A stretch of DNA of 64,000 bases, from the NCBI GenBank assembly GCA_016776505.1, contig JADHTG010000005.1, forward strand, positions 1 to 64,000. Reading direction: 5' to 3'. Both the position numbers and the translations under genes were made by a program. This document shows positions 1-64,000 of this stretch, piece after piece (within the stretch, counting starts at the first letter, position 1; each line of letters starts with the position of its first letter). Source of the stretch: Bacteroidota bacterium. GTDB taxonomy: Bacteria; Bacteroidota; Bacteroidia; CAILMK01; JAAYUY01. The notes below the pieces were generated by a model that was not told the DNA's origin, did not search any database, and saw only the letters and a program-made list of their open reading frames with translations.

Positions 1-178
1 CGAACTGAAAGTTATCGCTGGATACTGGCTGCCAGCTGCCAGTGAACAGTAACAAGAAAGCAATCTCCCCACCCTATTCGTAGTCTGTCGCCCGGGAAAT
101 TGAGCGCTGGGGACTACGAACTGGAAATTATCGCTGGATACTGGCTGCCAGCTGCTAGTGAAAAGTAACGAGAAAGCA
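1..178. repeat. Imperfect tandem repeat, 116-bp period
   Basis: Bases 1-62 recur at 117-178 with about five substitutions. The core ctggatactggctgccagct is identical in both copies and has internal dyad symmetry. The spacer (63-116) holds a 7-bp inverted repeat, cgtagtc (79-85) and gactacg (112-118). The first copy touches the window edge, so the array may continue to the left. No coding frame is evident. It is more GC-rich than the flanking DNA and looks like an intergenic repeat family. Function unknown. Confidence 0.8.
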
Positions 179-185
179 GCCTCAA

Positions 186-827
186 TTAATGATCAATCAC
201 ATAAGTCAGCATATAGCCATCGTATTCTTCGTAGCTCACATCAAACGACCTTTCATATCCATTTTGACGAATATGAGCTTTGATAAAACCTTCTTTCTGA
301 TATTCAAAAGGATCAATAAAAATATGATCCTTAAATAAGAGGTATTTTTTTCCGTTTAATTTAAATATAGATTCCTTTGTACACCAGTATACATAGAATT
401 GTTCGATTTCACTTTTACCTGCAGGAACGGAATTGATTTCATCAATTGTCATAAACTTGGTGCAAATCTTTTTTATGACCGGTTTGATCTCTTCTATATC
501 AATTCCAACCTTTTTTTTGCCAATTATCACTGCTGCATAATCAGCAGAATGTGAAATAGAAAGCTCTAAATCAAAATTCACCAGTTGTGGTTTTCCATGC
601 ACATCCCCTTCTACTTTAATAAAATGGTCGGTTCCAAGCAGGTGGCGAAGTAAAACCCGCCCGGCAAGCCAGTGCATATTGCGTTTACCTTTGTTCAGAG
701 AACTAAAAAACCGGATTTCAGGGGCGTTTAACACCAGGTCTTTCTTCAATTGATCAATAGTCTCAACCATTTTCCAGACTCCAATTTTCGTTTTATCTCT
801 ATCCTGACGTAATAATACTAAACCCAT
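186..827 (-). CDS. 4'-phosphopantetheinyl transferase superfamily protein (Sfp-like)
   Basis: This 213-residue protein should move the phosphopantetheine arm of CoA onto a serine of an acyl- or peptidyl-carrier protein in the cytoplasm. The family signatures appear in order: GKP (78-80), SISHS (90-94), the Mg2+-binding GIDIE (108-112) and WCTKESIFK (148-156). Its length fits the Sfp/AcpT class rather than the shorter AcpS. No PKS, NRPS or carrier-protein gene lies nearby, so it may be the general ACP-activating enzyme; the target is inferred. A TAnnTTTG box at 872-879 gives a leader of about 40 nt and supports this ATG. Confidence 0.85.
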   Translation of the reverse strand: MGLVLLRQDRDKTKIGVWKMVETIDQLKKDLVLNAPEIRFFSSLNKGKRNMHWLAGRVLLRHLLGTDHFIKVEGDVHGKPQLVNFDLELSISHSADYAAVIIGKKKVGIDIEEIKPVIKKICTKFMTIDEINSVPAGKSEIEQFYVYWCTKESIFKLNGKKYLLFKDHIFIDPFEYQKEGFIKAHIRQNGYERSFDVSYEEYDGYMLTYVIDH

Positions 828-871
828 TATTATTAATAAAAGAATTAATCCAAACTCAATGGCTATAAGTT

Positions 872-879
872 CAAATTTA
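872..879 (-). promoter_or_regulatory. Bacteroidota -7 box for the phosphopantetheinyl transferase gene
   Basis: On the minus strand the sequence reads TAAATTTG, an exact match to the Bacteroidota -7 consensus TAnnTTTG, about 45 nt before the ATG. No good -33 TTTG is visible. It forms a divergent pair with the box at 934-941. Confidence 0.5.
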
Positions 880-933
880 ATAATTATTAAAAAAGAAAAG
901 AAATACGGGTGTAGCTGAAAGCTAAAATGATTT

Positions 934-941
934 TATATTTG
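934..941 (+). promoter_or_regulatory. Bacteroidota -7 box for the threonine dehydrogenase gene
   Basis: TATATTTG matches TAnnTTTG exactly and lies 41 nt before the ATG at 983. The upstream -33 element is weak or absent. Confidence 0.5.
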
Positions 942-982
942 ACCACTTACAAAATCATAATTAAAAAGTCATTTTAAGAAAT

Positions 983-1936
983 ATGGATAAAATTCTGATC
1001 ATTGGTTGTGCGGGACAAATAGGTTCAGAACTTGTTCCTGCATTAAGGAAAATTTATGGAAATGATAATGTAATTGGATCAGATATCAAAACAAGTCCGA
1101 TGACTGAAGAATTAGCGAAGGGGGGGCCTTTTGAGCCATTGGATGTATTAAATGCAGCTCGTTTAGGTGAAATTGTTACTAAATATCGGGTAACTCAAAT
1201 TTATCATTTAGTGGCTGTTTTGTCGGCTTTAAGTGAAAAGGATCCCAGAAGAGCCTGGCAAATTAATATGGACAGCCTGTTTAATGTGTTGGAGTTAGCC
1301 AGGGAAAAGAAGCTGAGCAAAATTTTCTGGCCCAGTTCGATTGGAGCATTTGGACCCACAACACCAAGGATTGCTACTCCGCAAATGACCGTGATGGAAC
1401 CTAACACCGTTTATGGAATAAGCAAGTTAGCCGGTGAAAGATGGGTTGAATATTATTGGAATAAATACTCGGTAGATACCCGTGGAATTCGTTACCCGGG
1501 ATTAATCAGTTATAAAACAGAACCCGGTGGCGGAACAACTGATTATGCTGTTGATATTTTCTTTGAAGCCATAAAATCAGGACATTACAAATGCTTTCTG
1601 AAAGAGGATACGCACTTGCCTATGATGTTTATGGATGATGCCATAACCGGAACCATCCAACTCATGGAAACCGGCAATGAAAAACTGAGTATACGTTCAG
1701 CATACAACTTGAATTCATTAAGTTTCAGTCCATCGGAATTATATGAGAAAATCAAAAAGAGAATTCCTCATTTTAGGATTGAATATAAACCTGATTTCAG
1801 GCAGGGCATAGCAGATTCCTGGCCTGCCAGTATTGATGATAGTATAGCCAGGAAAGAATGGGGATGGAAGCCAGCTTATGATTTGGATAAAATGGTGGAT
1901 ATCATGCTTTCAGAAATTAAAAAGAAGCTGGCTTAA
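983..1936 (+). CDS. tdh: L-threonine 3-dehydrogenase, SDR/epimerase type
   Basis: It should oxidise L-threonine to 2-amino-3-ketobutyrate with NAD+, the first step of threonine breakdown to glycine and acetyl-CoA. The 317-residue chain is an extended short-chain dehydrogenase: Rossmann motif G8-C-A-G11-Q-I-G14, an acidic residue (D34) that favours NAD, serines at 118-119 and the catalytic pair Y144/K148 in YGISK. Its length and sequence fit the SDR-type threonine dehydrogenases known from Bacteroidota, not the zinc-dependent E. coli enzyme. The partner ligase kbl is not in the window. A general NAD-dependent epimerase is the alternative reading. It appears to be a single-gene unit. Confidence 0.85.
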   Translation: MDKILIIGCAGQIGSELVPALRKIYGNDNVIGSDIKTSPMTEELAKGGPFEPLDVLNAARLGEIVTKYRVTQIYHLVAVLSALSEKDPRRAWQINMDSLFNVLELAREKKLSKIFWPSSIGAFGPTTPRIATPQMTVMEPNTVYGISKLAGERWVEYYWNKYSVDTRGIRYPGLISYKTEPGGGTTDYAVDIFFEAIKSGHYKCFLKEDTHLPMMFMDDAITGTIQLMETGNEKLSIRSAYNLNSLSFSPSELYEKIKKRIPHFRIEYKPDFRQGIADSWPASIDDSIARKEWGWKPAYDLDKMVDIMLSEIKKKLA

Positions 1937-2041
1937 TTCATGTAACTAATTAATAAGACGAGTTTTCATATCATTTGAAAGCTTTTAATTTATCTAAATG
2001 TACAAATAGATACAGCCCGGAGTATCTAAAATCACATTAAT

Positions 2042-3085
2042 ATGTTCAATTACAACTATGCCACATTGGAAAGTTTAAGCATTCATCAGGTAGGCAATAA
2101 AGGAAAGGAAGAAGGATTCCATTTATCGAAAAACTGTGTGGAAACCCATGATGATTTGAAAGAAATATTAATTCACTATTTTTTCAGTTCTTTCAAAGAA
2201 AATGGCTACTACCAGTTTTCACATGAAACCGATCTGGAACTAAACGAAGTGTATTCATATGTTACAGACATTTTTAATCAACCAGATAAATTTCATAATC
2301 AATCCATAAAACTTGCCAAGTATTTATATGGGCAATCCCTTCATCCGAATATTAAACCAGGTGAATTTTATGTTGCTTATTTCAAAGATTGCCATATCAA
2401 TGGAACAGATACAGAGGCAATTGGCCTGTTTAAATCAGAATCTAAAGACCAGTATTTAAAAGTTTATTCTCGCCCTGAAAGCTTTGATATTGAGAGTGAT
2501 ACAGGTTTCAATATCAACAAGCTGGATAAAGGCTGCATCATTTTTAACCTGGAGAAGGAAGATGGTTTTGTGGTATCCATAGTGGATAGGACCAATAAGG
2601 AAACAGAAGCACATTTTTGGGTTGATCAGTTTTTGCAGCTCCATCACAGAAATGATAATTATTTCAAGACTGAACAGGCTATTAATTTATGTAAAACATT
2701 TGTGCAAAAACAATTAGCTGAAGAATTTGATTTATCAAAAGCAGAGCAAGCTGATTTACTAAATAAGTCTGCCAGGTTTTTTAATGAAAATGAGAGTTTT
2801 GAGTTGGTTGAGTTTGCTCATGATGTGATGGAAGAACCTAAGCTGGTCAAAAGTTTTAGTGAATATAAATCAAAATATGAAGAGCAGGAGGATATTCGGA
2901 TCTCAGATGAATTTGATATCTCCATGCCCGCGCTAAAAAAGAAAAAGCGCGTTTTTAAAAGTGTCATAAAGCTGGACAAAAATTTCCATATTTATGTTCA
3001 CGGGAATAGAAATTATATTCTAAAAGGCTATGATGAAGAAAGCGGGATGAGTTATTATCAGTTGTTTTTTAATGAGGAAAAATAA
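2042..3085 (+). CDS. Nucleoid-associated protein (NdpA/YejK-like)
   Basis: A soluble 347-residue protein without signal peptide or membrane segment. It resembles the 37-kDa nucleoid-associated protein family (NdpA/YejK). The most family-like stretch is around residues 105-130, where a PGEFYVAYFKDCHING segment precedes an AIGLFKSES strand. The C-terminal part is rich in Lys and Glu and ends in a predicted beta-rich section. In E. coli the family binds DNA in the nucleoid; its role in Bacteroidota is poorly defined. It stands alone between threonine dehydrogenase and the LUD gene, and no strong promoter box was found in the 105-bp gap. Confidence 0.7.
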   Translation: MFNYNYATLESLSIHQVGNKGKEEGFHLSKNCVETHDDLKEILIHYFFSSFKENGYYQFSHETDLELNEVYSYVTDIFNQPDKFHNQSIKLAKYLYGQSLHPNIKPGEFYVAYFKDCHINGTDTEAIGLFKSESKDQYLKVYSRPESFDIESDTGFNINKLDKGCIIFNLEKEDGFVVSIVDRTNKETEAHFWVDQFLQLHHRNDNYFKTEQAINLCKTFVQKQLAEEFDLSKAEQADLLNKSARFFNENESFELVEFAHDVMEEPKLVKSFSEYKSKYEEQEDIRISDEFDISMPALKKKKRVFKSVIKLDKNFHIYVHGNRNYILKGYDEESGMSYYQLFFNEEK

Positions 3086-3170
3086 TTCTGACAATTGTGA
3101 TACTACTCATTATGCTATTAATGAAATCAAAATCTTAATTTTACATTTTTAAAATACGCTCCTCAAATAG

Positions 3171-3800
3171 ATGCGCGAAAAGGTATTAAAAAAAATCCGG
3201 ACAGCTCAGCAAAAGAGTTTTATGAAATATGATCCAAAGGAACCGGATCTGAAGAAATTTGTATTTAAAAAACCAGACGAAAGTCTTCCTGAAAAATTTG
3301 CGAAAGAATTCAATAAAAATAAAGGCAAATTTATTTATTGCCAGAATAATACGGATATGGTCAGGCAATTGCGGAAACTGATCCAGGCAAATAATTGGAA
3401 AAATGTGTATTGCACCGAAGAGAATATCCGTTACATTCTAAACGACACCAGCCTGAAGTATAAATTCGAACTGGACAAATACACCAATGCAGATTTAAGT
3501 ATTACATGCTGTATGGGATTGGTTGCCCGAACAGGTAGTATTCTAATTGTCTCAGGTACAGATTCATCACGCAAACTTTCCATTTATCCCCCTGTTCATA
3601 TTGTAGTAGCTTATTATGACCAGATGTTTTTCGACCTGGAAAATGCATTCAAGTTTTTTAAACAAAAATATGAGGACTCACCGCCTTCTATGTTATCGAT
3701 AATCTCGGGTCCAAGCCGTACAGCTGATATTGAAAAAACCCTGGTTTTGGGTGCACATGGCCCTAAAGATTTGTATTGCTTTTACGTGAATGACCGATAA
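3171..3800 (+). CDS. LUD-domain protein (LutC/YkgG family)
   Basis: The 209-residue protein carries the LUD fold of lactate-utilisation proteins. Markers are the central GLVARTGSILIVSG segment and the C-terminal SGPSRTADIEKTLVLGAHGP, typical of LutC. In Bacillus, LutC works with the iron-sulfur proteins LutA and LutB in lactate oxidation, but neither gene is here, so a lactate role is not supported by context. Orthologues in Bacteroidota are often stand-alone. The 3' end overlaps the lpxH start by 11 nt, which suggests translational coupling. Function beyond the family name is uncertain. Confidence 0.75.
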   Translation: MREKVLKKIRTAQQKSFMKYDPKEPDLKKFVFKKPDESLPEKFAKEFNKNKGKFIYCQNNTDMVRQLRKLIQANNWKNVYCTEENIRYILNDTSLKYKFELDKYTNADLSITCCMGLVARTGSILIVSGTDSSRKLSIYPPVHIVVAYYDQMFFDLENAFKFFKQKYEDSPPSMLSIISGPSRTADIEKTLVLGAHGPKDLYCFYVNDR

Positions 3801-4548
3801 AAAGAAAAATACATATTTTGCTTCCGACTTTCACCTGGGTGTACCTGATTACGCTTCCAGCAGGAAAAGAGAGGATAAAATAGTTGAATGGTTAAATTCC
3901 ATTCAGAACCACCTGAAGGAACTCTATTTGCTGGGTGATATTTTTGATTTCTGGTTTGAGTACAAGCGGGTTATTCCAAAAGGATTTATAAGAATTCAAG
4001 GCAAACTGGCAGAATTAAGTGATTCCGGTGTAAAGATCTATCTGTTTAAGGGCAATCATGACTTATGGATGAAAGATTATTTCATTAAAGAATTGAACAT
4101 TGAAATAATCGACGAACCCCTGTTCAAAACTATAGGGGAAAAGAAATTTTATATAGCCCACGGAGACGGACTTGGCCCCGGGGATATTGGATTTAAATTT
4201 ATCAAGCGCATCTTTATCGGCAAACTCAATATGTGGTTATTCAGATGGATACACCCTGACGCAGGAATCAAGCTGGCCAATTTCTTTTCCGGTAAATCGC
4301 GTATGAAAAATTCAATAATGGACGATACTTTTTTGGCCGAAGACGAATTCCTGGTTCAACATGCAAGAAAAGTGATTGAAAATAATGATGTGGATTTTCT
4401 ACTATTTGGCCATCGCCATTTCCCCATCACATATAAGCTAAATGATAAATCGACTTATGTCAATTTAGGTGATATGATTACCCATAATACGTATGCTGTA
4501 TTTGATGGGAATGAACTTGAACTAAAAACTTTCGAACCCAATACTTAG
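3790..4548 (+). CDS. lpxH: UDP-2,3-diacylglucosamine diphosphatase LpxH
   Basis: It hydrolyses UDP-2,3-diacylglucosamine to lipid X and UMP, the fourth step of lipid A synthesis, at the cytoplasmic face of the inner membrane. The 252 residues show the calcineurin-like dimetal set: D13-x-H15, G49-D50, G88-N89-H90-D91, H124-G-D126 and a late GHRHFP. The aromatic DFWFEYK after the second motif is typical of LpxH-type enzymes. The start lies inside the preceding LUD gene (11-nt overlap). An LpxH2-type phosphoesterase of unclear substrate cannot be fully excluded. Confidence 0.82.
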   Translation: MTDKKKNTYFASDFHLGVPDYASSRKREDKIVEWLNSIQNHLKELYLLGDIFDFWFEYKRVIPKGFIRIQGKLAELSDSGVKIYLFKGNHDLWMKDYFIKELNIEIIDEPLFKTIGEKKFYIAHGDGLGPGDIGFKFIKRIFIGKLNMWLFRWIHPDAGIKLANFFSGKSRMKNSIMDDTFLAEDEFLVQHARKVIENNDVDFLLFGHRHFPITYKLNDKSTYVNLGDMITHNTYAVFDGNELELKTFEPNT

Positions 4549-4584
4549 GTTTCTGGTTTATTAAATTCAATTAAAATTATTGGC

Positions 4585-4592
4585 TAACTTTG
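4585..4592 (+). promoter_or_regulatory. Bacteroidota -7 box for prfA
   Basis: TAACTTTG, an exact TAnnTTTG match followed by gcactcgc, lies 48 nt before the prfA ATG. No clear TTTG is seen at -33. Confidence 0.55.
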
Positions 4593-4639
4593 CACTCGCA
4601 AAATATCAATCAGCTATTTAATTATTTTAGGATCAGTCA

Positions 4640-5728
4640 ATGGAATTACTGGAAAAACTTGCAGCTATTAAGGTCAGGTGGGATGAGATTTCCGATCAAC
4701 TCACCCATCCTGATATTATCAGTGATCAGAAAAAATACATACGTTTAAACAAAGAATATAGCGATTTAAGAGATATTGTTGAGATCTACCTGGAATACGA
4801 TGAAATGATCAGCAACATCAATACGAACAAGGATCTAATTCACAACGACAAGGATCCCGAAATGAGGGAAATGGCGAAGAAAGAGTTGGATGAATTATTA
4901 TCGAAAAAAGAACCACTTGAAGAAAAGATAAAGCTTCTGCTGATTCCTGCTGATCCTGCTGATAATAAAAATGCTTTAGTTGAAATCAGGGCTGGAACCG
5001 GTGGGGATGAAGCCAGTATTTTTGCCGGTGATCTTTATAAAATGTATGAAAAATTTGCTGAAACCAGGAATTGGAAAATGGAATTAATCGATTTTAGTCC
5101 CGGGACAACTGGCGGATATAAGGAAATTATTTTCAGCCTCAGCGGAAACAAGGTGTATGGCATCATGAAATACGAATCGGGTGTGCACCGCGTACAGCGA
5201 GTACCTGTTACAGAAACCCAGGGTCGTGTGCATACTTCAGCAGCTTCAGTGGTTGTTTTACCGGAAGCCGATGATTTCGACATTGAATTGAAAGAAACCG
5301 ATATCAGAAAAGACACCTATTGTTCTTCAGGTCCTGGTGGACAAAGTGTGAACACGACCTATTCAGCTGTCCGATTAACGCATGAACCTACCGGTGTTGT
5401 AGCCACCTGCCAGGATCAGAAATCTCAGATCAAGAATTACGAGAAAGCACTCAGGGTATTAAAAGCCCGTATCTACGAAATAGAGTATCGTAAATACCTG
5501 GATGAAGTTTCTTCCAAAAGGAAAACCATGGTGTCAACTGGTGATCGGTCGGCAAAAATCAGGACTTATAATTATTCGCAGGGACGAATTACAGATCACC
5601 GTATCGCTTTGTCGCTGTTTAACCTTCCTAATTTTATGAATGGGGATATTTATGAAATGATTGATGCACTCCAGGTAGCTGAAAATATTGAGAAGCTGAA
5701 AGAAGGAGTTGCTTTTGAAGACAAATAA
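4640..5728 (+). CDS. prfA: Peptide chain release factor 1
   Basis: RF1 reads UAA and UAG stop codons in the ribosomal A site and triggers peptide release. The 362-residue length is standard. The stop-codon tripeptide is P189-V-T191 (PxT), which marks RF1; RF2 would have SPF. The catalytic GGQ is at 233-235 inside [12 protein letters not shown]. No programmed frameshift is present, consistent with RF1. The gene ends 6 nt from the convergent PAP2 gene, with no terminator visible between them. Confidence 0.95.
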
Positions 5729-5734
5729 GCTGGG

Positions 5735-6295
5735 TTAATAGGATAATATTTTCTTTGGAATAAGTCCGACAGCAAAACCTATTGATATTCCTAATACAGC
5801 TCCCGCAATTACATCCAGGGGATAATGAACACCCACATACACCTGGGAATAGGAAATGGCAAAAGCCCACAATATAGATATAGGCAATATCCATCTCCAT
5901 TTAGAATAAAACAAACAAATGAAGTAAACAGCTACTGCGAAATGGTTGGAAGCATGAGAGGAAGGAAAACTAAAGCTTCTTCCACAACCCACTAACAAGC
6001 GGGCATATTGTTTAACAAAAGGATCATTACAAGGCCTTAAGCGGTGAACATATGGTTTAATGATCTCGCTGGACAATTTATCAGCTATAAAAACCACAAG
6101 AATTAGAAACAATATCATAATAATGCCTTTTCTCTTATATTTAATGATTAAATACGAGAAAACAAATGCATATAATGGGGCCCAGAAATATTTATAACGT
6201 AACAAAGGACACAGGTAATCAAGGAATGTGGATGTCAGATGACTGTTTATCTCAACAAATGTAGCCAGATCCCAATGCAATAAATTTTCACCCAT
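5735..6295 (-). CDS. PAP2-family phosphatase (undecaprenyl-diphosphatase-like)
   Basis: An integral membrane phosphatase of about 186 residues with the three acid-phosphatase motifs: KPYVHRLRP, PSSHASNH and SQVYVGVHYPLD. Several hydrophobic segments surround them. Small bacterial PAP2 proteins of this type often dephosphorylate undecaprenyl diphosphate or other lipid phosphates; the substrate here is inferred. The reading frame extends to an ATG at 6340, but a -7 box at 6314-6321 would put the transcript start downstream of it, so the ATG at 6295 (MGENLLHW) is preferred. Confidence 0.8.
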   Translation of the reverse strand: MGENLLHWDLATFVEINSHLTSTFLDYLCPLLRYKYFWAPLYAFVFSYLIIKYKRKGIIMILFLILVVFIADKLSSEIIKPYVHRLRPCNDPFVKQYARLLVGCGRSFSFPSSHASNHFAVAVYFICLFYSKWRWILPISILWAFAISYSQVYVGVHYPLDVIAGAVLGISIGFAVGLIPKKILSY

Positions 6296-6313
6296 GTATG
6301 TTAAATTAATGTT

Positions 6314-6341
6314 CAAATATAACATCAATATGCTGAACAAA
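6314..6341 (-). promoter_or_regulatory. Promoter of the PAP2 gene
   Basis: The minus strand has TATATTTG at 6321-6314 and a TTTG at 6341-6338 with a 16-nt spacer, slightly shorter than the usual Bacteroidota spacing. It supports translation from 6295 instead of 6340. Confidence 0.5.
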
Positions 6342-6411
6342 TGGCTAATATTTGCTCCCAGCAGGATGCAATCGATAAATATTTATTATTCTTAAAGAAT
6401 GGAATATTAGG

Positions 6412-6419
6412 TATATTCG
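6412..6419 (+). promoter_or_regulatory. Possible -7 box for glmM
   Basis: TATATTCG differs from TAnnTTTG at one base and is followed by caccc, as is common for these promoters. It lies 21 nt before the glmM ATG. Confidence 0.35.
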
Positions 6420-6439
6420 CACCCTTAAAAAATCTATAA

Positions 6440-7822
6440 ATGACATTAATAACTTCCATATCAGGCATTCGTGGAACGATAGGCGGAACAGTTGGAAAAG
6501 GATTAACACCTGATGATGTGGTCATGTTTACTGCTGCTTATGCTAATTGGATTTTAAGCAGCATGCAAACTAAAAAAGTAGTGATCGGGCGTGATGCAAG
6601 GATTTCCGGAGAAATGGTTGCTGCTTTAGTTTCTAATACTCTACTGGCAATGGGAATTGATGTGGTTGATTTAGGTTTATCTACCACTCCAACTGTGGAA
6701 ATTGCTGTGGTTGAAGAAAAAGCCGGAGGCGGGATAATTATTACTGCCAGTCATAATCCGAAACAATGGAATGCTCTCAAATTATTGAATCACAAAGGAG
6801 AGTTTATTTCAAATGAAGTCGGTAAAGACATATTAAAAGTAGCAGAAAATAAGGATTATGAATACAGCTCCATAGAAGCATTGGGAAAATACATTCAAAA
6901 AACCGACTACATCCAAAAGCATATTGATAAAATTCTTTCTCTTTCGCTTGTAGACGTGGATGTCATTAAAGCAGCAGATTTTTCCATCGTGATCGATTGT
7001 GTAAATTCAACAGGAGGAATCTCTCTTCCTCCTCTTTTAAAAGCATTAGGAGTTAATAAAGTGCATGAGCTTCATTGTAGTCCGGATGGAAAATTCCCCC
7101 ATAATCCGGAGCCTTTACCAGAAAATCTATCGCTGCTGGCGAGTGAAGTAAAAATCCAAAAAGCTGATTTAGGAATTGTTGTTGATCCGGATGTGGACAG
7201 GCTGGCATTCGTAAAAGATGATGGTGAATTTTTTGGTGAAGAATACACTCTGGTTGCAGTTGCAGATTATGTTCTGCAAAACACCAAAGGCAGTTGCGTT
7301 TCCAATCTTTCTTCCAGCCTGGCTTTGAAGGATGTTGCGGAAAAGCATGATTGCCCATATTTTGCTTCTGCAGTAGGCGAAGTGAATGTAGTCAGGAAAA
7401 TGAAAGAAGAGAAAGCGGTAATTGGTGGTGAAGGAAATGGTGGTGTTATATACCCGGAACTGCATTATGGAAGGGATGCCCTTGTTGGGATTGCCTTATT
7501 CCTGACATACCTGGCTAAAACGGGAAAAAGTGCCAGCCATTTAAGAGGGCAGTATCCCAATTATTATATCTCCAAGAATAAAATTGAATTAACTGAAAAC
7601 AAAAACCTGGATTCCATTTTGAATGAAATCCAATTAAAATACAAAAACTATCCATTAACTTTAATTGATGGGGTAAAAATTGAGTTCGATAAAGACTGGG
7701 TTCACCTTCGTAAATCAAATACTGAACCTATCATTCGCATTTATTCTGAGAGTAAATCACAAACTGCTTCTGAAAACCTGGCTAAGAAATTAATAGCAGA
7801 TATAAAAGAGCTTTATCAATAA
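6440..7822 (+). CDS. glmM: Phosphoglucosamine mutase
   Basis: It should interconvert glucosamine-6-phosphate and glucosamine-1-phosphate for UDP-GlcNAc, feeding peptidoglycan and lipid A. The 460-residue alpha-D-phosphohexomutase shows all four active-site loops: the phosphoserine S104 in TASHNP, Mg2+ loop D249-P-D251-V-D253-R, sugar loop EGNGG (331-335) and the C-terminal phosphate loop RKSNTEP. Serine in the sugar loop (ExNxS) is usual for GlmM of Proteobacteria; EGNGG is the form common in Bacteroidota and archaeal relatives, so a phosphomannomutase activity is possible. It is monocistronic, with tRNA-Leu downstream. Confidence 0.82.
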   Translation: MTLITSISGIRGTIGGTVGKGLTPDDVVMFTAAYANWILSSMQTKKVVIGRDARISGEMVAALVSNTLLAMGIDVVDLGLSTTPTVEIAVVEEKAGGGIIITASHNPKQWNALKLLNHKGEFISNEVGKDILKVAENKDYEYSSIEALGKYIQKTDYIQKHIDKILSLSLVDVDVIKAADFSIVIDCVNSTGGISLPPLLKALGVNKVHELHCSPDGKFPHNPEPLPENLSLLASEVKIQKADLGIVVDPDVDRLAFVKDDGEFFGEEYTLVAVADYVLQNTKGSCVSNLSSSLALKDVAEKHDCPYFASAVGEVNVVRKMKEEKAVIGGEGNGGVIYPELHYGRDALVGIALFLTYLAKTGKSASHLRGQYPNYYISKNKIELTENKNLDSILNEIQLKYKNYPLTLIDGVKIEFDKDWVHLRKSNTEPIIRIYSESKSQTASENLAKKLIADIKELYQ

Positions 7823-7919
7823 ATTCCATCCCGTAAGATCATTTTGACATTGGGCTAATTCCCTTTATTACAGGCTTATATTCAGCGAGTTTTTATCATT
7901 TTATCTAGAGAAATATTGC

Positions 7920-7927
7920 TAAATTTG
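7920..7927 (+). promoter_or_regulatory. Bacteroidota -7 box before tRNA-Leu
   Basis: TAAATTTG followed by cacc lies 10 nt before the first tRNA base, where a tRNA promoter is expected. It may also drive the downstream trigger factor operon, because only 34 nt separate tRNA and tig. Confidence 0.6.
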
Positions 7928-7937
7928 CACCCATTTT

Positions 7938-8019
7938 GCGGATGTGGCGGAATTGGTAGACGTGCTAGATTTAGGATCTAGTGCCGCAAGGCGTGGGGGT
8001 TCGAGTCCCCCCTTCCGCA
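7938..8019 (+). tRNA. tRNA-Leu (anticodon TAG)
   Basis: A class II tRNA of 82 nt. The acceptor strands GCGGATG (7938-7944) and CTTCCGC (8012-8018) pair with one T-T mismatch. The D arm is GTGGCGGAATTGGTAGAC. The anticodon stem ctaga/tctag encloses loop tttagga with anticodon TAG (reads CUN leucine codons). The long variable arm gccgcaaggc is typical of tRNA-Leu, and the T arm is ggggg-ttcgagt-ccccc. The CCA end is not encoded. Confidence 0.95.
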
Positions 8020-8053
8020 CATTTTCATCATCATAAATTCTAAATAAAAGTTA

Positions 8054-9433
8054 GTGGAAATAAAATTGATAAAAGAAGAAAAAAGTTTTGATGCTATACT
8101 ATCTGTAAATTTAAAACTTGAAGATTTTGAAGAAGAAGCCAACAAAAAATTAAAAGCCGAAAAACAAAAATTGAATCTCCCGGGCTTTCGGAAAGGCATG
8201 ATACCAACTACTGTAGCAAAAAAATATTTGTGGGAGCAGGTAGTTAAAGATGCTTTGGAGGCAAAATTAGAGGATACTGTTAATGGTTATTTTGATGATA
8301 ACAAAATTGAAATCATTAAACCAGCTCTTCCGCTTGCACCTGATAATCCAATAGATTTAAAAAATGATACTGAATTTGAATTCAAATATGACATTGGACT
8401 GGTAGATGAGATAGTAATTGACGAGGAGAAGCTTTTCAAAAAAATTAATTCATTGGAAATACAGGTAGAGGACAAAAATATAAATGAGGAGATCGATAAA
8501 ATACTTTTCACTTATGGAGAGAATAAACAGCCTGATCAAGTGGATGATATCGATGATTACAGGATTATACTTGAAATAACTGAATTAGGTGAAAATAATG
8601 AAGCACTGGCAGAAGGGATCAGTCAAAAGATATCAAAAAACCTGTCGGAATTGAAAGGAAAACTTCGAGAAATCCTGATCGGTCAAAAGAAAGATAACGA
8701 ATTGATTATCAATCTTCATGAACTATTTGATGATAAAGAGGAGATGTCTGCTTTTCTTAATATTGAAAAATTAACTGCAGAAGATGCAAATCCTGACTTC
8801 AGGATCAAAATCATGTCAATTAGTCATCATATAAAAGCGGAGCTCAATGAAGATTTATTTGATAAAGCCACTGCCGGGAAAGCAAAAAACGAGGAGGAAT
8901 TCAGAAATCAAATTGAAGAAATGCTTAATTCAAACTATGTTCAGAGCAGCGAGCATCTTCTTTTCGATGATATGACTCAAACAATGATTGAAAAAGTGAA
9001 GCTGGAATTGCCCGCTAAATTTCTTGACCGCTTATTTGATGAGGAATTTAAAGACAAGAAAAAAGATCTTTCGGCAGAAGACTTGCAGAAAGAAAGAAAA
9101 GATTTTGACAAAAAAATAAAATGGTCGCTGATTACAAAAGACATTGCTAAAAAAAATAATATCGAAGTAAGCGAAAAGGAGATTATTCAGGAAGCTTATG
9201 TATTTATTAATAATTATTTTATGCAATATGGAATGAGTGGTATTACTGAGGATCAGATGCAAAATTATTTAACTGATTATTTGAAGAACCAGAATAATGT
9301 TTTATACATGAAAGAGCGTGTGGAAGTGAACAAAGTTTTGGCGAAACTCAAAGAGAACAATAAATTCAAAGTAAAGAAAGTGACTGCAGAGGAGTTTAAG
9401 GAAATCAATAAAGAAAAACATCATCATGAATGA
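8054..9433 (+). CDS. tig: Trigger factor
   Basis: The ribosome-associated chaperone and peptidyl-prolyl isomerase that meets nascent chains at the exit tunnel. The 459-residue protein has the ribosome-docking signature PGFRKGMIP at about residues 43-51, then a diverged middle domain and a helical C-terminal chaperone domain ending in a His-rich KHHHE. The FKBP-type middle domain is weakly conserved, as is common in Bacteroidota, so isomerase activity is doubtful. The start is GTG, 34 nt after tRNA-Leu. It overlaps clpP by 8 nt, giving a tig-clpP-clpX operon. Confidence 0.92.
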   Translation: MEIKLIKEEKSFDAILSVNLKLEDFEEEANKKLKAEKQKLNLPGFRKGMIPTTVAKKYLWEQVVKDALEAKLEDTVNGYFDDNKIEIIKPALPLAPDNPIDLKNDTEFEFKYDIGLVDEIVIDEEKLFKKINSLEIQVEDKNINEEIDKILFTYGENKQPDQVDDIDDYRIILEITELGENNEALAEGISQKISKNLSELKGKLREILIGQKKDNELIINLHELFDDKEEMSAFLNIEKLTAEDANPDFRIKIMSISHHIKAELNEDLFDKATAGKAKNEEEFRNQIEEMLNSNYVQSSEHLLFDDMTQTMIEKVKLELPAKFLDRLFDEEFKDKKKDLSAEDLQKERKDFDKKIKWSLITKDIAKKNNIEVSEKEIIQEAYVFINNYFMQYGMSGITEDQMQNYLTDYLKNQNNVLYMKERVEVNKVLAKLKENNKFKVKKVTAEEFKEINKEKHHHE

Positions 9434-10106
9434 TATAAAAAAAGAATTTGACAAATACGCAACAAAACACACTGGCATTAGTGGAAACACCCTGGATCAG
9501 TTTTACAGGGTAAATAGCTATATCACCCCGAATATTATCGAAGAACGTCCATTAAACATTGTGGCCATGGATGTGTTTTCCAGGTTAATGATGGACAGGA
9601 TCATTTTTCTTGGCGTTCCGATTTACGAGGATGTAGCTAATATTATCCAGGCACAATTATTATTCCTTGAATCTATTGATCCTAAAAGAGATATACAGAT
9701 CTATATCAACAGTCCGGGAGGTTCAGTTTATGCAGGTCTGGGTATTTATGATACGATGCAATATATCAGTCCTGAAATAGCCACCATTTGCACAGGAATG
9801 GCTGCATCCATGTCTGCAATTTTATTGAGTGCCGGGTCAAAGAACAAAAGATTTGCTCTCAGGCATTCCCGCATTATGATCCATCAGCCAATGGGTGGTG
9901 TTCAGGGTCAGGCAACTGATATTGAGATCACGGCCAGGGAAATTATTAAGCTGAAAGATGAACTTTATCGAATTCTCGCTTTACATACGGGGCAAGAATT
10001 CAAGAAAGTCTCGAAAGATGCGGACAGGGATTTCTGGATGAGTTCTGAAGAGGCCAAAAAGTATGGAATGATAGATGAACTTCTATCTAAAAGCCAGGGT
10101 AAATAA
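9426..10106 (+). CDS. clpP: ATP-dependent Clp protease proteolytic subunit ClpP
   Basis: The serine protease subunit that forms the tetradecameric chamber and degrades proteins fed by ClpX. The 226-residue chain has S128 in GMAASMSA, H153 in MIHQP and the INSPGGSV strand at 95-101. About 30 residues precede the usual mature start, which may be a propeptide or leader. It begins inside tig and is followed by clpX after 5 nt, the classic tig-clpP-clpX order. Confidence 0.95.
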
Positions 10107-10111
10107 ACGGT

Positions 10112-11329
10112 ATGGCTGATCATTGCTCTTTTTGCGGTAGGTTGCGGAATGATGTAAACATCCTTATCAAAGGAAAAGAAGGTCATATTTGCGATTATTG
10201 TGCAACGGAAGCTGATAAAATTGCTAAAACCGAAATTGGACGGCATCATAAGAATGACTTTAAAAACAATGTTCCGAAACCCAGGGAAATTACGGACTTC
10301 CTCAACCAGTATGTCATCGGACAGGAACATGCTAAAAAAGTAATTTCTGTTGCTGTTTACAACCACTATAAGCGATTGCAAAACAGTTTCTCCGCAGATG
10401 AAGGAGTAGAAATTGATAAATCCAACGTTATTTTAGTGGGAAGCACAGGTACAGGCAAAACATTGCTTGCTCAGACCATAGCAAAAATGCTTGATGTTCC
10501 ATTTTGCATTGCGGATGCTACCATAATCACTGAGGCAGGTTATGTAGGCGAAGATGTGGAAGCTATTTTAACCAGGTTGCTTGAATCTGCAGATTATAAC
10601 CCCCAAGAAGCTGAACTGGGCATAGTCTATATAGATGAGATAGACAAAATTGCCAGAAAAAGTGATAATCCTTCCATTACAAGAGATGTGTCAGGTGAAG
10701 GAGTTCAGCAAGCCATGCTCAAACTCCTGGAAGGGCATGTTATCAATGTTCCACCGAAAGGAGGGCGTAAACATCCCGAACAGGAATTTGTTAAAATCAA
10801 TACGAAAAACATACTGTTCATTTGTGGGGGTGCATTCCATGGCCTTGAGAGGTTGATTTTAGATCGCATAAATAAACAACGTATTGGATTTACTTCCGGG
10901 GTTAAAGATAAGGATCAATTGGAAAATCCATACAAGTATACCACACCTCATGATTTGAGGAGGTTTGGTTTGATTCCTGAGCTTATCGGACGATTGCCGG
11001 TGGTTACTTATCTTGATCCCTTGGATCAAAAAGCCATGTTACAAATACTCACACAGCCGAAAAATGCAATTGTTAAACAATATATTAAATTGCTTGAGCT
11101 CGAAAACATTAAATTCTCCATAAATCAAAATGCCCTTGATTATATCGCCCAAACTGCAATAGGAATGAAAACAGGTGCCAGAAGCTTACGATCCTTATTT
11201 GAGCATATCATGTTGGATGCAATGTATGATTTACCATCCGATAAAAACAAAAAAGAGTTTAAAGTGAATTTAAACTATGTCAAGAAGAAATTAGATGAAC
11301 TTAAATTAGGTCAATCGAATGTGGCCTGA
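10112..11329 (+). CDS. clpX: ATP-dependent Clp protease ATP-binding subunit ClpX
   Basis: An AAA+ unfoldase that recognises tagged substrates and threads them into ClpP. The 405-residue protein shows the N-terminal zinc-binding domain (C5, C8, C27, C30), Walker A in GSTGTGKT, Walker B in [11 protein letters not shown], and an RIGFTSGV segment that corresponds to the ClpP-docking IGF loop. It closes the tig-clpP-clpX operon, and its last 19 nt overlap the end of convergent murI. Confidence 0.95.
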
Positions 11330-12141
11330 TCAAAATCCCAAATAGGAAACTCTTTTAATGGGACCTGTTCTTTAAAAAAGATTTTAGTTGTTTCCTGAAA
11401 CGAGCTGGTAAAATCAGATACATAAAAATTATGCTCAACTACTTTCCCTGACTCATTCCTCATATCATACTTGCCAAGCGTATTTTTAACTTCCATTGCC
11501 ACTATATCAGTACTGTCCAGGACATGCACAATTCCTTTATAATAGTCATTAATTTCATCCTTAATAAGTGGATAATGTGTACATCCTAAAATCAAACTAT
11601 CGATATCCTGTAGGGTTTTGCGAGACAGATAATCGTGGATTATAGCCTTGCTGATATTGTTGTTGTAAAAGCCTTCTTCAATCATTTGTGCCAGAAGAGG
11701 TGTAGCCATGCTTGAAACCAGTGTAGTAGGATTTAATTCTTTTATTTTTTTCGGATAAGCACGGGATGAAATAGTCCTTTTTGTTCCTATTATGCCAATA
11801 GACCTGGACTGAATTGCATCCAAAGCATATTGAACCACAGGATTAATCACATTGATTATTATAGACTGGTCTCCATACTTTTTATTCAAGTCGTTGAATG
11901 CAACGGATGATGCTGTATTACAGGCTATAACAATTATTTTACAGGATCTTTTTAATAATAATTCAACTATTTTATCAGCATAATGCTTAACAGCACGAGC
12001 GGATTTATTTCCGTATGGTAAATGTGCTGTATCACCAAAGAAAATGAGTTCTTCATTTGGTAAAAGTTGCGAAATTGAATGGGCAATGGTCAGACCACCA
12101 ATTCCTGAATCAAATATCCCTATGGGTTTATTCGAAGGCAA
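11311..12141 (-). CDS. murI: Glutamate racemase
   Basis: It converts L- to D-glutamate for peptidoglycan. The 276-residue protein has the [10 protein letters not shown] start (D11-S12), the two catalytic cysteines C74 (ACNTASS) and C187 (LGCTHYP), and the PYGNKS substrate loop at 42-47. No cofactor is needed in this family. It is the last gene of the minus-strand envelope cluster, 2 nt after an OmpH/Skp gene, and its 3' end overlaps clpX tail-to-tail. Confidence 0.93.
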
Positions 12142-12143
12142 GT

Positions 12144-12665
12144 CTATTTATTAGATGTTTCTAAACCTAGTTTTTTCTTTACCAGAGGAGTAATATCATC
12201 TGAATCCTTGGAAAATAAAACTGATCCTGCTGAAGTGTCGAGTATGTAATCGTAATTTTTTTCTTTAGCCACTTCTTCTACTGCAGCTTTCACTCTATCT
12301 AAAATTGGCTGCAGAAGTTCTTTTTCTTTTTCAGAAAGTTCATTCGTTGCTTCTTCCTGGAATACTTTAATTCTCTCCTCTAATTGTACAATTTCAGTTT
12401 CCTTGTCTTTTTTCACAGCATTAGTCCAGTTTGCAGCCATCTGCTCATAGGTTTCTATTTTTTTTCTATATTCGGTAACCAATACATCCACCTGGGCCTC
12501 CAATTCTTTTTGATAGGTCTGAAGGCTTTCTTTTGCAGCTTCCACTTCAGGAAGTGTTGTAAGCAATTCTGAGGTATTGATATGCCCAATTTTAAGATTT
12601 TGAGCCGAAACTCCAATAGCAGAAAAAATTAATATGACCGCTATTACATTTTTGATGGCTTTCAT
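12144..12665 (-). CDS. OmpH/Skp-family periplasmic chaperone (second copy)
   Basis: A secreted helical chaperone, expected to hold unfolded outer-membrane proteins in the periplasm. From the ATG at 12665 the protein is 173 residues: a signal peptide (KNVIAVILIFSAIGVSAQ), then a charged coiled-coil (KEKELLQPI region) and a C-terminal YDYILDTSAGSVLFSKDS typical of OmpH. The frame runs on to an ATG at 12719, but that start overlaps a -7 box at 12717-12724 and would bury the signal peptide, so the shorter form is chosen. It is a paralogue of the upstream gene at 12752-13285. Confidence 0.85.
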   Translation of the reverse strand: MKAIKNVIAVILIFSAIGVSAQNLKIGHINTSELLTTLPEVEAAKESLQTYQKELEAQVDVLVTEYRKKIETYEQMAANWTNAVKKDKETEIVQLEERIKVFQEEATNELSEKEKELLQPILDRVKAAVEEVAKEKNYDYILDTSAGSVLFSKDSDDITPLVKKKLGLETSNK

Positions 12666-12716
12666 AGGATTATATTTATAAGAGGATATTCTTTGATTTG
12701 TATATGTTTTGATTTG

Positions 12717-12724
12717 CAAAAATA
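12717..12724 (-). promoter_or_regulatory. Bacteroidota -7 box for the second Skp gene
   Basis: The minus strand reads TATTTTTG, about 52 nt before the preferred ATG at 12665. The -33 element is not clear. It suggests that skp2-murI can be transcribed apart from bamA. Confidence 0.45.
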
Positions 12725-12751
12725 AGATTAAATAAGAGATATCTATGAAGA

Positions 12752-13285
12752 TTATTTCTCGATATTTTCGATTCCAAGAATCTCCAGAACCTCATCGCTT
12801 CTGTCGTATTTTGCATTTACAAACAGCATGGTTACAGCACCTGATTTATCAAAAACAAAATCAATTCCTTCATCCTGAGCCAGTTTCTGAATTGCATCAA
12901 AAACCTTATCCTGAATGGGTTTAATCAGCTCTTTTCTTTTTTTGAACAGATCACCCTCTTTACCAAACCTGGTTTCTTTCAGTTTATTCAGCTCATCTTC
13001 CTTTTTCAAAATCTCATCTTCTCTTTTGTTCCTTATTTCATCTGGCAGAAGAACCTGCTCTGCCTGGTAAGCCTTATAAAGCTTATCAATTTCATCCACC
13101 TTCATGCGAATATCCGCTTTCCATTTCTCGGCCAGTTCATCCAGTTGTTTTTGAGCAGATTTGTATTCCGGAATTTTTTCCAGAATATATTCCGAATCTA
13201 CATAAGAAAAACTTTGTGAGAATAAAATGGTTGAAGAAAGTAAGGTGATGAAAAAAACGCTACCAATAATTTTTAGTGACTTCAT
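12752..13285 (-). CDS. OmpH/Skp-family periplasmic chaperone (first copy)
   Basis: A second Skp-like protein of 177 residues from the ATG at 13285. It has a signal peptide (LKIIGSVFFITLLSSTILFSQ), a long Lys/Glu-rich coiled-coil arm and the C-terminal IDFVFDKSGAVTMLFVNAKYDRS, the OmpH beta element. Length fits the family. The frame opens further upstream and would overlap bamA, but the signal peptide fixes the start. Placement directly behind bamA suggests a role in delivering barrel proteins to the BAM complex. Confidence 0.85.
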   Translation of the reverse strand: MKSLKIIGSVFFITLLSSTILFSQSFSYVDSEYILEKIPEYKSAQKQLDELAEKWKADIRMKVDEIDKLYKAYQAEQVLLPDEIRNKREDEILKKEDELNKLKETRFGKEGDLFKKRKELIKPIQDKVFDAIQKLAQDEGIDFVFDKSGAVTMLFVNAKYDRSDEVLEILGIENIEK

Positions 13286-13340
13286 AATCATGTTATATTT
13301 TACTACAGAAAGTACATAAAAAGTGCCAAAGCAATATTCA

Positions 13341-15818
13341 TTAGAACTGTTGTCCAATCATTATATGGAATTGCCCCTTACTTGCGCCGGGATTTCCAGG
13401 GATATCATCGAATCCGTAACCCCAGTCAAATCCAAGCAAACCAAACATGGGCATAAATATTCTTACACCGGCTCCTAGTGAACGATAAACACTGAAGGGT
13501 TTAAATTCCTTGAAAGTTAACCAGCTATTTCCGGCTTCAGCGAACACCAATGCATAAATAGTCGCACTCGGATTCAATGAGAATGGATATCGAATCTCAA
13601 AAGTATATTTATTGAAAATTGTTCCACCGTTCTCATTATTGCTGTTTGCAGTCAATGAATTATCTTCATATCCGCGCAAAGCTATTAATTCCCTACCATC
13701 CAGATGATATCCTGACAATCCACTACCTCCAACATAGAATCTTTCAAAAGGCGTAATGCCAATGGCGCTATTGTAAGTTCCAAGGAAACCGAAATCCAAT
13801 CCCACATGAGCCACAAGCTTATCAAATACAGTTAAATACCATGCAGCGCCAAATCGCCATTTATGATATTCCATCCATTTAAATTTCTCTTGTTGGGTGG
13901 CATCCGTAAAATCCTTATCCGAGAACAATGAATAAGGGGGTGAAAATTGAGTTGAAAGCGTAAACGAAGATCCTCTTCGGGGATAGATAGGTGGATCAAC
14001 AGAATTCCTTGCCAGTACAATCTTGGCATTCAGGTTGTTTGAATAACCATCTGTAAAAGCAAACTCGTACTGATAATTATTCAGATTATACCTCTGATAG
14101 GTGAGTGCGGTATAGAGAGTGAAGAAATCATCAGGAATTTTTAAACGTTTGCCTAAACCTATGGTTGCTCCAGTTATTTTAATCTGCTGGAAATTTTCAC
14201 TTTCCTTACTTATCCCATTCGATTGAAAAGACTGGTATAGACTTATAGAGAATGCGTTTGGTTTTCTACCTCCAAACCAGGGTTCAGTAAATGAGAAATT
14301 GAAGGAACTGTAATATCTGGCATTTGATTGAAAACGAATACTTAACCGCTGTCCATCTCCGGCCGGCAAAGGTCTCCAAGCTTTTGCCTTGAACATTTTT
14401 TTTGTTGAGAAGTTCGAGAATACAAATCCCAGGCTGCCAACGAACTGGCCTGCACCCCATCCTCCCTGGAGCTGAAATTGATCGGATGGTTTTTCAACTA
14501 CCTTATATTCCAGTGTCACCGTACCGTTTTCAGGATCAGGAGTCGGAATCACATTCATTTGTTCCGGATCAAAATAACCCAGTTGATTTAACTCTCTTTG
14601 AGATCGAATGATATCGGCCCTGCTAAATTTCTCACCTGGTTTGGTTCTTAATTCCCGCAAAATAACATGATCGCTGGTGCGCAAATTTCCTGAAATAGAA
14701 ATGGAACTTATGGTAGCTTGTGGGCCCTCAAACAGCCTGATTTCCAGATCAATGCTATCATTATCAACAGCAGTTTCCACCGGGACTACCGAAAAGAACA
14801 AATATCCATGGTCCATATAAATTGAAGAAATATCAATTCCTGTAGGACTCATATGAAGTTTCTGTTCCAGCAGCTCCGGATTGTAAATATCTCCCTTTGC
14901 TATTCCCAGAACTGCATCTAACTCAGCAGCAGAATATTTTGTATTACCTGTCCAAACAATATTTCTAAAATAATATTGATTGCCCTCCTCTATTTTTATT
15001 TTAATCCGAATATATTCATTATTAACAAATGATACAGAATCATATACAATTTTTGCATCTCGATAGCCCAGGGAATTATAATGCTGGATGATCCTTTCTT
15101 TATCTTCTTCGTAAAGATTCTCAATATATTTTGAAGATTTGAAAATATTCCATTTTTGATATTGCTTTGTTTTCTTTAACAAGCTTCTGATCTTCCTGCT
15201 TTTAACAATTTCATTTCCTTCTACTATGACTTCCCCGATCCGAATCTTTTTATTTTTATTGATCTTAATATTTAGTTGTACACTGTTTTTTTCAAAAAGA
15301 GTGTCTCCCTTTTCCACAATACTAATGGACGGATTAAAATAACCCTTTTCAACAAAGTATTCTGTAATCTGGTTAGTCACATTCTGCAACAATTGCTGGG
15401 TAACGATTTCTCCCTGTACCAAAGAAATCTTTTCTTTGATCTTATCAACTTCTGATTTTGAGATCCCTTCAAGCGAATACCTGCTTAATCTTGGACGCGT
15501 TTTAACCTCAATAGTCAGGTAAATATTTTCATCAACAAGACTGTCTACATATATTACAATATTTGAAAACAGCTTTTGTTTCCATAAGTTTTTTATGGCC
15601 TGGCTTATTTCATCACCGGGAATATAGACTTCTTTTCCAACGGTCAAACCCGAATAAGCCATTATGATAATCCTATCAATACCAGCGTCACCACTGACAT
15701 TGAGGGCTTGAATCTTATACTTTTTTGGATAGCTATAATCCAGATCTTCGATACTTACCTGAGCAACACTTTTTACACAAAAAAGAGTAATAAATAAAAG
15801 GGCGAATTTAACTTTCAT
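13341..15818 (-). CDS. bamA: Outer membrane protein assembly factor BamA
   Basis: The Omp85 core of the BAM complex that folds beta-barrels into the outer membrane. From the ATG at 15818 (825 residues) there is a signal peptide ending near SVAQ, a run of POTRA domains up to about residue 450, and a C-terminal 16-strand barrel ending in the aromatic FHIMIGQQF. Domain markers include GxxYxxxxl-type POTRA starts and the VRGY-like GYEDNSLT region of loop 6. An in-frame ATG at 15839 is possible. It begins inside uppS and is followed by two Skp genes. Confidence 0.93.
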   Translation of the reverse strand: MKVKFALLFITLFCVKSVAQVSIEDLDYSYPKKYKIQALNVSGDAGIDRIIIMAYSGLTVGKEVYIPGDEISQAIKNLWKQKLFSNIVIYVDSLVDENIYLTIEVKTRPRLSRYSLEGISKSEVDKIKEKISLVQGEIVTQQLLQNVTNQITEYFVEKGYFNPSISIVEKGDTLFEKNSVQLNIKINKNKKIRIGEVIVEGNEIVKSRKIRSLLKKTKQYQKWNIFKSSKYIENLYEEDKERIIQHYNSLGYRDAKIVYDSVSFVNNEYIRIKIKIEEGNQYYFRNIVWTGNTKYSAAELDAVLGIAKGDIYNPELLEQKLHMSPTGIDISSIYMDHGYLFFSVVPVETAVDNDSIDLEIRLFEGPQATISSISISGNLRTSDHVILRELRTKPGEKFSRADIIRSQRELNQLGYFDPEQMNVIPTPDPENGTVTLEYKVVEKPSDQFQLQGGWGAGQFVGSLGFVFSNFSTKKMFKAKAWRPLPAGDGQRLSIRFQSNARYYSSFNFSFTEPWFGGRKPNAFSISLYQSFQSNGISKESENFQQIKITGATIGLGKRLKIPDDFFTLYTALTYQRYNLNNYQYEFAFTDGYSNNLNAKIVLARNSVDPPIYPRRGSSFTLSTQFSPPYSLFSDKDFTDATQQEKFKWMEYHKWRFGAAWYLTVFDKLVAHVGLDFGFLGTYNSAIGITPFERFYVGGSGLSGYHLDGRELIALRGYEDNSLTANSNNENGGTIFNKYTFEIRYPFSLNPSATIYALVFAEAGNSWLTFKEFKPFSVYRSLGAGVRIFMPMFGLLGFDWGYGFDDIPGNPGASKGQFHIMIGQQF

Positions 15819-16563
15819 CATTGGATAATAATTGTTCACTTACTTTACCAAACCTTCTTTCCCGGTTCTGGTAGTCAACAATAGCTTGGTAAAAGTCTTC
15901 TTTTGAAAACTCAGGCCACTTTTTTGAGGTGAAATAAAGCTCTGAGTATGCTAACTCCCAGAGCAAAAAATTGCTGATTCTATATTCTCCGCTAGTCCTG
16001 ATTAACAACTCAGGATCTGGGAAATCAGCTGTTGAAAGGTATGTTTTAAATAAATCTTCAGAAATGGGTTGTTTCTTGCTCAATGAAGAATCATTTTTAA
16101 TTTTTTTAACTGCATTCATTATATCCCAGCGTGAGCTGTAGCTTAAGGCAATCACAACTTTCAGGCCAGTATTGTTCTTTGTTAATTCGATAGCTTTATT
16201 AACTTCACTTAAAGTATTTTTAGGAATAGTATTCAAATCGCCAATGACATGAATTGACACATTGTTTTTATTCAATTCATCTAATTCCTTTCTTATGGTC
16301 ACAATAAGCAAATTCATTAAAGCACTTACTTCTCTTTTAGGCCTTTTCCAGTTTTCCTTTGAAAATGTGTAAAGTGTCAGGTGCTTTAACTTTAATTCAA
16401 CGCTTGCTTCTATAATAAGTCTTACAGTTTTGACACCAGCCTGGTGCCCAAATATGCGGTTTTTATTATGCTCTTTAGCCCATCTTCCGTTGCCATCCAT
16501 AATGATAGCAATATGATTTGGCAATTCCTCTAAATTAACTCTATTTAAATAACTTGGGATCAT
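15808..16563 (-). CDS. uppS: Undecaprenyl diphosphate synthase (cis-prenyltransferase)
   Basis: It condenses isopentenyl diphosphate units onto farnesyl diphosphate to make the C55 carrier lipid for peptidoglycan and O-antigen. The 251 residues show IAIIMDGNGRWA with the catalytic D23 and the diphosphate-binding GNGR (24-27), then HQAG, SRWD and the C-terminal RTSGEYRISNFLLW. Its 3' end overlaps bamA by about 11 nt (28-32 nt with the longer bamA start), so the two are coupled. Confidence 0.94.
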   Translation of the reverse strand: MIPSYLNRVNLEELPNHIAIIMDGNGRWAKEHNKNRIFGHQAGVKTVRLIIEASVELKLKHLTLYTFSKENWKRPKREVSALMNLLIVTIRKELDELNKNNVSIHVIGDLNTIPKNTLSEVNKAIELTKNNTGLKVVIALSYSSRWDIMNAVKKIKNDSSLSKKQPISEDLFKTYLSTADFPDPELLIRTSGEYRISNFLLWELAYSELYFTSKKWPEFSKEDFYQAIVDYQNRERRFGKVSEQLLSNDES

Positions 16564-16593
16564 TTAGGCCTGTAACTTTGAAGCGCAAATGTA

Positions 16594-17388
16594 CTAAAAT
16601 TCGAAACAAACCTTGTTCCTGATTTGAAAAGATAAAGTGAGTCCGCTGAATATATACCAATCAATCAGATCAGGTCTTCCTCTTTGTTTTCCAGCCAATC
16701 CAATTGAATTTTCAGATCGATCTGATAATTCTGAAGCTATCGGACCATAGATGTTTTCAAGTACATCAATATTGTAATATGTTGTGCTTACATCATCTAA
16801 ATAATCGGTAAAAGTATATCTAAAACCCACATTAACCGAAACATTAATTGATTTATTCAGTTTAATTTTAAATCCTCCTCCTATAGGTATTGCAAACTGG
16901 TATAATGAATAAGCATTTTTATTTGATTCTATATGAATCCCTTCTGTATCCAGCCCATGAAGCTTAATAAAGTCCCCATTATACAATGTTTTAGGTTGAT
17001 ATATAAATCCGGCTGCTCCGATAAAACTATAAGGAGTGAATTTATTCGGATGCAATCCTAAACCAAAAGGGAAAAAATTGAATTCAAATAAATACGAAAA
17101 CTCCAGAATGCTTGAAGAGAAACTGAGGTTCCTGACTTCCAGGTGCTTGAAATTATTATCATGTGCAGATATCTGACCTTGCATAATACCAAACGCATGA
17201 GATAAAAACGGGTTTACATTTTTCTTGAAAAACAATCCACTCGCCATGTTGGTTTCAGATAAAACAATCTCGGGAGCCAGGTCTCCAAGATAGTTAGTAC
17301 CTCCCATTTGAAAACCTACTTCCCACTTTTGCGCATGGGTAAAAAGTGGTATTATTAGAATCAGTAATGTTAGTTTTCGTTTGAACAT
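16594..17388 (-). CDS. DUF6089 outer-membrane beta-barrel protein, copy 4 of 4
   Basis: A 264-residue secreted protein with signal peptide KRKLTLLILIIPLFTHAQ and a mature start KWEVGFQMGGTNYLGDL, followed by alternating amphipathic strands that suggest an 8- to 10-strand barrel. It has the FTDYLDDVSTTYY segment shared by all four copies and ends in VCFEF, an aromatic C-terminus expected of outer-membrane barrels, with Cys at position -4. It is the most diverged copy (DTEG replaces GTEGQ) and sits next to uppS, the usual place of the single DUF6089 gene in this phylum. Function unknown. Confidence 0.75.
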   Translation of the reverse strand: MFKRKLTLLILIIPLFTHAQKWEVGFQMGGTNYLGDLAPEIVLSETNMASGLFFKKNVNPFLSHAFGIMQGQISAHDNNFKHLEVRNLSFSSSILEFSYLFEFNFFPFGLGLHPNKFTPYSFIGAAGFIYQPKTLYNGDFIKLHGLDTEGIHIESNKNAYSLYQFAIPIGGGFKIKLNKSINVSVNVGFRYTFTDYLDDVSTTYYNIDVLENIYGPIASELSDRSENSIGLAGKQRGRPDLIDWYIFSGLTLSFQIRNKVCFEF

Positions 17389-17451
17389 ACCATTTCTAAT
17401 AACAAAAAATGAGGAAAAATATTATTATTTAATTTAAATTTATTGTTAAAC

Positions 17452-18282
17452 TTAATATCCCAGACAACCTCTGGGCAAGAGTGAATAGCTAAGAGTGAAA
17501 CCGGCAAAATAGTACCAGTCTTTTGCATCAGGACTTCCCCGGCTATCATCCATGGTTTTCTCTATTAATTCGTCATTCACCTCCCCGGTGCGGTTTGACA
17601 ATTTAACTGCTATCTGACCATTTCTATAGAGTAAATCTCTCAAATCAACATAATTCATGCTTACATCATCGAGGTAATCAGTAAATGTTTTGCGGGCACT
17701 GAATTCACATCCCAGGTTCATATTTCTTCCTATTGAATATTTCCAGCCAAAACCGAAGGGGATAACAATTTGAGTGAGCTTGTAACGTCTTTCCTGGTAT
17801 TCAGGAACATTTAGAAACTGCCCTTCAGTTCCAAGGGGTTGCAAATTGGTCCACTTTTCATTGTAATAGGCTTGTGGGTTGAATCTCAATATTGAAACAC
17901 CGGCAAAAATATAGGGAGATGATTTATATGTAAAATGATTGGTACGATAACCCAGGATATTGAATTCTGGCTGAATTCCAATATCCAAAACAGTTGATCT
18001 GAAACTTAAATTACGACTCCATTGTCTGTGATAATATTTTTTAGCATTTTCATCGGAACCGGAAATCATTCCTTTGATAATGTTTCCTTTGATTGTTAAA
18101 TGCCTGTTCATATTGAACCTCATGATGCCACCGTAGGCAAAATGAGTTTCATTCATTTTAATTCCACGTTCTGAAAAGTCACCATTGTAATTGGAAACAC
18201 CACTAAATACTCCTACTTCCCAATACTGGGCATACAAAAAAACGGGCAGGAAAAGAATGGAAAGTAAAATGATCTTTTTCAT
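17452..18282 (-). CDS. DUF6089 outer-membrane beta-barrel protein, copy 3 of 4
   Basis: 276 residues with signal peptide KKIILLSILFLPVFLYAQ, mature start YWEVGVFSGVSNYNGDF, the LQPLGTEGQ and FTDYLDDVS motifs and the C-terminus RGCLGY (Cys at -4, aromatic last residue). It is closest to copy 2. No lipobox is present, so it is expected to be a barrel rather than a lipoprotein. A -7 box at 18307-18314 could give it its own transcript. Function unknown; context with uppS and bamA points to envelope biogenesis. Confidence 0.75.
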   Translation of the reverse strand: MKKIILLSILFLPVFLYAQYWEVGVFSGVSNYNGDFSERGIKMNETHFAYGGIMRFNMNRHLTIKGNIIKGMISGSDENAKKYYHRQWSRNLSFRSTVLDIGIQPEFNILGYRTNHFTYKSSPYIFAGVSILRFNPQAYYNEKWTNLQPLGTEGQFLNVPEYQERRYKLTQIVIPFGFGWKYSIGRNMNLGCEFSARKTFTDYLDDVSMNYVDLRDLLYRNGQIAVKLSNRTGEVNDELIEKTMDDSRGSPDAKDWYYFAGFTLSYSLLPRGCLGY

Positions 18283-18306
18283 AAGACTTTATTTATTTAC
18301 CAAAAA

Positions 18307-18314
18307 CAAAGATA
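18307..18314 (-). promoter_or_regulatory. Bacteroidota -7 box before DUF6089 copy 3
   Basis: The minus strand reads TATCTTTG, 25 nt before the ATG at 18282, within the 101-bp gap between copies 2 and 3. No -33 TTTG was found at the right distance. Confidence 0.4.
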
Positions 18315-18383
18315 TATTAATTTTATGCAATAAAATCCAGAAAAAGCAATAAAATCAATGGAATTCAGACTAAAAGAGATTGA

Positions 18384-19232
18384 CTAAAATCTATAACATG
18401 CGTTTGGTAAAATAGAATATGAAATAGTAAAACCAGTGAAGAAGTATGCATCATTATTTGTTGGATCACCTCTGTCATCTGATGGACCATATTCGATTCT
18501 TTCATTCAGTACTTCACCTGAGCGGTTAGAAAGTACATCTGCAATAGGAACACTTACTCCGTTTATTAAAACTGAGCCGTGAGTAGCAATTAAAATATCT
18601 GATTCAATGAAAGTTTTACTTACATCATCAAGATAATCAGTAAAAGTTACCCTGTATCCAAACTCAAATCCAACATTCCAATATCTGCTTAATGCATATT
18701 TCCACCCAAATCCAAGGGGAATACATAACTGGGTCAATGCATATTTATCCCTGTCGTTGTATTTTGTTGTCCCCTGGCCTTCAGTTCCAAGGGGTTGCAG
18801 GTTAAACCACTCTCCTAAATACTCTGCTTTCGGATTAAATCGAAAGACTGATACACCAAAAAGCAAATAAGGAGAGTTATTGTATCTGGGATGAGGAGAA
18901 CTGTAGCCAATCAGGTTGATCTCGCTTTGTACACCTATATCTAAAAGAGATGAATTAAAACTCAGGTTACGTGCCTTGCGATCAAATGTGGATGCATTGG
19001 CATCATTGCCGGATATGGTACCGTAAAAACCATTCACTTTGACAGTAAACCATTGATTTACATTATATCTGACTATTGCTCCAGTGGCAGGGTGAAGTTC
19101 TTTGAAATCAATTCCTGATTGAACCAGGTCACCAGTGTATCCACTAACTCCTCCAAATAAACCTACCTCCCAATACTGTGAACTTGAAATTAGTGGGGAA
19201 ACCAGTAGGATTACAAATAGGAGTTTTCGCAC
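18384..19232 (-). CDS. DUF6089 outer-membrane beta-barrel protein, copy 2 of 4
   Basis: 282 residues with signal peptide ending SSSQ, mature start YWEVGLFGGVSGYTGDL, LQPLGTEGQG, FTDYLDDVSKTF and the C-terminus PNACYRF (Cys at -4, terminal Phe). The alternating hydrophobic pattern fits a small barrel. It starts 15 nt after copy 1 and should share its transcript. It is very similar in layout to copy 3, which suggests a local duplication. Function unknown. Confidence 0.75.
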   Translation of the reverse strand: MRKLLFVILLVSPLISSSQYWEVGLFGGVSGYTGDLVQSGIDFKELHPATGAIVRYNVNQWFTVKVNGFYGTISGNDANASTFDRKARNLSFNSSLLDIGVQSEINLIGYSSPHPRYNNSPYLLFGVSVFRFNPKAEYLGEWFNLQPLGTEGQGTTKYNDRDKYALTQLCIPLGFGWKYALSRYWNVGFEFGYRVTFTDYLDDVSKTFIESDILIATHGSVLINGVSVPIADVLSNRSGEVLNERIEYGPSDDRGDPTNNDAYFFTGFTISYSILPNACYRF

Positions 19233-19247
19233 GTAAATAATAATTTC

Positions 19248-20132
19248 TTAGAAACAGAAACAGGTATTATTTCTGAAAGTTTTTGATATGGAGAAACCAA
19301 ACCACATATAGGCATCCATTTGTTCGGGGTGACCTCTTTCAAAACCTGTGGGATAATTAGGGGTAAATACACCACCTGCAAGTGTACCTAATCTATCTGA
19401 AAGTTGAACTGTTATGGCATCTTCAGGATCAGATAAATTAAAGTCGTTATTATAATCCGGATAATAGCCTCCAAAATCATCTAAATGATCAGTAAAAGTT
19501 TTATTCTGGCTGACATAGAGTGCAATATTCCACAAATAAAGATTAAGCTGTTTACTGCTTCTTGGTCGTTTAAAGCTATATTTAATTCCGAAGCCGTATG
19601 GGATTGAAATTTGAGTCAATGCATATTTAGGCTCGTATCCGGGCCGTCCCTGGCCTTCCGTCCCACGAGGCTGGAGTTCATATACCACCCCGTTTAATTC
19701 CCCTTTGGGATTGAAATTAAAAACACTAACACCGGTAAAAATATAGGGTGACCAGTTTCTTAATTTATTTCCGGCAATATAGGGTAGAATATTGTATTCC
19801 ATCTGTGCATGAATATCTAATAAATGAGACTTAAACTGGGCTTCCCGATTCCATGCTGCACCATCCTGCTGAGGATCTTTATCCCCGTCATATCCTTCAA
19901 TATTGCCATAGTATACTCCCCCTTTGAAGTTAAACCTGGGAGTAAAATAATATCTAAAAAAGGCTCCACCTCCGAGTTTACTTTCATTCCAGGAGACATG
20001 TTTCCAGGTAAGATCACCCAAATACTCTGTAACCCCCAGGTATACACCGATTTCTTTATCTTGGGAATAAACATTGGAATTCATTCCTAATACAAAAATC
20101 ATCGCAATAAATACTTTCAATAATTGTTTCAT
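19248..20132 (-). CDS. DUF6089 outer-membrane beta-barrel protein, copy 1 of 4
   Basis: 294 residues from the ATG at 20132, with signal peptide KQLLKVFIAMIFVLG...YSQ, mature start KEIGVYLGVTEYLGDL, LQPRGTEGQG, FTDHLDDFGGYY and the C-terminus NNTCFCF (Cys at -4 and -2). It is the longest copy, with an added loop rich in Asp and Asn around FNLSDPEDA. The frame opens to 20222, but that start lies upstream of a well-formed promoter (20162-20192), so it is rejected. It leads the tandem array. Function unknown. Confidence 0.75.
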   Translation of the reverse strand: MKQLLKVFIAMIFVLGMNSNVYSQDKEIGVYLGVTEYLGDLTWKHVSWNESKLGGGAFFRYYFTPRFNFKGGVYYGNIEGYDGDKDPQQDGAAWNREAQFKSHLLDIHAQMEYNILPYIAGNKLRNWSPYIFTGVSVFNFNPKGELNGVVYELQPRGTEGQGRPGYEPKYALTQISIPYGFGIKYSFKRPRSSKQLNLYLWNIALYVSQNKTFTDHLDDFGGYYPDYNNDFNLSDPEDAITVQLSDRLGTLAGGVFTPNYPTGFERGHPEQMDAYMWFGFSISKTFRNNTCFCF

Positions 20133-20161
20133 CACTTTATTTTTACGACTGTTAGATTTGA

Positions 20162-20192
20162 CAAAAATAACACAGAATTGACTTATAACAAA
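20162..20192 (-). promoter_or_regulatory. Promoter of the DUF6089 array
   Basis: On the minus strand TTTG (20192-20189) is followed by a 19-nt spacer and TATTTTTG (20169-20162). Both elements and the spacing match the Bacteroidota sigma consensus. The ATG at 20132 lies about 23 nt from the expected transcript start. Confidence 0.65.
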
Positions 20193-20214
20193 AATAAAAC
20201 AAATTTTTAATATC

Positions 20215-21099
20215 TCAAACATTTCTGTAGTCGATTCCCCAACTCAGCTTTTCCCTGATTATTTCACTGAATTTCTGTTCATTAAGTCTTACGGTTTGTA
20301 AGTTGAAATCAGCTTTTCTTAATTTTAATTTATATGTTTGATCTACAATTTTATACCTTGAATCGAGAGCCACAATAAACTCTTTATCCCGGCTCATTAT
20401 TTCAAAAGACAATTCCACATGATCTGGGACGATAACAGGTCTTACATTTAGATTATGAGGTGCGACAGGCGTTATAACAAAGTTTTTTGACTCAGGATAA
20501 ACAATTGGCCCCCCACAACTCATAGAATAAGCTGTTGATCCTGTAGGGGTTGAGACAATTAAACCATCTCCCCAATATTTGTTAAAAAAATCACCATTCA
20601 AAAATGTGGTAATAGCAGTTAAGGATGAATTATCCCTCTTGTGAATCGTAAAATCATTTAATGCAAAATTATCCTCTTTAAATAAAGAGGTTTTTGATTT
20701 TAATTCTATGACCGAGCGACTTTCCAGGGAATATTGTTTATTTATTAAGCAAAAAATAATTTGATCCAAATCTTCCACCAAATTATTAGCCAGAAATCCC
20801 AGGCGACCAGTATTGATGCCAATAACAGGTATATTTGAATTTTTTACAAAAATTAAGGTGTTTAAAAAAGTCCCATCGCCGCCAATACTAATGATAAAAT
20901 CTACCCGGTTCTCAATAAGGTCTGAATGATTTTCTAAGATATTGTTTTTTATATCATAAGCTACTAAATGCTCAAGAGGTTTTTCAAAATTTGTATGAAA
21001 CATAATTTCAATTTTATTCTCAATTAGCTTATTTATTACCGTGGAATAAATTTGAATATGATCGTTGAGATTTCCTTTTGAAAAAAGAGCTACTTTCAT
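20215..21099 (-). CDS. nadK: NAD kinase
   Basis: It phosphorylates NAD to NADP in the cytoplasm. From the ATG at 21099 the protein has 294 residues, with the family GGDGTFLN (73-80), the NTGRLGFL motif around 100 and the GSTAYSMSCGGPIVYP segment that binds NAD. A TTG 12 nt further upstream is the only longer start and is unlikely. It heads the minus-strand envelope cluster and overlaps none of its neighbours once the DUF6089 start is set to 20132. Confidence 0.93.
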   Translation of the reverse strand: MKVALFSKGNLNDHIQIYSTVINKLIENKIEIMFHTNFEKPLEHLVAYDIKNNILENHSDLIENRVDFIISIGGDGTFLNTLIFVKNSNIPVIGINTGRLGFLANNLVEDLDQIIFCLINKQYSLESRSVIELKSKTSLFKEDNFALNDFTIHKRDNSSLTAITTFLNGDFFNKYWGDGLIVSTPTGSTAYSMSCGGPIVYPESKNFVITPVAPHNLNVRPVIVPDHVELSFEIMSRDKEFIVALDSRYKIVDQTYKLKLRKADFNLQTVRLNEQKFSEIIREKLSWGIDYRNV

Positions 21100-21136
21100 T
21101 TTATCATGCAATGCTTAATTTATATTCTTCCTGCTT

Positions 21137-21144
21137 CAAAAATA
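21137..21144 (-). promoter_or_regulatory. Bacteroidota -7 box for nadK
   Basis: The minus strand reads TATTTTTG, 38 nt before the nadK ATG. It is divergent from the box at 21201-21208 that serves the acyltransferase gene. Confidence 0.45.
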
Positions 21145-21200
21145 AGCAAAAGAAAAGGGATAGGACATAAGCTCCACAAGTAATATGAATGATTTATTTT

Positions 21201-21208
21201 TAACTTTG
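21201..21208 (+). promoter_or_regulatory. Bacteroidota -7 box for the acyltransferase pair
   Basis: TAACTTTG is an exact consensus match. Transcription would begin near 21214, which places the TTG at 21213 outside the message and favours the ATG at 21237. Confidence 0.55.
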
Positions 21209-21236
21209 TAAGTTGAATATTGAAGTAAATCCTGAT

Positions 21237-22088
21237 ATGATTAATCAAAAAACCTATAAAAAGTTTATTGATATTGAAGATGTTCTTAATTCGAAAAGTA
21301 AAATTATAAAAAAAATCACACCTGGATTTGTTTTTAGAATTTTCAGAAAAATACTTCATGAAGAAGAGATCAATCAGGCAATTGAAAATAATCGCAGCAA
21401 ATACGGACCTGACTTTGCAAAAGCCATCATCGATGAATTTGGGGCAAGGATTTCTATTAAGGGCCAAATTGATATTAGCCAAAAGAGCAGGCTTATCATG
21501 GTGTCAAATCATCCCCTGGGTGGCCTTGATGGCTTGGCGCTCATATCCATTATCGGTAAAATAAGAAGTGATCTAAAATTTATTGTGAACGACCTTTTAC
21601 TTAATGTTGAAAATTTAAGATCTATTTTTTTACCGGTAAATAAAGTGGGTTCCAGTCCTAAAGATGCACTTAAAGTCATTAATGATGCTTTTACATCTGA
21701 CCATCTTCTCTTAAGCTTTCCATTTGGATTGGTCTCAAGAAGAAAAAAAGGCATCATCCATGATCTTGAGTGGAAAAAGAGTTTTATAACCAAAGCAAAG
21801 CAGACAAAAAGGGATATTATTCCTGTTCATATTGATGGCAGAAATTCAAATTTTTTTTATAGATTAGCTAATTTGAGAACATTCTTGGGAATTAAATTAA
21901 ATATTGAAATGTTTTTTTTAGTTAATGAAATGTATAAGCAAAAAAATCAGAATATTACCATTACTTTTGGGAAGCCAATTCCGATTTCTACTTTTAATAA
22001 CAAATACAGTGAATCAGAATGGGCAGAGAAATTGCGTAAATTTGTCTATGAGCTCCCTTCCGATCCAAATAAATCATTTATACAATAA
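21237..22088 (+). CDS. PlsC-like O-acyltransferase, probable glycine-lipid GlsA type
   Basis: A 283-residue membrane-associated acyltransferase. The active-site segment is N91-H92-P-L-G-G-L-D98-G: His and Asp are separated by five residues, where most PlsC enzymes have four. A later FPFGLVSRR corresponds to the substrate-binding FPEG motif, with Phe-Gly in place of Glu-Gly. It is followed after 18 nt by an OlsB-like N-acyltransferase. In Bacteroides thetaiotaomicron such a pair (glsA/glsB) makes N-acyl and diacyl glycine lipids, so this gene is inferred to add the second, ester-linked fatty acid. A general lysophospholipid acyltransferase is the alternative. The start is chosen by the upstream -7 box. 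Confidence 0.7.
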   Translation: MINQKTYKKFIDIEDVLNSKSKIIKKITPGFVFRIFRKILHEEEINQAIENNRSKYGPDFAKAIIDEFGARISIKGQIDISQKSRLIMVSNHPLGGLDGLALISIIGKIRSDLKFIVNDLLLNVENLRSIFLPVNKVGSSPKDALKVINDAFTSDHLLLSFPFGLVSRRKKGIIHDLEWKKSFITKAKQTKRDIIPVHIDGRNSNFFYRLANLRTFLGIKLNIEMFFLVNEMYKQKNQNITITFGKPIPISTFNNKYSESEWAEKLRKFVYELPSDPNKSFIQ

Positions 22089-22106
22089 TTTAAATTTAAC
22101 CGGTAA

Positions 22107-23060
22107 ATGGAGAATATTATTCAAGCGGTAAAAAAGGAATTATTAAAAAAAGAACTCAATGAACAACGTTTTCTGAGGAATACAAATAATGGGAACAATG
22201 AAATTTATATTGTATCTAATAATGATTCACCTAATGTAATTACGGAGATCGGTCGTTTAAGAGAGATTAGTTTTCGGGATGCTGGTGGAGGTACAGGAAA
22301 AAGTATGGATATCGATGAATTTGATTTGTCGGAAATTCCATATAAACAGCTTATTGTCTGGGATCCTGAAGATGAAGAAATTGTTGGAGGTTATCGATTT
22401 ATTCATTGCAGCGATGTACCGAAAAATGAAAATGGGCAACCCCAATTAGCCACTTCTGAATTATTTCATTTTAGTGATCAATTTATAAAAGATTATATTC
22501 CTTACACTGTTGAACTGGGCCGGTCTTTTGTGCAACCTATGTACCAGCTTACCTACAATTTCAGGAAGGGAATGTATTCCCTGGATAACCTTTGGGATGG
22601 ATTAGGTGCTATTGTTATTGAAGATCCTGAAATAAAGTACTATTTTGGTAAAATCACCATGTATCCCCGGTTTAATATTTTTGCACGTGATATGATCCTT
22701 TTTTTCCTTTCAAAGTATTTTCAGGATAAAAACAACCTGGTTACTCCTATTCATGCCATTACCCTTCAAACAGATCTGAAAAAGCTTCAGCACACATTTT
22801 ATGGAGAAACATTCCAGGATGATTACAGAATATTGGTTCAAGAAGTGAGACGATTAAAAGAAAATGTTCCTCCCCTTGTGAATGCCTATATGAACTTATC
22901 AGCCACTATGCATTATTTTGGAACTGCCATTAATAAATCATTTGGGGACGTGGAGGAATCTGGAATAATAATCGCTATTGATGACATTTATGACATTAAA
23001 AAGGACAGGCACCTTTCAACTTATGTAAAGGAAGACAGGCGAGCGAGTAAGAATTCTTAG
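22107..23060 (+). CDS. OlsB-like N-acyltransferase, probable glycine-lipid GlsB type
   Basis: A 317-residue GNAT-fold protein of the ornithine-lipid OlsB/hemolysin family. The hallmark VELGRSFVQP is at about 135-144, preceded by IVWDPEDEEIVGGYRF, the strand-turn that packs against the acyl donor. OlsB enzymes transfer a 3-hydroxyacyl group from ACP to an amino acid; the Bacteroides homologue GlsB uses glycine. The pairing with the O-acyltransferase supports glycine or a related amino acid as substrate, by inference. The stop codon overlaps convergent cvpA by 4 nt. Confidence 0.75.
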   Translation: MENIIQAVKKELLKKELNEQRFLRNTNNGNNEIYIVSNNDSPNVITEIGRLREISFRDAGGGTGKSMDIDEFDLSEIPYKQLIVWDPEDEEIVGGYRFIHCSDVPKNENGQPQLATSELFHFSDQFIKDYIPYTVELGRSFVQPMYQLTYNFRKGMYSLDNLWDGLGAIVIEDPEIKYYFGKITMYPRFNIFARDMILFFLSKYFQDKNNLVTPIHAITLQTDLKKLQHTFYGETFQDDYRILVQEVRRLKENVPPLVNAYMNLSATMHYFGTAINKSFGDVEESGIIIAIDDIYDIKKDRHLSTYVKEDRRASKNS

Positions 23061-23587
23061 ATTGAATCAGCAATTTCATCAAAGAATTCCTCAATTTGAT
23101 CTATGGTCCCCCGGGCTTCCTCTTTATAATCTGTAATAAAAGAAATAACTTTAGGAGATATGGGTTCCAGATAATAATAACTCAATGATTCTTCTTTCAT
23201 TTTTTCCGGGATGATTTCCACCTGTTCAGAAATCCACAACAGCAAACTAAACAATAAAACCACTTTTAGAACTCCAAACAGGGCTCCTGCAATGCGATTG
23301 AAGATATTCAGTTTTGCTGTTTTAATAATCTTCTGCAGAAGCCTGGCTAATAAAATGATCAATAGAAATATGCCTAAAAAAACAAGCAGATAAGCAACAT
23401 AAGGCATCCATTTTGAACTGAGTTCCAATCCTGAACTAAGCATCAACTTATGTGAAAGTTTCATCGCTCCAATAATGGCTACTATGAAAGCTACAACTGA
23501 TAAAGCCTCAATAAGGAGTCCTTTTTTAAATCCCGTTATTAAAAAATAAAGTAAAGGAATTAAAAATATAATATCAAGAATATTCAT
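23057..23587 (-). CDS. CvpA-family membrane protein
   Basis: A 176-residue inner-membrane protein with four hydrophobic segments in the first 120 residues, including MNILDIIFLIPLLYFLITG, and a polar acidic tail. This layout and the GFKKGLLIE turn fit CvpA, a family named for colicin V production in E. coli and linked to envelope stress; its biochemical role is not settled. It follows the YqeY-like gene after 2 nt and ends against the acyltransferase gene. Confidence 0.8.
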   Translation of the reverse strand: MNILDIIFLIPLLYFLITGFKKGLLIEALSVVAFIVAIIGAMKLSHKLMLSSGLELSSKWMPYVAYLLVFLGIFLLIILLARLLQKIIKTAKLNIFNRIAGALFGVLKVVLLFSLLLWISEQVEIIPEKMKEESLSYYYLEPISPKVISFITDYKEEARGTIDQIEEFFDEIADSI

Positions 23588-23589
23588 GA

Positions 23590-24036
23590 TCAGGAGAGCA
23601 ATCTTTTTACAATTTCTGAAATGGTTTTGCCATCTGCCTGGCTGGAAAATTTTTTCATAGCTAATGGCATTACTTTACCCATATCCGCCATGGAATTAGC
23701 CTCGGTTTCATGAATTATTTCACTGACCTTTTCTTCAATTTCAGCTGCTGATAATTGTTTTGGCAAGTAAGAAGTAATCACTTCCAGTTCTTCCATTTCA
23801 ATCTGAACCAAATCAGCACGATTTTGCCTTTTATATATTTCGATTGATTCTCTTCTTTGTTTTGCTAATCGCTGTAATATTTGGACTTCATCATTCTCAG
23901 TAATTTCATTTTCTTTTCCCTGTGTTTTAAATAAAAGAATGGCTGATTTTATTGCCCTGGTTGCTCTTAATGCTCCCTGGTTTTTTGCTTTCATAGCAAA
24001 TTTCAGATCTTCATTTATTTTATTACTAAGCGACAT
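23590..24036 (-). CDS. GatB/YqeY-domain protein
   Basis: A 148-residue helical protein resembling YqeY and the C-terminal tail domain of GatB, which binds tRNA in the amidotransferase. Visible family features are the N-terminal MSLSNKINEDLKFAMKAK and the central SYLPKQLSAAEIEE with a C-terminal GKTISEIVKRLL. Stand-alone YqeY proteins lack a proven activity; a tRNA-related role is inferred from fold. It probably forms a two-gene unit with cvpA. Confidence 0.85.
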   Translation of the reverse strand: MSLSNKINEDLKFAMKAKNQGALRATRAIKSAILLFKTQGKENEITENDEVQILQRLAKQRRESIEIYKRQNRADLVQIEMEELEVITSYLPKQLSAAEIEEKVSEIIHETEANSMADMGKVMPLAMKKFSSQADGKTISEIVKRLLS

Positions 24037-24091
24037 TTCTTCTCAAAATTAATTTTTTTTAAATGAAAATGATGTATTAAAATCATTTAAT

Positions 24092-24127
24092 AAAAAAAAA
24101 GGGCTATCCTTTTTAAGACAGCCCTTC
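24092..24127 (-). terminator. Intrinsic terminator of gdhA
   Basis: On the minus strand AAGGGCT and AGCCCTT form a stem around a loop containing TTAAAAA, followed by a run of T. It lies 20-56 nt after the gdhA stop. Confidence 0.8.
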
Positions 24128-24147
24128 ATATAATAAAATACTAAATA

Positions 24148-25485
24148 TTATACAACACCTTGTGCCATCATAGCATCAGCGACTTTCACAAAACCGCCAA
24201 TATTTGCACCTTTTACATAGTCAATATAATCACCATCTTTGCCATATTTCACGCAATTCTCATGAATATCTATCATAATTTGATGCAGTTTTTGATCCAC
24301 TTCCTCTCTTGTCCATGATAAGCGCAATGAATTCTGGCTCATTTCCAAACCGGAAGTTGCTACACCGCCTGCGTTTGCAGCTTTGCCAGGTCCGAAAAGA
24401 ATCTTTGCATTTTGATAAGCTGTAATTGCTTCAGGTGTTGAAGGCATATTGGCACCTTCAGAAACGCAGTAACATCCATTATCTAAAAGCATCTTAGCGT
24501 CATCCCCATTAATTTCATTTTGCGTAGCACTCGGAAGGGCAATATCACATTTCACTTCCCATGGTCTTTTCCCATCCACATAAGTACATCCATACTTAGC
24601 TGCATATTCTTTTATACGACCACGTTTCACATTTTTAAGTTCCATGACATATGCAAGTTTTTCAGCATCAATTCCTTCGGGATCATAAATATAACCAGCA
24701 GAATCAGACAATGTAACTACTTTACCTCCAAATTCTGTAACTTTCTGAGTTGCAAATTGGGCTACATTTCCAGAGCCTGAAACAGTAACAATTTTACCTT
24801 TAAAGCTATCACCACGGGTTTTAAGCATTTCTTTGGCAAAATAAACCTGTCCATAACCAGTCGCTTCAGGGCGAATTAAACTGCCTCCCCACTCAATGGC
24901 CTTCCCAGTAAGCACACCTGTAAACTCATTTCTGATCCTCTTATACTGTCCAAAAAGGAATCCAATTTCTCTTCCACCGACCCCGATGTCGCCAGCAGGA
25001 ATGTCAGTGTCCGGTCCAATATGTTTGCAAAGTTCAGTCATAAAACTTTGGCAGAAACTCATGACCTCATTGTCAGATTTTCCTTTAGGATCGAAATCTG
25101 AACCGCCTTTCCCGCCACCCATTGGTAAGGTTGTAAGACTATTTTTCAAAACTTGTTCAAATGCGAGAAACTTAAGAATTCCGAGGTTCACAGTTGGATG
25201 AAATCTTAAACCTCCTTTATAAGGTCCAATTGCACTATTCATTTCAACTCTGTAACCACGACTAATCTGTACTTCTCCCTTATCATCCATCCAAGGAACG
25301 CGGAAAATAATAACCCTTTCAGGTTCAGCAATTCTTTCCAGAATCTTAGCTACCTTATAACGTGGATTTTCTTCAATATAAGGAATTAGAGATTCGGCAA
25401 CTTCTTCAACTGCCTGGTGAAATTCGAGTTCTCCCGGATTTTTGGCAATAATTCTTGCCATGAATTCTTTAACCTTGTTATCCAT
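24148..25485 (-). CDS. gdhA: NADP-type glutamate dehydrogenase
   Basis: It interconverts 2-oxoglutarate plus ammonia and glutamate. The 445-residue length and sequence fit the hexameric class I enzyme. Seen are the substrate-lysine region [18 protein letters not shown], the [13 protein letters not shown] loop and the Rossmann GSGNVAQFA for the dinucleotide. NADP use is the family norm for this length but was not proven by residues. It is monocistronic, with its own terminator, and is divergent from the TPR gene. Confidence 0.92.
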
Positions 25486-25719
25486 TATTTAAATTTAATG
25501 TGTTATAAAAAAGAGCCACAATATAAAAAATTTATTTCTTTAAACAAGAATAATACACCAATAATATTGTTAGTTTATTAACAGTATGTAAATAACTGAT
25601 TTTCTGCATATATTAAGCCTCTGATTTAGTGATCCCAATTACACTTATAATTCCAGAGTAAATTGCTTTTATGGGGATAAATAGCAGGAAATATACTATT
25701 CAGATCTACTGATTTTATG

Positions 25720-25727
25720 TTAATTTG
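25720..25727 (+). promoter_or_regulatory. Possible -7 box for the TPR/GH3 unit
   Basis: TTAATTTG differs from TAnnTTTG at the second base and lies 40 nt before the TPR ATG. The 282-bp divergent gap (25486-25767) otherwise holds no gene or hairpin that can be supported. Confidence 0.3.
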
Positions 25728-25767
25728 CAGGCTATAATTAAAGTGCTTTTTCAACAGATAATCAACT

Positions 25768-27183
25768 ATGGATTTAATTGAGCAGAACAGTTCATCCCTT
25801 ATCAGATTAATTCGATTTTTCGAAAAGCAATCCATAACGGAGGATTATTCATTTTTTGAGATTTCAGATTTTGAATCCATCATCAAATACTATTTAAAAT
25901 CAAATAATAAAGACAAGGCTTTTGAAGCATCCTCAATAGCCATTAAATACTATCCGTATTCTATTCCTATTCTGATTTTAAATGTTGAATTACTTATTGA
26001 TAAATCAGAGCATGAAGAAGCCCTGGATTTATTGGAGCGTGCAGAAATGATCGCCTCAAATGATTCAAAAATCCAACAATTATTAGGCAGGATTTATTTC
26101 GAACTTGGAGAAAAAGAGGAAGCTATTCAACATCTTGATCAAGCCATACGCCTGGACAATTCCACAAAGAATTATAATCTATTTTTAAAAGCACTGGTAT
26201 TTCTTCAGCATGAGAATTTTGGAGAAGCATTGAAATTGCTTCGAAATGTGATCAATGAGGATCTTAAAAACGAAGAAGCGATCATTGAATTTGCACAATG
26301 CTATGAAACATTGGATGAACCAGAAAATGCGATTGCCATTTATCAGCAAATCATTGATAAAAACACCTACTCAGAATATGCCTGGAATAATTTGGGTTTG
26401 ATATACAATTATCAGAGCAAATATGAGCTGGCCTTTGATGCATTTGACATGGCACTGACCTTAAATTCTAAGAATCCGGTTACTTACTTTAATTTAGGAA
26501 ACAATTACCTCGATCAGACACTTTACAAGAAAGCCATAGAAAACTATAAAGAATCTATCCGATTTGGTCGAGAAGACTATTTGGTTTACATGCAACTGGG
26601 TTATTCTTATCTATTCATGGAAGAGAATGAAAAAGCACAATTGTTTTTTTCAAAATCATTGAAACTTAATAAAAACTATCCTGATTGCTGGTTTGGTTTA
26701 GGATTATCGTTGTCAAACCAGGAAAAATATGAGGATGCAATCACACACCTGGAAAAAGCAGTAGAACTTTTTCCATTCAATGATAAATTTTGGTATGAAT
26801 TAGCAAATTGCTATTCATTTTCAAGTGATTATAAAAAAACCCGGGATGCGTTTATTCAGTCACTTGAAATTAATCCTTATAACACAGTGGCTGTAATTGA
26901 TTTTGCCCTGTTTCTTCATGACCATAAAAAAACTGAAATAGCCGTTGAAAGATTGATGGACGCTATTACGTTAAACGATAAAAATGCTGAATATTATTAC
27001 ATTCTTGCAGGGATTTTATATGACAGTAAACATGAAGATGCTGATTTTTATCTTGAGAAAGCATTGAAACTGGATCCCAATAAAGCTGGATTACTATTTG
27101 AATACTTTCCATTCATCTTTTCTGAAGATAGAATAGTTAATCTGATTGACAGCAAGGGAGGTACAATAACGCTTTTTTCCTGA
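25768..27183 (+). CDS. Tetratricopeptide-repeat protein
   Basis: A 471-residue cytoplasmic protein built almost wholly of TPR helical pairs, about ten to eleven from residue 60 onward. Repeats show the usual W/L-G-Y-A-F-A-P spacing, for example AWNNLGLIYNYQSKYELAFD and CWFGLGLSLSNQEKYEDAIT. No signal peptide, enzyme domain or DNA-binding segment is seen. TPR arrays act as protein-binding scaffolds; the partner is unknown. The GH3 gene starts 7 nt after its stop, so the two are cotranscribed. Confidence 0.85.
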   Translation: MDLIEQNSSSLIRLIRFFEKQSITEDYSFFEISDFESIIKYYLKSNNKDKAFEASSIAIKYYPYSIPILILNVELLIDKSEHEEALDLLERAEMIASNDSKIQQLLGRIYFELGEKEEAIQHLDQAIRLDNSTKNYNLFLKALVFLQHENFGEALKLLRNVINEDLKNEEAIIEFAQCYETLDEPENAIAIYQQIIDKNTYSEYAWNNLGLIYNYQSKYELAFDAFDMALTLNSKNPVTYFNLGNNYLDQTLYKKAIENYKESIRFGREDYLVYMQLGYSYLFMEENEKAQLFFSKSLKLNKNYPDCWFGLGLSLSNQEKYEDAITHLEKAVELFPFNDKFWYELANCYSFSSDYKKTRDAFIQSLEINPYNTVAVIDFALFLHDHKKTEIAVERLMDAITLNDKNAEYYYILAGILYDSKHEDADFYLEKALKLDPNKAGLLFEYFPFIFSEDRIVNLIDSKGGTITLFS

Positions 27184-27190
27184 CAAATTA

Positions 27191-30121
27191 ATGAAGCAAT
27201 TATTTTTGTCTATTTTTTTCATTGTATTTGTTATCTCGGTGATATCAAATACCGGGAAGCAGTTTGATAACAGCAAAATCCTAATAAAAAAGGCTCAAAC
27301 TGAACAGGCATTGAAGCTCCTGGATTCAATGACCATTGAGGAGAAGATCGGACAATTATTAATGGTGAACGGCTATTCAAATAAAATGAATGATTTTGAG
27401 AAACTATCCGGCCTCATTCAGAGTTATCATATAGGGGGAGTCCTATTTTTCCAGGGAACACCAAGTCGGCAGGCAATCATCACGAACAAACTTCAATCCA
27501 TTTCAAAAATTCCGCTTTTTATTGCCATGGATGCTGAATGGGGAATTAGCATGCGTTTGGATAGTGTGATTAATTTTCCCAGGCAAATGACTCTAGGAGC
27601 CATTCAAGATAACAAATTGATTTATAAAATGGGACAGGAAGTAGCCTATCAGTGTCAACGGCTGGGTGTTCATATCAATTTTGCTCCTGTAATTGATATT
27701 AATACCAATCCCAAGAATCAAGTCATACATCTCCGTTCATTTGGAGAAAACCGGGAATTAGTTTCGCAAAAGGGGATTTCTTATATGATGGGGATGCAGG
27801 ATCATCGGATCATGGCGGTTGCAAAACATTTTCCAGGTCATGGTGATACTGACATTGATTCTCATAAAGACTTACCCGTCATAAATAAATCCATTGAAGA
27901 TTTGAAACACAATGAATTATATCCGTTTTATAAACTGATTAAAAAAGGGATTGAAGGGATCATGGTTGCACATCTTTATGTGCCTGCAATTGATGGGAAA
28001 AATAAATTACCCACTTCGATTTCTCATCGAGCCATTCATGATCTTTTATTAAATGACATGGGCTTTACAGGACTGATATTCACTGATGCCTTAAATATGC
28101 AGGGAGTTGCCAGGGATTATAAATCAGGGGATAAAGAAATTAAAGCATTAGAAGCTGGAAATGACATTTTACTGTTTCCTAATGATGTTGAAAAAGCGGT
28201 TAATGCTATTAAAAATGCGGTTTTAACAGGTGTGTTATCTGAGGACATAATCAATGCAAAAGTAAAAAAGGTATTGCTTTCAAAAATTGAACATGGCCTT
28301 TTTGAACAGGAGGAAGTGGAGCTAAAAAATCTGATCGAAGACCTTAATAATTCAAGGATCCGGTTTTTAAAAAGAGTATTGGCTGAGCATTCCCTTTGTC
28401 TGATAAAAAATGAAAAGGACTTAATACCATTAACAAAACTGAGTAATAAAAATATAGCTGCCATTAATTTTGGTGGAGATACCCAAAGCTTATTTCATGA
28501 TTATTTGAATTTATATGATGATATCAATACATATGTCTATCCATCCAGTTGCAATTATGAAAAACTGAACCAATTGGAGAAAGAAACTCATGAATATAAC
28601 ACGCTGATTATTAGCCTATTTGATGTAGCCAAATACAATGTCAGGAATTTTAATTTAGATCCTCGTGTAATCCATTTTATTAATTCACAGTCTGAAAAAA
28701 AGAATATAATACTGGTCAACTTCGGCAGCCCCTATGCATTAAAATATTTTGATAAAAAGTATGCCATATTACAAGTTGGTGAGCAAGATGAAGCGTTTCA
28801 GCAAGCAGCTGCCCAGGCAATTTTTGGTGGGATACCCATTTCCGGGAAATTACCGGTAAGTGTAGGAGAATTTATTCCTTATGGCAGTGGCATCTATATT
28901 AAGGATCCGATCAGGTTAAAATATGCGGATCCACAGGAAGTGAACTTTTCGATCCATGCAATTGATTCCATTGAAAAAATCATTGCAGAGTCAATAAGTA
29001 ATGAAGAAACCCCGGGATGCCAGGTTTTAATTGCAAAAGACGGGAAAGTATTTTATCATAAATCCTTTGGCTATCACACTTATGACAATCAAGTAGCAGT
29101 TCAAAACACAGATATTTACGATGTGGCAAGTATTACAAAAATAGCCGCTACCATGCTTCCGCTAATGAAATTGTATGAAGAAGATCAAATCAGCCTGGAT
29201 GATACGCTTGGCAAATATGTGAAACGGAGTTCTCAATATGTATATGGAAAGGCACTTATTCGAAATATGTTGATGCACCAGGCTGGATTTAAGCCATGGA
29301 TAGCTTTTTATAAAAATACACTGGATGATTCGAAAAATCAAATGGATTTTTATTATTCAGATGAAAAATCTGAGATTTATTCTATTAACGCCAATAAAGG
29401 ATTATATGTAAATAACGCCATAATCGACAGCATTTGGGAAATAATTTATCATACAGAAGTAAAAGAACAGGGTGAATATGCATATAGTGATCTTGATTTC
29501 ATGTTTTTAAAGAAAATTATTGAGAATTCAATAGATGAAGCTTTTGACAAACTGCTTAAGAGGACTTATTATATTCCACTAGGGATGAATAATACCGGTT
29601 TTAATCCATATGAATGGTTTAATATCAGTTCCATTCCGCCCACAGAAGTGGAGAACTATTTCAGATTTGACACAGTTCAGGCATATGTTCATGATCCTGC
29701 AGCCGCCTTATTGGGAGGAATCGAGGGTCATGCAGGATTATTTTCCAATGCAAATGACCTGGCAAAACTTCTTCACATGTTTATTAATGAAGGAGAATAC
29801 GGTGGGGAAAAATACTTCCTCTCTTCCACCATCGATACATTCACAACCAAAAGTTCTGATGTAAGCAGAAGAGCCCTTGGATTTGACAAACCGGAAATGG
29901 ATAGTTTTAAATCTTACAATCCAACAAGCAAAAACACTCCTGCCTCCGCTTATGGGCATACCGGTTTTACCGGAACCTGTGCATGGGCAGATCCTGAAAA
30001 TGATATCATTTATATTTTCCTTTCTAACCGGACTTTTCCAAGCTCAGAAAACAAAAAACTCTGGCACAGCAATACACGAGCAAAGATACAGGAGCTTATT
30101 TATTCAGAGATTTTGAAATAG
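27191..30121 (+). CDS. Secreted GH3 glycosidase fused to a beta-lactamase-like serine hydrolase
   Basis: A 976-residue two-enzyme protein. After a signal peptide (residues 1-20) comes a GH3 domain with the NagZ signature K212-HFPGHGDTDIDSH225, catalytic D223-x-H225 dyad and nucleophile D299 in IFTDALNMQG. This indicates beta-N-acetylglucosaminidase activity. A GH3 C-terminal-like linker follows. From about 600 there is a class C beta-lactamase/DD-peptidase fold: S647-I-T-K650, a YSD in place of YxN, and H923-T-G. The fusion suggests cleavage of both sugar and peptide parts of peptidoglycan fragments outside the inner membrane; that joint role is inferred. An intrinsic terminator follows. Confidence 0.85.
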   Translation: MKQLFLSIFFIVFVISVISNTGKQFDNSKILIKKAQTEQALKLLDSMTIEEKIGQLLMVNGYSNKMNDFEKLSGLIQSYHIGGVLFFQGTPSRQAIITNKLQSISKIPLFIAMDAEWGISMRLDSVINFPRQMTLGAIQDNKLIYKMGQEVAYQCQRLGVHINFAPVIDINTNPKNQVIHLRSFGENRELVSQKGISYMMGMQDHRIMAVAKHFPGHGDTDIDSHKDLPVINKSIEDLKHNELYPFYKLIKKGIEGIMVAHLYVPAIDGKNKLPTSISHRAIHDLLLNDMGFTGLIFTDALNMQGVARDYKSGDKEIKALEAGNDILLFPNDVEKAVNAIKNAVLTGVLSEDIINAKVKKVLLSKIEHGLFEQEEVELKNLIEDLNNSRIRFLKRVLAEHSLCLIKNEKDLIPLTKLSNKNIAAINFGGDTQSLFHDYLNLYDDINTYVYPSSCNYEKLNQLEKETHEYNTLIISLFDVAKYNVRNFNLDPRVIHFINSQSEKKNIILVNFGSPYALKYFDKKYAILQVGEQDEAFQQAAAQAIFGGIPISGKLPVSVGEFIPYGSGIYIKDPIRLKYADPQEVNFSIHAIDSIEKIIAESISNEETPGCQVLIAKDGKVFYHKSFGYHTYDNQVAVQNTDIYDVASITKIAATMLPLMKLYEEDQISLDDTLGKYVKRSSQYVYGKALIRNMLMHQAGFKPWIAFYKNTLDDSKNQMDFYYSDEKSEIYSINANKGLYVNNAIIDSIWEIIYHTEVKEQGEYAYSDLDFMFLKKIIENSIDEAFDKLLKRTYYIPLGMNNTGFNPYEWFNISSIPPTEVENYFRFDTVQAYVHDPAAALLGGIEGHAGLFSNANDLAKLLHMFINEGEYGGEKYFLSSTIDTFTTKSSDVSRRALGFDKPEMDSFKSYNPTSKNTPASAYGHTGFTGTCAWADPENDIIYIFLSNRTFPSSENKKLWHSNTRAKIQELIYSEILK

Positions 30122-30144
30122 GGATTGATTGAGCAAACTTTTCT

Positions 30145-30184
30145 AATACTATACTTTCAAATACAGTTTAGTATTCTTTTTTTC
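30145..30184 (+). terminator. Intrinsic terminator of the TPR/GH3 unit
   Basis: Arms aatacta (30145-30151) and tagtatt (30169-30175) form a 7-bp stem with a 17-nt loop, followed by c and seven T. It lies 24 nt after the GH3 stop and between convergent units. Confidence 0.75.
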
Positions 30185-30264
30185 TTTATCAGGATGTTCA
30201 CAGACAAAAAATTTTAGTCAATAATAACTTAAAACAATCCTGGCCAGATCATCTGAAGGAATTG

Positions 30265-31014
30265 CTAAATTTCTATCCTGTATAATACCGGTTTGCTGGG
30301 ACTGGCATCATTTTCAAAAGAAGCAATCTGAAGATTTAGCAAATAGCTTCCGTCACTAACATCATTTGGAACATATATTAATTCGGTAATAGTAGCATCC
30401 ATGAGCTGTTTTCCTTCATAATCCCAAAATGCTTTGTGTGAAAGTAACTTCCCATTATCTTTCTCTTTATCCACAGAAGGCAGGTCAATCAGCAAATGCC
30501 TGATGCCTTTTTCACGTATATATGAAGTGGCCTCTTCAGCTAAATAAGCAGGATTTGTATTCGAATAATTTCGTGTTTTTTTTTCATCATTATTCGGTAA
30601 TGTCCGGATGATGATCGCCTGGAAATCTTTTTGTTCAATGCCTTCCTTAATTTGTTGCCGGCTTATCACTTTGTCATTTCCAATAATTTGGGGACTAACG
30701 GATATTAGTTCCGCCAAAAAAAAGAATTCTTTTAAGCATTGATTGATACTGTGAAATTCCCTGCTAATATGGCCTATACATTCGGTATGAGTTCCATTTC
30801 CATGCGGGTTGAAATGAATATTATTAAAATTTACTGCAGCACCCGCTGCTACACTGCCAATCCAATCTCCTCTCACAACTGGTTCAATCTTGCTTGAACC
30901 AACATTCCATGCACTTGCTGCTTTATTCAAATCTTTTACGGCTAAAGAAATATCTATCGGCTTTGACAAATCAACCTGAATGCTATTATTATTTATTTCT
31001 ATGATGGCTTTCAT
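30265..31014 (-). CDS. kynB: Cyclase-family protein, probable kynurenine formamidase
   Basis: A 249-residue metal-dependent hydrolase of the cyclase/KynB fold. The metal motif is HGNGTHTECIGH: two His spaced as in the family HxGTHxD, but Glu-Cys replaces the Asp-Xaa-Pro part. In tryptophan breakdown the enzyme removes formate from N-formylkynurenine. The assignment rests on fold and on being the last gene of a complete kynurenine operon that otherwise lacks this step. It starts 5 nt after the ACMSD gene. Another hydrolase activity remains possible. Confidence 0.72.
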   Translation of the reverse strand: MKAIIEINNNSIQVDLSKPIDISLAVKDLNKAASAWNVGSSKIEPVVRGDWIGSVAAGAAVNFNNIHFNPHGNGTHTECIGHISREFHSINQCLKEFFFLAELISVSPQIIGNDKVISRQQIKEGIEQKDFQAIIIRTLPNNDEKKTRNYSNTNPAYLAEEATSYIREKGIRHLLIDLPSVDKEKDNGKLLSHKAFWDYEGKQLMDATITELIYVPNDVSDGSYLLNLQIASFENDASPSKPVLYRIEI

Positions 31015-31019
31015 TCTAT

Positions 31020-32054
31020 TTAAGAATTTTCAGTCAGCCATTTCAGCGGATTTTTATTCCAAATGGCATCATATTCATTCTGCTTAACCAAACCGGATTT
31101 TAATGCTTCATCCAATAATATTCCTGGATAACAACCCTCCACTGTTTCCATTTCTCCCAAAGGATATGGATCGTCCAGTCCTGCCACAATTTGAGAAACA
31201 CCCTGCCTTCTGATCAACATTTCAAACGAAAGTTGATCGTGCAACAGGCTGTCAAAATAGATTTTTGGATGACCGATATATGTATCCGGTGAAACAGCTC
31301 CTTCGAATAAATCAGGACGACCTTTAAACCCCTGCAATCTTCTTCCCACATTCATTTGTCCAAATTGATTGCCGTGAGCAAAGCAGGTTCTGATCCGGGG
31401 ATACTTATCAGGAAATGCCAGCGAAGTATACATATGATAGGTATCCGCAGTTTGGGCACACATCCAGACCAGATTATACCGCCAGAGCCTGTCTTCCAGA
31501 CCAATCATTTTCGATCCATCATAAGGATGGATTTCTATGGCCAATTTGTAAGTATCAGCCAGTTTAAACAGGGGATCCAGTCTTTCATCGGCTATGGAAC
31601 ACCATTCCTTATTCTGATCAAGAAAGTGGCTAGGTAAACAAAGCAAGTGCATTTTCATATCCTTCACACAACGCTCAATTTCTTTGAGAGCTGAATCCAT
31701 ATATGCTGCCTGTACAACAAATCCAGATGTAAATTTTTGGGGATGATCTGCCTGCAATTGTGCATTGAAATCATTCTGAAAGCGGATCGCATCCATGGCT
31801 GTTTTCTCATCATAACCATTGCAATAAAGTTGCGATAAAGTTAAAACCACTTCATGCTCTATCTTGTTTTTTTCCATCCACTGGAGTTTCTCTTCCAGGA
31901 AAAAACTGGGATGTGAGATCGGTCTTGCCCAGTCGCCCTGTCGCATAAACGATCTATCATCATCAACCCAGAATATTTTCCTTTCTTTCATAAATTTTGG
32001 AATCTGCTCCGGGTTTGGCAACAGGTGTCCGTGCGCGTTTATTTTCTTAACCAT
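31020..32054 (-). CDS. nbaD: 2-amino-3-carboxymuconate-6-semialdehyde decarboxylase (ACMSD)
   Basis: This amidohydrolase-fold enzyme removes CO2 from the ring-opened product of 3-hydroxyanthranilate and so diverts it from quinolinate. From the ATG at 32054 it has 344 residues, starting MVKKINAHGHLLP with metal ligands H8 and H10, then TCFAHGNQFGQMNVGRR and a late AGLDDPYPLG that supplies the metal-binding Asp. The frame extends 60 nt into the upstream gene, but the internal ATG leaves a normal 20-nt gap. Length and motifs fit bacterial ACMSD (NbaD). Confidence 0.88.
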   Translation of the reverse strand: MVKKINAHGHLLPNPEQIPKFMKERKIFWVDDDRSFMRQGDWARPISHPSFFLEEKLQWMEKNKIEHEVVLTLSQLYCNGYDEKTAMDAIRFQNDFNAQLQADHPQKFTSGFVVQAAYMDSALKEIERCVKDMKMHLLCLPSHFLDQNKEWCSIADERLDPLFKLADTYKLAIEIHPYDGSKMIGLEDRLWRYNLVWMCAQTADTYHMYTSLAFPDKYPRIRTCFAHGNQFGQMNVGRRLQGFKGRPDLFEGAVSPDTYIGHPKIYFDSLLHDQLSFEMLIRRQGVSQIVAGLDDPYPLGEMETVEGCYPGILLDEALKSGLVKQNEYDAIWNKNPLKWLTENS

Positions 32055-32074
32055 TGATTTATTATTCAAGCTAT

Positions 32075-32602
32075 CTAAAATGCTTTTTCGGGAGGAGTCA
32101 TATAATGACCGCAATTATCACAAGTACATTTTTCCTTGTTATTATAATAAGCCTTAAAAATGACAGGCATATCGGTTTCAATATTATCCAGTTTGAATTT
32201 TTCTTCATTCAATTTATGATTGCATTTTTCGCAATACCATTGCAGGCCATCCAGCATGCCTTCCGGACGTTTGTATTCTACCACAAGGCCTATTGTATCT
32301 TTCCCTCTTTGAGGTGAATGAGGGACCTTTGAGGGCAATAGGTAAATTTCCCCTTCTTTAATGGGAATGTTTTCCGCTTTTCCTTCATTTTGAATTGTGA
32401 GTACAATATCCCCTTCAATCTGAAAATAAAATTCAGGGGTTTCATTATAGTGATAGTCTTTGCGGGAATTAGGTCCACCCACCACCATGATTATGAATTC
32501 TCCGTCTTCATAAACACATTTATTACCGACAGGTGGTTTTAGCAAATGTCGATTATCATCAATCCATTTTTTGAAATGGACTGGTTGAAATAGTTTTGTC
32601 AT
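32075..32602 (-). CDS. nbaC: 3-hydroxyanthranilate 3,4-dioxygenase
   Basis: A cupin dioxygenase that opens 3-hydroxyanthranilate to 2-amino-3-carboxymuconate semialdehyde. Counting from the ATG at 32602, the Fe(II) ligands are H51, E57 and H95, the same spacing as in the Cupriavidus enzyme. The C-terminal half carries a rubredoxin-like CxxC pair (CEKC and CDNC), found in bacterial forms and absent from mammals. Two more ATG codons lie just upstream (32605, 32608). The 75-nt gap to the preceding dehydrogenase gene holds no clear promoter. Confidence 0.92.
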   Translation of the reverse strand: MTKLFQPVHFKKWIDDNRHLLKPPVGNKCVYEDGEFIIMVVGGPNSRKDYHYNETPEFYFQIEGDIVLTIQNEGKAENIPIKEGEIYLLPSKVPHSPQRGKDTIGLVVEYKRPEGMLDGLQWYCEKCNHKLNEEKFKLDNIETDMPVIFKAYYNNKEKCTCDNCGHYMTPPEKAF

Positions 32603-32676
32603 CATCAATATAATTAGCCATTTAAATTAAAACCTCTTAGATTTTTGATTTTTGCAAGTAAACTGTGAGTTTTTTT

Positions 32677-34125
32677 CTAATACTTTATACATACATTTTT
32701 TGCTTCTGTAAAGAAATTCAGAGCATCAAGTCCACCTTCCCGTCCTATGCCTGAATCTTTCATGCCCCCAAATGGTGTTCTTAAATCTCGTAACATCCAG
32801 GTATTTACCCACACAATCCCGGCTTCAATTTCAGATGAAATTCGAGTTGCCCTTTTCAGGTTTTGAGTCCATATGCTACAAGACAAACCATAGCGCACAC
32901 TATTGGCATATTCAAGCACTTCCTTTTCTGTGTCAAATGGCATGATGCTCACCACGGGTCCGAATATTTCCTCCTGATTGGTTCTGCAATCAAATGCTAA
33001 ACCCTCTATAATTGCCGGTTCCAGATAATATCCGTTTTCAAAACCTTCAACAATTACTTCTTTTCCACCGAATAGAATTTTCCCACCCTCTTCCTTAGCA
33101 AGTTCCAGATAGGATTTTACTTTGTCAAGATGGGATGCTGAAACAAGGGCACCAATTCTTGTATCTGGCTGATCAGGATGTCCTACTTTTAATTTTCGGA
33201 CAGCTTCAACAAAATCCTTTTTAAACTTTTCATAAATAGGTCTTTCCACAAAAATCCGTGATCCGCAAAGGCAAATTTGCCCTTGATTTGAAAAACTCGA
33301 TTGAATGGTGGTTGCCAGCATATCATCATAATCACAATCAGCGAAAATGATGTTTGGATTTTTACCTCCAAGTTCCAAGGATAGCTTTTTAAATTTTGGA
33401 GCTGCTAAAGTGGCAATTTTCTGGCCGGTTTCAGTTCCACCTGTAAAGGAAACGGCTTTTACATCATCATGAGATACCATGGCCTGGCCTGCTGAATGTC
33501 CGTAACCATGCACAATATTCAATACCCCTGCCGGTAATCCTGCTTCCATGCAAATGGTTGAAAGCAAAAATGCAGTCATGGGTGTAAGTTCAGAAGGTTT
33601 AGCCACAACCGTATTTCCTGCTGCCAGTGCAGGAGCAATTTTCCATGTAAAAAGATATAAAGGCAAATTCCACGGAGAGATACAACTCACAACGCCTAAT
33701 GGCCTTCTTATGGTGTAATTGATGGCAGTTTGATCCGTTTCATGCGCCTGGCTGGCAAACAATGTAATTGCATTGGCAAAAAATTTAAAATTAGCAGCTG
33801 CCCTTGGTATATCCACTTCTTTTGCCAACCAGAGTGGTTTCCCATTGTCTTTAGATTCTGCTTTTGCCAATAATTTTAAATTATCGCGAATCAAATCTGA
33901 TATTTTACTCAAGATATCATGTCGATACTCAATGCTTGTTTTCGACCATGAATGAAATGCCTCTTTTGCATATTTAACTGCAGCATCTACATCCTTACCA
34001 TCAGAGTCAGGAATTAATGCGTACACTTCGCCAGATGCAGGATTTATATTTTCCAAATATTTTCCCATAACAGGATCCACCAATTTGCCATTTACATAAT
34101 TCCTGATTTTAATTAATTCGCTCAC
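32677..34125 (-). CDS. nbaE: 2-aminomuconate 6-semialdehyde dehydrogenase
   Basis: An NAD(P)-dependent aldehyde dehydrogenase of about 482 residues that oxidises 2-aminomuconate semialdehyde to 2-aminomuconate. It shows SCISPWNLPLYLFTWK, the Rossmann-like SFTGGTETGQ, the general base in LELGGKNPN and the catalytic Cys in NQGQICLCG. Substrate is assigned from operon context and similarity to NbaE/AmnC types. The frame reaches an ATG at 34149 inside the upstream gene, while a GTG at 34125 begins 1 nt after that gene's TAA; the GTG is preferred but the ATG is possible. Confidence 0.87.
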   Translation of the reverse strand: MSELIKIRNYVNGKLVDPVMGKYLENINPASGEVYALIPDSDGKDVDAAVKYAKEAFHSWSKTSIEYRHDILSKISDLIRDNLKLLAKAESKDNGKPLWLAKEVDIPRAAANFKFFANAITLFASQAHETDQTAINYTIRRPLGVVSCISPWNLPLYLFTWKIAPALAAGNTVVAKPSELTPMTAFLLSTICMEAGLPAGVLNIVHGYGHSAGQAMVSHDDVKAVSFTGGTETGQKIATLAAPKFKKLSLELGGKNPNIIFADCDYDDMLATTIQSSFSNQGQICLCGSRIFVERPIYEKFKKDFVEAVRKLKVGHPDQPDTRIGALVSASHLDKVKSYLELAKEEGGKILFGGKEVIVEGFENGYYLEPAIIEGLAFDCRTNQEEIFGPVVSIMPFDTEKEVLEYANSVRYGLSCSIWTQNLKRATRISSEIEAGIVWVNTWMLRDLRTPFGGMKDSGIGREGGLDALNFFTEAKNVCIKY

Positions 34126-34126
34126 T

Positions 34127-34537
34127 TTATCTCTTTTTATAAGCAACAACTTTCATTTCAATTAATAAATGCGGATGGGGTAACTGGTGAACAGCTACTG
34201 TTGTTCTGGTAGGTCCATCGTATCCAAAATACGCCCCGTATACTTCATTATAGCCTCCAAAATCATTCATATTAACAAGAAAACAGGATACATCCACAAT
34301 GTCTGCTAAATCACAATCCACACTTTGCAAGATGTCACGAATATTCTCAATTACAGCCCTGGTTTGAGCTTTTATATCGAGTTTAGTGGTTCCCATTTTA
34401 TCTACTTCAACCCCATCCAACGAATTATCCGGTCGTCTTGAACTGGTTCCTGAAACATAAACGAAGTCTCCCGCTATCTTCAAGTGAGGAAACTTCCCTC
34501 TTGGTTTTGCTTTGTGATCCAACAATCTGCTTTTCAT
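34127..34537 (-). CDS. nbaF: 2-aminomuconate deaminase (RidA family)
   Basis: A 136-residue RidA/YjgF-fold protein. The C-terminal [20 protein letters not shown] segment differs from housekeeping RidA and matches 2-aminomuconate deaminases. It would release ammonia from 2-aminomuconate to give 2-oxohex-3-enedioate (4-oxalocrotonate). It lies between the dehydrogenase and the decarboxylase genes, exactly where the pathway needs it. A generic imine deaminase role is less likely in this context. Confidence 0.85.
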
Positions 34538-34552
34538 GTTTTTAAGTTTTAA

Positions 34553-35317
34553 TCATTCTACCGAAAACGAAATTTTTCCAAGGTTTTGAAATTCGCTTTC
34601 CACAAAATCCCCTTTTGTTAATGCAACTGCCGGAGTAATGGCTCCAATTAATATGACACTCCCCTCTGGAATTTCCTTGTTATACTGATGTGTCAGGCGG
34701 GAAATAGCAGGCAAGGCTTCCCAGGGATTACCCAAGACTGCGTTGGAAGACCCTATTTGAACTGGATTTCCATTTATTTTTAAGACTGTTCCCAAATTAT
34801 TGATATGTATATTTTCAGAAAACCATTGACCCACAATAAATCCAGAGGAGGAGCAATTATCAGCGATTACATCGGCCAATGTAAATTTAAAATTCTTATA
34901 CCTTGAATCAATAATTTCCATGGCAGGAGCAATGGCCTTGACGTAATCCCTGCTTTCAGCTAGTTTCAAAGGACGATCTATTTTTTTTGCTGTTATGATG
35001 GCAATTTCAGGTTCTACACGAGGATGAATATAATTTGAAATGGACATGACTCCACCTTCCGGGATATTCATCCTGTCTGTCAGTACACCCCATATCATAT
35101 CATGGACTCCCATCTGAATCATTTTCGCCTGACTGGTAAATCCCAGTTTATAACCGACTAATTTTTCTCCGGCTATGAATCTTTTTTCAATCGATAAAGC
35201 CTGAATTTCATATGCATTCTCCACTGAAAATCCCGCATCATCCAACATCTGGCTTACAGCCTTAGCTTCTGTGGCTGCATTATGCAATATTTCTGAAATT
35301 CGATTTTTGTCTAGCAT
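34553..35317 (-). CDS. nbaG: 4-oxalocrotonate decarboxylase
   Basis: A 254-residue member of the fumarylacetoacetase-related hydratase/decarboxylase family. It converts 4-oxalocrotonate to 2-hydroxypenta-2,4-dienoate. LGFTSQAKMIQMGV, the RVEPEIA metal-binding Glu pair and IIDSRYKNFKFTLADVIADN resemble XylI/DmpH decarboxylases, which separates it from the hydratase paralogue at 37324. Decarboxylase and hydratase normally form a complex that channels the unstable dienol. A 15-nt gap leads to the deaminase gene. Confidence 0.87.
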   Translation of the reverse strand: MLDKNRISEILHNAATEAKAVSQMLDDAGFSVENAYEIQALSIEKRFIAGEKLVGYKLGFTSQAKMIQMGVHDMIWGVLTDRMNIPEGGVMSISNYIHPRVEPEIAIITAKKIDRPLKLAESRDYVKAIAPAMEIIDSRYKNFKFTLADVIADNCSSSGFIVGQWFSENIHINNLGTVLKINGNPVQIGSSNAVLGNPWEALPAISRLTHQYNKEIPEGSVILIGAITPAVALTKGDFVESEFQNLGKISFSVE

Positions 35318-35362
35318 TTCCTCTCCATTGAAAGTGATTTAATTCATCGTTCGTTTTATCTT

Positions 35363-36376
35363 TTAAGTCTTTTTTTTCAAATCCAAAGCCACATCAACAA
35401 TCAGGTCTTCCTGCCCACCCACCATTTTTCTTCTTCCAACTTCCACTAAAATATCCCGCGTATCCAGATTATATCTTTTAGCTGCTCTCTCAGCATGTAG
35501 CAAAAAGCTGGAATAAACACCTGCATAACCAAGTGAGAGCGTTTCACGATCCACTCTGACCGGACGTTTTTGCAATGGACGGATTATATCATCCGCTGCA
35601 TCCATCAATTTAAAGAGGTCGCAATCATGATCATAACCCATTTTGTTCAATACTGCTATCAGAACCTCCAGGGGAGTATTTCCCGCGCCAGCTCCCATTC
35701 CTGCTAATGAAGCATCCACACGTACTGCACCGTTTTGAATAGCAATTATTGAATTGGCCACTCCAAGTGACAGGTTGTGGTGACAATGAATTCCTACCTG
35801 AGTTTCAGAATCCAGGTGCTCACGTAATGCTTTCACCCGATCAGATACCTCATGCATTAATAAAGCACCAGCAGAATCAGTAACATACACACAATGAGCC
35901 CCATAAGACTCCATCAATTTAGCTTGTTTTGATAAATTGAGGGGATCGTTCATATGAGCCATCATTAAAAAACCGGCCACGTCCAAGCCCAGTTTTCTGG
36001 CATACTCAATGTGTTGAGCTGCTACATCTGCTTCAGTACAATGCGTAGCAATTCGTACTGAACGAACACCTGCTTCGTATGCATTTTTTAGATCTTCAAC
36101 TGTACCAATACCTGGTAATAATAAAGTCGTCAGGGTAGCATTTTCAATCACTTCAGCCATTATTTCGATCCATTCAACATCTGTATGTGCTCCAAATCCA
36201 TAATTAAAACTTGATCCGGCCAAGCCGTCTCCATGCGAGATTTCAATGGCATTCACATTTGCAACATCCAACGCTTTTGTAATGTTCTGAACCTGCTCTT
36301 TGCGATACTGGTGTTGGATGGTGTGCATCCCATCCCTTAAAGTAACATCCTGTATATATAATTTTTCGCTCATCAC
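35363..36376 (-). CDS. mhpE: 4-hydroxy-2-oxovalerate aldolase
   Basis: A 337-residue Mn2+-dependent class II aldolase that splits 4-hydroxy-2-oxovalerate into pyruvate and acetaldehyde. Seen are the HMGL-like start [16 protein letters not shown] and the metal-binding [12 protein letters not shown]. The second Met (36373) may be the start. It overlaps the acetaldehyde dehydrogenase gene by 4 nt; the two proteins are known to form a channeling complex (BphI/BphJ, DmpG/DmpF), and coupled translation would help assembly. Confidence 0.93.
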
Positions 36377-37314
36377 TTATTTTCTAATATAAAATGAAGG
36401 TTTTTTTGTGCAATTTTTTCCGCGGTAGCTTTCGCTGCAGATGTCATAATATCCAGGTTTCCAGCATAAGGAGGTAAATAATGACCAGCACCTTCCACCT
36501 GTAAAAAGACTGTTGTTTTAAGACCTTTTACTTTGCCAAGACCTTCTACGTAAACCTCTTCACTAATTTCTTCGAATTGAACTTCTTGTTTCAAATGATA
36601 ACCTGGAACATACTGATTTACAGCTTTCACCATATCGTGTATACTTTTTCTGATCTCCTGTTGATCTGCCATTTCACTTAATGTAAAAACCGTATTCCTC
36701 ATCATGATTGGGGGATCAGCAGGATTCAAAATAATAATTGCTTTTCCTTTTGCTGCTCCACCTACCACTTCAATTCCATGAGCTGTAGTTTGCGTAAATT
36801 CATCAATATTTGCCCGTGTTCCCGGACCAGCAGATTTACTTGCAATAGCAGATACAATTTCACCATAATAGGTTTTTGTAATCCGGGAGATCGCATGAAC
36901 AATCGGAATAGTTGCCTGCCCACCACAAGTAACCATATTGACATTGATCTGATCAAGCTTGTTCTCCAGGTTAACTGAAGGAACCATATAAGGACCGATT
37001 GCTGCCGGGGTGAGATCTATCATAAATTTACCCGGATATTTCTGAATAATGCCGTTATTAACCAGATGTGCTTTTGCTGATGTTGCGTCAAAAAAAATCT
37101 TAATGTCTTTAAAATCAGGTAATTTTTCGAGGCCTTCCAATCCTTCATGAATCGTTTTAACCCCTAATTTCTGAGCCCGCTTCAATCCATCTGATTCCTG
37201 GTCAATTCCCACCAGGTACATGACTTCCAGGTAATTTGAATTTCTTATTATTTTAACCATTAAATCTGTTCCAATGTTTCCGGAACCAATAATGGCGCAT
37301 TTCATCTTGTTCAT
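36373..37314 (-). CDS. mhpF: Acetaldehyde dehydrogenase (acylating)
   Basis: It turns acetaldehyde, NAD+ and CoA into acetyl-CoA, protecting the cell from the aldolase product. The 313 residues show the Rossmann [11 protein letters not shown] near the N-terminus and the catalytic Cys in [12 protein letters not shown]. Length fits the MhpF/DmpF/BphJ group rather than the large AdhE. A start at the fourth codon (37305) is equally plausible. It sits between hydratase and aldolase, with a 4-nt overlap with the aldolase. Confidence 0.93.
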
Positions 37315-37323
37315 TTGTTATCC

Positions 37324-38109
37324 TTAAGTTGAAAATTGAACATGTAATTTTCCAACTGTGTTAATCTCTACATCCAATTCATCACCGGCACTGACATCTA
37401 CCATGGGCCCCAGGGCCCCTGTTAAAATAATATCTCCTGCTTTTAAGGGCCTGTTGTGTCTGACCATCCTGTCTGCCAGCCAAACAGCTGCATTCAAAGG
37501 ATTCCCCAAACAAGCCATTCCGGCACCCGTTGAAACGATTTTCCCTTTCCTGAACATGCTCATTCCACAAAGTTCCCAATCCACATCGGAAGCTTTAACC
37601 GGATCATTTCCCAAAACAAAAAGGCCGGATGATGCATTGTCGGCAATGGTATCAAAAATACTGATATTCCAATTTGCGATTCTGCTAGCCACAATTTCAA
37701 CTGCAGGCAACACATAATCAATGGAAGCAAGAAGACCTGAAGCGCTATTTTTTTCCATTTTCAAATCCTTTTTTAATACAATTGCAATTTCTGTTTCAGC
37801 TTTTGGCTGAATAAGGCGCGAAAAGTCAACTATTTCAACACTTTCATACGCCATATCTGAAAACAGCATGCCGAAATCCGGTTGATCGACACCAATTTGT
37901 TTTTGTACAGATAAAGAAGTCAATCCGATTTTACGACCGATCAATGATTTTCCTTCAGCCAGCCATTTTTTTGTATTGATCTCCTGAATTTCATAGGCTT
38001 TTTCAATACTTTTTTCTTCCATCAGATCAGCAATCGGATCACATGGCTTTTTATGCAAGTATACTTTGAAAAGTAAATCAGCTATCTCCTTTGTCGATTT
38101 TATCGTCAC
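37324..38109 (-). CDS. nbaH: 2-oxopent-4-enoate hydratase
   Basis: A 261-residue hydratase that adds water to 2-hydroxypenta-2,4-dienoate to give 4-hydroxy-2-oxovalerate. GVDQPDFGMLFSDMAY, KAETEIAIVL and EIVASRIANWNISIFDTIADNA match XylJ/DmpE/MhpD hydratases and set it apart from the decarboxylase paralogue at 34553. Its start overlaps the kmo stop by 4 nt. The decarboxylase normally needs this partner for solubility and channeling. Confidence 0.87.
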   Translation of the reverse strand: MTIKSTKEIADLLFKVYLHKKPCDPIADLMEEKSIEKAYEIQEINTKKWLAEGKSLIGRKIGLTSLSVQKQIGVDQPDFGMLFSDMAYESVEIVDFSRLIQPKAETEIAIVLKKDLKMEKNSASGLLASIDYVLPAVEIVASRIANWNISIFDTIADNASSGLFVLGNDPVKASDVDWELCGMSMFRKGKIVSTGAGMACLGNPLNAAVWLADRMVRHNRPLKAGDIILTGALGPMVDVSAGDELDVEINTVGKLHVQFST

Positions 38110-39470
38110 TTCAAATTAATTTTCCGGCTATTTGTATTTATATATTCCAGGGCTTCCTCCAGCTTGACATCCTCCATTTGAGTATGCTCTTTACAATACT
38201 CTAAAAGAAGTTCATCCTGTCTTCTCCCTTTGATCATGGCTTCTGAATACCGAATGTTCTCATTGAATGTGACCATGCTGTATTTACTCATATAGTCCTC
38301 AAATGTTTGCTCCAGTTTCATTTCCAATTTCCGCTTTCTCTGAAATATTTCATTGGCTACCTGATCACGCATTTCATAAAAATTATCAATGGCCAGATCA
38401 GCAATGGCATCTGTATCTTTTTTTCGAACAGATTCATATTCATTTATGGTTGCTTCCCAATTTCCCTGATTCTTTTCAAGAAGTTCATCAAAAACCACCA
38501 CATCCTCAAAAGAAGCATTCATCCCCTGTCCATAAAAAGGAACAATCGCATGAGCCGCATCCCCGAGAAGGAGAGATTTACCATTTACCTGCCAGGGCAG
38601 ACATTTAACAGTAAGCAGCAGACCGGTAGGATTACTGAAGAAATCATCCACCAATGAGGGCATGTGGGTTAAGGCATCCGGAAAATTCTCTTTAAAAAAT
38701 TGAATCAATTTACTGGCATTATCCAGTTTTTCAAAGCTGTTTGGTCCTTTATGAGGGAGAAATAAAGTCACTGTAAAACTTTCATCCAAATTGGGCAATG
38801 CGATCATCATATAGCCACCCCGGGGCCAGATATGCAATGCATTGTTATCCAGGCGAAAACCACCATTTACAGCCGGAGGTATAACAAGTTCTTTGTAAGC
38901 ATGACCCAGGTATTCCTGTGAATAACTGAATAATAAATGGTGCGAAAGTGCCAGCATACTCTTTCTCACAACTGAATTGCTTCCATCAGCTCCAAAAATA
39001 AAATCTGCTTCTACTTCAAACTTTTGTCCCTGTTTATCCTGAAATTGTGCAATTGGACCATGATAATCTATTCCCAAACAGGCTTTATCAAAACAAAGTT
39101 CAAGATTGCTGAATTGTTCAGCTTTATTTAATAGCGATATATTAAGTCCGCCTCGCGAAATCGAATTGATGTATTTATCGGCTCTGCCACTATAAGGCGA
39201 AACAAAAGGTTCCCCGGAAACCGGATGTATTTTCCGGCCTTTCATAGGGATACAATCCTTTTGAATTTCTTCGTCCATGCCAATCATTTTCAAAGCTTTC
39301 AAACCACGATCAGACAAAGCCAGGTTGATGGAACGGCCTTCTACCCTTCCGTCTTTGCGCATATCCGATCGTTTTTCATACAATGACACCTGTAAACCTT
39401 TCTGGGCCAGCCGGATTGCCAGCAAGGTTCCACTTAAACCCGCACCTACTATGATTATCTTTTTCGGCAT
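38106..39470 (-). CDS. kmo: Kynurenine 3-monooxygenase
   Basis: An FAD- and NADPH-dependent aromatic hydroxylase that makes 3-hydroxykynurenine. The 454-residue protein has the FAD-binding G9-A-G11-L-S-G14 start, the RSINLALSDRGL segment typical of KMO and the second flavin motif GDAAHAIVPFYGQGMNASFED. The C-terminal helical region lacks an obvious membrane anchor, as in soluble bacterial KMO. It overlaps kynU by 1 nt and the hydratase gene by 4 nt, so it is translationally coupled on both sides. Confidence 0.94.
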   Translation of the reverse strand: MPKKIIIVGAGLSGTLLAIRLAQKGLQVSLYEKRSDMRKDGRVEGRSINLALSDRGLKALKMIGMDEEIQKDCIPMKGRKIHPVSGEPFVSPYSGRADKYINSISRGGLNISLLNKAEQFSNLELCFDKACLGIDYHGPIAQFQDKQGQKFEVEADFIFGADGSNSVVRKSMLALSHHLLFSYSQEYLGHAYKELVIPPAVNGGFRLDNNALHIWPRGGYMMIALPNLDESFTVTLFLPHKGPNSFEKLDNASKLIQFFKENFPDALTHMPSLVDDFFSNPTGLLLTVKCLPWQVNGKSLLLGDAAHAIVPFYGQGMNASFEDVVVFDELLEKNQGNWEATINEYESVRKKDTDAIADLAIDNFYEMRDQVANEIFQRKRKLEMKLEQTFEDYMSKYSMVTFNENIRYSEAMIKGRRQDELLLEYCKEHTQMEDVKLEEALEYINTNSRKINLK

Positions 39471-40765
39471 TAAATTCTCTTTAATCCATCTTGTAATATT
39501 TGAACAAAATCAAAAACATCCTTAAAACTGTTATACAGGGGAACAGGAGCCACGCGGATCACATCTGGTTCACGCCAATCAGCTACTACACCCTCATCTG
39601 TTATCATATCAAATAATTTCTTATCGCTTTTTTTGATCTGAATGGATAACTGGCATCCTCTTTCCCATTGATTAGAGGGCGTAATAATTCGAATTCTTTC
39701 ATCATTAATCTGATCGAGTAAAAATTCCAAATAAGAAGTAAGTTTAATAGATTTTGCTCTCAGAGCTCTCATTCCCACTTTATTGAAAATATCCAGCGAA
39801 GCTTTAACTGGCGCCAGTCCCAGTATAGGAGGATTGCTTAATTGCCATCCCTCAGCTCCGGACAGTGAATCAAATTCCTTGCGCATATTGAAACGGGTTT
39901 TTTTATTGTGTCCCCACCATCCAGTAAAACGTGGGAGGTCATCATTTTGAGCATGTCGTTCATGAACAAAGAGCGCTGCAATTGCACCGGGCCCTGAGTT
40001 GAGATATTTGTAGGTACACCAAACGGCAAAATCAGCACCTGAATCATGCAAATTAATTTCTACATTTCCTACAGCATGAGCCAGGTCAAAACCAATCATG
40101 CATCCTTTTTTGTGTCCCTTTTCAGCAATTCTTTTTAAATCAAAATATTGACCTGTGTAATAATTAACCCCACCCAGCAAGATCAGGGCGATCGATTCTC
40201 CCTCCCTTTCAATGCATTCCTCCAGGTCTTTCCACCTTATCAAACTTTCATTTTCCCGGGCTTTCATTTTTAAGATGCCTTCTTTTGGATTGTAGCCATG
40301 AAAACTGACTTGTGATTCTACAGCATAACGATCGGAAGGAAATGCATCACTCTCGATCAATATTTTGTATCTTTTTTTGCTTGGCCGATAAAAGGAAACC
40401 ATGCCCAGGTGAAGATTGTTTGTCAGTGTGTTCATTACCACTGTTTCAATGGGTTTGGCCCCTACCACTTTTGCCATGCTTTCAGAAATGCTTTCATGAT
40501 AGCTTAGCCAGGGATTGCTACTCTTGACATGGCCATTTACACCCAGGTTTTTCCAGTCTTCAAGTTCCTGATTGACATATGAAAAGGTGTTTTTGGGCTG
40601 AAGACCCAGGGAATTCCCACATAAATAAATACTCTCTTTTCCACCAGATTGTTTAGGGATCCAAAATTCACCTCTATATTTTCCCAATGCATCTATTTGG
40701 TCCTCATTAAGCGCAAAATCCAATGAATTTTCAAATCTGAATGCTATGTTATTGTTTTCAATCAT
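39470..40765 (-). CDS. kynU: Kynureninase
   Basis: A PLP enzyme that cleaves 3-hydroxykynurenine to 3-hydroxyanthranilate and alanine. The 431 residues show the cofactor-binding DLAH (D227, H230) and the Schiff-base K253 in WCTYKYLNSGPGA. Length is slightly above the bacterial norm. It lies 8 nt after the tryptophan dioxygenase gene and just before kmo. The presence of both kmo and the 3-hydroxyanthranilate branch indicates 3-hydroxykynurenine as the physiological substrate. Confidence 0.94.
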   Translation of the reverse strand: MIENNNIAFRFENSLDFALNEDQIDALGKYRGEFWIPKQSGGKESIYLCGNSLGLQPKNTFSYVNQELEDWKNLGVNGHVKSSNPWLSYHESISESMAKVVGAKPIETVVMNTLTNNLHLGMVSFYRPSKKRYKILIESDAFPSDRYAVESQVSFHGYNPKEGILKMKARENESLIRWKDLEECIEREGESIALILLGGVNYYTGQYFDLKRIAEKGHKKGCMIGFDLAHAVGNVEINLHDSGADFAVWCTYKYLNSGPGAIAALFVHERHAQNDDLPRFTGWWGHNKKTRFNMRKEFDSLSGAEGWQLSNPPILGLAPVKASLDIFNKVGMRALRAKSIKLTSYLEFLLDQINDERIRIITPSNQWERGCQLSIQIKKSDKKLFDMITDEGVVADWREPDVIRVAPVPLYNSFKDVFDFVQILQDGLKRI

Positions 40766-40773
40766 GGGAAATA

Positions 40774-41871
40774 TTAATGGAAATAAAATCCTAACTCCTT
40801 TTCGATCTCAGCCGGCAGTGGCTGGAGCTGATCCCTTGGAATAAGCAGTGTGGATATATTTAACAGATCACTGAATACTTGATGTTTTTCGACTGTCTTG
40901 GCTAAATAATCAAAGCCGGGGGAACCTCCTGTTCCAATTTTCTTTCCAATCATTCGCAATACCATTTGGGCATGACGACTTCGCCAATTGGTCAGTCTTT
41001 CATCCAGGTCTTTCAGGGAAGTCAGCAATTGATAAGGGCCCTGCAATATGGGTTGATCACGATATAACCTAATGAACAAGGCAGCGACTGTTGCTTTAAA
41101 AGAAAATGTAATACTTCCATCCTTTAATAACTGGTTGTGCTTTTGCTCATCTAATACCTGGTCAAAATAATCCTGGTTTCCCTCCAGCATTTTTAAACGC
41201 ATTTCCTTTTCTGAATTATTTAAATGATGGCTTTGGTTAATCAATGCACTTTCTTTTTCGATCATTTGTTTAACAGCTTCTTTGTAGCTGGACAAAAATT
41301 CGAAGTTTTTATGTTTAAAGAAAGGCATTCGTTCTAACCATTTTTGAATCAAAAAATGAATGGATTTTGAATCTTCCAAAGATTTTATTTCTTGTTTTTG
41401 CGCTTCATTGAACACGGATTTATAGTGTTCATTATTGTAGGTAAGCCGCTTCTTGTCGTTTAGTCCAAGTATTATTTCAAATATTCGGAATTGAAAGCTT
41501 TGAAATCCGGAAGCAGGAAAGAGATAATCCCTAAAATCAAGAAAATCGAGAGGAGTCATAGTTTCCAGAACATCAATTTGATCGACAGCCAGCTTCATTA
41601 TTTTATTTACACGGCTGAGCCGGTGAACCATTATCCCAATATCACGCTCGTCAATCTTTTGACTGGCCAGGATTTGATGAACAGATGTTAATTCGTGAAT
41701 AATTTGTTTAAACCATAATTCATACACCTGATGCACTATAATGAATAACATTTCATCATGTGCTAATTTACCCTCCACCTGTAAACTTCTTGGATGCTGT
41801 GAATCCAATAGTTTATCCAAATTCAGATAAGATTGATAATGAATGGTTTTGTATTTATCAGAAGGGGACAT
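40774..41871 (-). CDS. kynA: Tryptophan 2,3-dioxygenase
   Basis: A haem dioxygenase that opens the indole ring of L-tryptophan to N-formylkynurenine and commits it to breakdown. The 365-residue chain has the active-site block HDEMLFIIVHQVYELWFKQ (38-56, H47) and the haem-ligand H300 in WRSRHAQMVLRMIG, followed by GTGGSPGFDYL. It is longer than the roughly 280-residue Proteobacterial type and nearer the length of animal TDO, as in other Bacteroidota. It is the first gene of the 12-gene operon. Confidence 0.94.
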   Translation of the reverse strand: MSPSDKYKTIHYQSYLNLDKLLDSQHPRSLQVEGKLAHDEMLFIIVHQVYELWFKQIIHELTSVHQILASQKIDERDIGIMVHRLSRVNKIMKLAVDQIDVLETMTPLDFLDFRDYLFPASGFQSFQFRIFEIILGLNDKKRLTYNNEHYKSVFNEAQKQEIKSLEDSKSIHFLIQKWLERMPFFKHKNFEFLSSYKEAVKQMIEKESALINQSHHLNNSEKEMRLKMLEGNQDYFDQVLDEQKHNQLLKDGSITFSFKATVAALFIRLYRDQPILQGPYQLLTSLKDLDERLTNWRSRHAQMVLRMIGKKIGTGGSPGFDYLAKTVEKHQVFSDLLNISTLLIPRDQLQPLPAEIEKELGFYFH

Positions 41872-41910
41872 AGTATAAGATTAACAAAATATGAGGAATT
41901 TTATTTAGAA

Positions 41911-41918
41911 CAAAAATA
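41911..41918 (-). promoter_or_regulatory. Bacteroidota -7 box of the tryptophan operon
   Basis: The minus strand reads TATTTTTG, 40 nt before the kynA ATG. The -33 region lacks a good TTTG, which would fit a promoter needing an activator; that is inference. Confidence 0.5.
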
Positions 41919-41968
41919 ATTAAAAGAAACTGAATATAAGCCATGTGTTGAATGAGAAGCAGTTAGCT

Positions 41969-42002
41969 TTGATCAATAGAATCATCTTGTAACTATGATT
42001 CT
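41969..42002. promoter_or_regulatory. Candidate operator upstream of kynA
   Basis: A perfect 8-bp inverted repeat, agaatcat (41978-41985) and atgattct (41995-42002), with a 9-nt spacer, lies beside the palindrome ttgatcaa (41969-41976). It is about 60 nt upstream of the -7 box and has no T-run, so it is not a terminator. The rest of the 281-bp gap holds no supported gene. Confidence 0.4.
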
Positions 42003-42152
42003 TTTATGGCATGTATGCAATTTATTAATAGGATATTATAAATTAAACTGGATGAAATCCACGTAAATTACAGATCAGGCTTGAGATTAGCTATCAGTGA
42101 ATATGCGAAAACCTGAATACTAAACTAAGAGTTTTGAATTGATGGATTCGGA

Positions 42153-42557
42153 TCAGGTTTTAAAGTCCAGATCAACCTTTACGCCCCATGCTTTCGATAT
42201 CATTTCAATCCAATCTGTTTCTTTCTTAATCAATTCACCATCAGCCATAGCTAATTGGGCCAATTGACGAATAAATTTTTCCTTCTGCTCCAATGTTAAC
42301 CAGTCATTCTTTTGCACTAAATCAACATGCTTATTGAATGCGATTTCTTTTTCAGCTAAACTTTCAATCTCATCGTACCACATCATAATTTCTGCCATCA
42401 AAATTGCGAAATCACCATCCGTATATTTCTCTTTTCCAGCCAATTCATCCACAATTTCAATCACTTTCAAATGTTCATCATGAGTGAATTTATTATCTGT
42501 CAGGTGGGCGAAACCTACAAAAATATATCCATAATAATGCAGAGGTGTTTTGTCCAT
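42153..42557 (-). CDS. TerB-like helical protein
   Basis: A 134-residue soluble, all-helical, acidic protein without signal peptide. The C-terminal QLAQLAMADGELIKKETDWI resembles the metal-binding helix turn of the TerB/DnaJ-associated family (DGxxxxxE), and FTHDEHLKVIEIV may be the matching N-terminal repeat. TerB proteins are tied to tellurite resistance or to DnaJ-type chaperones; no ter genes are present, so function is open. It has its own -7 box. Confidence 0.6.
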   Translation of the reverse strand: MDKTPLHYYGYIFVGFAHLTDNKFTHDEHLKVIEIVDELAGKEKYTDGDFAILMAEIMMWYDEIESLAEKEIAFNKHVDLVQKNDWLTLEQKEKFIRQLAQLAMADGELIKKETDWIEMISKAWGVKVDLDFKT

Positions 42558-42600
42558 AATCTTTCAATTACATATCTAAATACCCAAGTCAGGTTGAAAT

Positions 42601-42608
42601 CAAAGATA
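42601..42608 (-). promoter_or_regulatory. Bacteroidota -7 box of the TerB-like gene
   Basis: The minus strand reads TATCTTTG, 44 nt before the ATG at 42557 and just after the ribosomal terminator. Confidence 0.45.
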
Positions 42609-42661
42609 TAAAAAATGATTACGATTATTTATAAGCCCTAATAAAGTTTCTCACAGACTAC

Positions 42662-42697
42662 AAAAAAAAGGCCTCCACGATTCCCGTTGAAGGCCTT
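42662..42697 (-). terminator. Intrinsic terminator of the ribosomal supercluster
   Basis: On the minus strand AAGGCCT and AGGCCTT form a 7-bp GC-rich stem around a 16-nt loop, then a run of eight T. It lies 24 nt after the rplQ stop. Confidence 0.9.
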
Positions 42698-42720
42698 AAT
42701 AAATCTGTTTTTATTAATAA

Positions 42721-43605
42721 TTATTTCTTTTTATCCTTATTTTCATTTTTATCCTGTTCCTCTTCATCCTCTTTTGCTTCTTCCTTTTTATCTTCTACAA
42801 CTTCCTCTTCAGCAGCTTCTTCAGCACTTTCTTTCACTTTTTCTTCCTCCTTTTTTACTTCTTCCACTGCCTTCTCTTCAACAGATTCTTCTGTTTCAGT
42901 CTTTTTTACTTTTTTCTCTTTTTCTTCTGTTGCCACCTCTTCATCCTGGGCTGTTACCTCCTCTTTTTCATCCAGCGGTTCTTTATCCTCTTCAGGGCTT
43001 TCCACTTCTACTTCATCTGCTTTTACCTCTTGCACCTTTTCATCTGATTCTTTTTTCTCCTCCTTATCCCCTTCTTCCAATTTTGCATCATCCTCTTGTT
43101 TTGCTTGTTCTTCCTGTATTTCTTCTGTACCTGCTTCTGCTTTTTCTGTTTTAGCTTCAGCTCCAGACGCAACCAGGCCGGCTGCTTTTGAACCGCTTCT
43201 CGAACGTCTCCTGGTTGATTTTTTCTTGGCTTCTTTGACATAAAGTTCATTGAAGTCGACTAATTCGATAATACATGATTCTGCATTATCACCTAAACGG
43301 GTACCCGTTTTAATGATTCGGGTATATCCGCCAGGTCTGTCTGCCACCTTATCTGCAACAGTTGAAAACAATTCACTAACAGCCTCTTTCTGAGCTAAAT
43401 AGCCAAAAACCACCCTGCGTGAGTGCGTTGAATCTGTTTTCGCCTTTGTTATCAAGGGTTCAATGTATTTTCTCAATTCTTTGGCTTTGGCAACAGTGGT
43501 TGAAATTCGCTTATGCATAATCAGCGAATTAGCCATATTTGCCAGCATCGCCCTCCTGTGAGCAGGTTTTCTACTTAAGTGCTTAAATTTCTTTCCGTGT
43601 CTCAT
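42721..43605 (-). CDS. rplQ: Ribosomal protein L17 with a long acidic C-terminal extension
   Basis: The first 120 or so residues are a standard L17, starting [20 protein letters not shown], which sits near the peptide exit tunnel of the 50S subunit. A basic stretch ([14 protein letters not shown]) follows, then about 155 residues made mostly of Glu, Lys, Asp, Ala and Val with no predicted fold. L17 is usually 115-130 residues and up to roughly 160-200 in Bacteroidota, so this 294-residue form is large. The frame is intact to the stop. It is the last gene before the terminator. Confidence 0.93.
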
Positions 43606-43609
43606 TTGT

Positions 43610-44599
43610 TTACTCCTGGTCTAATTTATAACTTACGACATCCATTCCAAAGGTCAATCCTTTTTCTCTCACCAATTCTTCTATTTCGATTAAAGATTTC
43701 TTGCCAAAATTTCTGAATTTCAGTAAATCTCCAACATCATACTGTACAAGTTCACCTAAGGTTTTAATTCCTGCAGCAGCCAGGCAATTGTAAGCCCTGA
43801 CTGAAAGATCTAAATCAGTTAAAGGTGTTTTAAGCAGTTTCCTCATTTGCAGGAACTTTTCATCCACTTTACGCTCTTCTTTTTTCAATTCTTCATCAAG
43901 CGTAATTTTATCATCTGAAAAAAGGACAAAATGTTGCATTAACACCTTGGCAGCTTCCTTCAATGCATCTTCAGGATGTATCGATCCATCTGTTTTGATA
44001 TCAAGTGCCAGCTTCTCAAAATCAGTATCCTGTCCTACCCTGTAATTCTCTACTTTATATTGTACATGTTTAATGGGCGAGAAAATGGAGTCGAGAGTGA
44101 TCATACCAATAGGCGCATCAATGGGTTTGTTCTCCTCAATGGATACATATCCTCTGCCTCTTTTCACATTGATTTCCATTTCAAGTTTCACACTTGGTTC
44201 CATGGTGCATATCACCATTTCAGGATTCAATACTTTGAAGTTATTTGAAGCTTTTCCGATATCATCGGCAGAAAACTGCTTCTTTCCACTTAATGACACG
44301 AAAATCTTTTCTTCCTGTTCGTCAGTGATTGGTTTAAACCTCACTTGCTTCATGTTCAGAACAATATTAACAACATCTTCAACGACGCCATCAATAGTAG
44401 AGAATTCTTGCTCTACACTGTCAATTTTTACATTTGTGATTGCAAAACCTTCAAGTGACGACAAAAGCACTCTCCTCAGTGCGTTACCAATAGTAACACC
44501 ATAGCCTTTTTCCAATGGATAGAATTCAAATAATCCTTGAAAATCGGATGCTTTTTGCATGACTACCTTGTCAGGTTTTTGAAAAGGAATTAATCCCAT
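43610..44599 (-). CDS. rpoA: RNA polymerase alpha subunit
   Basis: The subunit that nucleates RNA polymerase assembly and contacts activators and UP elements. The 329-residue chain has the N-terminal dimerisation domain ([19 protein letters not shown] near 40-58) and a C-terminal domain with [16 protein letters not shown], whose Arg matches E. coli R265 for DNA contact, and FGKKSLIEI. It lies 4 nt before rplQ and follows rpsD, the normal alpha-operon order. Confidence 0.97.
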
Positions 44600-44615
44600 A
44601 ATTTCTTAAATTAAA

Positions 44616-45209
44616 TTATTGCTTAGAATAAAATTCAACGATTAAGTTCTCCCTGATGTTTTCAGGAATATCTGTTCTTTCAGGATAATTAATAAATTTG
44701 CCTGCTTTGGTTTCATTATCCCATTCAAACCAATTTACTGTAGTTCTTTGAGCTGCCAAAGCATCCTGAATAGACTCAAGAGATTTGGATTTTTCACGTA
44801 CTCCAACTACATCACCTGGTTTAAGGCTAAAAGAAACAATATTAACCACTTTATCGTTTACAGTAATATGTTTATGTAAAACTAATTGGCGAGCACCAGC
44901 CCGGGTAGGTGACAGGCCCAGTCTAAAAACGCCATTGTCTAACCTGGCTTCCAAAAACTTCAGCAGGTTATCCCCTGTTTTTCCTGGTTTTCTGGCTGCT
45001 TTTTCAAATAGGTTACGGAATTGTCTTTCGAGCAAGCCGTAGGTGTATTTAGCTTTTTGCTTTTCATTCAACTGAATTCCATATTCAGTTGTTTTTCCCC
45101 TGCGTTTACCGGGCTTAGCTGTTTTCTTCCCAATGGATTTATCAGGTCCAAAAATTGGATCTTTAAATCTTCTTGCAATTTTAGACTTTGGGCCAATATA
45201 TCTTGCCAT
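44616..45209 (-). CDS. rpsD: Ribosomal protein S4
   Basis: A primary 16S rRNA-binding protein of the 30S body that also acts in decoding fidelity. It has 197 residues with the S4 RNA-binding fold ([22 protein letters not shown]) and the C-terminal IVEFYSKQ. The N-terminus ([14 protein letters not shown]) lacks the four zinc cysteines of the C+ form, so it is a zinc-independent S4. S4 often represses its own operon; no leader structure was identified here. Confidence 0.97.
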
Positions 45210-45239
45210 TTGTAATCGTATTATTAATCTTCGTTTATT

Positions 45240-45632
45240 TTATACTCGTCTTCTTTTTGGAGGCCGACATCCATTGTGAGGAAGTGGAGTGACATCATGA
45301 ATGGTGGTCACTTCAATTCCTGTATTATTAATGGTTCTGATGGCTGCATCTCTTCCAGATCCTGGTCCTTTTACATATACTGTTATTTTACGAACTCCTA
45401 AATCAAAAGCCACTTTTGCAGCATCTTCAGCGGCTCTCTGAGCTGCATAGGGCGTATTTTTTTTGGATCCTTTAAAACCCATTTTGCCTGCAGAAGACCA
45501 TGAAATTACCTGTCCGCCGGAGTTGGTAATGGAGATAATCACATTATTGAAAGTCGCTTTCACATAAGCGATCCCAATTGGTTCAACAATTACTTTGCGT
45601 TTTTTTGAAGATCTAACTCTTGTTTTTCCCAT
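45240..45632 (-). CDS. rpsK: Ribosomal protein S11
   Basis: A 130-residue protein of the 30S platform that contacts the mRNA near the E site. Family features are [30 protein letters not shown] and the basic tail [12 protein letters not shown]. It follows rpsM after 4 nt and precedes rpsD by 30 nt. Standard length. Confidence 0.97.
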
Positions 45633-45636
45633 GTAT

Positions 45637-46020
45637 CTATGATTTACCTACTTGTTTTTTATTGGCAATGGCACCTTTTTTCCTACCCTTCCGGGTTCTG
45701 GCATTTGTATGCGTTCTTTGTCCACGGGTGGGCAAGCCTTTTCTGTGACGAACTCCGCGATAGCATCCGATATCAATTAATCGTTTGATATTCATCTGTA
45801 CATCAGCTCTTAATTCGCCTTCAGTTTTGTAGTTTTCATTGATGACGTTACGGATGTTAACCAGTTGATCATCGCTCCAGTCATCTACTTTTACTAAATA
45901 ATCTACCTTCGCTTTGTCCAGAATTTCGCGGGCAGTTGATAAACCGATCCCATAGATGTAAGTTAAACTTATATCTCCTCTTTTCTTGCCTGGAAGGTCA
46001 ATACCTCTAATACGTGCCAT
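45637..46020 (-). CDS. rpsM: Ribosomal protein S13
   Basis: A 127-residue head protein of the 30S subunit that bridges to the 50S and touches the P-site tRNA with its basic tail. It begins [26 protein letters not shown] and ends in [19 protein letters not shown]. It begins 3 nt after the rpmJ stop. Standard length. Confidence 0.97.
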
Positions 46021-46023
46021 ATT

Positions 46024-46140
46024 TTATCCTTGTCTTTGTTTATATCTTGGATTCTTCTTATTAATAACATACAGTCTACCCTTGCGCCTCACAATCTTGC
46101 AATCCGCACTTCTCTTTTTGATTGATGCTCTGACTTTCAT
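46024..46140 (-). CDS. rpmJ: Ribosomal protein L36, zinc-less form
   Basis: A 38-residue protein beginning [20 protein letters not shown] and ending NPRYKQRQG. It belongs to the 50S subunit. Only C14 of the usual C-C-C-H zinc site remains; positions 11, 27 and 33 are Ser, Asn and Tyr, so zinc binding is lost. It lies between infA (4 nt) and rpsM (3 nt), the normal place. Confidence 0.95.
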
Positions 46141-46144
46141 TTTC

Positions 46145-46363
46145 TTACTTATATCTAAACGTTATTCTTCCTTTTGTCAAATCATAAGGTGACATTTCCA
46201 CCTTCACTTTATCTCCCGGTAATATTCTTATATAATACATTCTCATTTTCCCTGAAATATGACTCAAAATTTCATGTCCATTTTCTAATCTTACACGAAA
46301 CATAGCATTCGGTAATGCTTCTGTTACTACTCCATCCTGAACTATTGTTGCTTGTTTTGCCAT
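46145..46363 (-). CDS. infA: Translation initiation factor IF-1
   Basis: A 72-residue OB-fold protein that binds the A site of the 30S subunit during initiation. It shows [20 protein letters not shown] and the basic GRITFRYK end. It lies 16 nt after secY; the map gene that normally stands between them in Bacteroidota is missing. Confidence 0.96.
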
Positions 46364-46379
46364 ATTTATTCAGTTCATT

Positions 46380-47738
46380 TTATAAACCTCCGGAACCAGT
46401 CCGCCCTTTAATCCGTCCGGACTTCATCAGTCCGTCATAATGCCTCATCAGCAGGTGACTTTCAACTTGCTGAAGGGTATCCAATATAACACCCACCATG
46501 ATCAACAAGGATGTTCCTCCGAAAAACTGGGCAAATTGAGAATTCACATTCATAATCATAGCAAAAGCTGGCATAATGGCCACTAATGCAAGAAATAACG
46601 ATCCTGGGAAAGTGATCCGACTCATGATAGCATCAATATAATTTGCTGTTTTCTTTCCTGGTTTTATTCCAGGGATAAAGCCTCCATTTCGTTTTAGGTC
46701 ATCTGCAATCTGAACCGGGTTAATGGTTACTGCAGTATAAAAATAAGTAAACAAAATGATGAGGATAGCAAATGTGAAATTATATCCAAAACTGGCGTAA
46801 TTATTAAAAGAGCCGGCAATTCCAGACCATGATGACGAATCAGGAAAGAATTGAGCAATGGTTGGAGGGATAAACATTAATGCCTGGGCAAAAATGATCG
46901 GCATCACTCCAGCAGAATTCACTTTGAGTGGTAAATATTGTCTCACTCCCCCATATTGCCTGTTTCCGACAATTCTTTTAGCATATTGTACAGGTATTCT
47001 TCGTGTTCCCTGCACTAATAAAACGGTTCCCAATATCACAAATAACAAGGCTACAATTTCAAGGAAGAAGATGATCAGACCTCCTCCGGCTTCACCTAAA
47101 CGAGCTTCCAGTTCAGAGAATAATGCACCGGGCAAGCGGGCAATAATACCAATCATAATCAGCAATGAAATCCCATTTCCAATTCCTTTATCAGTGATCT
47201 TTTCACCCAGCCACATCACAAACATAGTTCCTGTGGTTAGCAGTGTGATACTTGAGACAAAGAAAATAGCCGGGCTCAATACTTCAGGATTTGTTTGGGA
47301 TATGATAGCCATGCCTGCCTGCACATTCAGGTTTCGCAAAAAAGCCACTGATTGCACAGCAGTAACTGCAATAGTAAGCACCCTGGTAATTTGATTTATC
47401 TTCTTTCGGCCTGATTCTCCTTCTTTTTGCAGTTTTTGGAAGTAAGGAACAGCAATGCCCAATAATTGGATCACAATAGAAGCAGATATGTAAGGCATAA
47501 TTCCCAGAGCAAAAATGGATGCCCTGGAGAATGCTCCGCCAGCAAACATGTTTATCAGACCAAGAAGCCCTTCATTCGCCTGTTTTGAATATTCAGCTAG
47601 CGCATTGGGATCGATACCTGGTAATACAACGTAAGAACCCAGCCTATAAATCATTATAAAACCTGCTGTAAATAATATTCGTACCCTCAGGTCTTCAATT
47701 TTCCAAATGTTCTTTATGGTCTGAATTAATTTAAGCAT
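46380..47738 (-). CDS. secY: Protein translocase subunit SecY
   Basis: The channel subunit of the Sec translocon in the inner membrane. The 452-residue protein has ten hydrophobic segments, with the plug-region YRLGSYVVLPGID near the N-terminus and the cytoplasmic loops GEKITDKGIGNGISLLIM and ADDLKRNGGFIPGIKPGK typical of SecY. It follows rplO by 3 nt. Confidence 0.97.
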   Translation of the reverse strand: MLKLIQTIKNIWKIEDLRVRILFTAGFIMIYRLGSYVVLPGIDPNALAEYSKQANEGLLGLINMFAGGAFSRASIFALGIMPYISASIVIQLLGIAVPYFQKLQKEGESGRKKINQITRVLTIAVTAVQSVAFLRNLNVQAGMAIISQTNPEVLSPAIFFVSSITLLTTGTMFVMWLGEKITDKGIGNGISLLIMIGIIARLPGALFSELEARLGEAGGGLIIFFLEIVALLFVILGTVLLVQGTRRIPVQYAKRIVGNRQYGGVRQYLPLKVNSAGVMPIIFAQALMFIPPTIAQFFPDSSSWSGIAGSFNNYASFGYNFTFAILIILFTYFYTAVTINPVQIADDLKRNGGFIPGIKPGKKTANYIDAIMSRITFPGSLFLALVAIMPAFAMIMNVNSQFAQFFGGTSLLIMVGVILDTLQQVESHLLMRHYDGLMKSGRIKGRTGSGGL

Positions 47739-47741
47739 CTA

Positions 47742-48191
47742 TTATAGTTTTATGGTATGACCACCGTTTTTTTCGATAGCTTCAATTGCTGACTTGGAAA
47801 ATGCATGTGCAGTTACTTCCAGTTTAGCTTTTAACTCCCCTCGACCCAAAACTTTTACTAATTCTTTATTTGACAATAATCCATGTTTTTTGAATACTTC
47901 AGGATTAAACTTTTCAATCTTATGAGTTTCACTTAATTTTTGAAGCACATCCAAATTCACAGGAACATATTCCACCCTGTTGGGATTTGTAAACCCAAAT
48001 TTAGGAACCCTTCTCTGCAATGGCATCTGTCCTCCTTCATGACCTATTTTTTTACTGTATCCTGATCTTGATTTAGCCCCTTTATGTCCACGTCCTGAAG
48101 TTCCTCCTTTTTTAGAGCCTTCTCCACGACCTAATCGCTTACTTTGCCTATGTGTAGAACCTTCTGCAGGTTTAAGATTACTCAGATCCAT
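47742..48191 (-). CDS. rplO: Ribosomal protein L15
   Basis: A 149-residue protein of the 50S core. The N-terminal extended Gly/Arg-rich part ([20 protein letters not shown]) threads into 23S rRNA, and the C-terminal domain carries [21 protein letters not shown]. It lies between rpmD and secY with 2-3 nt gaps. Confidence 0.97.
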
Positions 48192-48193
48192 TG

Positions 48194-48376
48194 CTATTTC
48201 TTATATTCTGTTTTAACCAAATGCTTCACTTTTTCAATCATTCCCAGAATCTGATGTGTTTCTTTATGAACAACTGAACTATTTATTTTCCCTAACCCAA
48301 GGGCTTTAACGGTCCTTTTTTGTGAAAGGGGTCTTTTTATCAAACTTCTTACCAGAGTTATTTCTACTTTCTTCAT
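48194..48376 (-). CDS. rpmD: Ribosomal protein L30
   Basis: A 60-residue 50S protein from the ATG at 48376: [16 protein letters not shown] followed by [15 protein letters not shown]. Longer in-frame starts (48388, 48409) run into rpsE and add residues that are not part of L30; the ATG at 48388 overlaps the rpsE stop and cannot be excluded. Confidence 0.93.
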
Positions 48377-48380
48377 GGGA

Positions 48381-48896
48381 TCAACCATTATATACTTTTT
48401 CCAAGTCAATATTTCTCATCTTCGCAACCGTATAGGCATCTCTCATTTCCATTAAAGCTTTCACAGTTGCTTTTACCACATTATGAGGATTAGATGATCC
48501 TTTGGATTTAGCAAGCACATCTGATATACCTGCACTTTCCAATACTGCCCTCATAGCACCACCGGCAACAACACCTGTACCCGGAGAGGCAGGCTGCAGA
48601 TAAACGCGTGCTCCACCAAATTTTGATTCCTGTTCATGTGGTACCGTTCCTTTATAAACCGGCACCTGCAGCAGACTTTTCTTAGCGTCATTAACCCCTT
48701 TGGCAATGGCTTCTGTCACTTCTCTTGCTTTGCCTAATCCATATCCAATTACACCTTCCCCATTTCCAACGACCACAACAGCCGAAAAACTAAATGTTCT
48801 CCCGCCTTTGGTTACTTTGGTTACCCTGTTTATGCTTACAACACGTTCGGATAATTCAATTTCGCTTGTCTTAATTCTCTTAATATTTCGATCCAT
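48381..48896 (-). CDS. rpsE: Ribosomal protein S5
   Basis: A 171-residue 30S protein at the mRNA entry side, important for decoding and helicase action on mRNA. It shows the double-stranded-RNA-binding segment [19 protein letters not shown], then the C-terminal [19 protein letters not shown]. Standard bacterial length; it follows rplR after 17 nt. Confidence 0.97.
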
Positions 48897-48913
48897 CAGT
48901 ATATCTTTATCAA

Positions 48914-49276
48914 TTAAAATTGAAGACCACCTTCACGTGCACCTTCGGCAAATGCCTTAATACGGCCATGGTAGAGGTAGCCATTGCGATCGAAAACTAC
49001 TGAATCTACTTTTGCTTTTTTTGCTTTCTCAGCAATTTTTATCCCCATTATTTTAGCCACTTCAATTTTTGTTTTCCCTTTTTTCTCCACATCCTTTGCC
49101 AATGACGAAATGGCGACTATTGTTGAGCCATTTTCATCATTCACCAGTTGTCCGTAGATCTCTTTATTGCTGCGAAAAACACTGAGTCTTGGCCTGGCTT
49201 GAGTACCCTTGATCGTTCTACGGATCCCCATTCTTATTCTAGACCTTCTAAGACTCTTTTTACTTGTTGCGTTCAT
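48914..49276 (-). CDS. rplR: Ribosomal protein L18
   Basis: A 120-residue 5S rRNA-binding protein of the 50S central protuberance. Family features are [18 protein letters not shown] and the end [20 protein letters not shown]. It lies 11 nt after rplF. Confidence 0.97.
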
Positions 49277-49287
49277 TATAAAATCTT

Positions 49288-49842
49288 TTAAACTGCAGCT
49301 GTTTTACCTGCTTTTCTTCTAATTACTTCACCTGAATACTTGACTCCTTTTCCTTTATAAGGTTCTGGTTTTCTAAGTGCTCTGATTTTAGATGCAATTA
49401 ATCCCAACAACTCTTTATCAGGACTCTCCAGTCTGATTATTGGACTTTTACCTTTCACGGTTTCAGTCTCCACTTGCACCTCCTGGGGAAGTACGAAAAC
49501 TATGTCATGTGAAAATCCCAATGACAACTCCAGGCGCTGACCCTGACTTGACACTTTGTATCCCACCCCGATTATTTCCTGTTGAATTTTAAATCCATTG
49601 GAAACACCTTCCACCATGTTAAATAGTAAGGATCTTGATAAACCATGCATGGCTTTGTGTCTCTTTTGCTCAGTAGGACGCTCCACATTGATTGTATTCT
49701 CTTTCATCTTGATAATCATCTCTGCATCAATTTGTTTTTGCAACTCTCCTTTCGGCCCTTTTACACTCACCAAATTCCCTTTCGAGATATCCACCTGCAC
49801 TTTATCAGGAATTGTTATCGGCATATTACCTATCCTTGACAT
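49288..49842 (-). CDS. rplF: Ribosomal protein L6
   Basis: A 184-residue 50S protein near the factor-binding site, with two similar domains. It begins MSRIGNMPITIPDKV and carries the C-terminal signature KPEPYKGKGVKYSGEVIRRK. It lies 12 nt after rpsH. Confidence 0.97.
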   Translation of the reverse strand: MSRIGNMPITIPDKVQVDISKGNLVSVKGPKGELQKQIDAEMIIKMKENTINVERPTEQKRHKAMHGLSRSLLFNMVEGVSNGFKIQQEIIGVGYKVSSQGQRLELSLGFSHDIVFVLPQEVQVETETVKGKSPIIRLESPDKELLGLIASKIRALRKPEPYKGKGVKYSGEVIRRKAGKTAAV

Positions 49843-49854
49843 AAATCATTTTTT

Positions 49855-50250
49855 TTAATATACATAACAAAGTACTTCACCACCGGTATTAGCTTTCCGG
49901 GCTTCTTTATCAGTCAATATCCCTTTTGAAGTAGATATGATGGAAACTCCCAATCCGTTAATTATCCTGGGATGATTTTTAGTGCCTGAATATTTTCTTA
50001 ATCCGGGAGTACTTATCCTTCCAATTTTTTTAATTGCAGGAAGCCCGTTTGACGGGTCATACTTCAAGGCAATTTTTATAGCTCCCTGTACAGCTTTTCC
50101 TTCCTCAATTTTATAATTCAATATATAACCCTGCTCAAATAATATCCTGGTTATCTCTTCTTTGACATTTGAACGAGGAATTTCAACAATCTTTTTCTTT
50201 GCTTTGATTGCATTCCTGATAATTGTCAAATAATCTCCAATGGTATCCAT
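49855..50250 (-). CDS. rpsH: Ribosomal protein S8
   Basis: A 131-residue primary 16S rRNA-binding protein. It begins MDTIGDYLTIIRNAIKAKK and ends with the family GLGVSIISTSKGILTDKEAR. In E. coli S8 represses the spc operon; no leader copy of its target was found here. It follows rpsN by 11 nt. Confidence 0.97.
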   Translation of the reverse strand: MDTIGDYLTIIRNAIKAKKKIVEIPRSNVKEEITRILFEQGYILNYKIEEGKAVQGAIKIALKYDPSNGLPAIKKIGRISTPGLRKYSGTKNHPRIINGLGVSIISTSKGILTDKEARKANTGGEVLCYVY

Positions 50251-50261
50251 AATTCTCTTTT

Positions 50262-50531
50262 TTACCAGCTTGATTTTTTCACACCAGGAATAAGTCCCTG
50301 ATGAGCCATTTCTCTAAATAAGTTCCTGCTAATTCCAAATTGCCTGCTGTAAGCCCTGGGTCTACCTGAAATTTGACATCTGTTTCGCACTCTCACAGGT
50401 GAAGCATTTTTTGGCAAACGATCCAGTGCAGCATAGTCACCAGCGGCTTTAAGTGCAGCTCGTTTTTCTGCATATTTAGCAACCATTTCCTTCCTTTTCC
50501 TGTTGCGTATGGTGATTGAAAGTTTTGACAT
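50262..50531 (-). CDS. rpsN: Ribosomal protein S14, zinc-independent form
   Basis: An 89-residue 30S head protein of the long C- type. The conserved [19 protein letters not shown] is present with only one Cys in the former zinc region, and the insert between the N-terminal helix and this motif is the one seen in zinc-free S14. It lies 1 nt after rplE. Confidence 0.97.
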
Positions 50532-50532
50532 A

Positions 50533-51093
50533 TTATTCCTGATTTTTATTTTTAAATGGTAATCCCAAATGAGATAATAATAAGTGCGCTTCTTTGTCTG
50601 TATTAGCAGAAGTCACTAATGTAATATCCAATCCATTAATTTTTGACACTTTGTCAATATCAATTTCAGGGAAAATAATTTGTTCAGTTATTCCGAATGA
50701 ATAATTCCCGCGTCCATCAAAACCTTTATCATTAATTCCCCTGAAGTCTCTTACACGGGGCAATGAAATAGAAACCAGTCTCTCCAGAAATTCCCACATT
50801 CTATCGCCTCTCATTGTAACTTTGACACCAATAGGCATGCCTTCACGCAGCTTAAAGTTAGAAACAGATTTACGAGCATAGGTAGGAACAGCTTTCTGAC
50901 CTGCAATAAGGGATAACTCATCCACTGCTTTATCCACGAGTCTTTTGTCAGCAACTGCACCATTTACACCCTGGTTCAATGATATTTTCTCTAATTTAGG
51001 GATCTGCAATTTATTTTTATATCCCATTTTTTCAAAAAGTACGGGACACACATCCTCTAAATACTTTCTTTTATATTCCGGTACGTATTTCAT
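50533..51093 (-). CDS. rplE: Ribosomal protein L5
   Basis: A 186-residue 5S rRNA-binding protein of the central protuberance that contacts P-site tRNA. It shows [19 protein letters not shown], then [17 protein letters not shown] and [17 protein letters not shown]. Its start overlaps the rplX stop by 4 nt. Confidence 0.97.
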
Positions 51094-51431
51094 TTGTCAA
51101 TAACCTCCCCAGATTTTTTTGAATACCTAACCAATTTATTTTTTTCATTCAGTTTACGTCCGACGCGGGTTGGTTCAGATGTTTTTGGATCTACCACCAT
51201 CACGTTGGATAAATGAATGGATGCTTCTTTTTTAATAATTCCACCATCCGGATTTTGCTGTGTAGGTTTGGAATGTTTTGTAATGATATTAATTCCTTCC
51301 ACTATGGCTCGGTTCTTTTCCCGTATGATATTCAGCACCCGACCAGATTTACCCGCATTATTACCAGAGATGACCATTACGGTATCTCCTTTTTTAATTT
51401 TTATTTTATATTTTTTATCCAGTTTTTTCAT
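51090..51431 (-). CDS. rplX: Ribosomal protein L24
   Basis: A 113-residue assembly-initiating 50S protein. The KOW motif [20 protein letters not shown] lies near the N-terminus, followed by [20 protein letters not shown]. It lies 2 nt after rplN and overlaps rplE by 4 nt. Confidence 0.97.
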
Positions 51432-51433
51432 CT

Positions 51434-51802
51434 TTATACTACTTCAGGGGCTAATGAAACTATTTTCATATATTGCTTTTCACGCAGCTCTCTGGCTACC
51501 GGACCAAAAATCCTGGTAGCAACTGGTTCCTTGGTTTCAGAGAGAAGAACACAGGCATTGTCATCAAAACGAATATAGGAACCATCCTTTCTTCTGACCT
51601 CTTTTTTGGTTCTTACAATAACTGCTATCGATACAGCACCCTTCCTGACGTTACTTGTAGGAATTGCGGATTTTACAGTGACTGTAATTAAATCTCCAAC
51701 GGATGCATACCTTCTGCCTGTACCACCCAGAACACTGATGCAAAGGACTTCTTTTGCACCACTATTATCAGCTACCTTTAACCTGGATTCTTTCTGTATC
51801 AT
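51434..51802 (-). CDS. rplN: Ribosomal protein L14
   Basis: A 122-residue 50S interface protein. It begins [19 protein letters not shown] and contains the family [20 protein letters not shown] and the end [16 protein letters not shown]. Exact standard length; it follows rpsQ by 1 nt. Confidence 0.97.
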
Positions 51803-51803
51803 T

Positions 51804-52070
51804 TTATTTAGCTTTTTCTAAGATTTTAACTAAACGCCATCTTTTATTTTTGCTTAATGGTCTTGTTTCCATAATTTGAACAGTGTCACCTTCCCCGCAC
51901 TCATTTTTTTCATCATGAGCCATAAACTTGGTAGATTTCTTTATAGTTTTACCGTAAACAGCATGTTTTACCCTTCTTTCCACCAAAACTGATATGGATT
52001 TTTCAGCTTTGCTACTCACCACTCTACCTGTTACTTCCTTGCGTTTATTTCTTTGAACTTTGTCTTCCAT
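51804..52070 (-). CDS. rpsQ: Ribosomal protein S17
   Basis: An 88-residue OB-fold 30S protein with [20 protein letters not shown] and the C-terminal [20 protein letters not shown]. It lies between rpmC and rplN with small gaps. Confidence 0.96.
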
Positions 52071-52079
52071 CTAATGAGA

Positions 52080-52274
52080 TTATTTACTTAGTTGTCTCTT
52101 TCTGAGTTCTGTTTTCAGTTGTGCAATCATTTTTCTTGACATGGTTATCCTCAATGGATTGTCAAGTGGTGAAACGGAATGCGAGATTTTCATTTTAGCA
52201 TACCTGTCCCTTTCTTCAGAGAGCAAATCTTTCACCTCTTTTGTAGTTAACTCTTGTATTTCTGTGTATTTCAT
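52080..52274 (-). CDS. rpmC: Ribosomal protein L29
   Basis: A 64-residue helical-hairpin protein at the peptide exit, beginning MKYTEIQELTTKEVKDLL and ending MIAQLKTELRKRQL. L29 helps form the docking site for trigger factor, encoded at 8054-9433. It lies 15 nt after rplP. Confidence 0.95.
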   Translation of the reverse strand: MKYTEIQELTTKEVKDLLSEERDRYAKMKISHSVSPLDNPLRITMSRKMIAQLKTELRKRQLSK

Positions 52275-52289
52275 TTCCTGAGTTATTTA

Positions 52290-52709
52290 TTAACCTACAT
52301 GATCTTTTCTAGTGACCAGTTTGGTTTGCACTGGTAATTTTTGAGCTCCAAGGGCTAAAGCCTCCTTAGCGATTTGAAAGTCTACCCCATCCAGTTCGAA
52401 TATGATCCTGCCTGGTTTACAAATTGCGACCCAATATTCAGGAGCTCCTTTGCCTTTACCCATCCGTACTTCAGCTGGCTTTTTTGTTATGGGTTTATCA
52501 GGGAAAATACGAATCCAAATTTTTCCTTCCCTTTTCATATACCTGGTAATTGCAATACGTGCAGCTTCTATCTGATTAGCAGTCAGGCGTGTGGGCTCCA
52601 GAACCTTTAAAGCATAGGTTCCAAAAGCAATTTGAGAGCCCCTGGTGGCCATGCCTTTGATCCGGCCTTTCTGGACTTTCCTGTATTTTGTTTTCTTTGG
52701 TTGCAGCAT
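52290..52709 (-). CDS. rplP: Ribosomal protein L16
   Basis: A 139-residue 50S protein beside the A site. Seen are [20 protein letters not shown] and [15 protein letters not shown]. The Arg in MGKGKG-containing loop is the usual place of hydroxylation in E. coli (R81), but no hydroxylase gene was seen. It follows rpsC by 23 nt. Confidence 0.97.
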
Positions 52710-52732
52710 TTTCCTTTATTTAATATCCAGCT

Positions 52733-53443
52733 TTACTTTCTTCTTCTTTGAGGCGGACGTTTCGATCCTTTCCTTTGGTTGTCACCCCCTACTCCAAAAT
52801 TGAGAGACAAATCTCTTTTTCCGAAAACATCGCCTTTGCAAATCCACACTTTAACTCCAATAGTACCATATATGGTATGAGATTCCACCAATGCATAATC
52901 GATATCTGACCTGAATGTATGCAAAGGAATCCTGCCTTCTTTATATTCTTCGGTACGAGCCATTTCAGCACCACCCAATCGGCCACTGCATTTAATTTTA
53001 ATTCCCTGTGCACCAATTCTCATAGTGGAAGCAATAGCCATTTTCATAGCTCTCCTGTAACTCATTCTTGCTTTGATCTGGCCTGCAATATTTTCTGCCA
53101 CCAGTTTGGCTTCCATTTCTGGTCTCCTGATCTCATAGATATTGATCTGAACATCTTTTCCTGTCAGTTTTTTCAACTCTTCTTTGAGTTTGTCTACTTC
53201 ATTACCTCCTTTTCCAATAACCAACCCTGGTCGGGATGTATGAACGGTTACAGTAATTCTTTTCAAGGTTCTTTCAATAACTACCCTGGCTATTCCTCCT
53301 TTCGACAACCTGGCGTAAACATAGTTCCTGATCTGGTTGTCTTCCATTAATTTGGCAGCATAGTCTTTCTCCGCATACCAGGTAGACTCCCATCCACGGA
53401 TATAACCAAGTCGTAATGCAATCGGATTTACTTTTTGTCCCAT
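52733..53443 (-). CDS. rpsC: Ribosomal protein S3
   Basis: A 236-residue protein at the 30S mRNA entry. It begins [20 protein letters not shown], has the KH-domain [20 protein letters not shown] and ends in a basic [13 protein letters not shown] tail, somewhat longer than in E. coli. It lies 5 nt after rplV. Confidence 0.97.
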
Positions 53444-53448
53444 ATTAA

Positions 53449-53838
53449 TTATTCTGCTGTATTTTCTTCAATATTTTCTGTTACAATTTCTACTTCATTT
53501 GAATCAATGACCAGGGTTACATGGTTGGATCTTTTCCTGATGCGATGCGCTCTTCCCTGAGGAGCAGGCCTGATTCTTTTCAGTTGACGAGCATTATCGA
53601 CAGTAATGGATTTAATAAAGAGACTGGTTTCATCAATTTTAACTTCTTCGTTCTGTATCTGGTAATTTGAAATAGCCGAGAGAATTAATTTCTCCAACTT
53701 AAGTCCATAGGTCTTTTTGGAATGGAACTTCACAATATTCAATGCCTCTTCCACACTTTTTCCCCGGATAAGATCAGCAAGCAATCTCATCTTTCTGGGT
53801 GAGTACGGGCAATTATTTAATTTCGCTATTGCTTCCAT
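53449..53838 (-). CDS. rplV: Ribosomal protein L22
   Basis: A 129-residue 50S protein lining the exit tunnel. It shows [20 protein letters not shown] and the tunnel-loop [20 protein letters not shown], whose tip is the macrolide-related constriction. The tail after about residue 112 is acidic. It follows rpsS by 4 nt. Confidence 0.97.
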
Positions 53839-53842
53839 TTAC

Positions 53843-54106
53843 TTACTTTTTAATTGGGTGTCCACGGAAATTCCGGGTAGGAGAAAACTCGCCGAATTTA
53901 TGACCTACCATATTTTCAGTCACATAAACAGGGATAAACTTACTCCCGTTATGTACAGCGAATGTGTGCCCTACAAAATCAGGGATTATCATAGACCTCC
54001 TGGACCATGTTTTAACCACCGTTTTTTTCTTGCTTTCATTCATTAACTGAACTTTCTTTTCCAGTTTCCAATAGACGTATGGACCTTTCTTTATTGACCT
54101 TGCCAT
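53843..54106 (-). CDS. rpsS: Ribosomal protein S19
   Basis: An 87-residue 30S head protein. It begins [19 protein letters not shown] and contains [20 protein letters not shown] and [16 protein letters not shown]. It lies 3 nt after rplB. Confidence 0.97.
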
Positions 54107-54109
54107 AAC

Positions 54110-54931
54110 TTATTTCTTTCTTCTTTCTATAATCTGTTTATTAGAGGCTTTTGTCCTGCTCCTTGTTTTCTTCCCTTTTGCATAAAGGCCTTTTCTTGAC
54201 CTGGGATGACCTCCGGAAGCTTTGCCTTCTCCTCCACCCATTGGATGATCTACAGGATTCATGGCAACACCTCTTGTTCTTGGTCTGCGACCTAACCATC
54301 TTTTTCTGCCTGCTTTTCCTAATTTGATCAGGTTATGATCTGAATTAGAAACTGTGCCAATAGTTGCTGAACAGGTAACCAGCACATTTCTCACTTCACT
54401 CGATGGCATCTTGATGGTTGCATATTTACCTTCACGTGCAATTAATTGGGCAAAAGTTCCGGCGCTTCTGACAATTTCGCCTCCTTTCCCAGGATGCAGT
54501 TCAATATTGTGTATGTGAGTTCCTAATGGAATATCGCTTAGTTTTAATGAATTACCCACTTCAGGTGGAACATTACCGCTGACAACTTCCTGTCCTATTT
54601 TCAATCCCTGAGGAGTAAGAATATATCTTTTTTCACCATCCTTGTATTTAAGCAGGGAAATAAAAGCTGACCTGTTAGGATCATATTCAATTGTTTCCAC
54701 TTTAGCAGGAATATTCAGCTTATCTCTTTTGAAATCAATCACACGGTAAAGCCTTTTGTGTCTACCACCCATATATCTAATCGTCATTCTTCCCTGGTTG
54801 TTCCTGCCGCCGGATTTCATTAATGGTTTTGTCAGGCTTTTCTCGGGCTTACTGGCAGTGAGTTCAGCTCTTGCATTCAAAACTGAAAATCTCTGACCCG
54901 GTGTAATTGGTTTTAATCTTTTTAATACCAT
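54110..54931 (-). CDS. rplB: Ribosomal protein L2
   Basis: A 273-residue universal 50S protein close to the peptidyl transferase centre. The signature [19 protein letters not shown] carries the His needed for activity in E. coli (H229). It begins [15 protein letters not shown]. It follows rplW by 4 nt. Confidence 0.97.
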
Positions 54932-54935
54932 GATT

Positions 54936-55226
54936 TTAGATATTACTATAGAAATCTATATTTTGTCCTTCTTTCAATGAAATAATTGCTTTTTTAAAGC
55001 TTTTAGTCCGACCATTAATGGCAGTACGCTTTGTGAATCTTGATTTTGGCTTACCCAGATAAATCATTGTATTTACTGAAGTCACTTCCACGTCATAGAG
55101 TTTCTCAATCTCACGTTTTATCTCTGCTTTGGTTGCTTTTTTATCTACGATGAAACCAAATTTATTTTCACTCTCTCCCAATGCCGAGAATTTTTCAGTA
55201 ATTAAAGGTTTTTTTATGATACTCAT
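54936..55226 (-). CDS. rplW: Ribosomal protein L23
   Basis: A 96-residue exit-site protein where trigger factor and SRP dock. It has [40 protein letters not shown] and the basic loop [17 protein letters not shown]. It follows rplD by 9 nt. Confidence 0.96.
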
Positions 55227-55235
55227 CAGTCCTAA

Positions 55236-55865
55236 TTAATTCAGTAAAATATTATTAATCACCTTAACAGCACTCTCGGTCATTACCAATGATTCGTTAT
55301 TCAATATTTCATAGGTATTCACATTTTCAGGAGGACAGATATAGGCATCAGGTATATTCCTGGCCGAGAGATACACATTTACATTATCTATTGAAGTAAG
55401 AAAGAGACTTTTCTTTCCATTAATCTTCAGGTTATCCAGGAATGTAATGTATTCTTTTGTTTTAGGATCCTCAAAATTAAAATCTTCAACAACAATGACT
55501 TTCTTTTCAGCGGCTTTATAAGAAAGGGCAGATTTACGTGCAAGTTCTTTCACTTTCTTATTCAGTTTCAGGTCATAATCCTTGGGTCGAGGACCAAAAG
55601 CTCTTCCACCTCCCCTAAAAATCGGGTTCTTTATACTCCCCACTCTAGCAGCACCGGTTCCTTTTTGTTTTCTGATTTTTCTGACAGAACCGGTGATTTC
55701 ACTTCTTTCTTTTGTTTTGTGAGTCCCCTGTCGCATGGATGCCATGATCCGTTTCACATCTAAATAAATCGCATGATCATTTGGTTCAATGCCAAAAACT
55801 TCTTTTGGAAGATCAATCTTTTTGGAAGTCTTTTCACCTTTTATATTATATACGTCTATTTTCAT
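55236..55865 (-). CDS. rplD: Ribosomal protein L4
   Basis: A 209-residue exit-tunnel protein from the ATG at 55865. The tunnel loop RKQKGTGAARVGSIKNPIFR and GPRPKDYDLKLNKKVKELA are typical. A start 15 nt upstream (55880) would overlap rplC and is less likely. In E. coli L4 represses the S10 operon; no matching leader was found. Confidence 0.95.
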   Translation of the reverse strand: MKIDVYNIKGEKTSKKIDLPKEVFGIEPNDHAIYLDVKRIMASMRQGTHKTKERSEITGSVRKIRKQKGTGAARVGSIKNPIFRGGGRAFGPRPKDYDLKLNKKVKELARKSALSYKAAEKKVIVVEDFNFEDPKTKEYITFLDNLKINGKKSLFLTSIDNVNVYLSARNIPDAYICPPENVNTYEILNNESLVMTESAVKVINNILLN

Positions 55866-55869
55866 GACC

Positions 55870-56505
55870 CTATTTCTCAATGATTATATATGATCCTTTT
55901 GCTCCGGGAACTGCTCCATTCAAATAAATGAGGTTATTGTCGAAATCCAGTTTAGCGATAATCAGGTTAAATACTTTGACCTTATCGCCGCCCATCCGAC
56001 CACCCATTCTCATTCCTTTGAAGACTCTTGATGGATAGGAAGCTGCTCCAATCGATCCAGGTGCACGTCCCCTGTTATGTTGACCATGAGTCTGACCTCC
56101 CACTCCATGAAATCCATGACGTTTTACAACTCCCTGGAAGCCTTTTCCTTTTGAAATTCCCGTCACATCAACCCATTCTGCCACATTAAAAATACTGATA
56201 TCCAGTTCATCACCTAATTTCAGGTTTTCAACCCCCTTGTATCTTCTCAGGTTTTTAAACTCTGCAACAAAATCTTTAGGGGTTGTATTGGCATTTTTAA
56301 AATGACCTGTCATTGGTTTATTTGTAGATTTTAATCTTCGTTCACCATAACTTAACTGCACTGCATTGTAGCCATCTTTGCCATCCTTGTTTTTAAGTTG
56401 AGTTACAATGCAAGGTCCGGCTTGAATCACAGTACAGGGGATATTATCTCCTGCCTCGTTATATATACTGGTCATACCCAGTTTTTTTCCTATAATACCT
56501 ACCAT
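55870..56505 (-). CDS. rplC: Ribosomal protein L3
   Basis: A 211-residue 50S core protein reaching the peptidyl transferase centre. It begins [20 protein letters not shown] and has the long central extension [20 protein letters not shown]. Standard length; it lies 2 nt after rpsJ. Confidence 0.97.
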
Positions 56506-56507
56506 GA

Positions 56508-56816
56508 CTATACTTTTATTTCAACATCCACACCACCGGGTAATTCCAGTTTCATTAAGGCATCCACTGTTTTTGCACTGGTGCTGTAAATGTCTATCAT
56601 TCTTTTATGCGAACATAGTTCAAATTGCTCCCTGGATTTCTTATTCACATGCGGAGACCTCAATACAGTAAATATTTTTTTCCTGGATGGTAATGGAATC
56701 GGACCATTCACTATTGCACCAGTTGTTTTCACCGTTTTGACGATCTTTTCTGCCGATTTATCAACCAGGCTGTGATCGTATGAACGCAATTTTATTCTTA
56801 TCTTTTGAGTGCTCAT
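56508..56816 (-). CDS. rpsJ: Ribosomal protein S10
   Basis: A 102-residue 30S head protein, also the NusE transcription antitermination factor in other bacteria. It contains [20 protein letters not shown] and the usual start [13 protein letters not shown]. It begins the S10 operon order directly after fusA (9 nt), with no separate promoter visible. Confidence 0.97.
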
Positions 56817-56825
56817 CCTTTATAA

Positions 56826-58943
56826 TTATACAATTAATGTCTCACCTTTTATTTTTGCCAATAATTTTGTTTCAATTGCCTCTGGCACCCTGTCGTAATG
56901 CGAGAAAGTGACTGTTGAAAGTCCCCGACCAGAAGTAAGGGTTCTTAGGGTTGTTACGTAACCAAACATTTCTGATAATGGAACTTTGGCTTTCACTATT
57001 TGAGAATTTCCTCTCATATCAGCTCCTTCCATTTGACCACGTCTTCTATTCAGATCGCCAATAATATCACCCAAATATTCTTCCGGAGTAACGACTTCCA
57101 CATTCATAAATGGTTCCATAAGAACCGGGTTTGCTTTTCTGGCGGCTTCCTTAAATCCGATTTTTGCTGCAATTTCAAATGCAAGAGCATCAGAATCAAC
57201 AGGATGATAGTTGCCATCAAAAACCCTTACCTTCACTCCTTCTAAAGGATAGCCTGCAACAACACCATTTGACAAGGCGATATTGAATCCTTTTTCAATT
57301 GCAGGGATAAATTCCCTGGGAATTTTTCCTCCTACAATTTCATTTAGGAACTGTACTCCTTTTACGCCTTCGTCGGGAGGAGACAATTCAAATTCAATAT
57401 CCGCAAATTTACCTCTACCACCTGTTTGCTTTTTATATACTTCATGATAAATAACCGAAGAGGTTAAAGCCTCTTTATAGGAAACCTCAGGTGCACCCTG
57501 GTTACAATCTACTTTAAATTCTCTTTTTAGCCGATCTACAATTATTTCCAAATGCAGTTCTCCCATTCCAGAAATAACAGTCTGACCTGTGTCAGGGGTA
57601 GTTTTAACGGTAAAAGTTGGATCTTCTTCAGCTAACTTACCTAAAGCTATGCTGAGTTTATCCATATCTGCCTGGGTTTTTGGTTCCACCGCGATTCCAA
57701 TGACAGGATCTGGAAAATCCATGGATTCCAATAAAATGGGGTGTTTTAAATTGGTCAGTGTATCTCCCGTTTTAATATCCCTGAATCCCACTCCTGCACC
57801 AATATCACCTGCTGAAATATGATTGATGGGGTTTTGCTTATTGGCGTGCATCTGGTAGATCCTGGACATTCTTTCTTTCTTGTTTGTCCTGATATTCAGT
57901 ACCGCTTCTCCACTGTTTAAAGTTCCCGAATAAACACGGAAGTAGGCTAATTTACCCACAAAAGGATCGGTTACAATTTTAAATACCAATGAACTGAAAG
58001 GTTCTTTTGCGTCGGCTTTCCTTGACTCTTCCTTATTATTATCAGGATTAATTCCAACTACAGGAAGTAAATCATCCGGAGAAGGAAGGTATTTAATGAT
58101 CGCATCCAGCAAAGGCTGGATCCCTTTGTTTTTAAATGCCGATCCACAAAAAACCGGTGTAATATTCATTGAAATTGTTGCCAGCCGAACAGCATTCTCA
58201 ATTTCCTCCTCTTTTATTGTATCCGGATCTGTTAAAAATTTCTCCATCAGGACATCATCATAGTCAGAAACGGACTCCAGCAATTTTTCTCTCCATTCAA
58301 ATGCCATATCTTCCAGATCGGCTGGTATATCCACAGTTTGAAAAGACATGCCAAAATCAGCTTCATCCCAGATCAGGGCTTTCATGGAGATCAAATCGAT
58401 GCTTCCTGTAAAATCATTTTCTGCACCGATTGGAATATGAATGGGCAGCGGATTGGCACCCAATTTATTTTTAAGTTGATCGACTACGGCAAAAAAGTCG
58501 GCACCGGCACGATCCATTTTATTTACAAAAGCTATTCTTGGAACATGATACTTATTTGCTTGTTTCCATACAGTTTCTGATTGGGGTTCGACCCCTCCAA
58601 CTGCACAAAAAAGCGCAACAGCGCCATCCAGCACACGCAATGATCTTTCCACTTCTACCGTAAAATCAACATGGCCGGGTGTGTCGATAATATTTATATT
58701 GTAAGGCTTGTCTTTATATTTCCAGAAAATTCTTGTGGTAGCAGAAGTAATGGTGATTCCTCTTTCCTGTTCCTGGACCATCCAGTCCATGGTAGCTGCA
58801 CCTTCATGTACTTCCCCCATTTTATAATTCACACCCGCATAATACAATATCCTTTCTGTAGTCGTAGTTTTACCTGCATCAATATGAGCCATAATGCCGA
58901 TATTACGATTATAGAATAGACCTGTATTTGGAGTTGTTGCCAT
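56826..58943 (-). CDS. fusA: Elongation factor G
   Basis: A GTPase of 705 residues that drives tRNA-mRNA translocation and ribosome recycling. The G motifs are AHIDAGKTT (19-27), DTPGHVDF and NKMDR; domain IV carries [15 protein letters not shown]. Standard length for bacterial EF-G. It follows rpsG by 6 nt. No tuf gene stands beside it, unlike in E. coli. Confidence 0.96.
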
Positions 58944-58949
58944 TGGTTT

Positions 58950-59420
58950 TTAGAATCTAAAATGTGAAAATGCTTTGTTTGCTTCGGCCATTCTGTGTGT
59001 ATCTTCTTTTTTCTTTACAGCGGCCCCTTCATTATTATAGGCAGCAATAATTTCGGCAGCTAATTTATCTGACATTGTTTTCCCCCCTCTTTTGCGTGCA
59101 TATGTATACATCCACTTCATTCCAAGAGAAGCTCGTCTTCCTTCTTTCACTTCTGTAGGAATTTGAAAAGTAGCGCCACCTATTCGCCTGCTTTTAACTT
59201 CCACGGAAGGCATGATATTATTCAAAGCTACTTTCCACATTTCAAGCTCATCTTTATCTTTATTCTTGTCTTTCACAATCTCTAAAGCATCATAAATCAC
59301 CTTAAATGCAACTGCTTTTTTTCCATCAATCATCATGTTGTTGACAAACTTGGTCAGCAGAACATCACCATATCTTGGATCTGGTTTAATTTCATGTTTC
59401 TTCGGACGCCCTTTTCTCAT
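58950..59420 (-). CDS. rpsG: Ribosomal protein S7
   Basis: A 156-residue primary 16S rRNA-binding protein of the 30S head. It begins MRKGRPKKHEIKPDPRYGDV and has SRRIGGATFQIPTEVKEGRR. It sits between rpsL and fusA, the normal str order. Confidence 0.97.
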   Translation of the reverse strand: MRKGRPKKHEIKPDPRYGDVLLTKFVNNMMIDGKKAVAFKVIYDALEIVKDKNKDKDELEMWKVALNNIMPSVEVKSRRIGGATFQIPTEVKEGRRASLGMKWMYTYARKRGGKTMSDKLAAEIIAAYNNEGAAVKKKEDTHRMAEANKAFSHFRF

Positions 59421-59439
59421 TTAATTTTAATTTATTCAA

Positions 59440-59814
59440 TTATTTTTTAGGTTTTTTAGTCCCGTATTTTGAACGGGATTGCGTTCTGCCATCTACACCC
59501 AAGGTGTCCAATGCCCCTCGAATAATGTGATATCTGACACCGGGCAGGTCTTTTACCCTTCCACCTCTAATTAATACAATGGAGTGTTCCTGCAGGTTAT
59601 GACCTTCTCCAGGAATATACACATTCACCTCTTTTCCGTTGGTAAGCCTTACTCTTGCAACCTTACGCATAGCAGAATTAGGTTTTTTAGGCGTTGAAGT
59701 GTACACTCTGGTACAAACACCTCTTTTTTGTGGACAAGAATCTAGTGCAGGAGACTTGCTTTTTTTGACAATTTGCCTCCTTCCTTTTCTTACTAATTGT
59801 TGTATAGTTGGCAT
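59440..59814 (-). CDS. rpsL: Ribosomal protein S12
   Basis: A 124-residue decoding-centre protein. The streptomycin loops are both wild type in form: [11 protein letters not shown] and [12 protein letters not shown]. The Asp in the second loop is the site methylthiolated in E. coli. It is the first gene after a promoter at 59848-59855. Confidence 0.97.
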
Positions 59815-59847
59815 AGACCTATAATTATTTCAATTTTTAAAGGACTG

Positions 59848-59855
59848 CAAAGGTA
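59848..59855 (-). promoter_or_regulatory. Bacteroidota -7 box of the str/S10 supercluster
   Basis: The minus strand reads TACCTTTG followed by cagtcc, 34 nt before the rpsL ATG. The -33 position is taken by an inverted repeat at 59861-59882. Confidence 0.55.
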
Positions 59856-59860
59856 TAACT

Positions 59861-59882
59861 CTTTTCTATATTAATAGAAAAG
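59861..59882. promoter_or_regulatory. Perfect inverted repeat at the rpsL promoter
   Basis: Arms cttttctat and atagaaaag (9 bp each) flank a 4-nt atta loop. It lies 5 nt upstream of the -7 box and 26 nt after the DUF3467 stop. No T-run follows on the minus strand, so a terminator is unlikely. It may be an operator or an RNA hairpin in readthrough transcripts from rpoC. Confidence 0.45.
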
Positions 59883-59908
59883 TACCTTCAATTATATTAT
59901 ATATTATT

Positions 59909-60226
59909 TTACGCTTTTGGTACAGGTCCTCCAAAATTCAGAGGGATCCCTTCAAAGCCATCTTCTTTCTTAATTGGACCATGAAGTGATTCAAACTTAT
60001 TGATGTTCTCCTGCAAAGCGCCAAGTAATCTTTTAGCGTGTTGTGGCGATAACACGATCCGTGATTTCACTTTCGCTTTCGGGATACCCGGCATGATTCG
60101 GATAAAATCAATAACAAACTCCTGATTTGAGTGTGTAATGATGGCCAAATTCGAGTATAATCCCTCAGCAATCTCCTCCGGCAATTCTATGTTCAACTGA
60201 TTTTGTTTTGGTGTATTTTCTTCCAT
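59909..60226 (-). CDS. DUF3467-domain protein
   Basis: A 105-residue cytoplasmic protein found behind rpoC in many Bacteroidota. Seen are ELPEEIAEGLYSNLAIITHS, then DFIRIMPGIPKAKVKSRIVL and SPQHAKRLLGALQENI, the full DUF3467 pattern. No function is known. Placement 11 nt after rpoC suggests a link to transcription, but that is only context. Confidence 0.85.
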   Translation of the reverse strand: MEENTPKQNQLNIELPEEIAEGLYSNLAIITHSNQEFVIDFIRIMPGIPKAKVKSRIVLSPQHAKRLLGALQENINKFESLHGPIKKEDGFEGIPLNFGGPVPKA

Positions 60227-60237
60227 GATTCAATATT

Positions 60238-63200
60238 TTAGGATTGTTCTTCCTCTTTTTCTTCCTGCTTCTCAGCCATCAGAAGTTCATATTCCTCTTT
60301 TGAACCAACAAGAACACTATTGAACTCAGTTAAACCGGTTCCGGCCGGAATTCTGTGTCCTACAATAACATTCTCTTTAATACCCAGCATGTGATCAGTT
60401 TTACCAGCAATTGCCGCTTCATTAAGTACTTTTGTAGTTTCCTGGAACGAGGCCGCGGATAGAAAACTATTCGTACCTAAACTAGCACGGGTGATTCCTT
60501 GTAGTAACGGACTTACCGTAGCAGTAGTAGCATCCCTTGCTTCTACCAGCTTTTTATCTTTACGCTTGAGATTGGAATTTTCTTCCCTTAATCTCCTGGC
60601 GTTTATTATCATTCCTTTCTTGAGTGTAGCTGAATCGTTTTCTTCGATCACTACTTTTTTATCATAAATCCAGTTGTTTTCTTTGATCACTTCAAATTTA
60701 TCAACTGCATCTCCTTCCAGGAACCTGGTATCTCCAGGATTTTGAATGGTCACCTTCTGCATCATTTGCCTGGTGATCACCTCAATGTGTTTGTCATTGA
60801 TTTTCACACCCTGTAAACGATAAACTTCCTGGATCCCATTTAATATATATTGCTGTACTGCAAACGGTCCTTTGATTTTTAAAATATCAGCGGGAGTGAT
60901 GGCTCCATCTGATAATGCATTTCCTGCCTTTATAAAGTCATTCTCCTGAACCAGGATATGCTTTGATAGAGGAACAAGATATTTCTTTTCATCACCTTGT
61001 TTGGAAGCGATCATAATCTCGCGATTTCCTCTTTTCACTCCTCCGAAAGTTACGACCCCATCGATTTCTGAAATAACAGCCGGATTAGACGGGTTCCTGG
61101 CTTCAAACAATTCAGTAACTCTTGGCAAACCACCGGTAATATCCCTAGTTCGGCTTGTTGACCTCGGTATTTTAATCAATGTAGTACCGGTTGTTATTGT
61201 GCTTTCATCCTGGATCATAATATGACCCCCAACTGGTGCATTGTAATCTTTTAACACATTTCCATCCTTATCTTCAATAATAATGGACGGTATTTTGGTC
61301 TTATCTTTTGTTTCTATAAGTACTTTCTCCTTGTGTCCTGTTTGTTCGTCAGCCTCTTCTCTATACGTTATATTTTCAATGATGTGCTTGAATTTAATTT
61401 TGCCATCAAACTCAGAAATAATGAGTGCATTGTAAGGATCCCAACTGCAAAGTTTTTGATCTTTTTTCACTAAATCGCCATCTTTTACCTCGAGAATGGC
61501 TCCATACGGAATATTATGAGTATAGATACTTACCTGCATTTTAGTATCAATGATCCTAATTTCACCAGATCTACTCACTACAATTTTGCGTTTTTCTCCA
61601 TCTTCTTCATACTGTACACTACGAATACCTTCAAATTCTAATTTTCCATCTATTTTAGCATTGATCTGACTTTCGGAAGCAATTTTTGATGCTGTTCCAC
61701 CTACATGGAATGTACGCAATGTCAGCTGTGTACCAGGTTCTCCAATTGATTGGGCTGCAATTACTCCGACCGCCTCACCTCGCTGAATCATTCGACCTGT
61801 GGCGAGATTTCTTCCATAGCACTTCTCACACACTCCACTTCTTGCTTCACAGGTTAAAACGGAACGAATTTCAACACTTTCAATAGGGCTGTCTGTAATC
61901 AGATGAGCAATATCCTCCGTGATTTCATTACCAGCAGTGATGATCAATCCGGATGTGATCGGGTGATAAATGTCATGCAAAGCAACCCGACCTAAAATCC
62001 TTTCATACAGTGTTTCAACGATCTCTTCATTGTCTTTCAGCGCAGAAATATCCAAGCCTCTCAATGTCCCGCAATCGTTTTCACGAATAACCACATCCTG
62101 TGCAACATCGTGTAGCCTCCTGGTCAGGTAACCTGCATCAGCAGTTTTCAATGCCGTATCAGCAAGACCTTTACGCGCTCCATGAGTAGAGATGAAATAT
62201 TCAAGTACTGATAATCCTTCTTTAAAATTTGAAATAATCGGGTTTTCGATGATTTCACCTGCCCCACCACCTGAAATATGCTTTCGTGGTTTTGCCATTA
62301 ATCCTCTCATTCCGCCCAATTGCCTGATCTGTTCTTTTGAACCCCTCGCACCTGAATCCAACATCATATATATCGGATTAAAACCATCTCTATCTGTTGC
62401 CAGATGCGTTAACAGGTGTTTGGTTACACTATTAGTAATACGTGTCCATATATCAATTACCTGGTTATATCTTTCGTTGTTTGTGATAAAACCCTGTAAA
62501 TAATTGTCCGTAATTTCATCTACTTCATTCTGTGCATTATCAATCAGATGTTCTTTCTCAGAAGGAACAGGGATATCATTTACATTAAATGACAGACCTC
62601 CAATGAACGAATAGTGAAAACCAAGGTCTTTGATATCATCCAGGAATTTGGCAGTTTTCTGATAGCCTGTTTTCATGATAATATTGCCGATGATATCTCT
62701 TAAAGCTTTCTTGGTTAGTAATTCATTAATAAAGCCCATTTCATCGGGAACATGCTGATTTAAAATTATTCGTCCGATTGTTGTTTCTATTAACTCCTTT
62801 TTTAAGCTGCCATCAGTTTGAATTTTATTAACCAGTATTTTTACATAGGCATGAAGATCTGCTTTATGATGCTCGTATGCTATTAATGCATCTTCCGAAG
62901 AATAAAAGATAGATCCTTCGCCAGCTACAGTTTCCTCTTTTGTTGATCTTTTTCCCTTCGTCAGGTAATAAAGACCCAGCACCATATCCTGGGAAGGAAC
63001 CACAATTGGGGATCCGTTGGCCGGAGTCAGTATATTATGAGATGCAAGCATCAATAATTGTGCTTCCAGAATTGCAGCATGCCCGAGTGGCACATGAATC
63101 GCCATTTGGTCACCGTCAAAGTCAGCATTAAATCCTGTACAAACCAGCGGATGAAGCTGAATGGCTTTTCCTTCTACCAATTTGGGTTGAAAAGACTGGA

Positions 63201-63999
63201 TACCCAGTCGGTGAAGTGTAGGGGCACGGTTGAGAAGTACCGGATGTCCTTTTAACACATTTTCAAGGATATCCCATATCATATTGTCTTTTCGCTCAAC
63301 GATCTTTTTGGCAGATTTCACTGTTTTAACAATCCCTCTTTCGATCAGTTTCCTGATGATAAAAGGTTTAAACAGCTCAGCTGCCATTGCTTTAGGAACA
63401 CCACATTCATGCATTTGGAGAGTAGGACCAACAACAATAACTGAACGTCCTGAAAAGTCTACTCTTTTTCCAAGCAGGTTCTGACGAAAACGACCTTGCT
63501 TGCCTTTCAGCATATCACTTAAGGATTTCAGAGGCCGGTTACCTTCTGTTTTAACTGCACTTGCCTTCCTGGAGTTATCAAACAGGGAATCTACTGCTTC
63601 CTGAAGCATTCGCTTTTCATTTCTTAAAATAACTTCAGGAGCCTTAATTTCAATCAGTCTTTTCAGCCGGTTGTTCCGGATAATTACCCTTCGATACAGG
63701 TCATTCAAGTCGGAAGAAGCAAAGCGGCCACCATCCAATGGCACCAGCGGTCTGAGTTCCGGTGGCATTACAGGTAAGATCTTAATCATCATCCATTCCG
63801 GACTGTTTTCGGCTGATACATTTGCCTCCCGGAAACTTTCAATTACTTTCAGTCTCTTAAGTGCATCATGTTTTCTTTGTTGAGAAGTTTCTGTATTGGC
63901 CTTGTGTCTTAAATGGTATGACAGATCATCCAGGTTGATCCGCGTCAACAAATCAAATAAGGATTCTCCACCCATTTTAGCAATGAACTTATTGGGATC
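60238..63999 (-). CDS. rpoC: RNA polymerase beta' subunit, N-terminus cut by window edge
   Basis: The largest RNA polymerase subunit. About 1,253 codons are present; the frame continues through [11 protein letters not shown] to the window edge, so roughly the first 170-190 residues are missing, including the first zinc site. Present are the catalytic [14 protein letters not shown] that binds Mg2+, the [19 protein letters not shown] bridge-helix region and the second zinc site cysteines ([16 protein letters not shown]). The C-terminus is acidic (QEEKEEEQS). It is transcribed toward DUF3467 and the str operon. Confidence 0.97.
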
Positions 64000-64000
64000 G

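Follow-up and report, generated by a model that had tools for sequence, protein, structure and literature searches.

The closest described relatives of the proteins studied here are the PorG proteins of the type IX secretion system (T9SS), namely P. gingivalis PG0189 and F. johnsoniae Fjoh_1692 (PMC12635249). The C-terminal tail of F. johnsoniae PorG carries a CxC motif that forms a disulfide with Cys343 of GldK (Liu 2025, PMC12635249), and the CxC tail of SprF, the carrier of the gliding adhesin SprB, bonds the same GldK cysteine; in P. gingivalis, PorG depends on the one cysteine of its tail (PMC12635249). From these single-copy species, the 2025 work proposes a role for PorG in passing the track's force on to the translocon (PMC12635249). 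In F. johnsoniae, porG and skpA have been described as T9SS genes at the bamA locus (PMC12611786). A search of the open-access literature, in which absence is not proof, found no paper with the term DUF6089 and, on PorG paralogues and copy number, no description of PorG arrays.

The locus described here resembles those of P. gingivalis and F. johnsoniae in protein family (NF052316, PF19573), in its place beside bamA, in the predicted eight-stranded barrel and in the combination of a C-tail cysteine with a GldK that has the partner cysteine. It differs in that four paralogues stand in tandem here and one there, and in that copy 4 falls under the equivalog cut-off of the PorG model.

A four-gene PorG array at the uppS-bamA locus

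The window, a stretch of 64,000 nucleotides, contains four consecutive DUF6089 genes on the minus strand (16594-20132; Table 1). They are flanked by nadK on one side and by uppS, bamA and two ompH genes on the other, in the order nadK-PorG4-3-2-1-uppS-bamA-ompH. Open reading frames and Pfam matches bear out the initial annotation, which had placed four paralogues of 264-294 residues between nadK and uppS. A search of the whole genome, a draft of 3.3 Mb that is 92.8% complete, returned these four DUF6089 matches only. Relatives with a single PorG gene have it at this uppS-bamA position too.

All four products exceeded the gathering score of Pfam DUF6089 (PF19573, 23.2 bits). Against NF052316, the curated NCBIfam model for the type IX secretion system protein PorG (equivalog cut-off 130 bits), copies 1-3 scored above the cut-off and copy 4 below it. 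Judged by these scores, copies 1-3 are securely PorG and copy 4 is a borderline member. PorG1 is most likely the counterpart of the canonical single-copy PorG. Membership of the PorP/SprF family was rejected for all four copies, with no TIGR03519 match at E values up to 0.1. That the DUF6089 family is PorG, and that every copy bears a cysteine in its C-terminal tail, goes beyond what the initial annotation had noticed.

PorG2 and PorG3 were 50% identical and every other pair 30-38%, which confirms that these two form the closest pair, as had been claimed. The signal peptides, FTD(Y/H)LDD motif and aromatic C-termini that had been ascribed to all copies were likewise present: signal-like N-terminal segments could be read from each sequence, FTDYLDD or FTDHLDD occurred in all four, and the last residues of copies 1-4 were F, Y, F and F.

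PorG4 is the first gene of the array in the direction of transcription. Gaps of 82 bp from nadK to PorG4 and then of 15, 101, 63 and 30 bp down to uppS separate the genes. Directly before PorG4 lie two overlapping promoter-like sites, which make up two of the three matches to this pattern on the minus strand of the 64-kb window; a sigma-70 promoter scan performed no better than on shuffled sequences. A link of the array to carrier-lipid synthesis and BamA had also been suggested. This was not upheld, its evidence being gene order, and the F. johnsoniae bamA locus also has the T9SS genes porG and skpA (PMC12611786).

Table 1. Features of the PorG array and its neighbours, in positions of the window
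Feature	Position	Strand	Evidence
bamA, downstream neighbour	13341..15839	-	ORF; same order in relatives
uppS, downstream neighbour	15808..16563	-	PF01255 283 bits
PorG1 (uppS-proximal copy, 264 aa)	16594..17388	-	PF19573 112.1 bits; NF052316 168.7 bits; 8-stranded AlphaFold2 model, pLDDT 91.4
PorG1 C-tail Cys261 codon	16606..16608	-	Sequence; sole cysteine of PorG1
PorG2 (276 aa)	17452..18282	-	PF19573 79.5 bits; NF052316 165.2 bits
PorG2 C-tail Cys273 codon (RGCLGY)	17464..17466	-	Sequence; aligned cysteine column
PorG3 (282 aa, GTG start), sister of PorG2	18384..19232	-	PF19573 76.3 bits; NF052316 158.6 bits; 50% identity to PorG2
PorG3 C-tail Cys279 codon (NACYRF)	18396..18398	-	Invariant column, alignment A1
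PorG4 (nadK-proximal copy, 294 aa)	19248..20132	-	PF19573 53.2 bits; NF052316 122.0 bits; 8-stranded AlphaFold2 model, pLDDT 89.0
PorG4 C-tail Cys291-Phe-Cys293 (CxC) codons	19254..19262	-	Sequence; TCFCF in all four family genomes
Two overlapping Bacteroidota-type promoter-like sites (TTG-N17-23-TAnnTTTG), upstream of PorG4	20162..20218	-	Consensus match only
nadK, upstream neighbour	20215..21111	-	PF20143 and PF01513

Predicted barrels and tail cysteines

The structures of copies 1 and 4 were predicted with AlphaFold2 from alignments of 41 and 35 related sequences, respectively, whose rows were hand-chosen (A2, A3). Both models were eight-stranded barrels (mean pLDDT in Table 1), as the proposed outer-membrane barrel demanded; the fold of copies 2 and 3 was judged from the alignment. 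In both models the eight residues after the last strand form the C-tail (residues 257-264 after strand 8 in PorG1), which is predicted to be short and periplasmic. The conserved TEG and FTDYLDD motifs map to long loops 3 and 4 of the PorG1 model, on the side opposite to the tail. When PorG1 was compared with PDB sequences by phmmer, no relative of solved structure came up. By structure, the best solved matches in Foldseek were OmpA, Ail and OmpW, all small eight-stranded barrels that share the topology but only 6-15% of sequence identity. We know of no GldK-binding cysteine tail in these barrels.

The C-tails read KVCFEF in PorG1, RGCLGY in PorG2, NACYRF in PorG3 and NTCFCF in PorG4. Copies 1-3 thus have a single tail cysteine, like P. 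gingivalis PorG, whereas copy 4 has a CxC, like F. johnsoniae PorG. Among aligned tails of complete arrays, counted independently of the hand-chosen folding alignments, the cysteine was retained in 41/41 single or uppS-proximal copies, in 14/15 middle copies and in 15/26 nadK-proximal copies. Ten of the 11 nadK-proximal copies without it, together with the lone Cys-less middle copy, formed two neighbouring clades on the tree. The Cys-less nadK-proximal lineage occurs in several relatives (L089:9014-9973, L093:4972-5931, L117:7756-8712, L162:3781-4854 and others); its tails are basic (RTTRKGLPKF and FHKAKFR, for example), and the two copies scanned scored 92.7 and 104.3 bits, under the PorG cut-off. 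Track attachment is therefore not universal among PorG paralogues. Since the cysteine was lost in one nadK-proximal lineage, its retention is not automatic, and its presence in all four copies here is informative. The CxC among nadK-proximal copies on the tree is limited to the source family, neighbouring families having SCKDF and SCSNF, and so was probably gained separately from the CxC of F. johnsoniae.

PorG-family genes were also seen in six Saprospiraceae and related loci with no uppS locus in view. They share a GCPTF or GCDF tail after a basic, glycine-rich stretch, with the cysteine kept, and appear to be an orphan lineage; the one scanned scored 169.9 bits against the PorG model.

Copy number and age of the lineages

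In 4/4 genomes examined from the source family, the order nadK-PorG4-PorG3-PorG2-PorG1-uppS-bamA was found with 1:1 orthologues. Forty other arrays in which nadK and uppS could both be seen, a non-random sample drawn from a search of relatives, a scan for the DUF6089 motif and hand-picked genomes, had one copy (n=15), two (n=15), three (n=7) or four (n=3), and the three with four copies all came from the source family. A genome of another family also had four copies before uppS, with nadK outside the view. In one large family of the phylum sample there was a single high-scoring copy almost throughout, with tails, among the three examined, such as NKPCYCPY. PorG copy number thus varies over the phylum and is constant within the source family. 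The initial annotation had treated the four copies as an expansion, a reading that would fall if relatives had four as standard: they do so within the family, but across the phylum one to three are usual.

We considered secretome size as an explanation of copy number. PorG matches correlated weakly with T9SS cargo candidates (Spearman 0.37, 50 genomes, kinship ignored), a first-look proxy for cargo load taken in place of sorting-domain counts, which had a ceiling of 80 per genome; the explanation was rejected.

On a tree built from 82 PorGs of complete arrays, copies grouped by position. The uppS-proximal copies of several families fell together (support 98/93), as did the nadK-proximal copies (96/95) and, with moderate support, the middle copies (89/89). 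These groups indicate that PorG1, PorG2/3 and PorG4 date back at least to the divergence of several families of the class. On this tree the array comprises at least three lineages, common to other families of the class, and the split of PorG2 from PorG3 is placed later than the others, within the order. Recent duplication, or expansion for dosage, is rejected by the tree, by the identities (30-50%) and by synteny.

Compared with a congener, each of the four copies had diverged little at non-synonymous sites: pN was 0.085-0.127 for them, 0.088 for bamA and 0.200 for nadK; synonymous sites were near saturation and ratios are therefore rough. Within each paralogue group the C-tail was the region most often fixed (mean 0.69, in four genomes of one family), nearly equalled by the b6 region (0.68), and it differed between groups.

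One GldK track and the role of the four copies

Exactly one GldK above the cut-off was found in the genome. Its Cys308 (NSKGCF) lies in an alignment column that is cysteine in 13/13 GldK sequences, and its gene neighbours encode GldN, GldM, GldL and a PorP-family protein. A GldJ-like lipoprotein is encoded elsewhere, with GldJ as its best match at a score under the GldJ cut-off, and SprA is present (2519 bits). With 133 matches to T9SS C-terminal sorting domains (CTDs) in the 3.3-Mb draft, the predicted T9SS secretome is very rich. One GldK paralogue for each PorG was rejected as a possibility, given the single GldK above the cut-off. In three of seven PorP-family regions examined, the protein has a cysteine a few residues from its terminus (TCPDF, PCERY and ICPGF). 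SprF, of the PorP/SprF family (TIGR03519), likewise has a C-tail cysteine, and these three SprF-like proteins may also be linked to the track; the four PorGs, without a TIGR03519 match, belong to a separate family. The single GldK and the Cys-tailed PorGs and PorPs suggest that as many as four PorGs and three SprF-like carriers may share one track.

We think it likely that the four paralogous PorGs ride one track with divided roles. By homology with the F. johnsoniae and P. gingivalis proteins, the tail of each barrel would point into the periplasm and its cysteine would be disulfide-bonded to Cys308, the only exposed cysteine of GldK. The barrel would then be drawn along the GldJKN track by the action of GldLM and would push on the translocon or on loaded carriers. 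PorG1 would act as the canonical PorG, while PorG2-4 would serve other steps, carriers or track positions, all four drawing on one GldK track. With a single cysteine, as in P. gingivalis, copies 1-3 would depend on an external oxidant. In copy 4 the CxC could itself be the disulfide donor and make attachment reversible, a scheme proposed for PorG and SprF of F. johnsoniae. Both the T9SS assignment and the ancient, separate lineages favour divergence into subunits of a complex, one of two outcomes that the initial annotation had offered. Division of labour is most likely the best account of four distinct copies being kept; which step or carrier each copy serves is not readable from sequence.

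The other outcome was a need for dosage, with several near-equivalent PorGs giving more barrel for a heavy secretion load. The 133 CTD matches and the weak positive correlation with cargo candidates point this way, and more PorG is conceivable (cf. PMC12635249). The copies are, however, unlike each other: they are 30-50% identical, belong to ancient lineages with paralogue-specific tails and are each kept as a 1:1 orthologue, which makes dosage very improbable. PorG2-4 might instead stand outside the T9SS now, as ordinary small surface barrels with a tail kept by descent. The sub-cut-off scores (93-104 bits) of the Cys-less nadK-proximal lineage in other families suggest that some paralogues may indeed be off the track, but in the source family the tails of all copies are nearly fixed and contain the cysteine, and its partner in GldK is retained. 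We regard such a departure as quite unlikely here.

The four PorGs could also be parts of a single mixed pusher or track guide, built from all of them or from fixed pairs, with each needed for the same step. Such an assembly would fit the conserved order, the common strand, the short gaps (15-101 bp) and the retention of all four in the family. Middle and nadK-proximal copies also recur together in several families. Many relatives, however, have just one or two copies, and in the published AF3 model PorG contacts the ring through its tail only (PMC12635249). A mixed assembly seems unlikely, if less so than the two preceding explanations. Divided roles on one track, our preferred reading, could extend beyond this genome. 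Tentatively, PorG might be a family of specialised riders and not one component: three or four ancient types would share one GldK track and each would pass force to a different class of carrier or a different step, and the chemistry of the tail (one Cys, CxC or none) would set the firmness and reversibility of attachment.

The array offers a natural set of paralogues with distinct conserved tails and the same GldK, and thereby a handle on which part of PorG governs attachment, reversibility and target. Several old lineages go under the automatic label PorG, one of them lacking the attaching cysteine. Three fairly complete relatives have GldK and no DUF6089/PorG match; PorG is possibly divergent or absent in them. 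The GldKs of two loci from one family of the same order as the source have a second cysteine three residues beyond the track cysteine (RGCFLC), which is absent from the other GldKs in the alignment.
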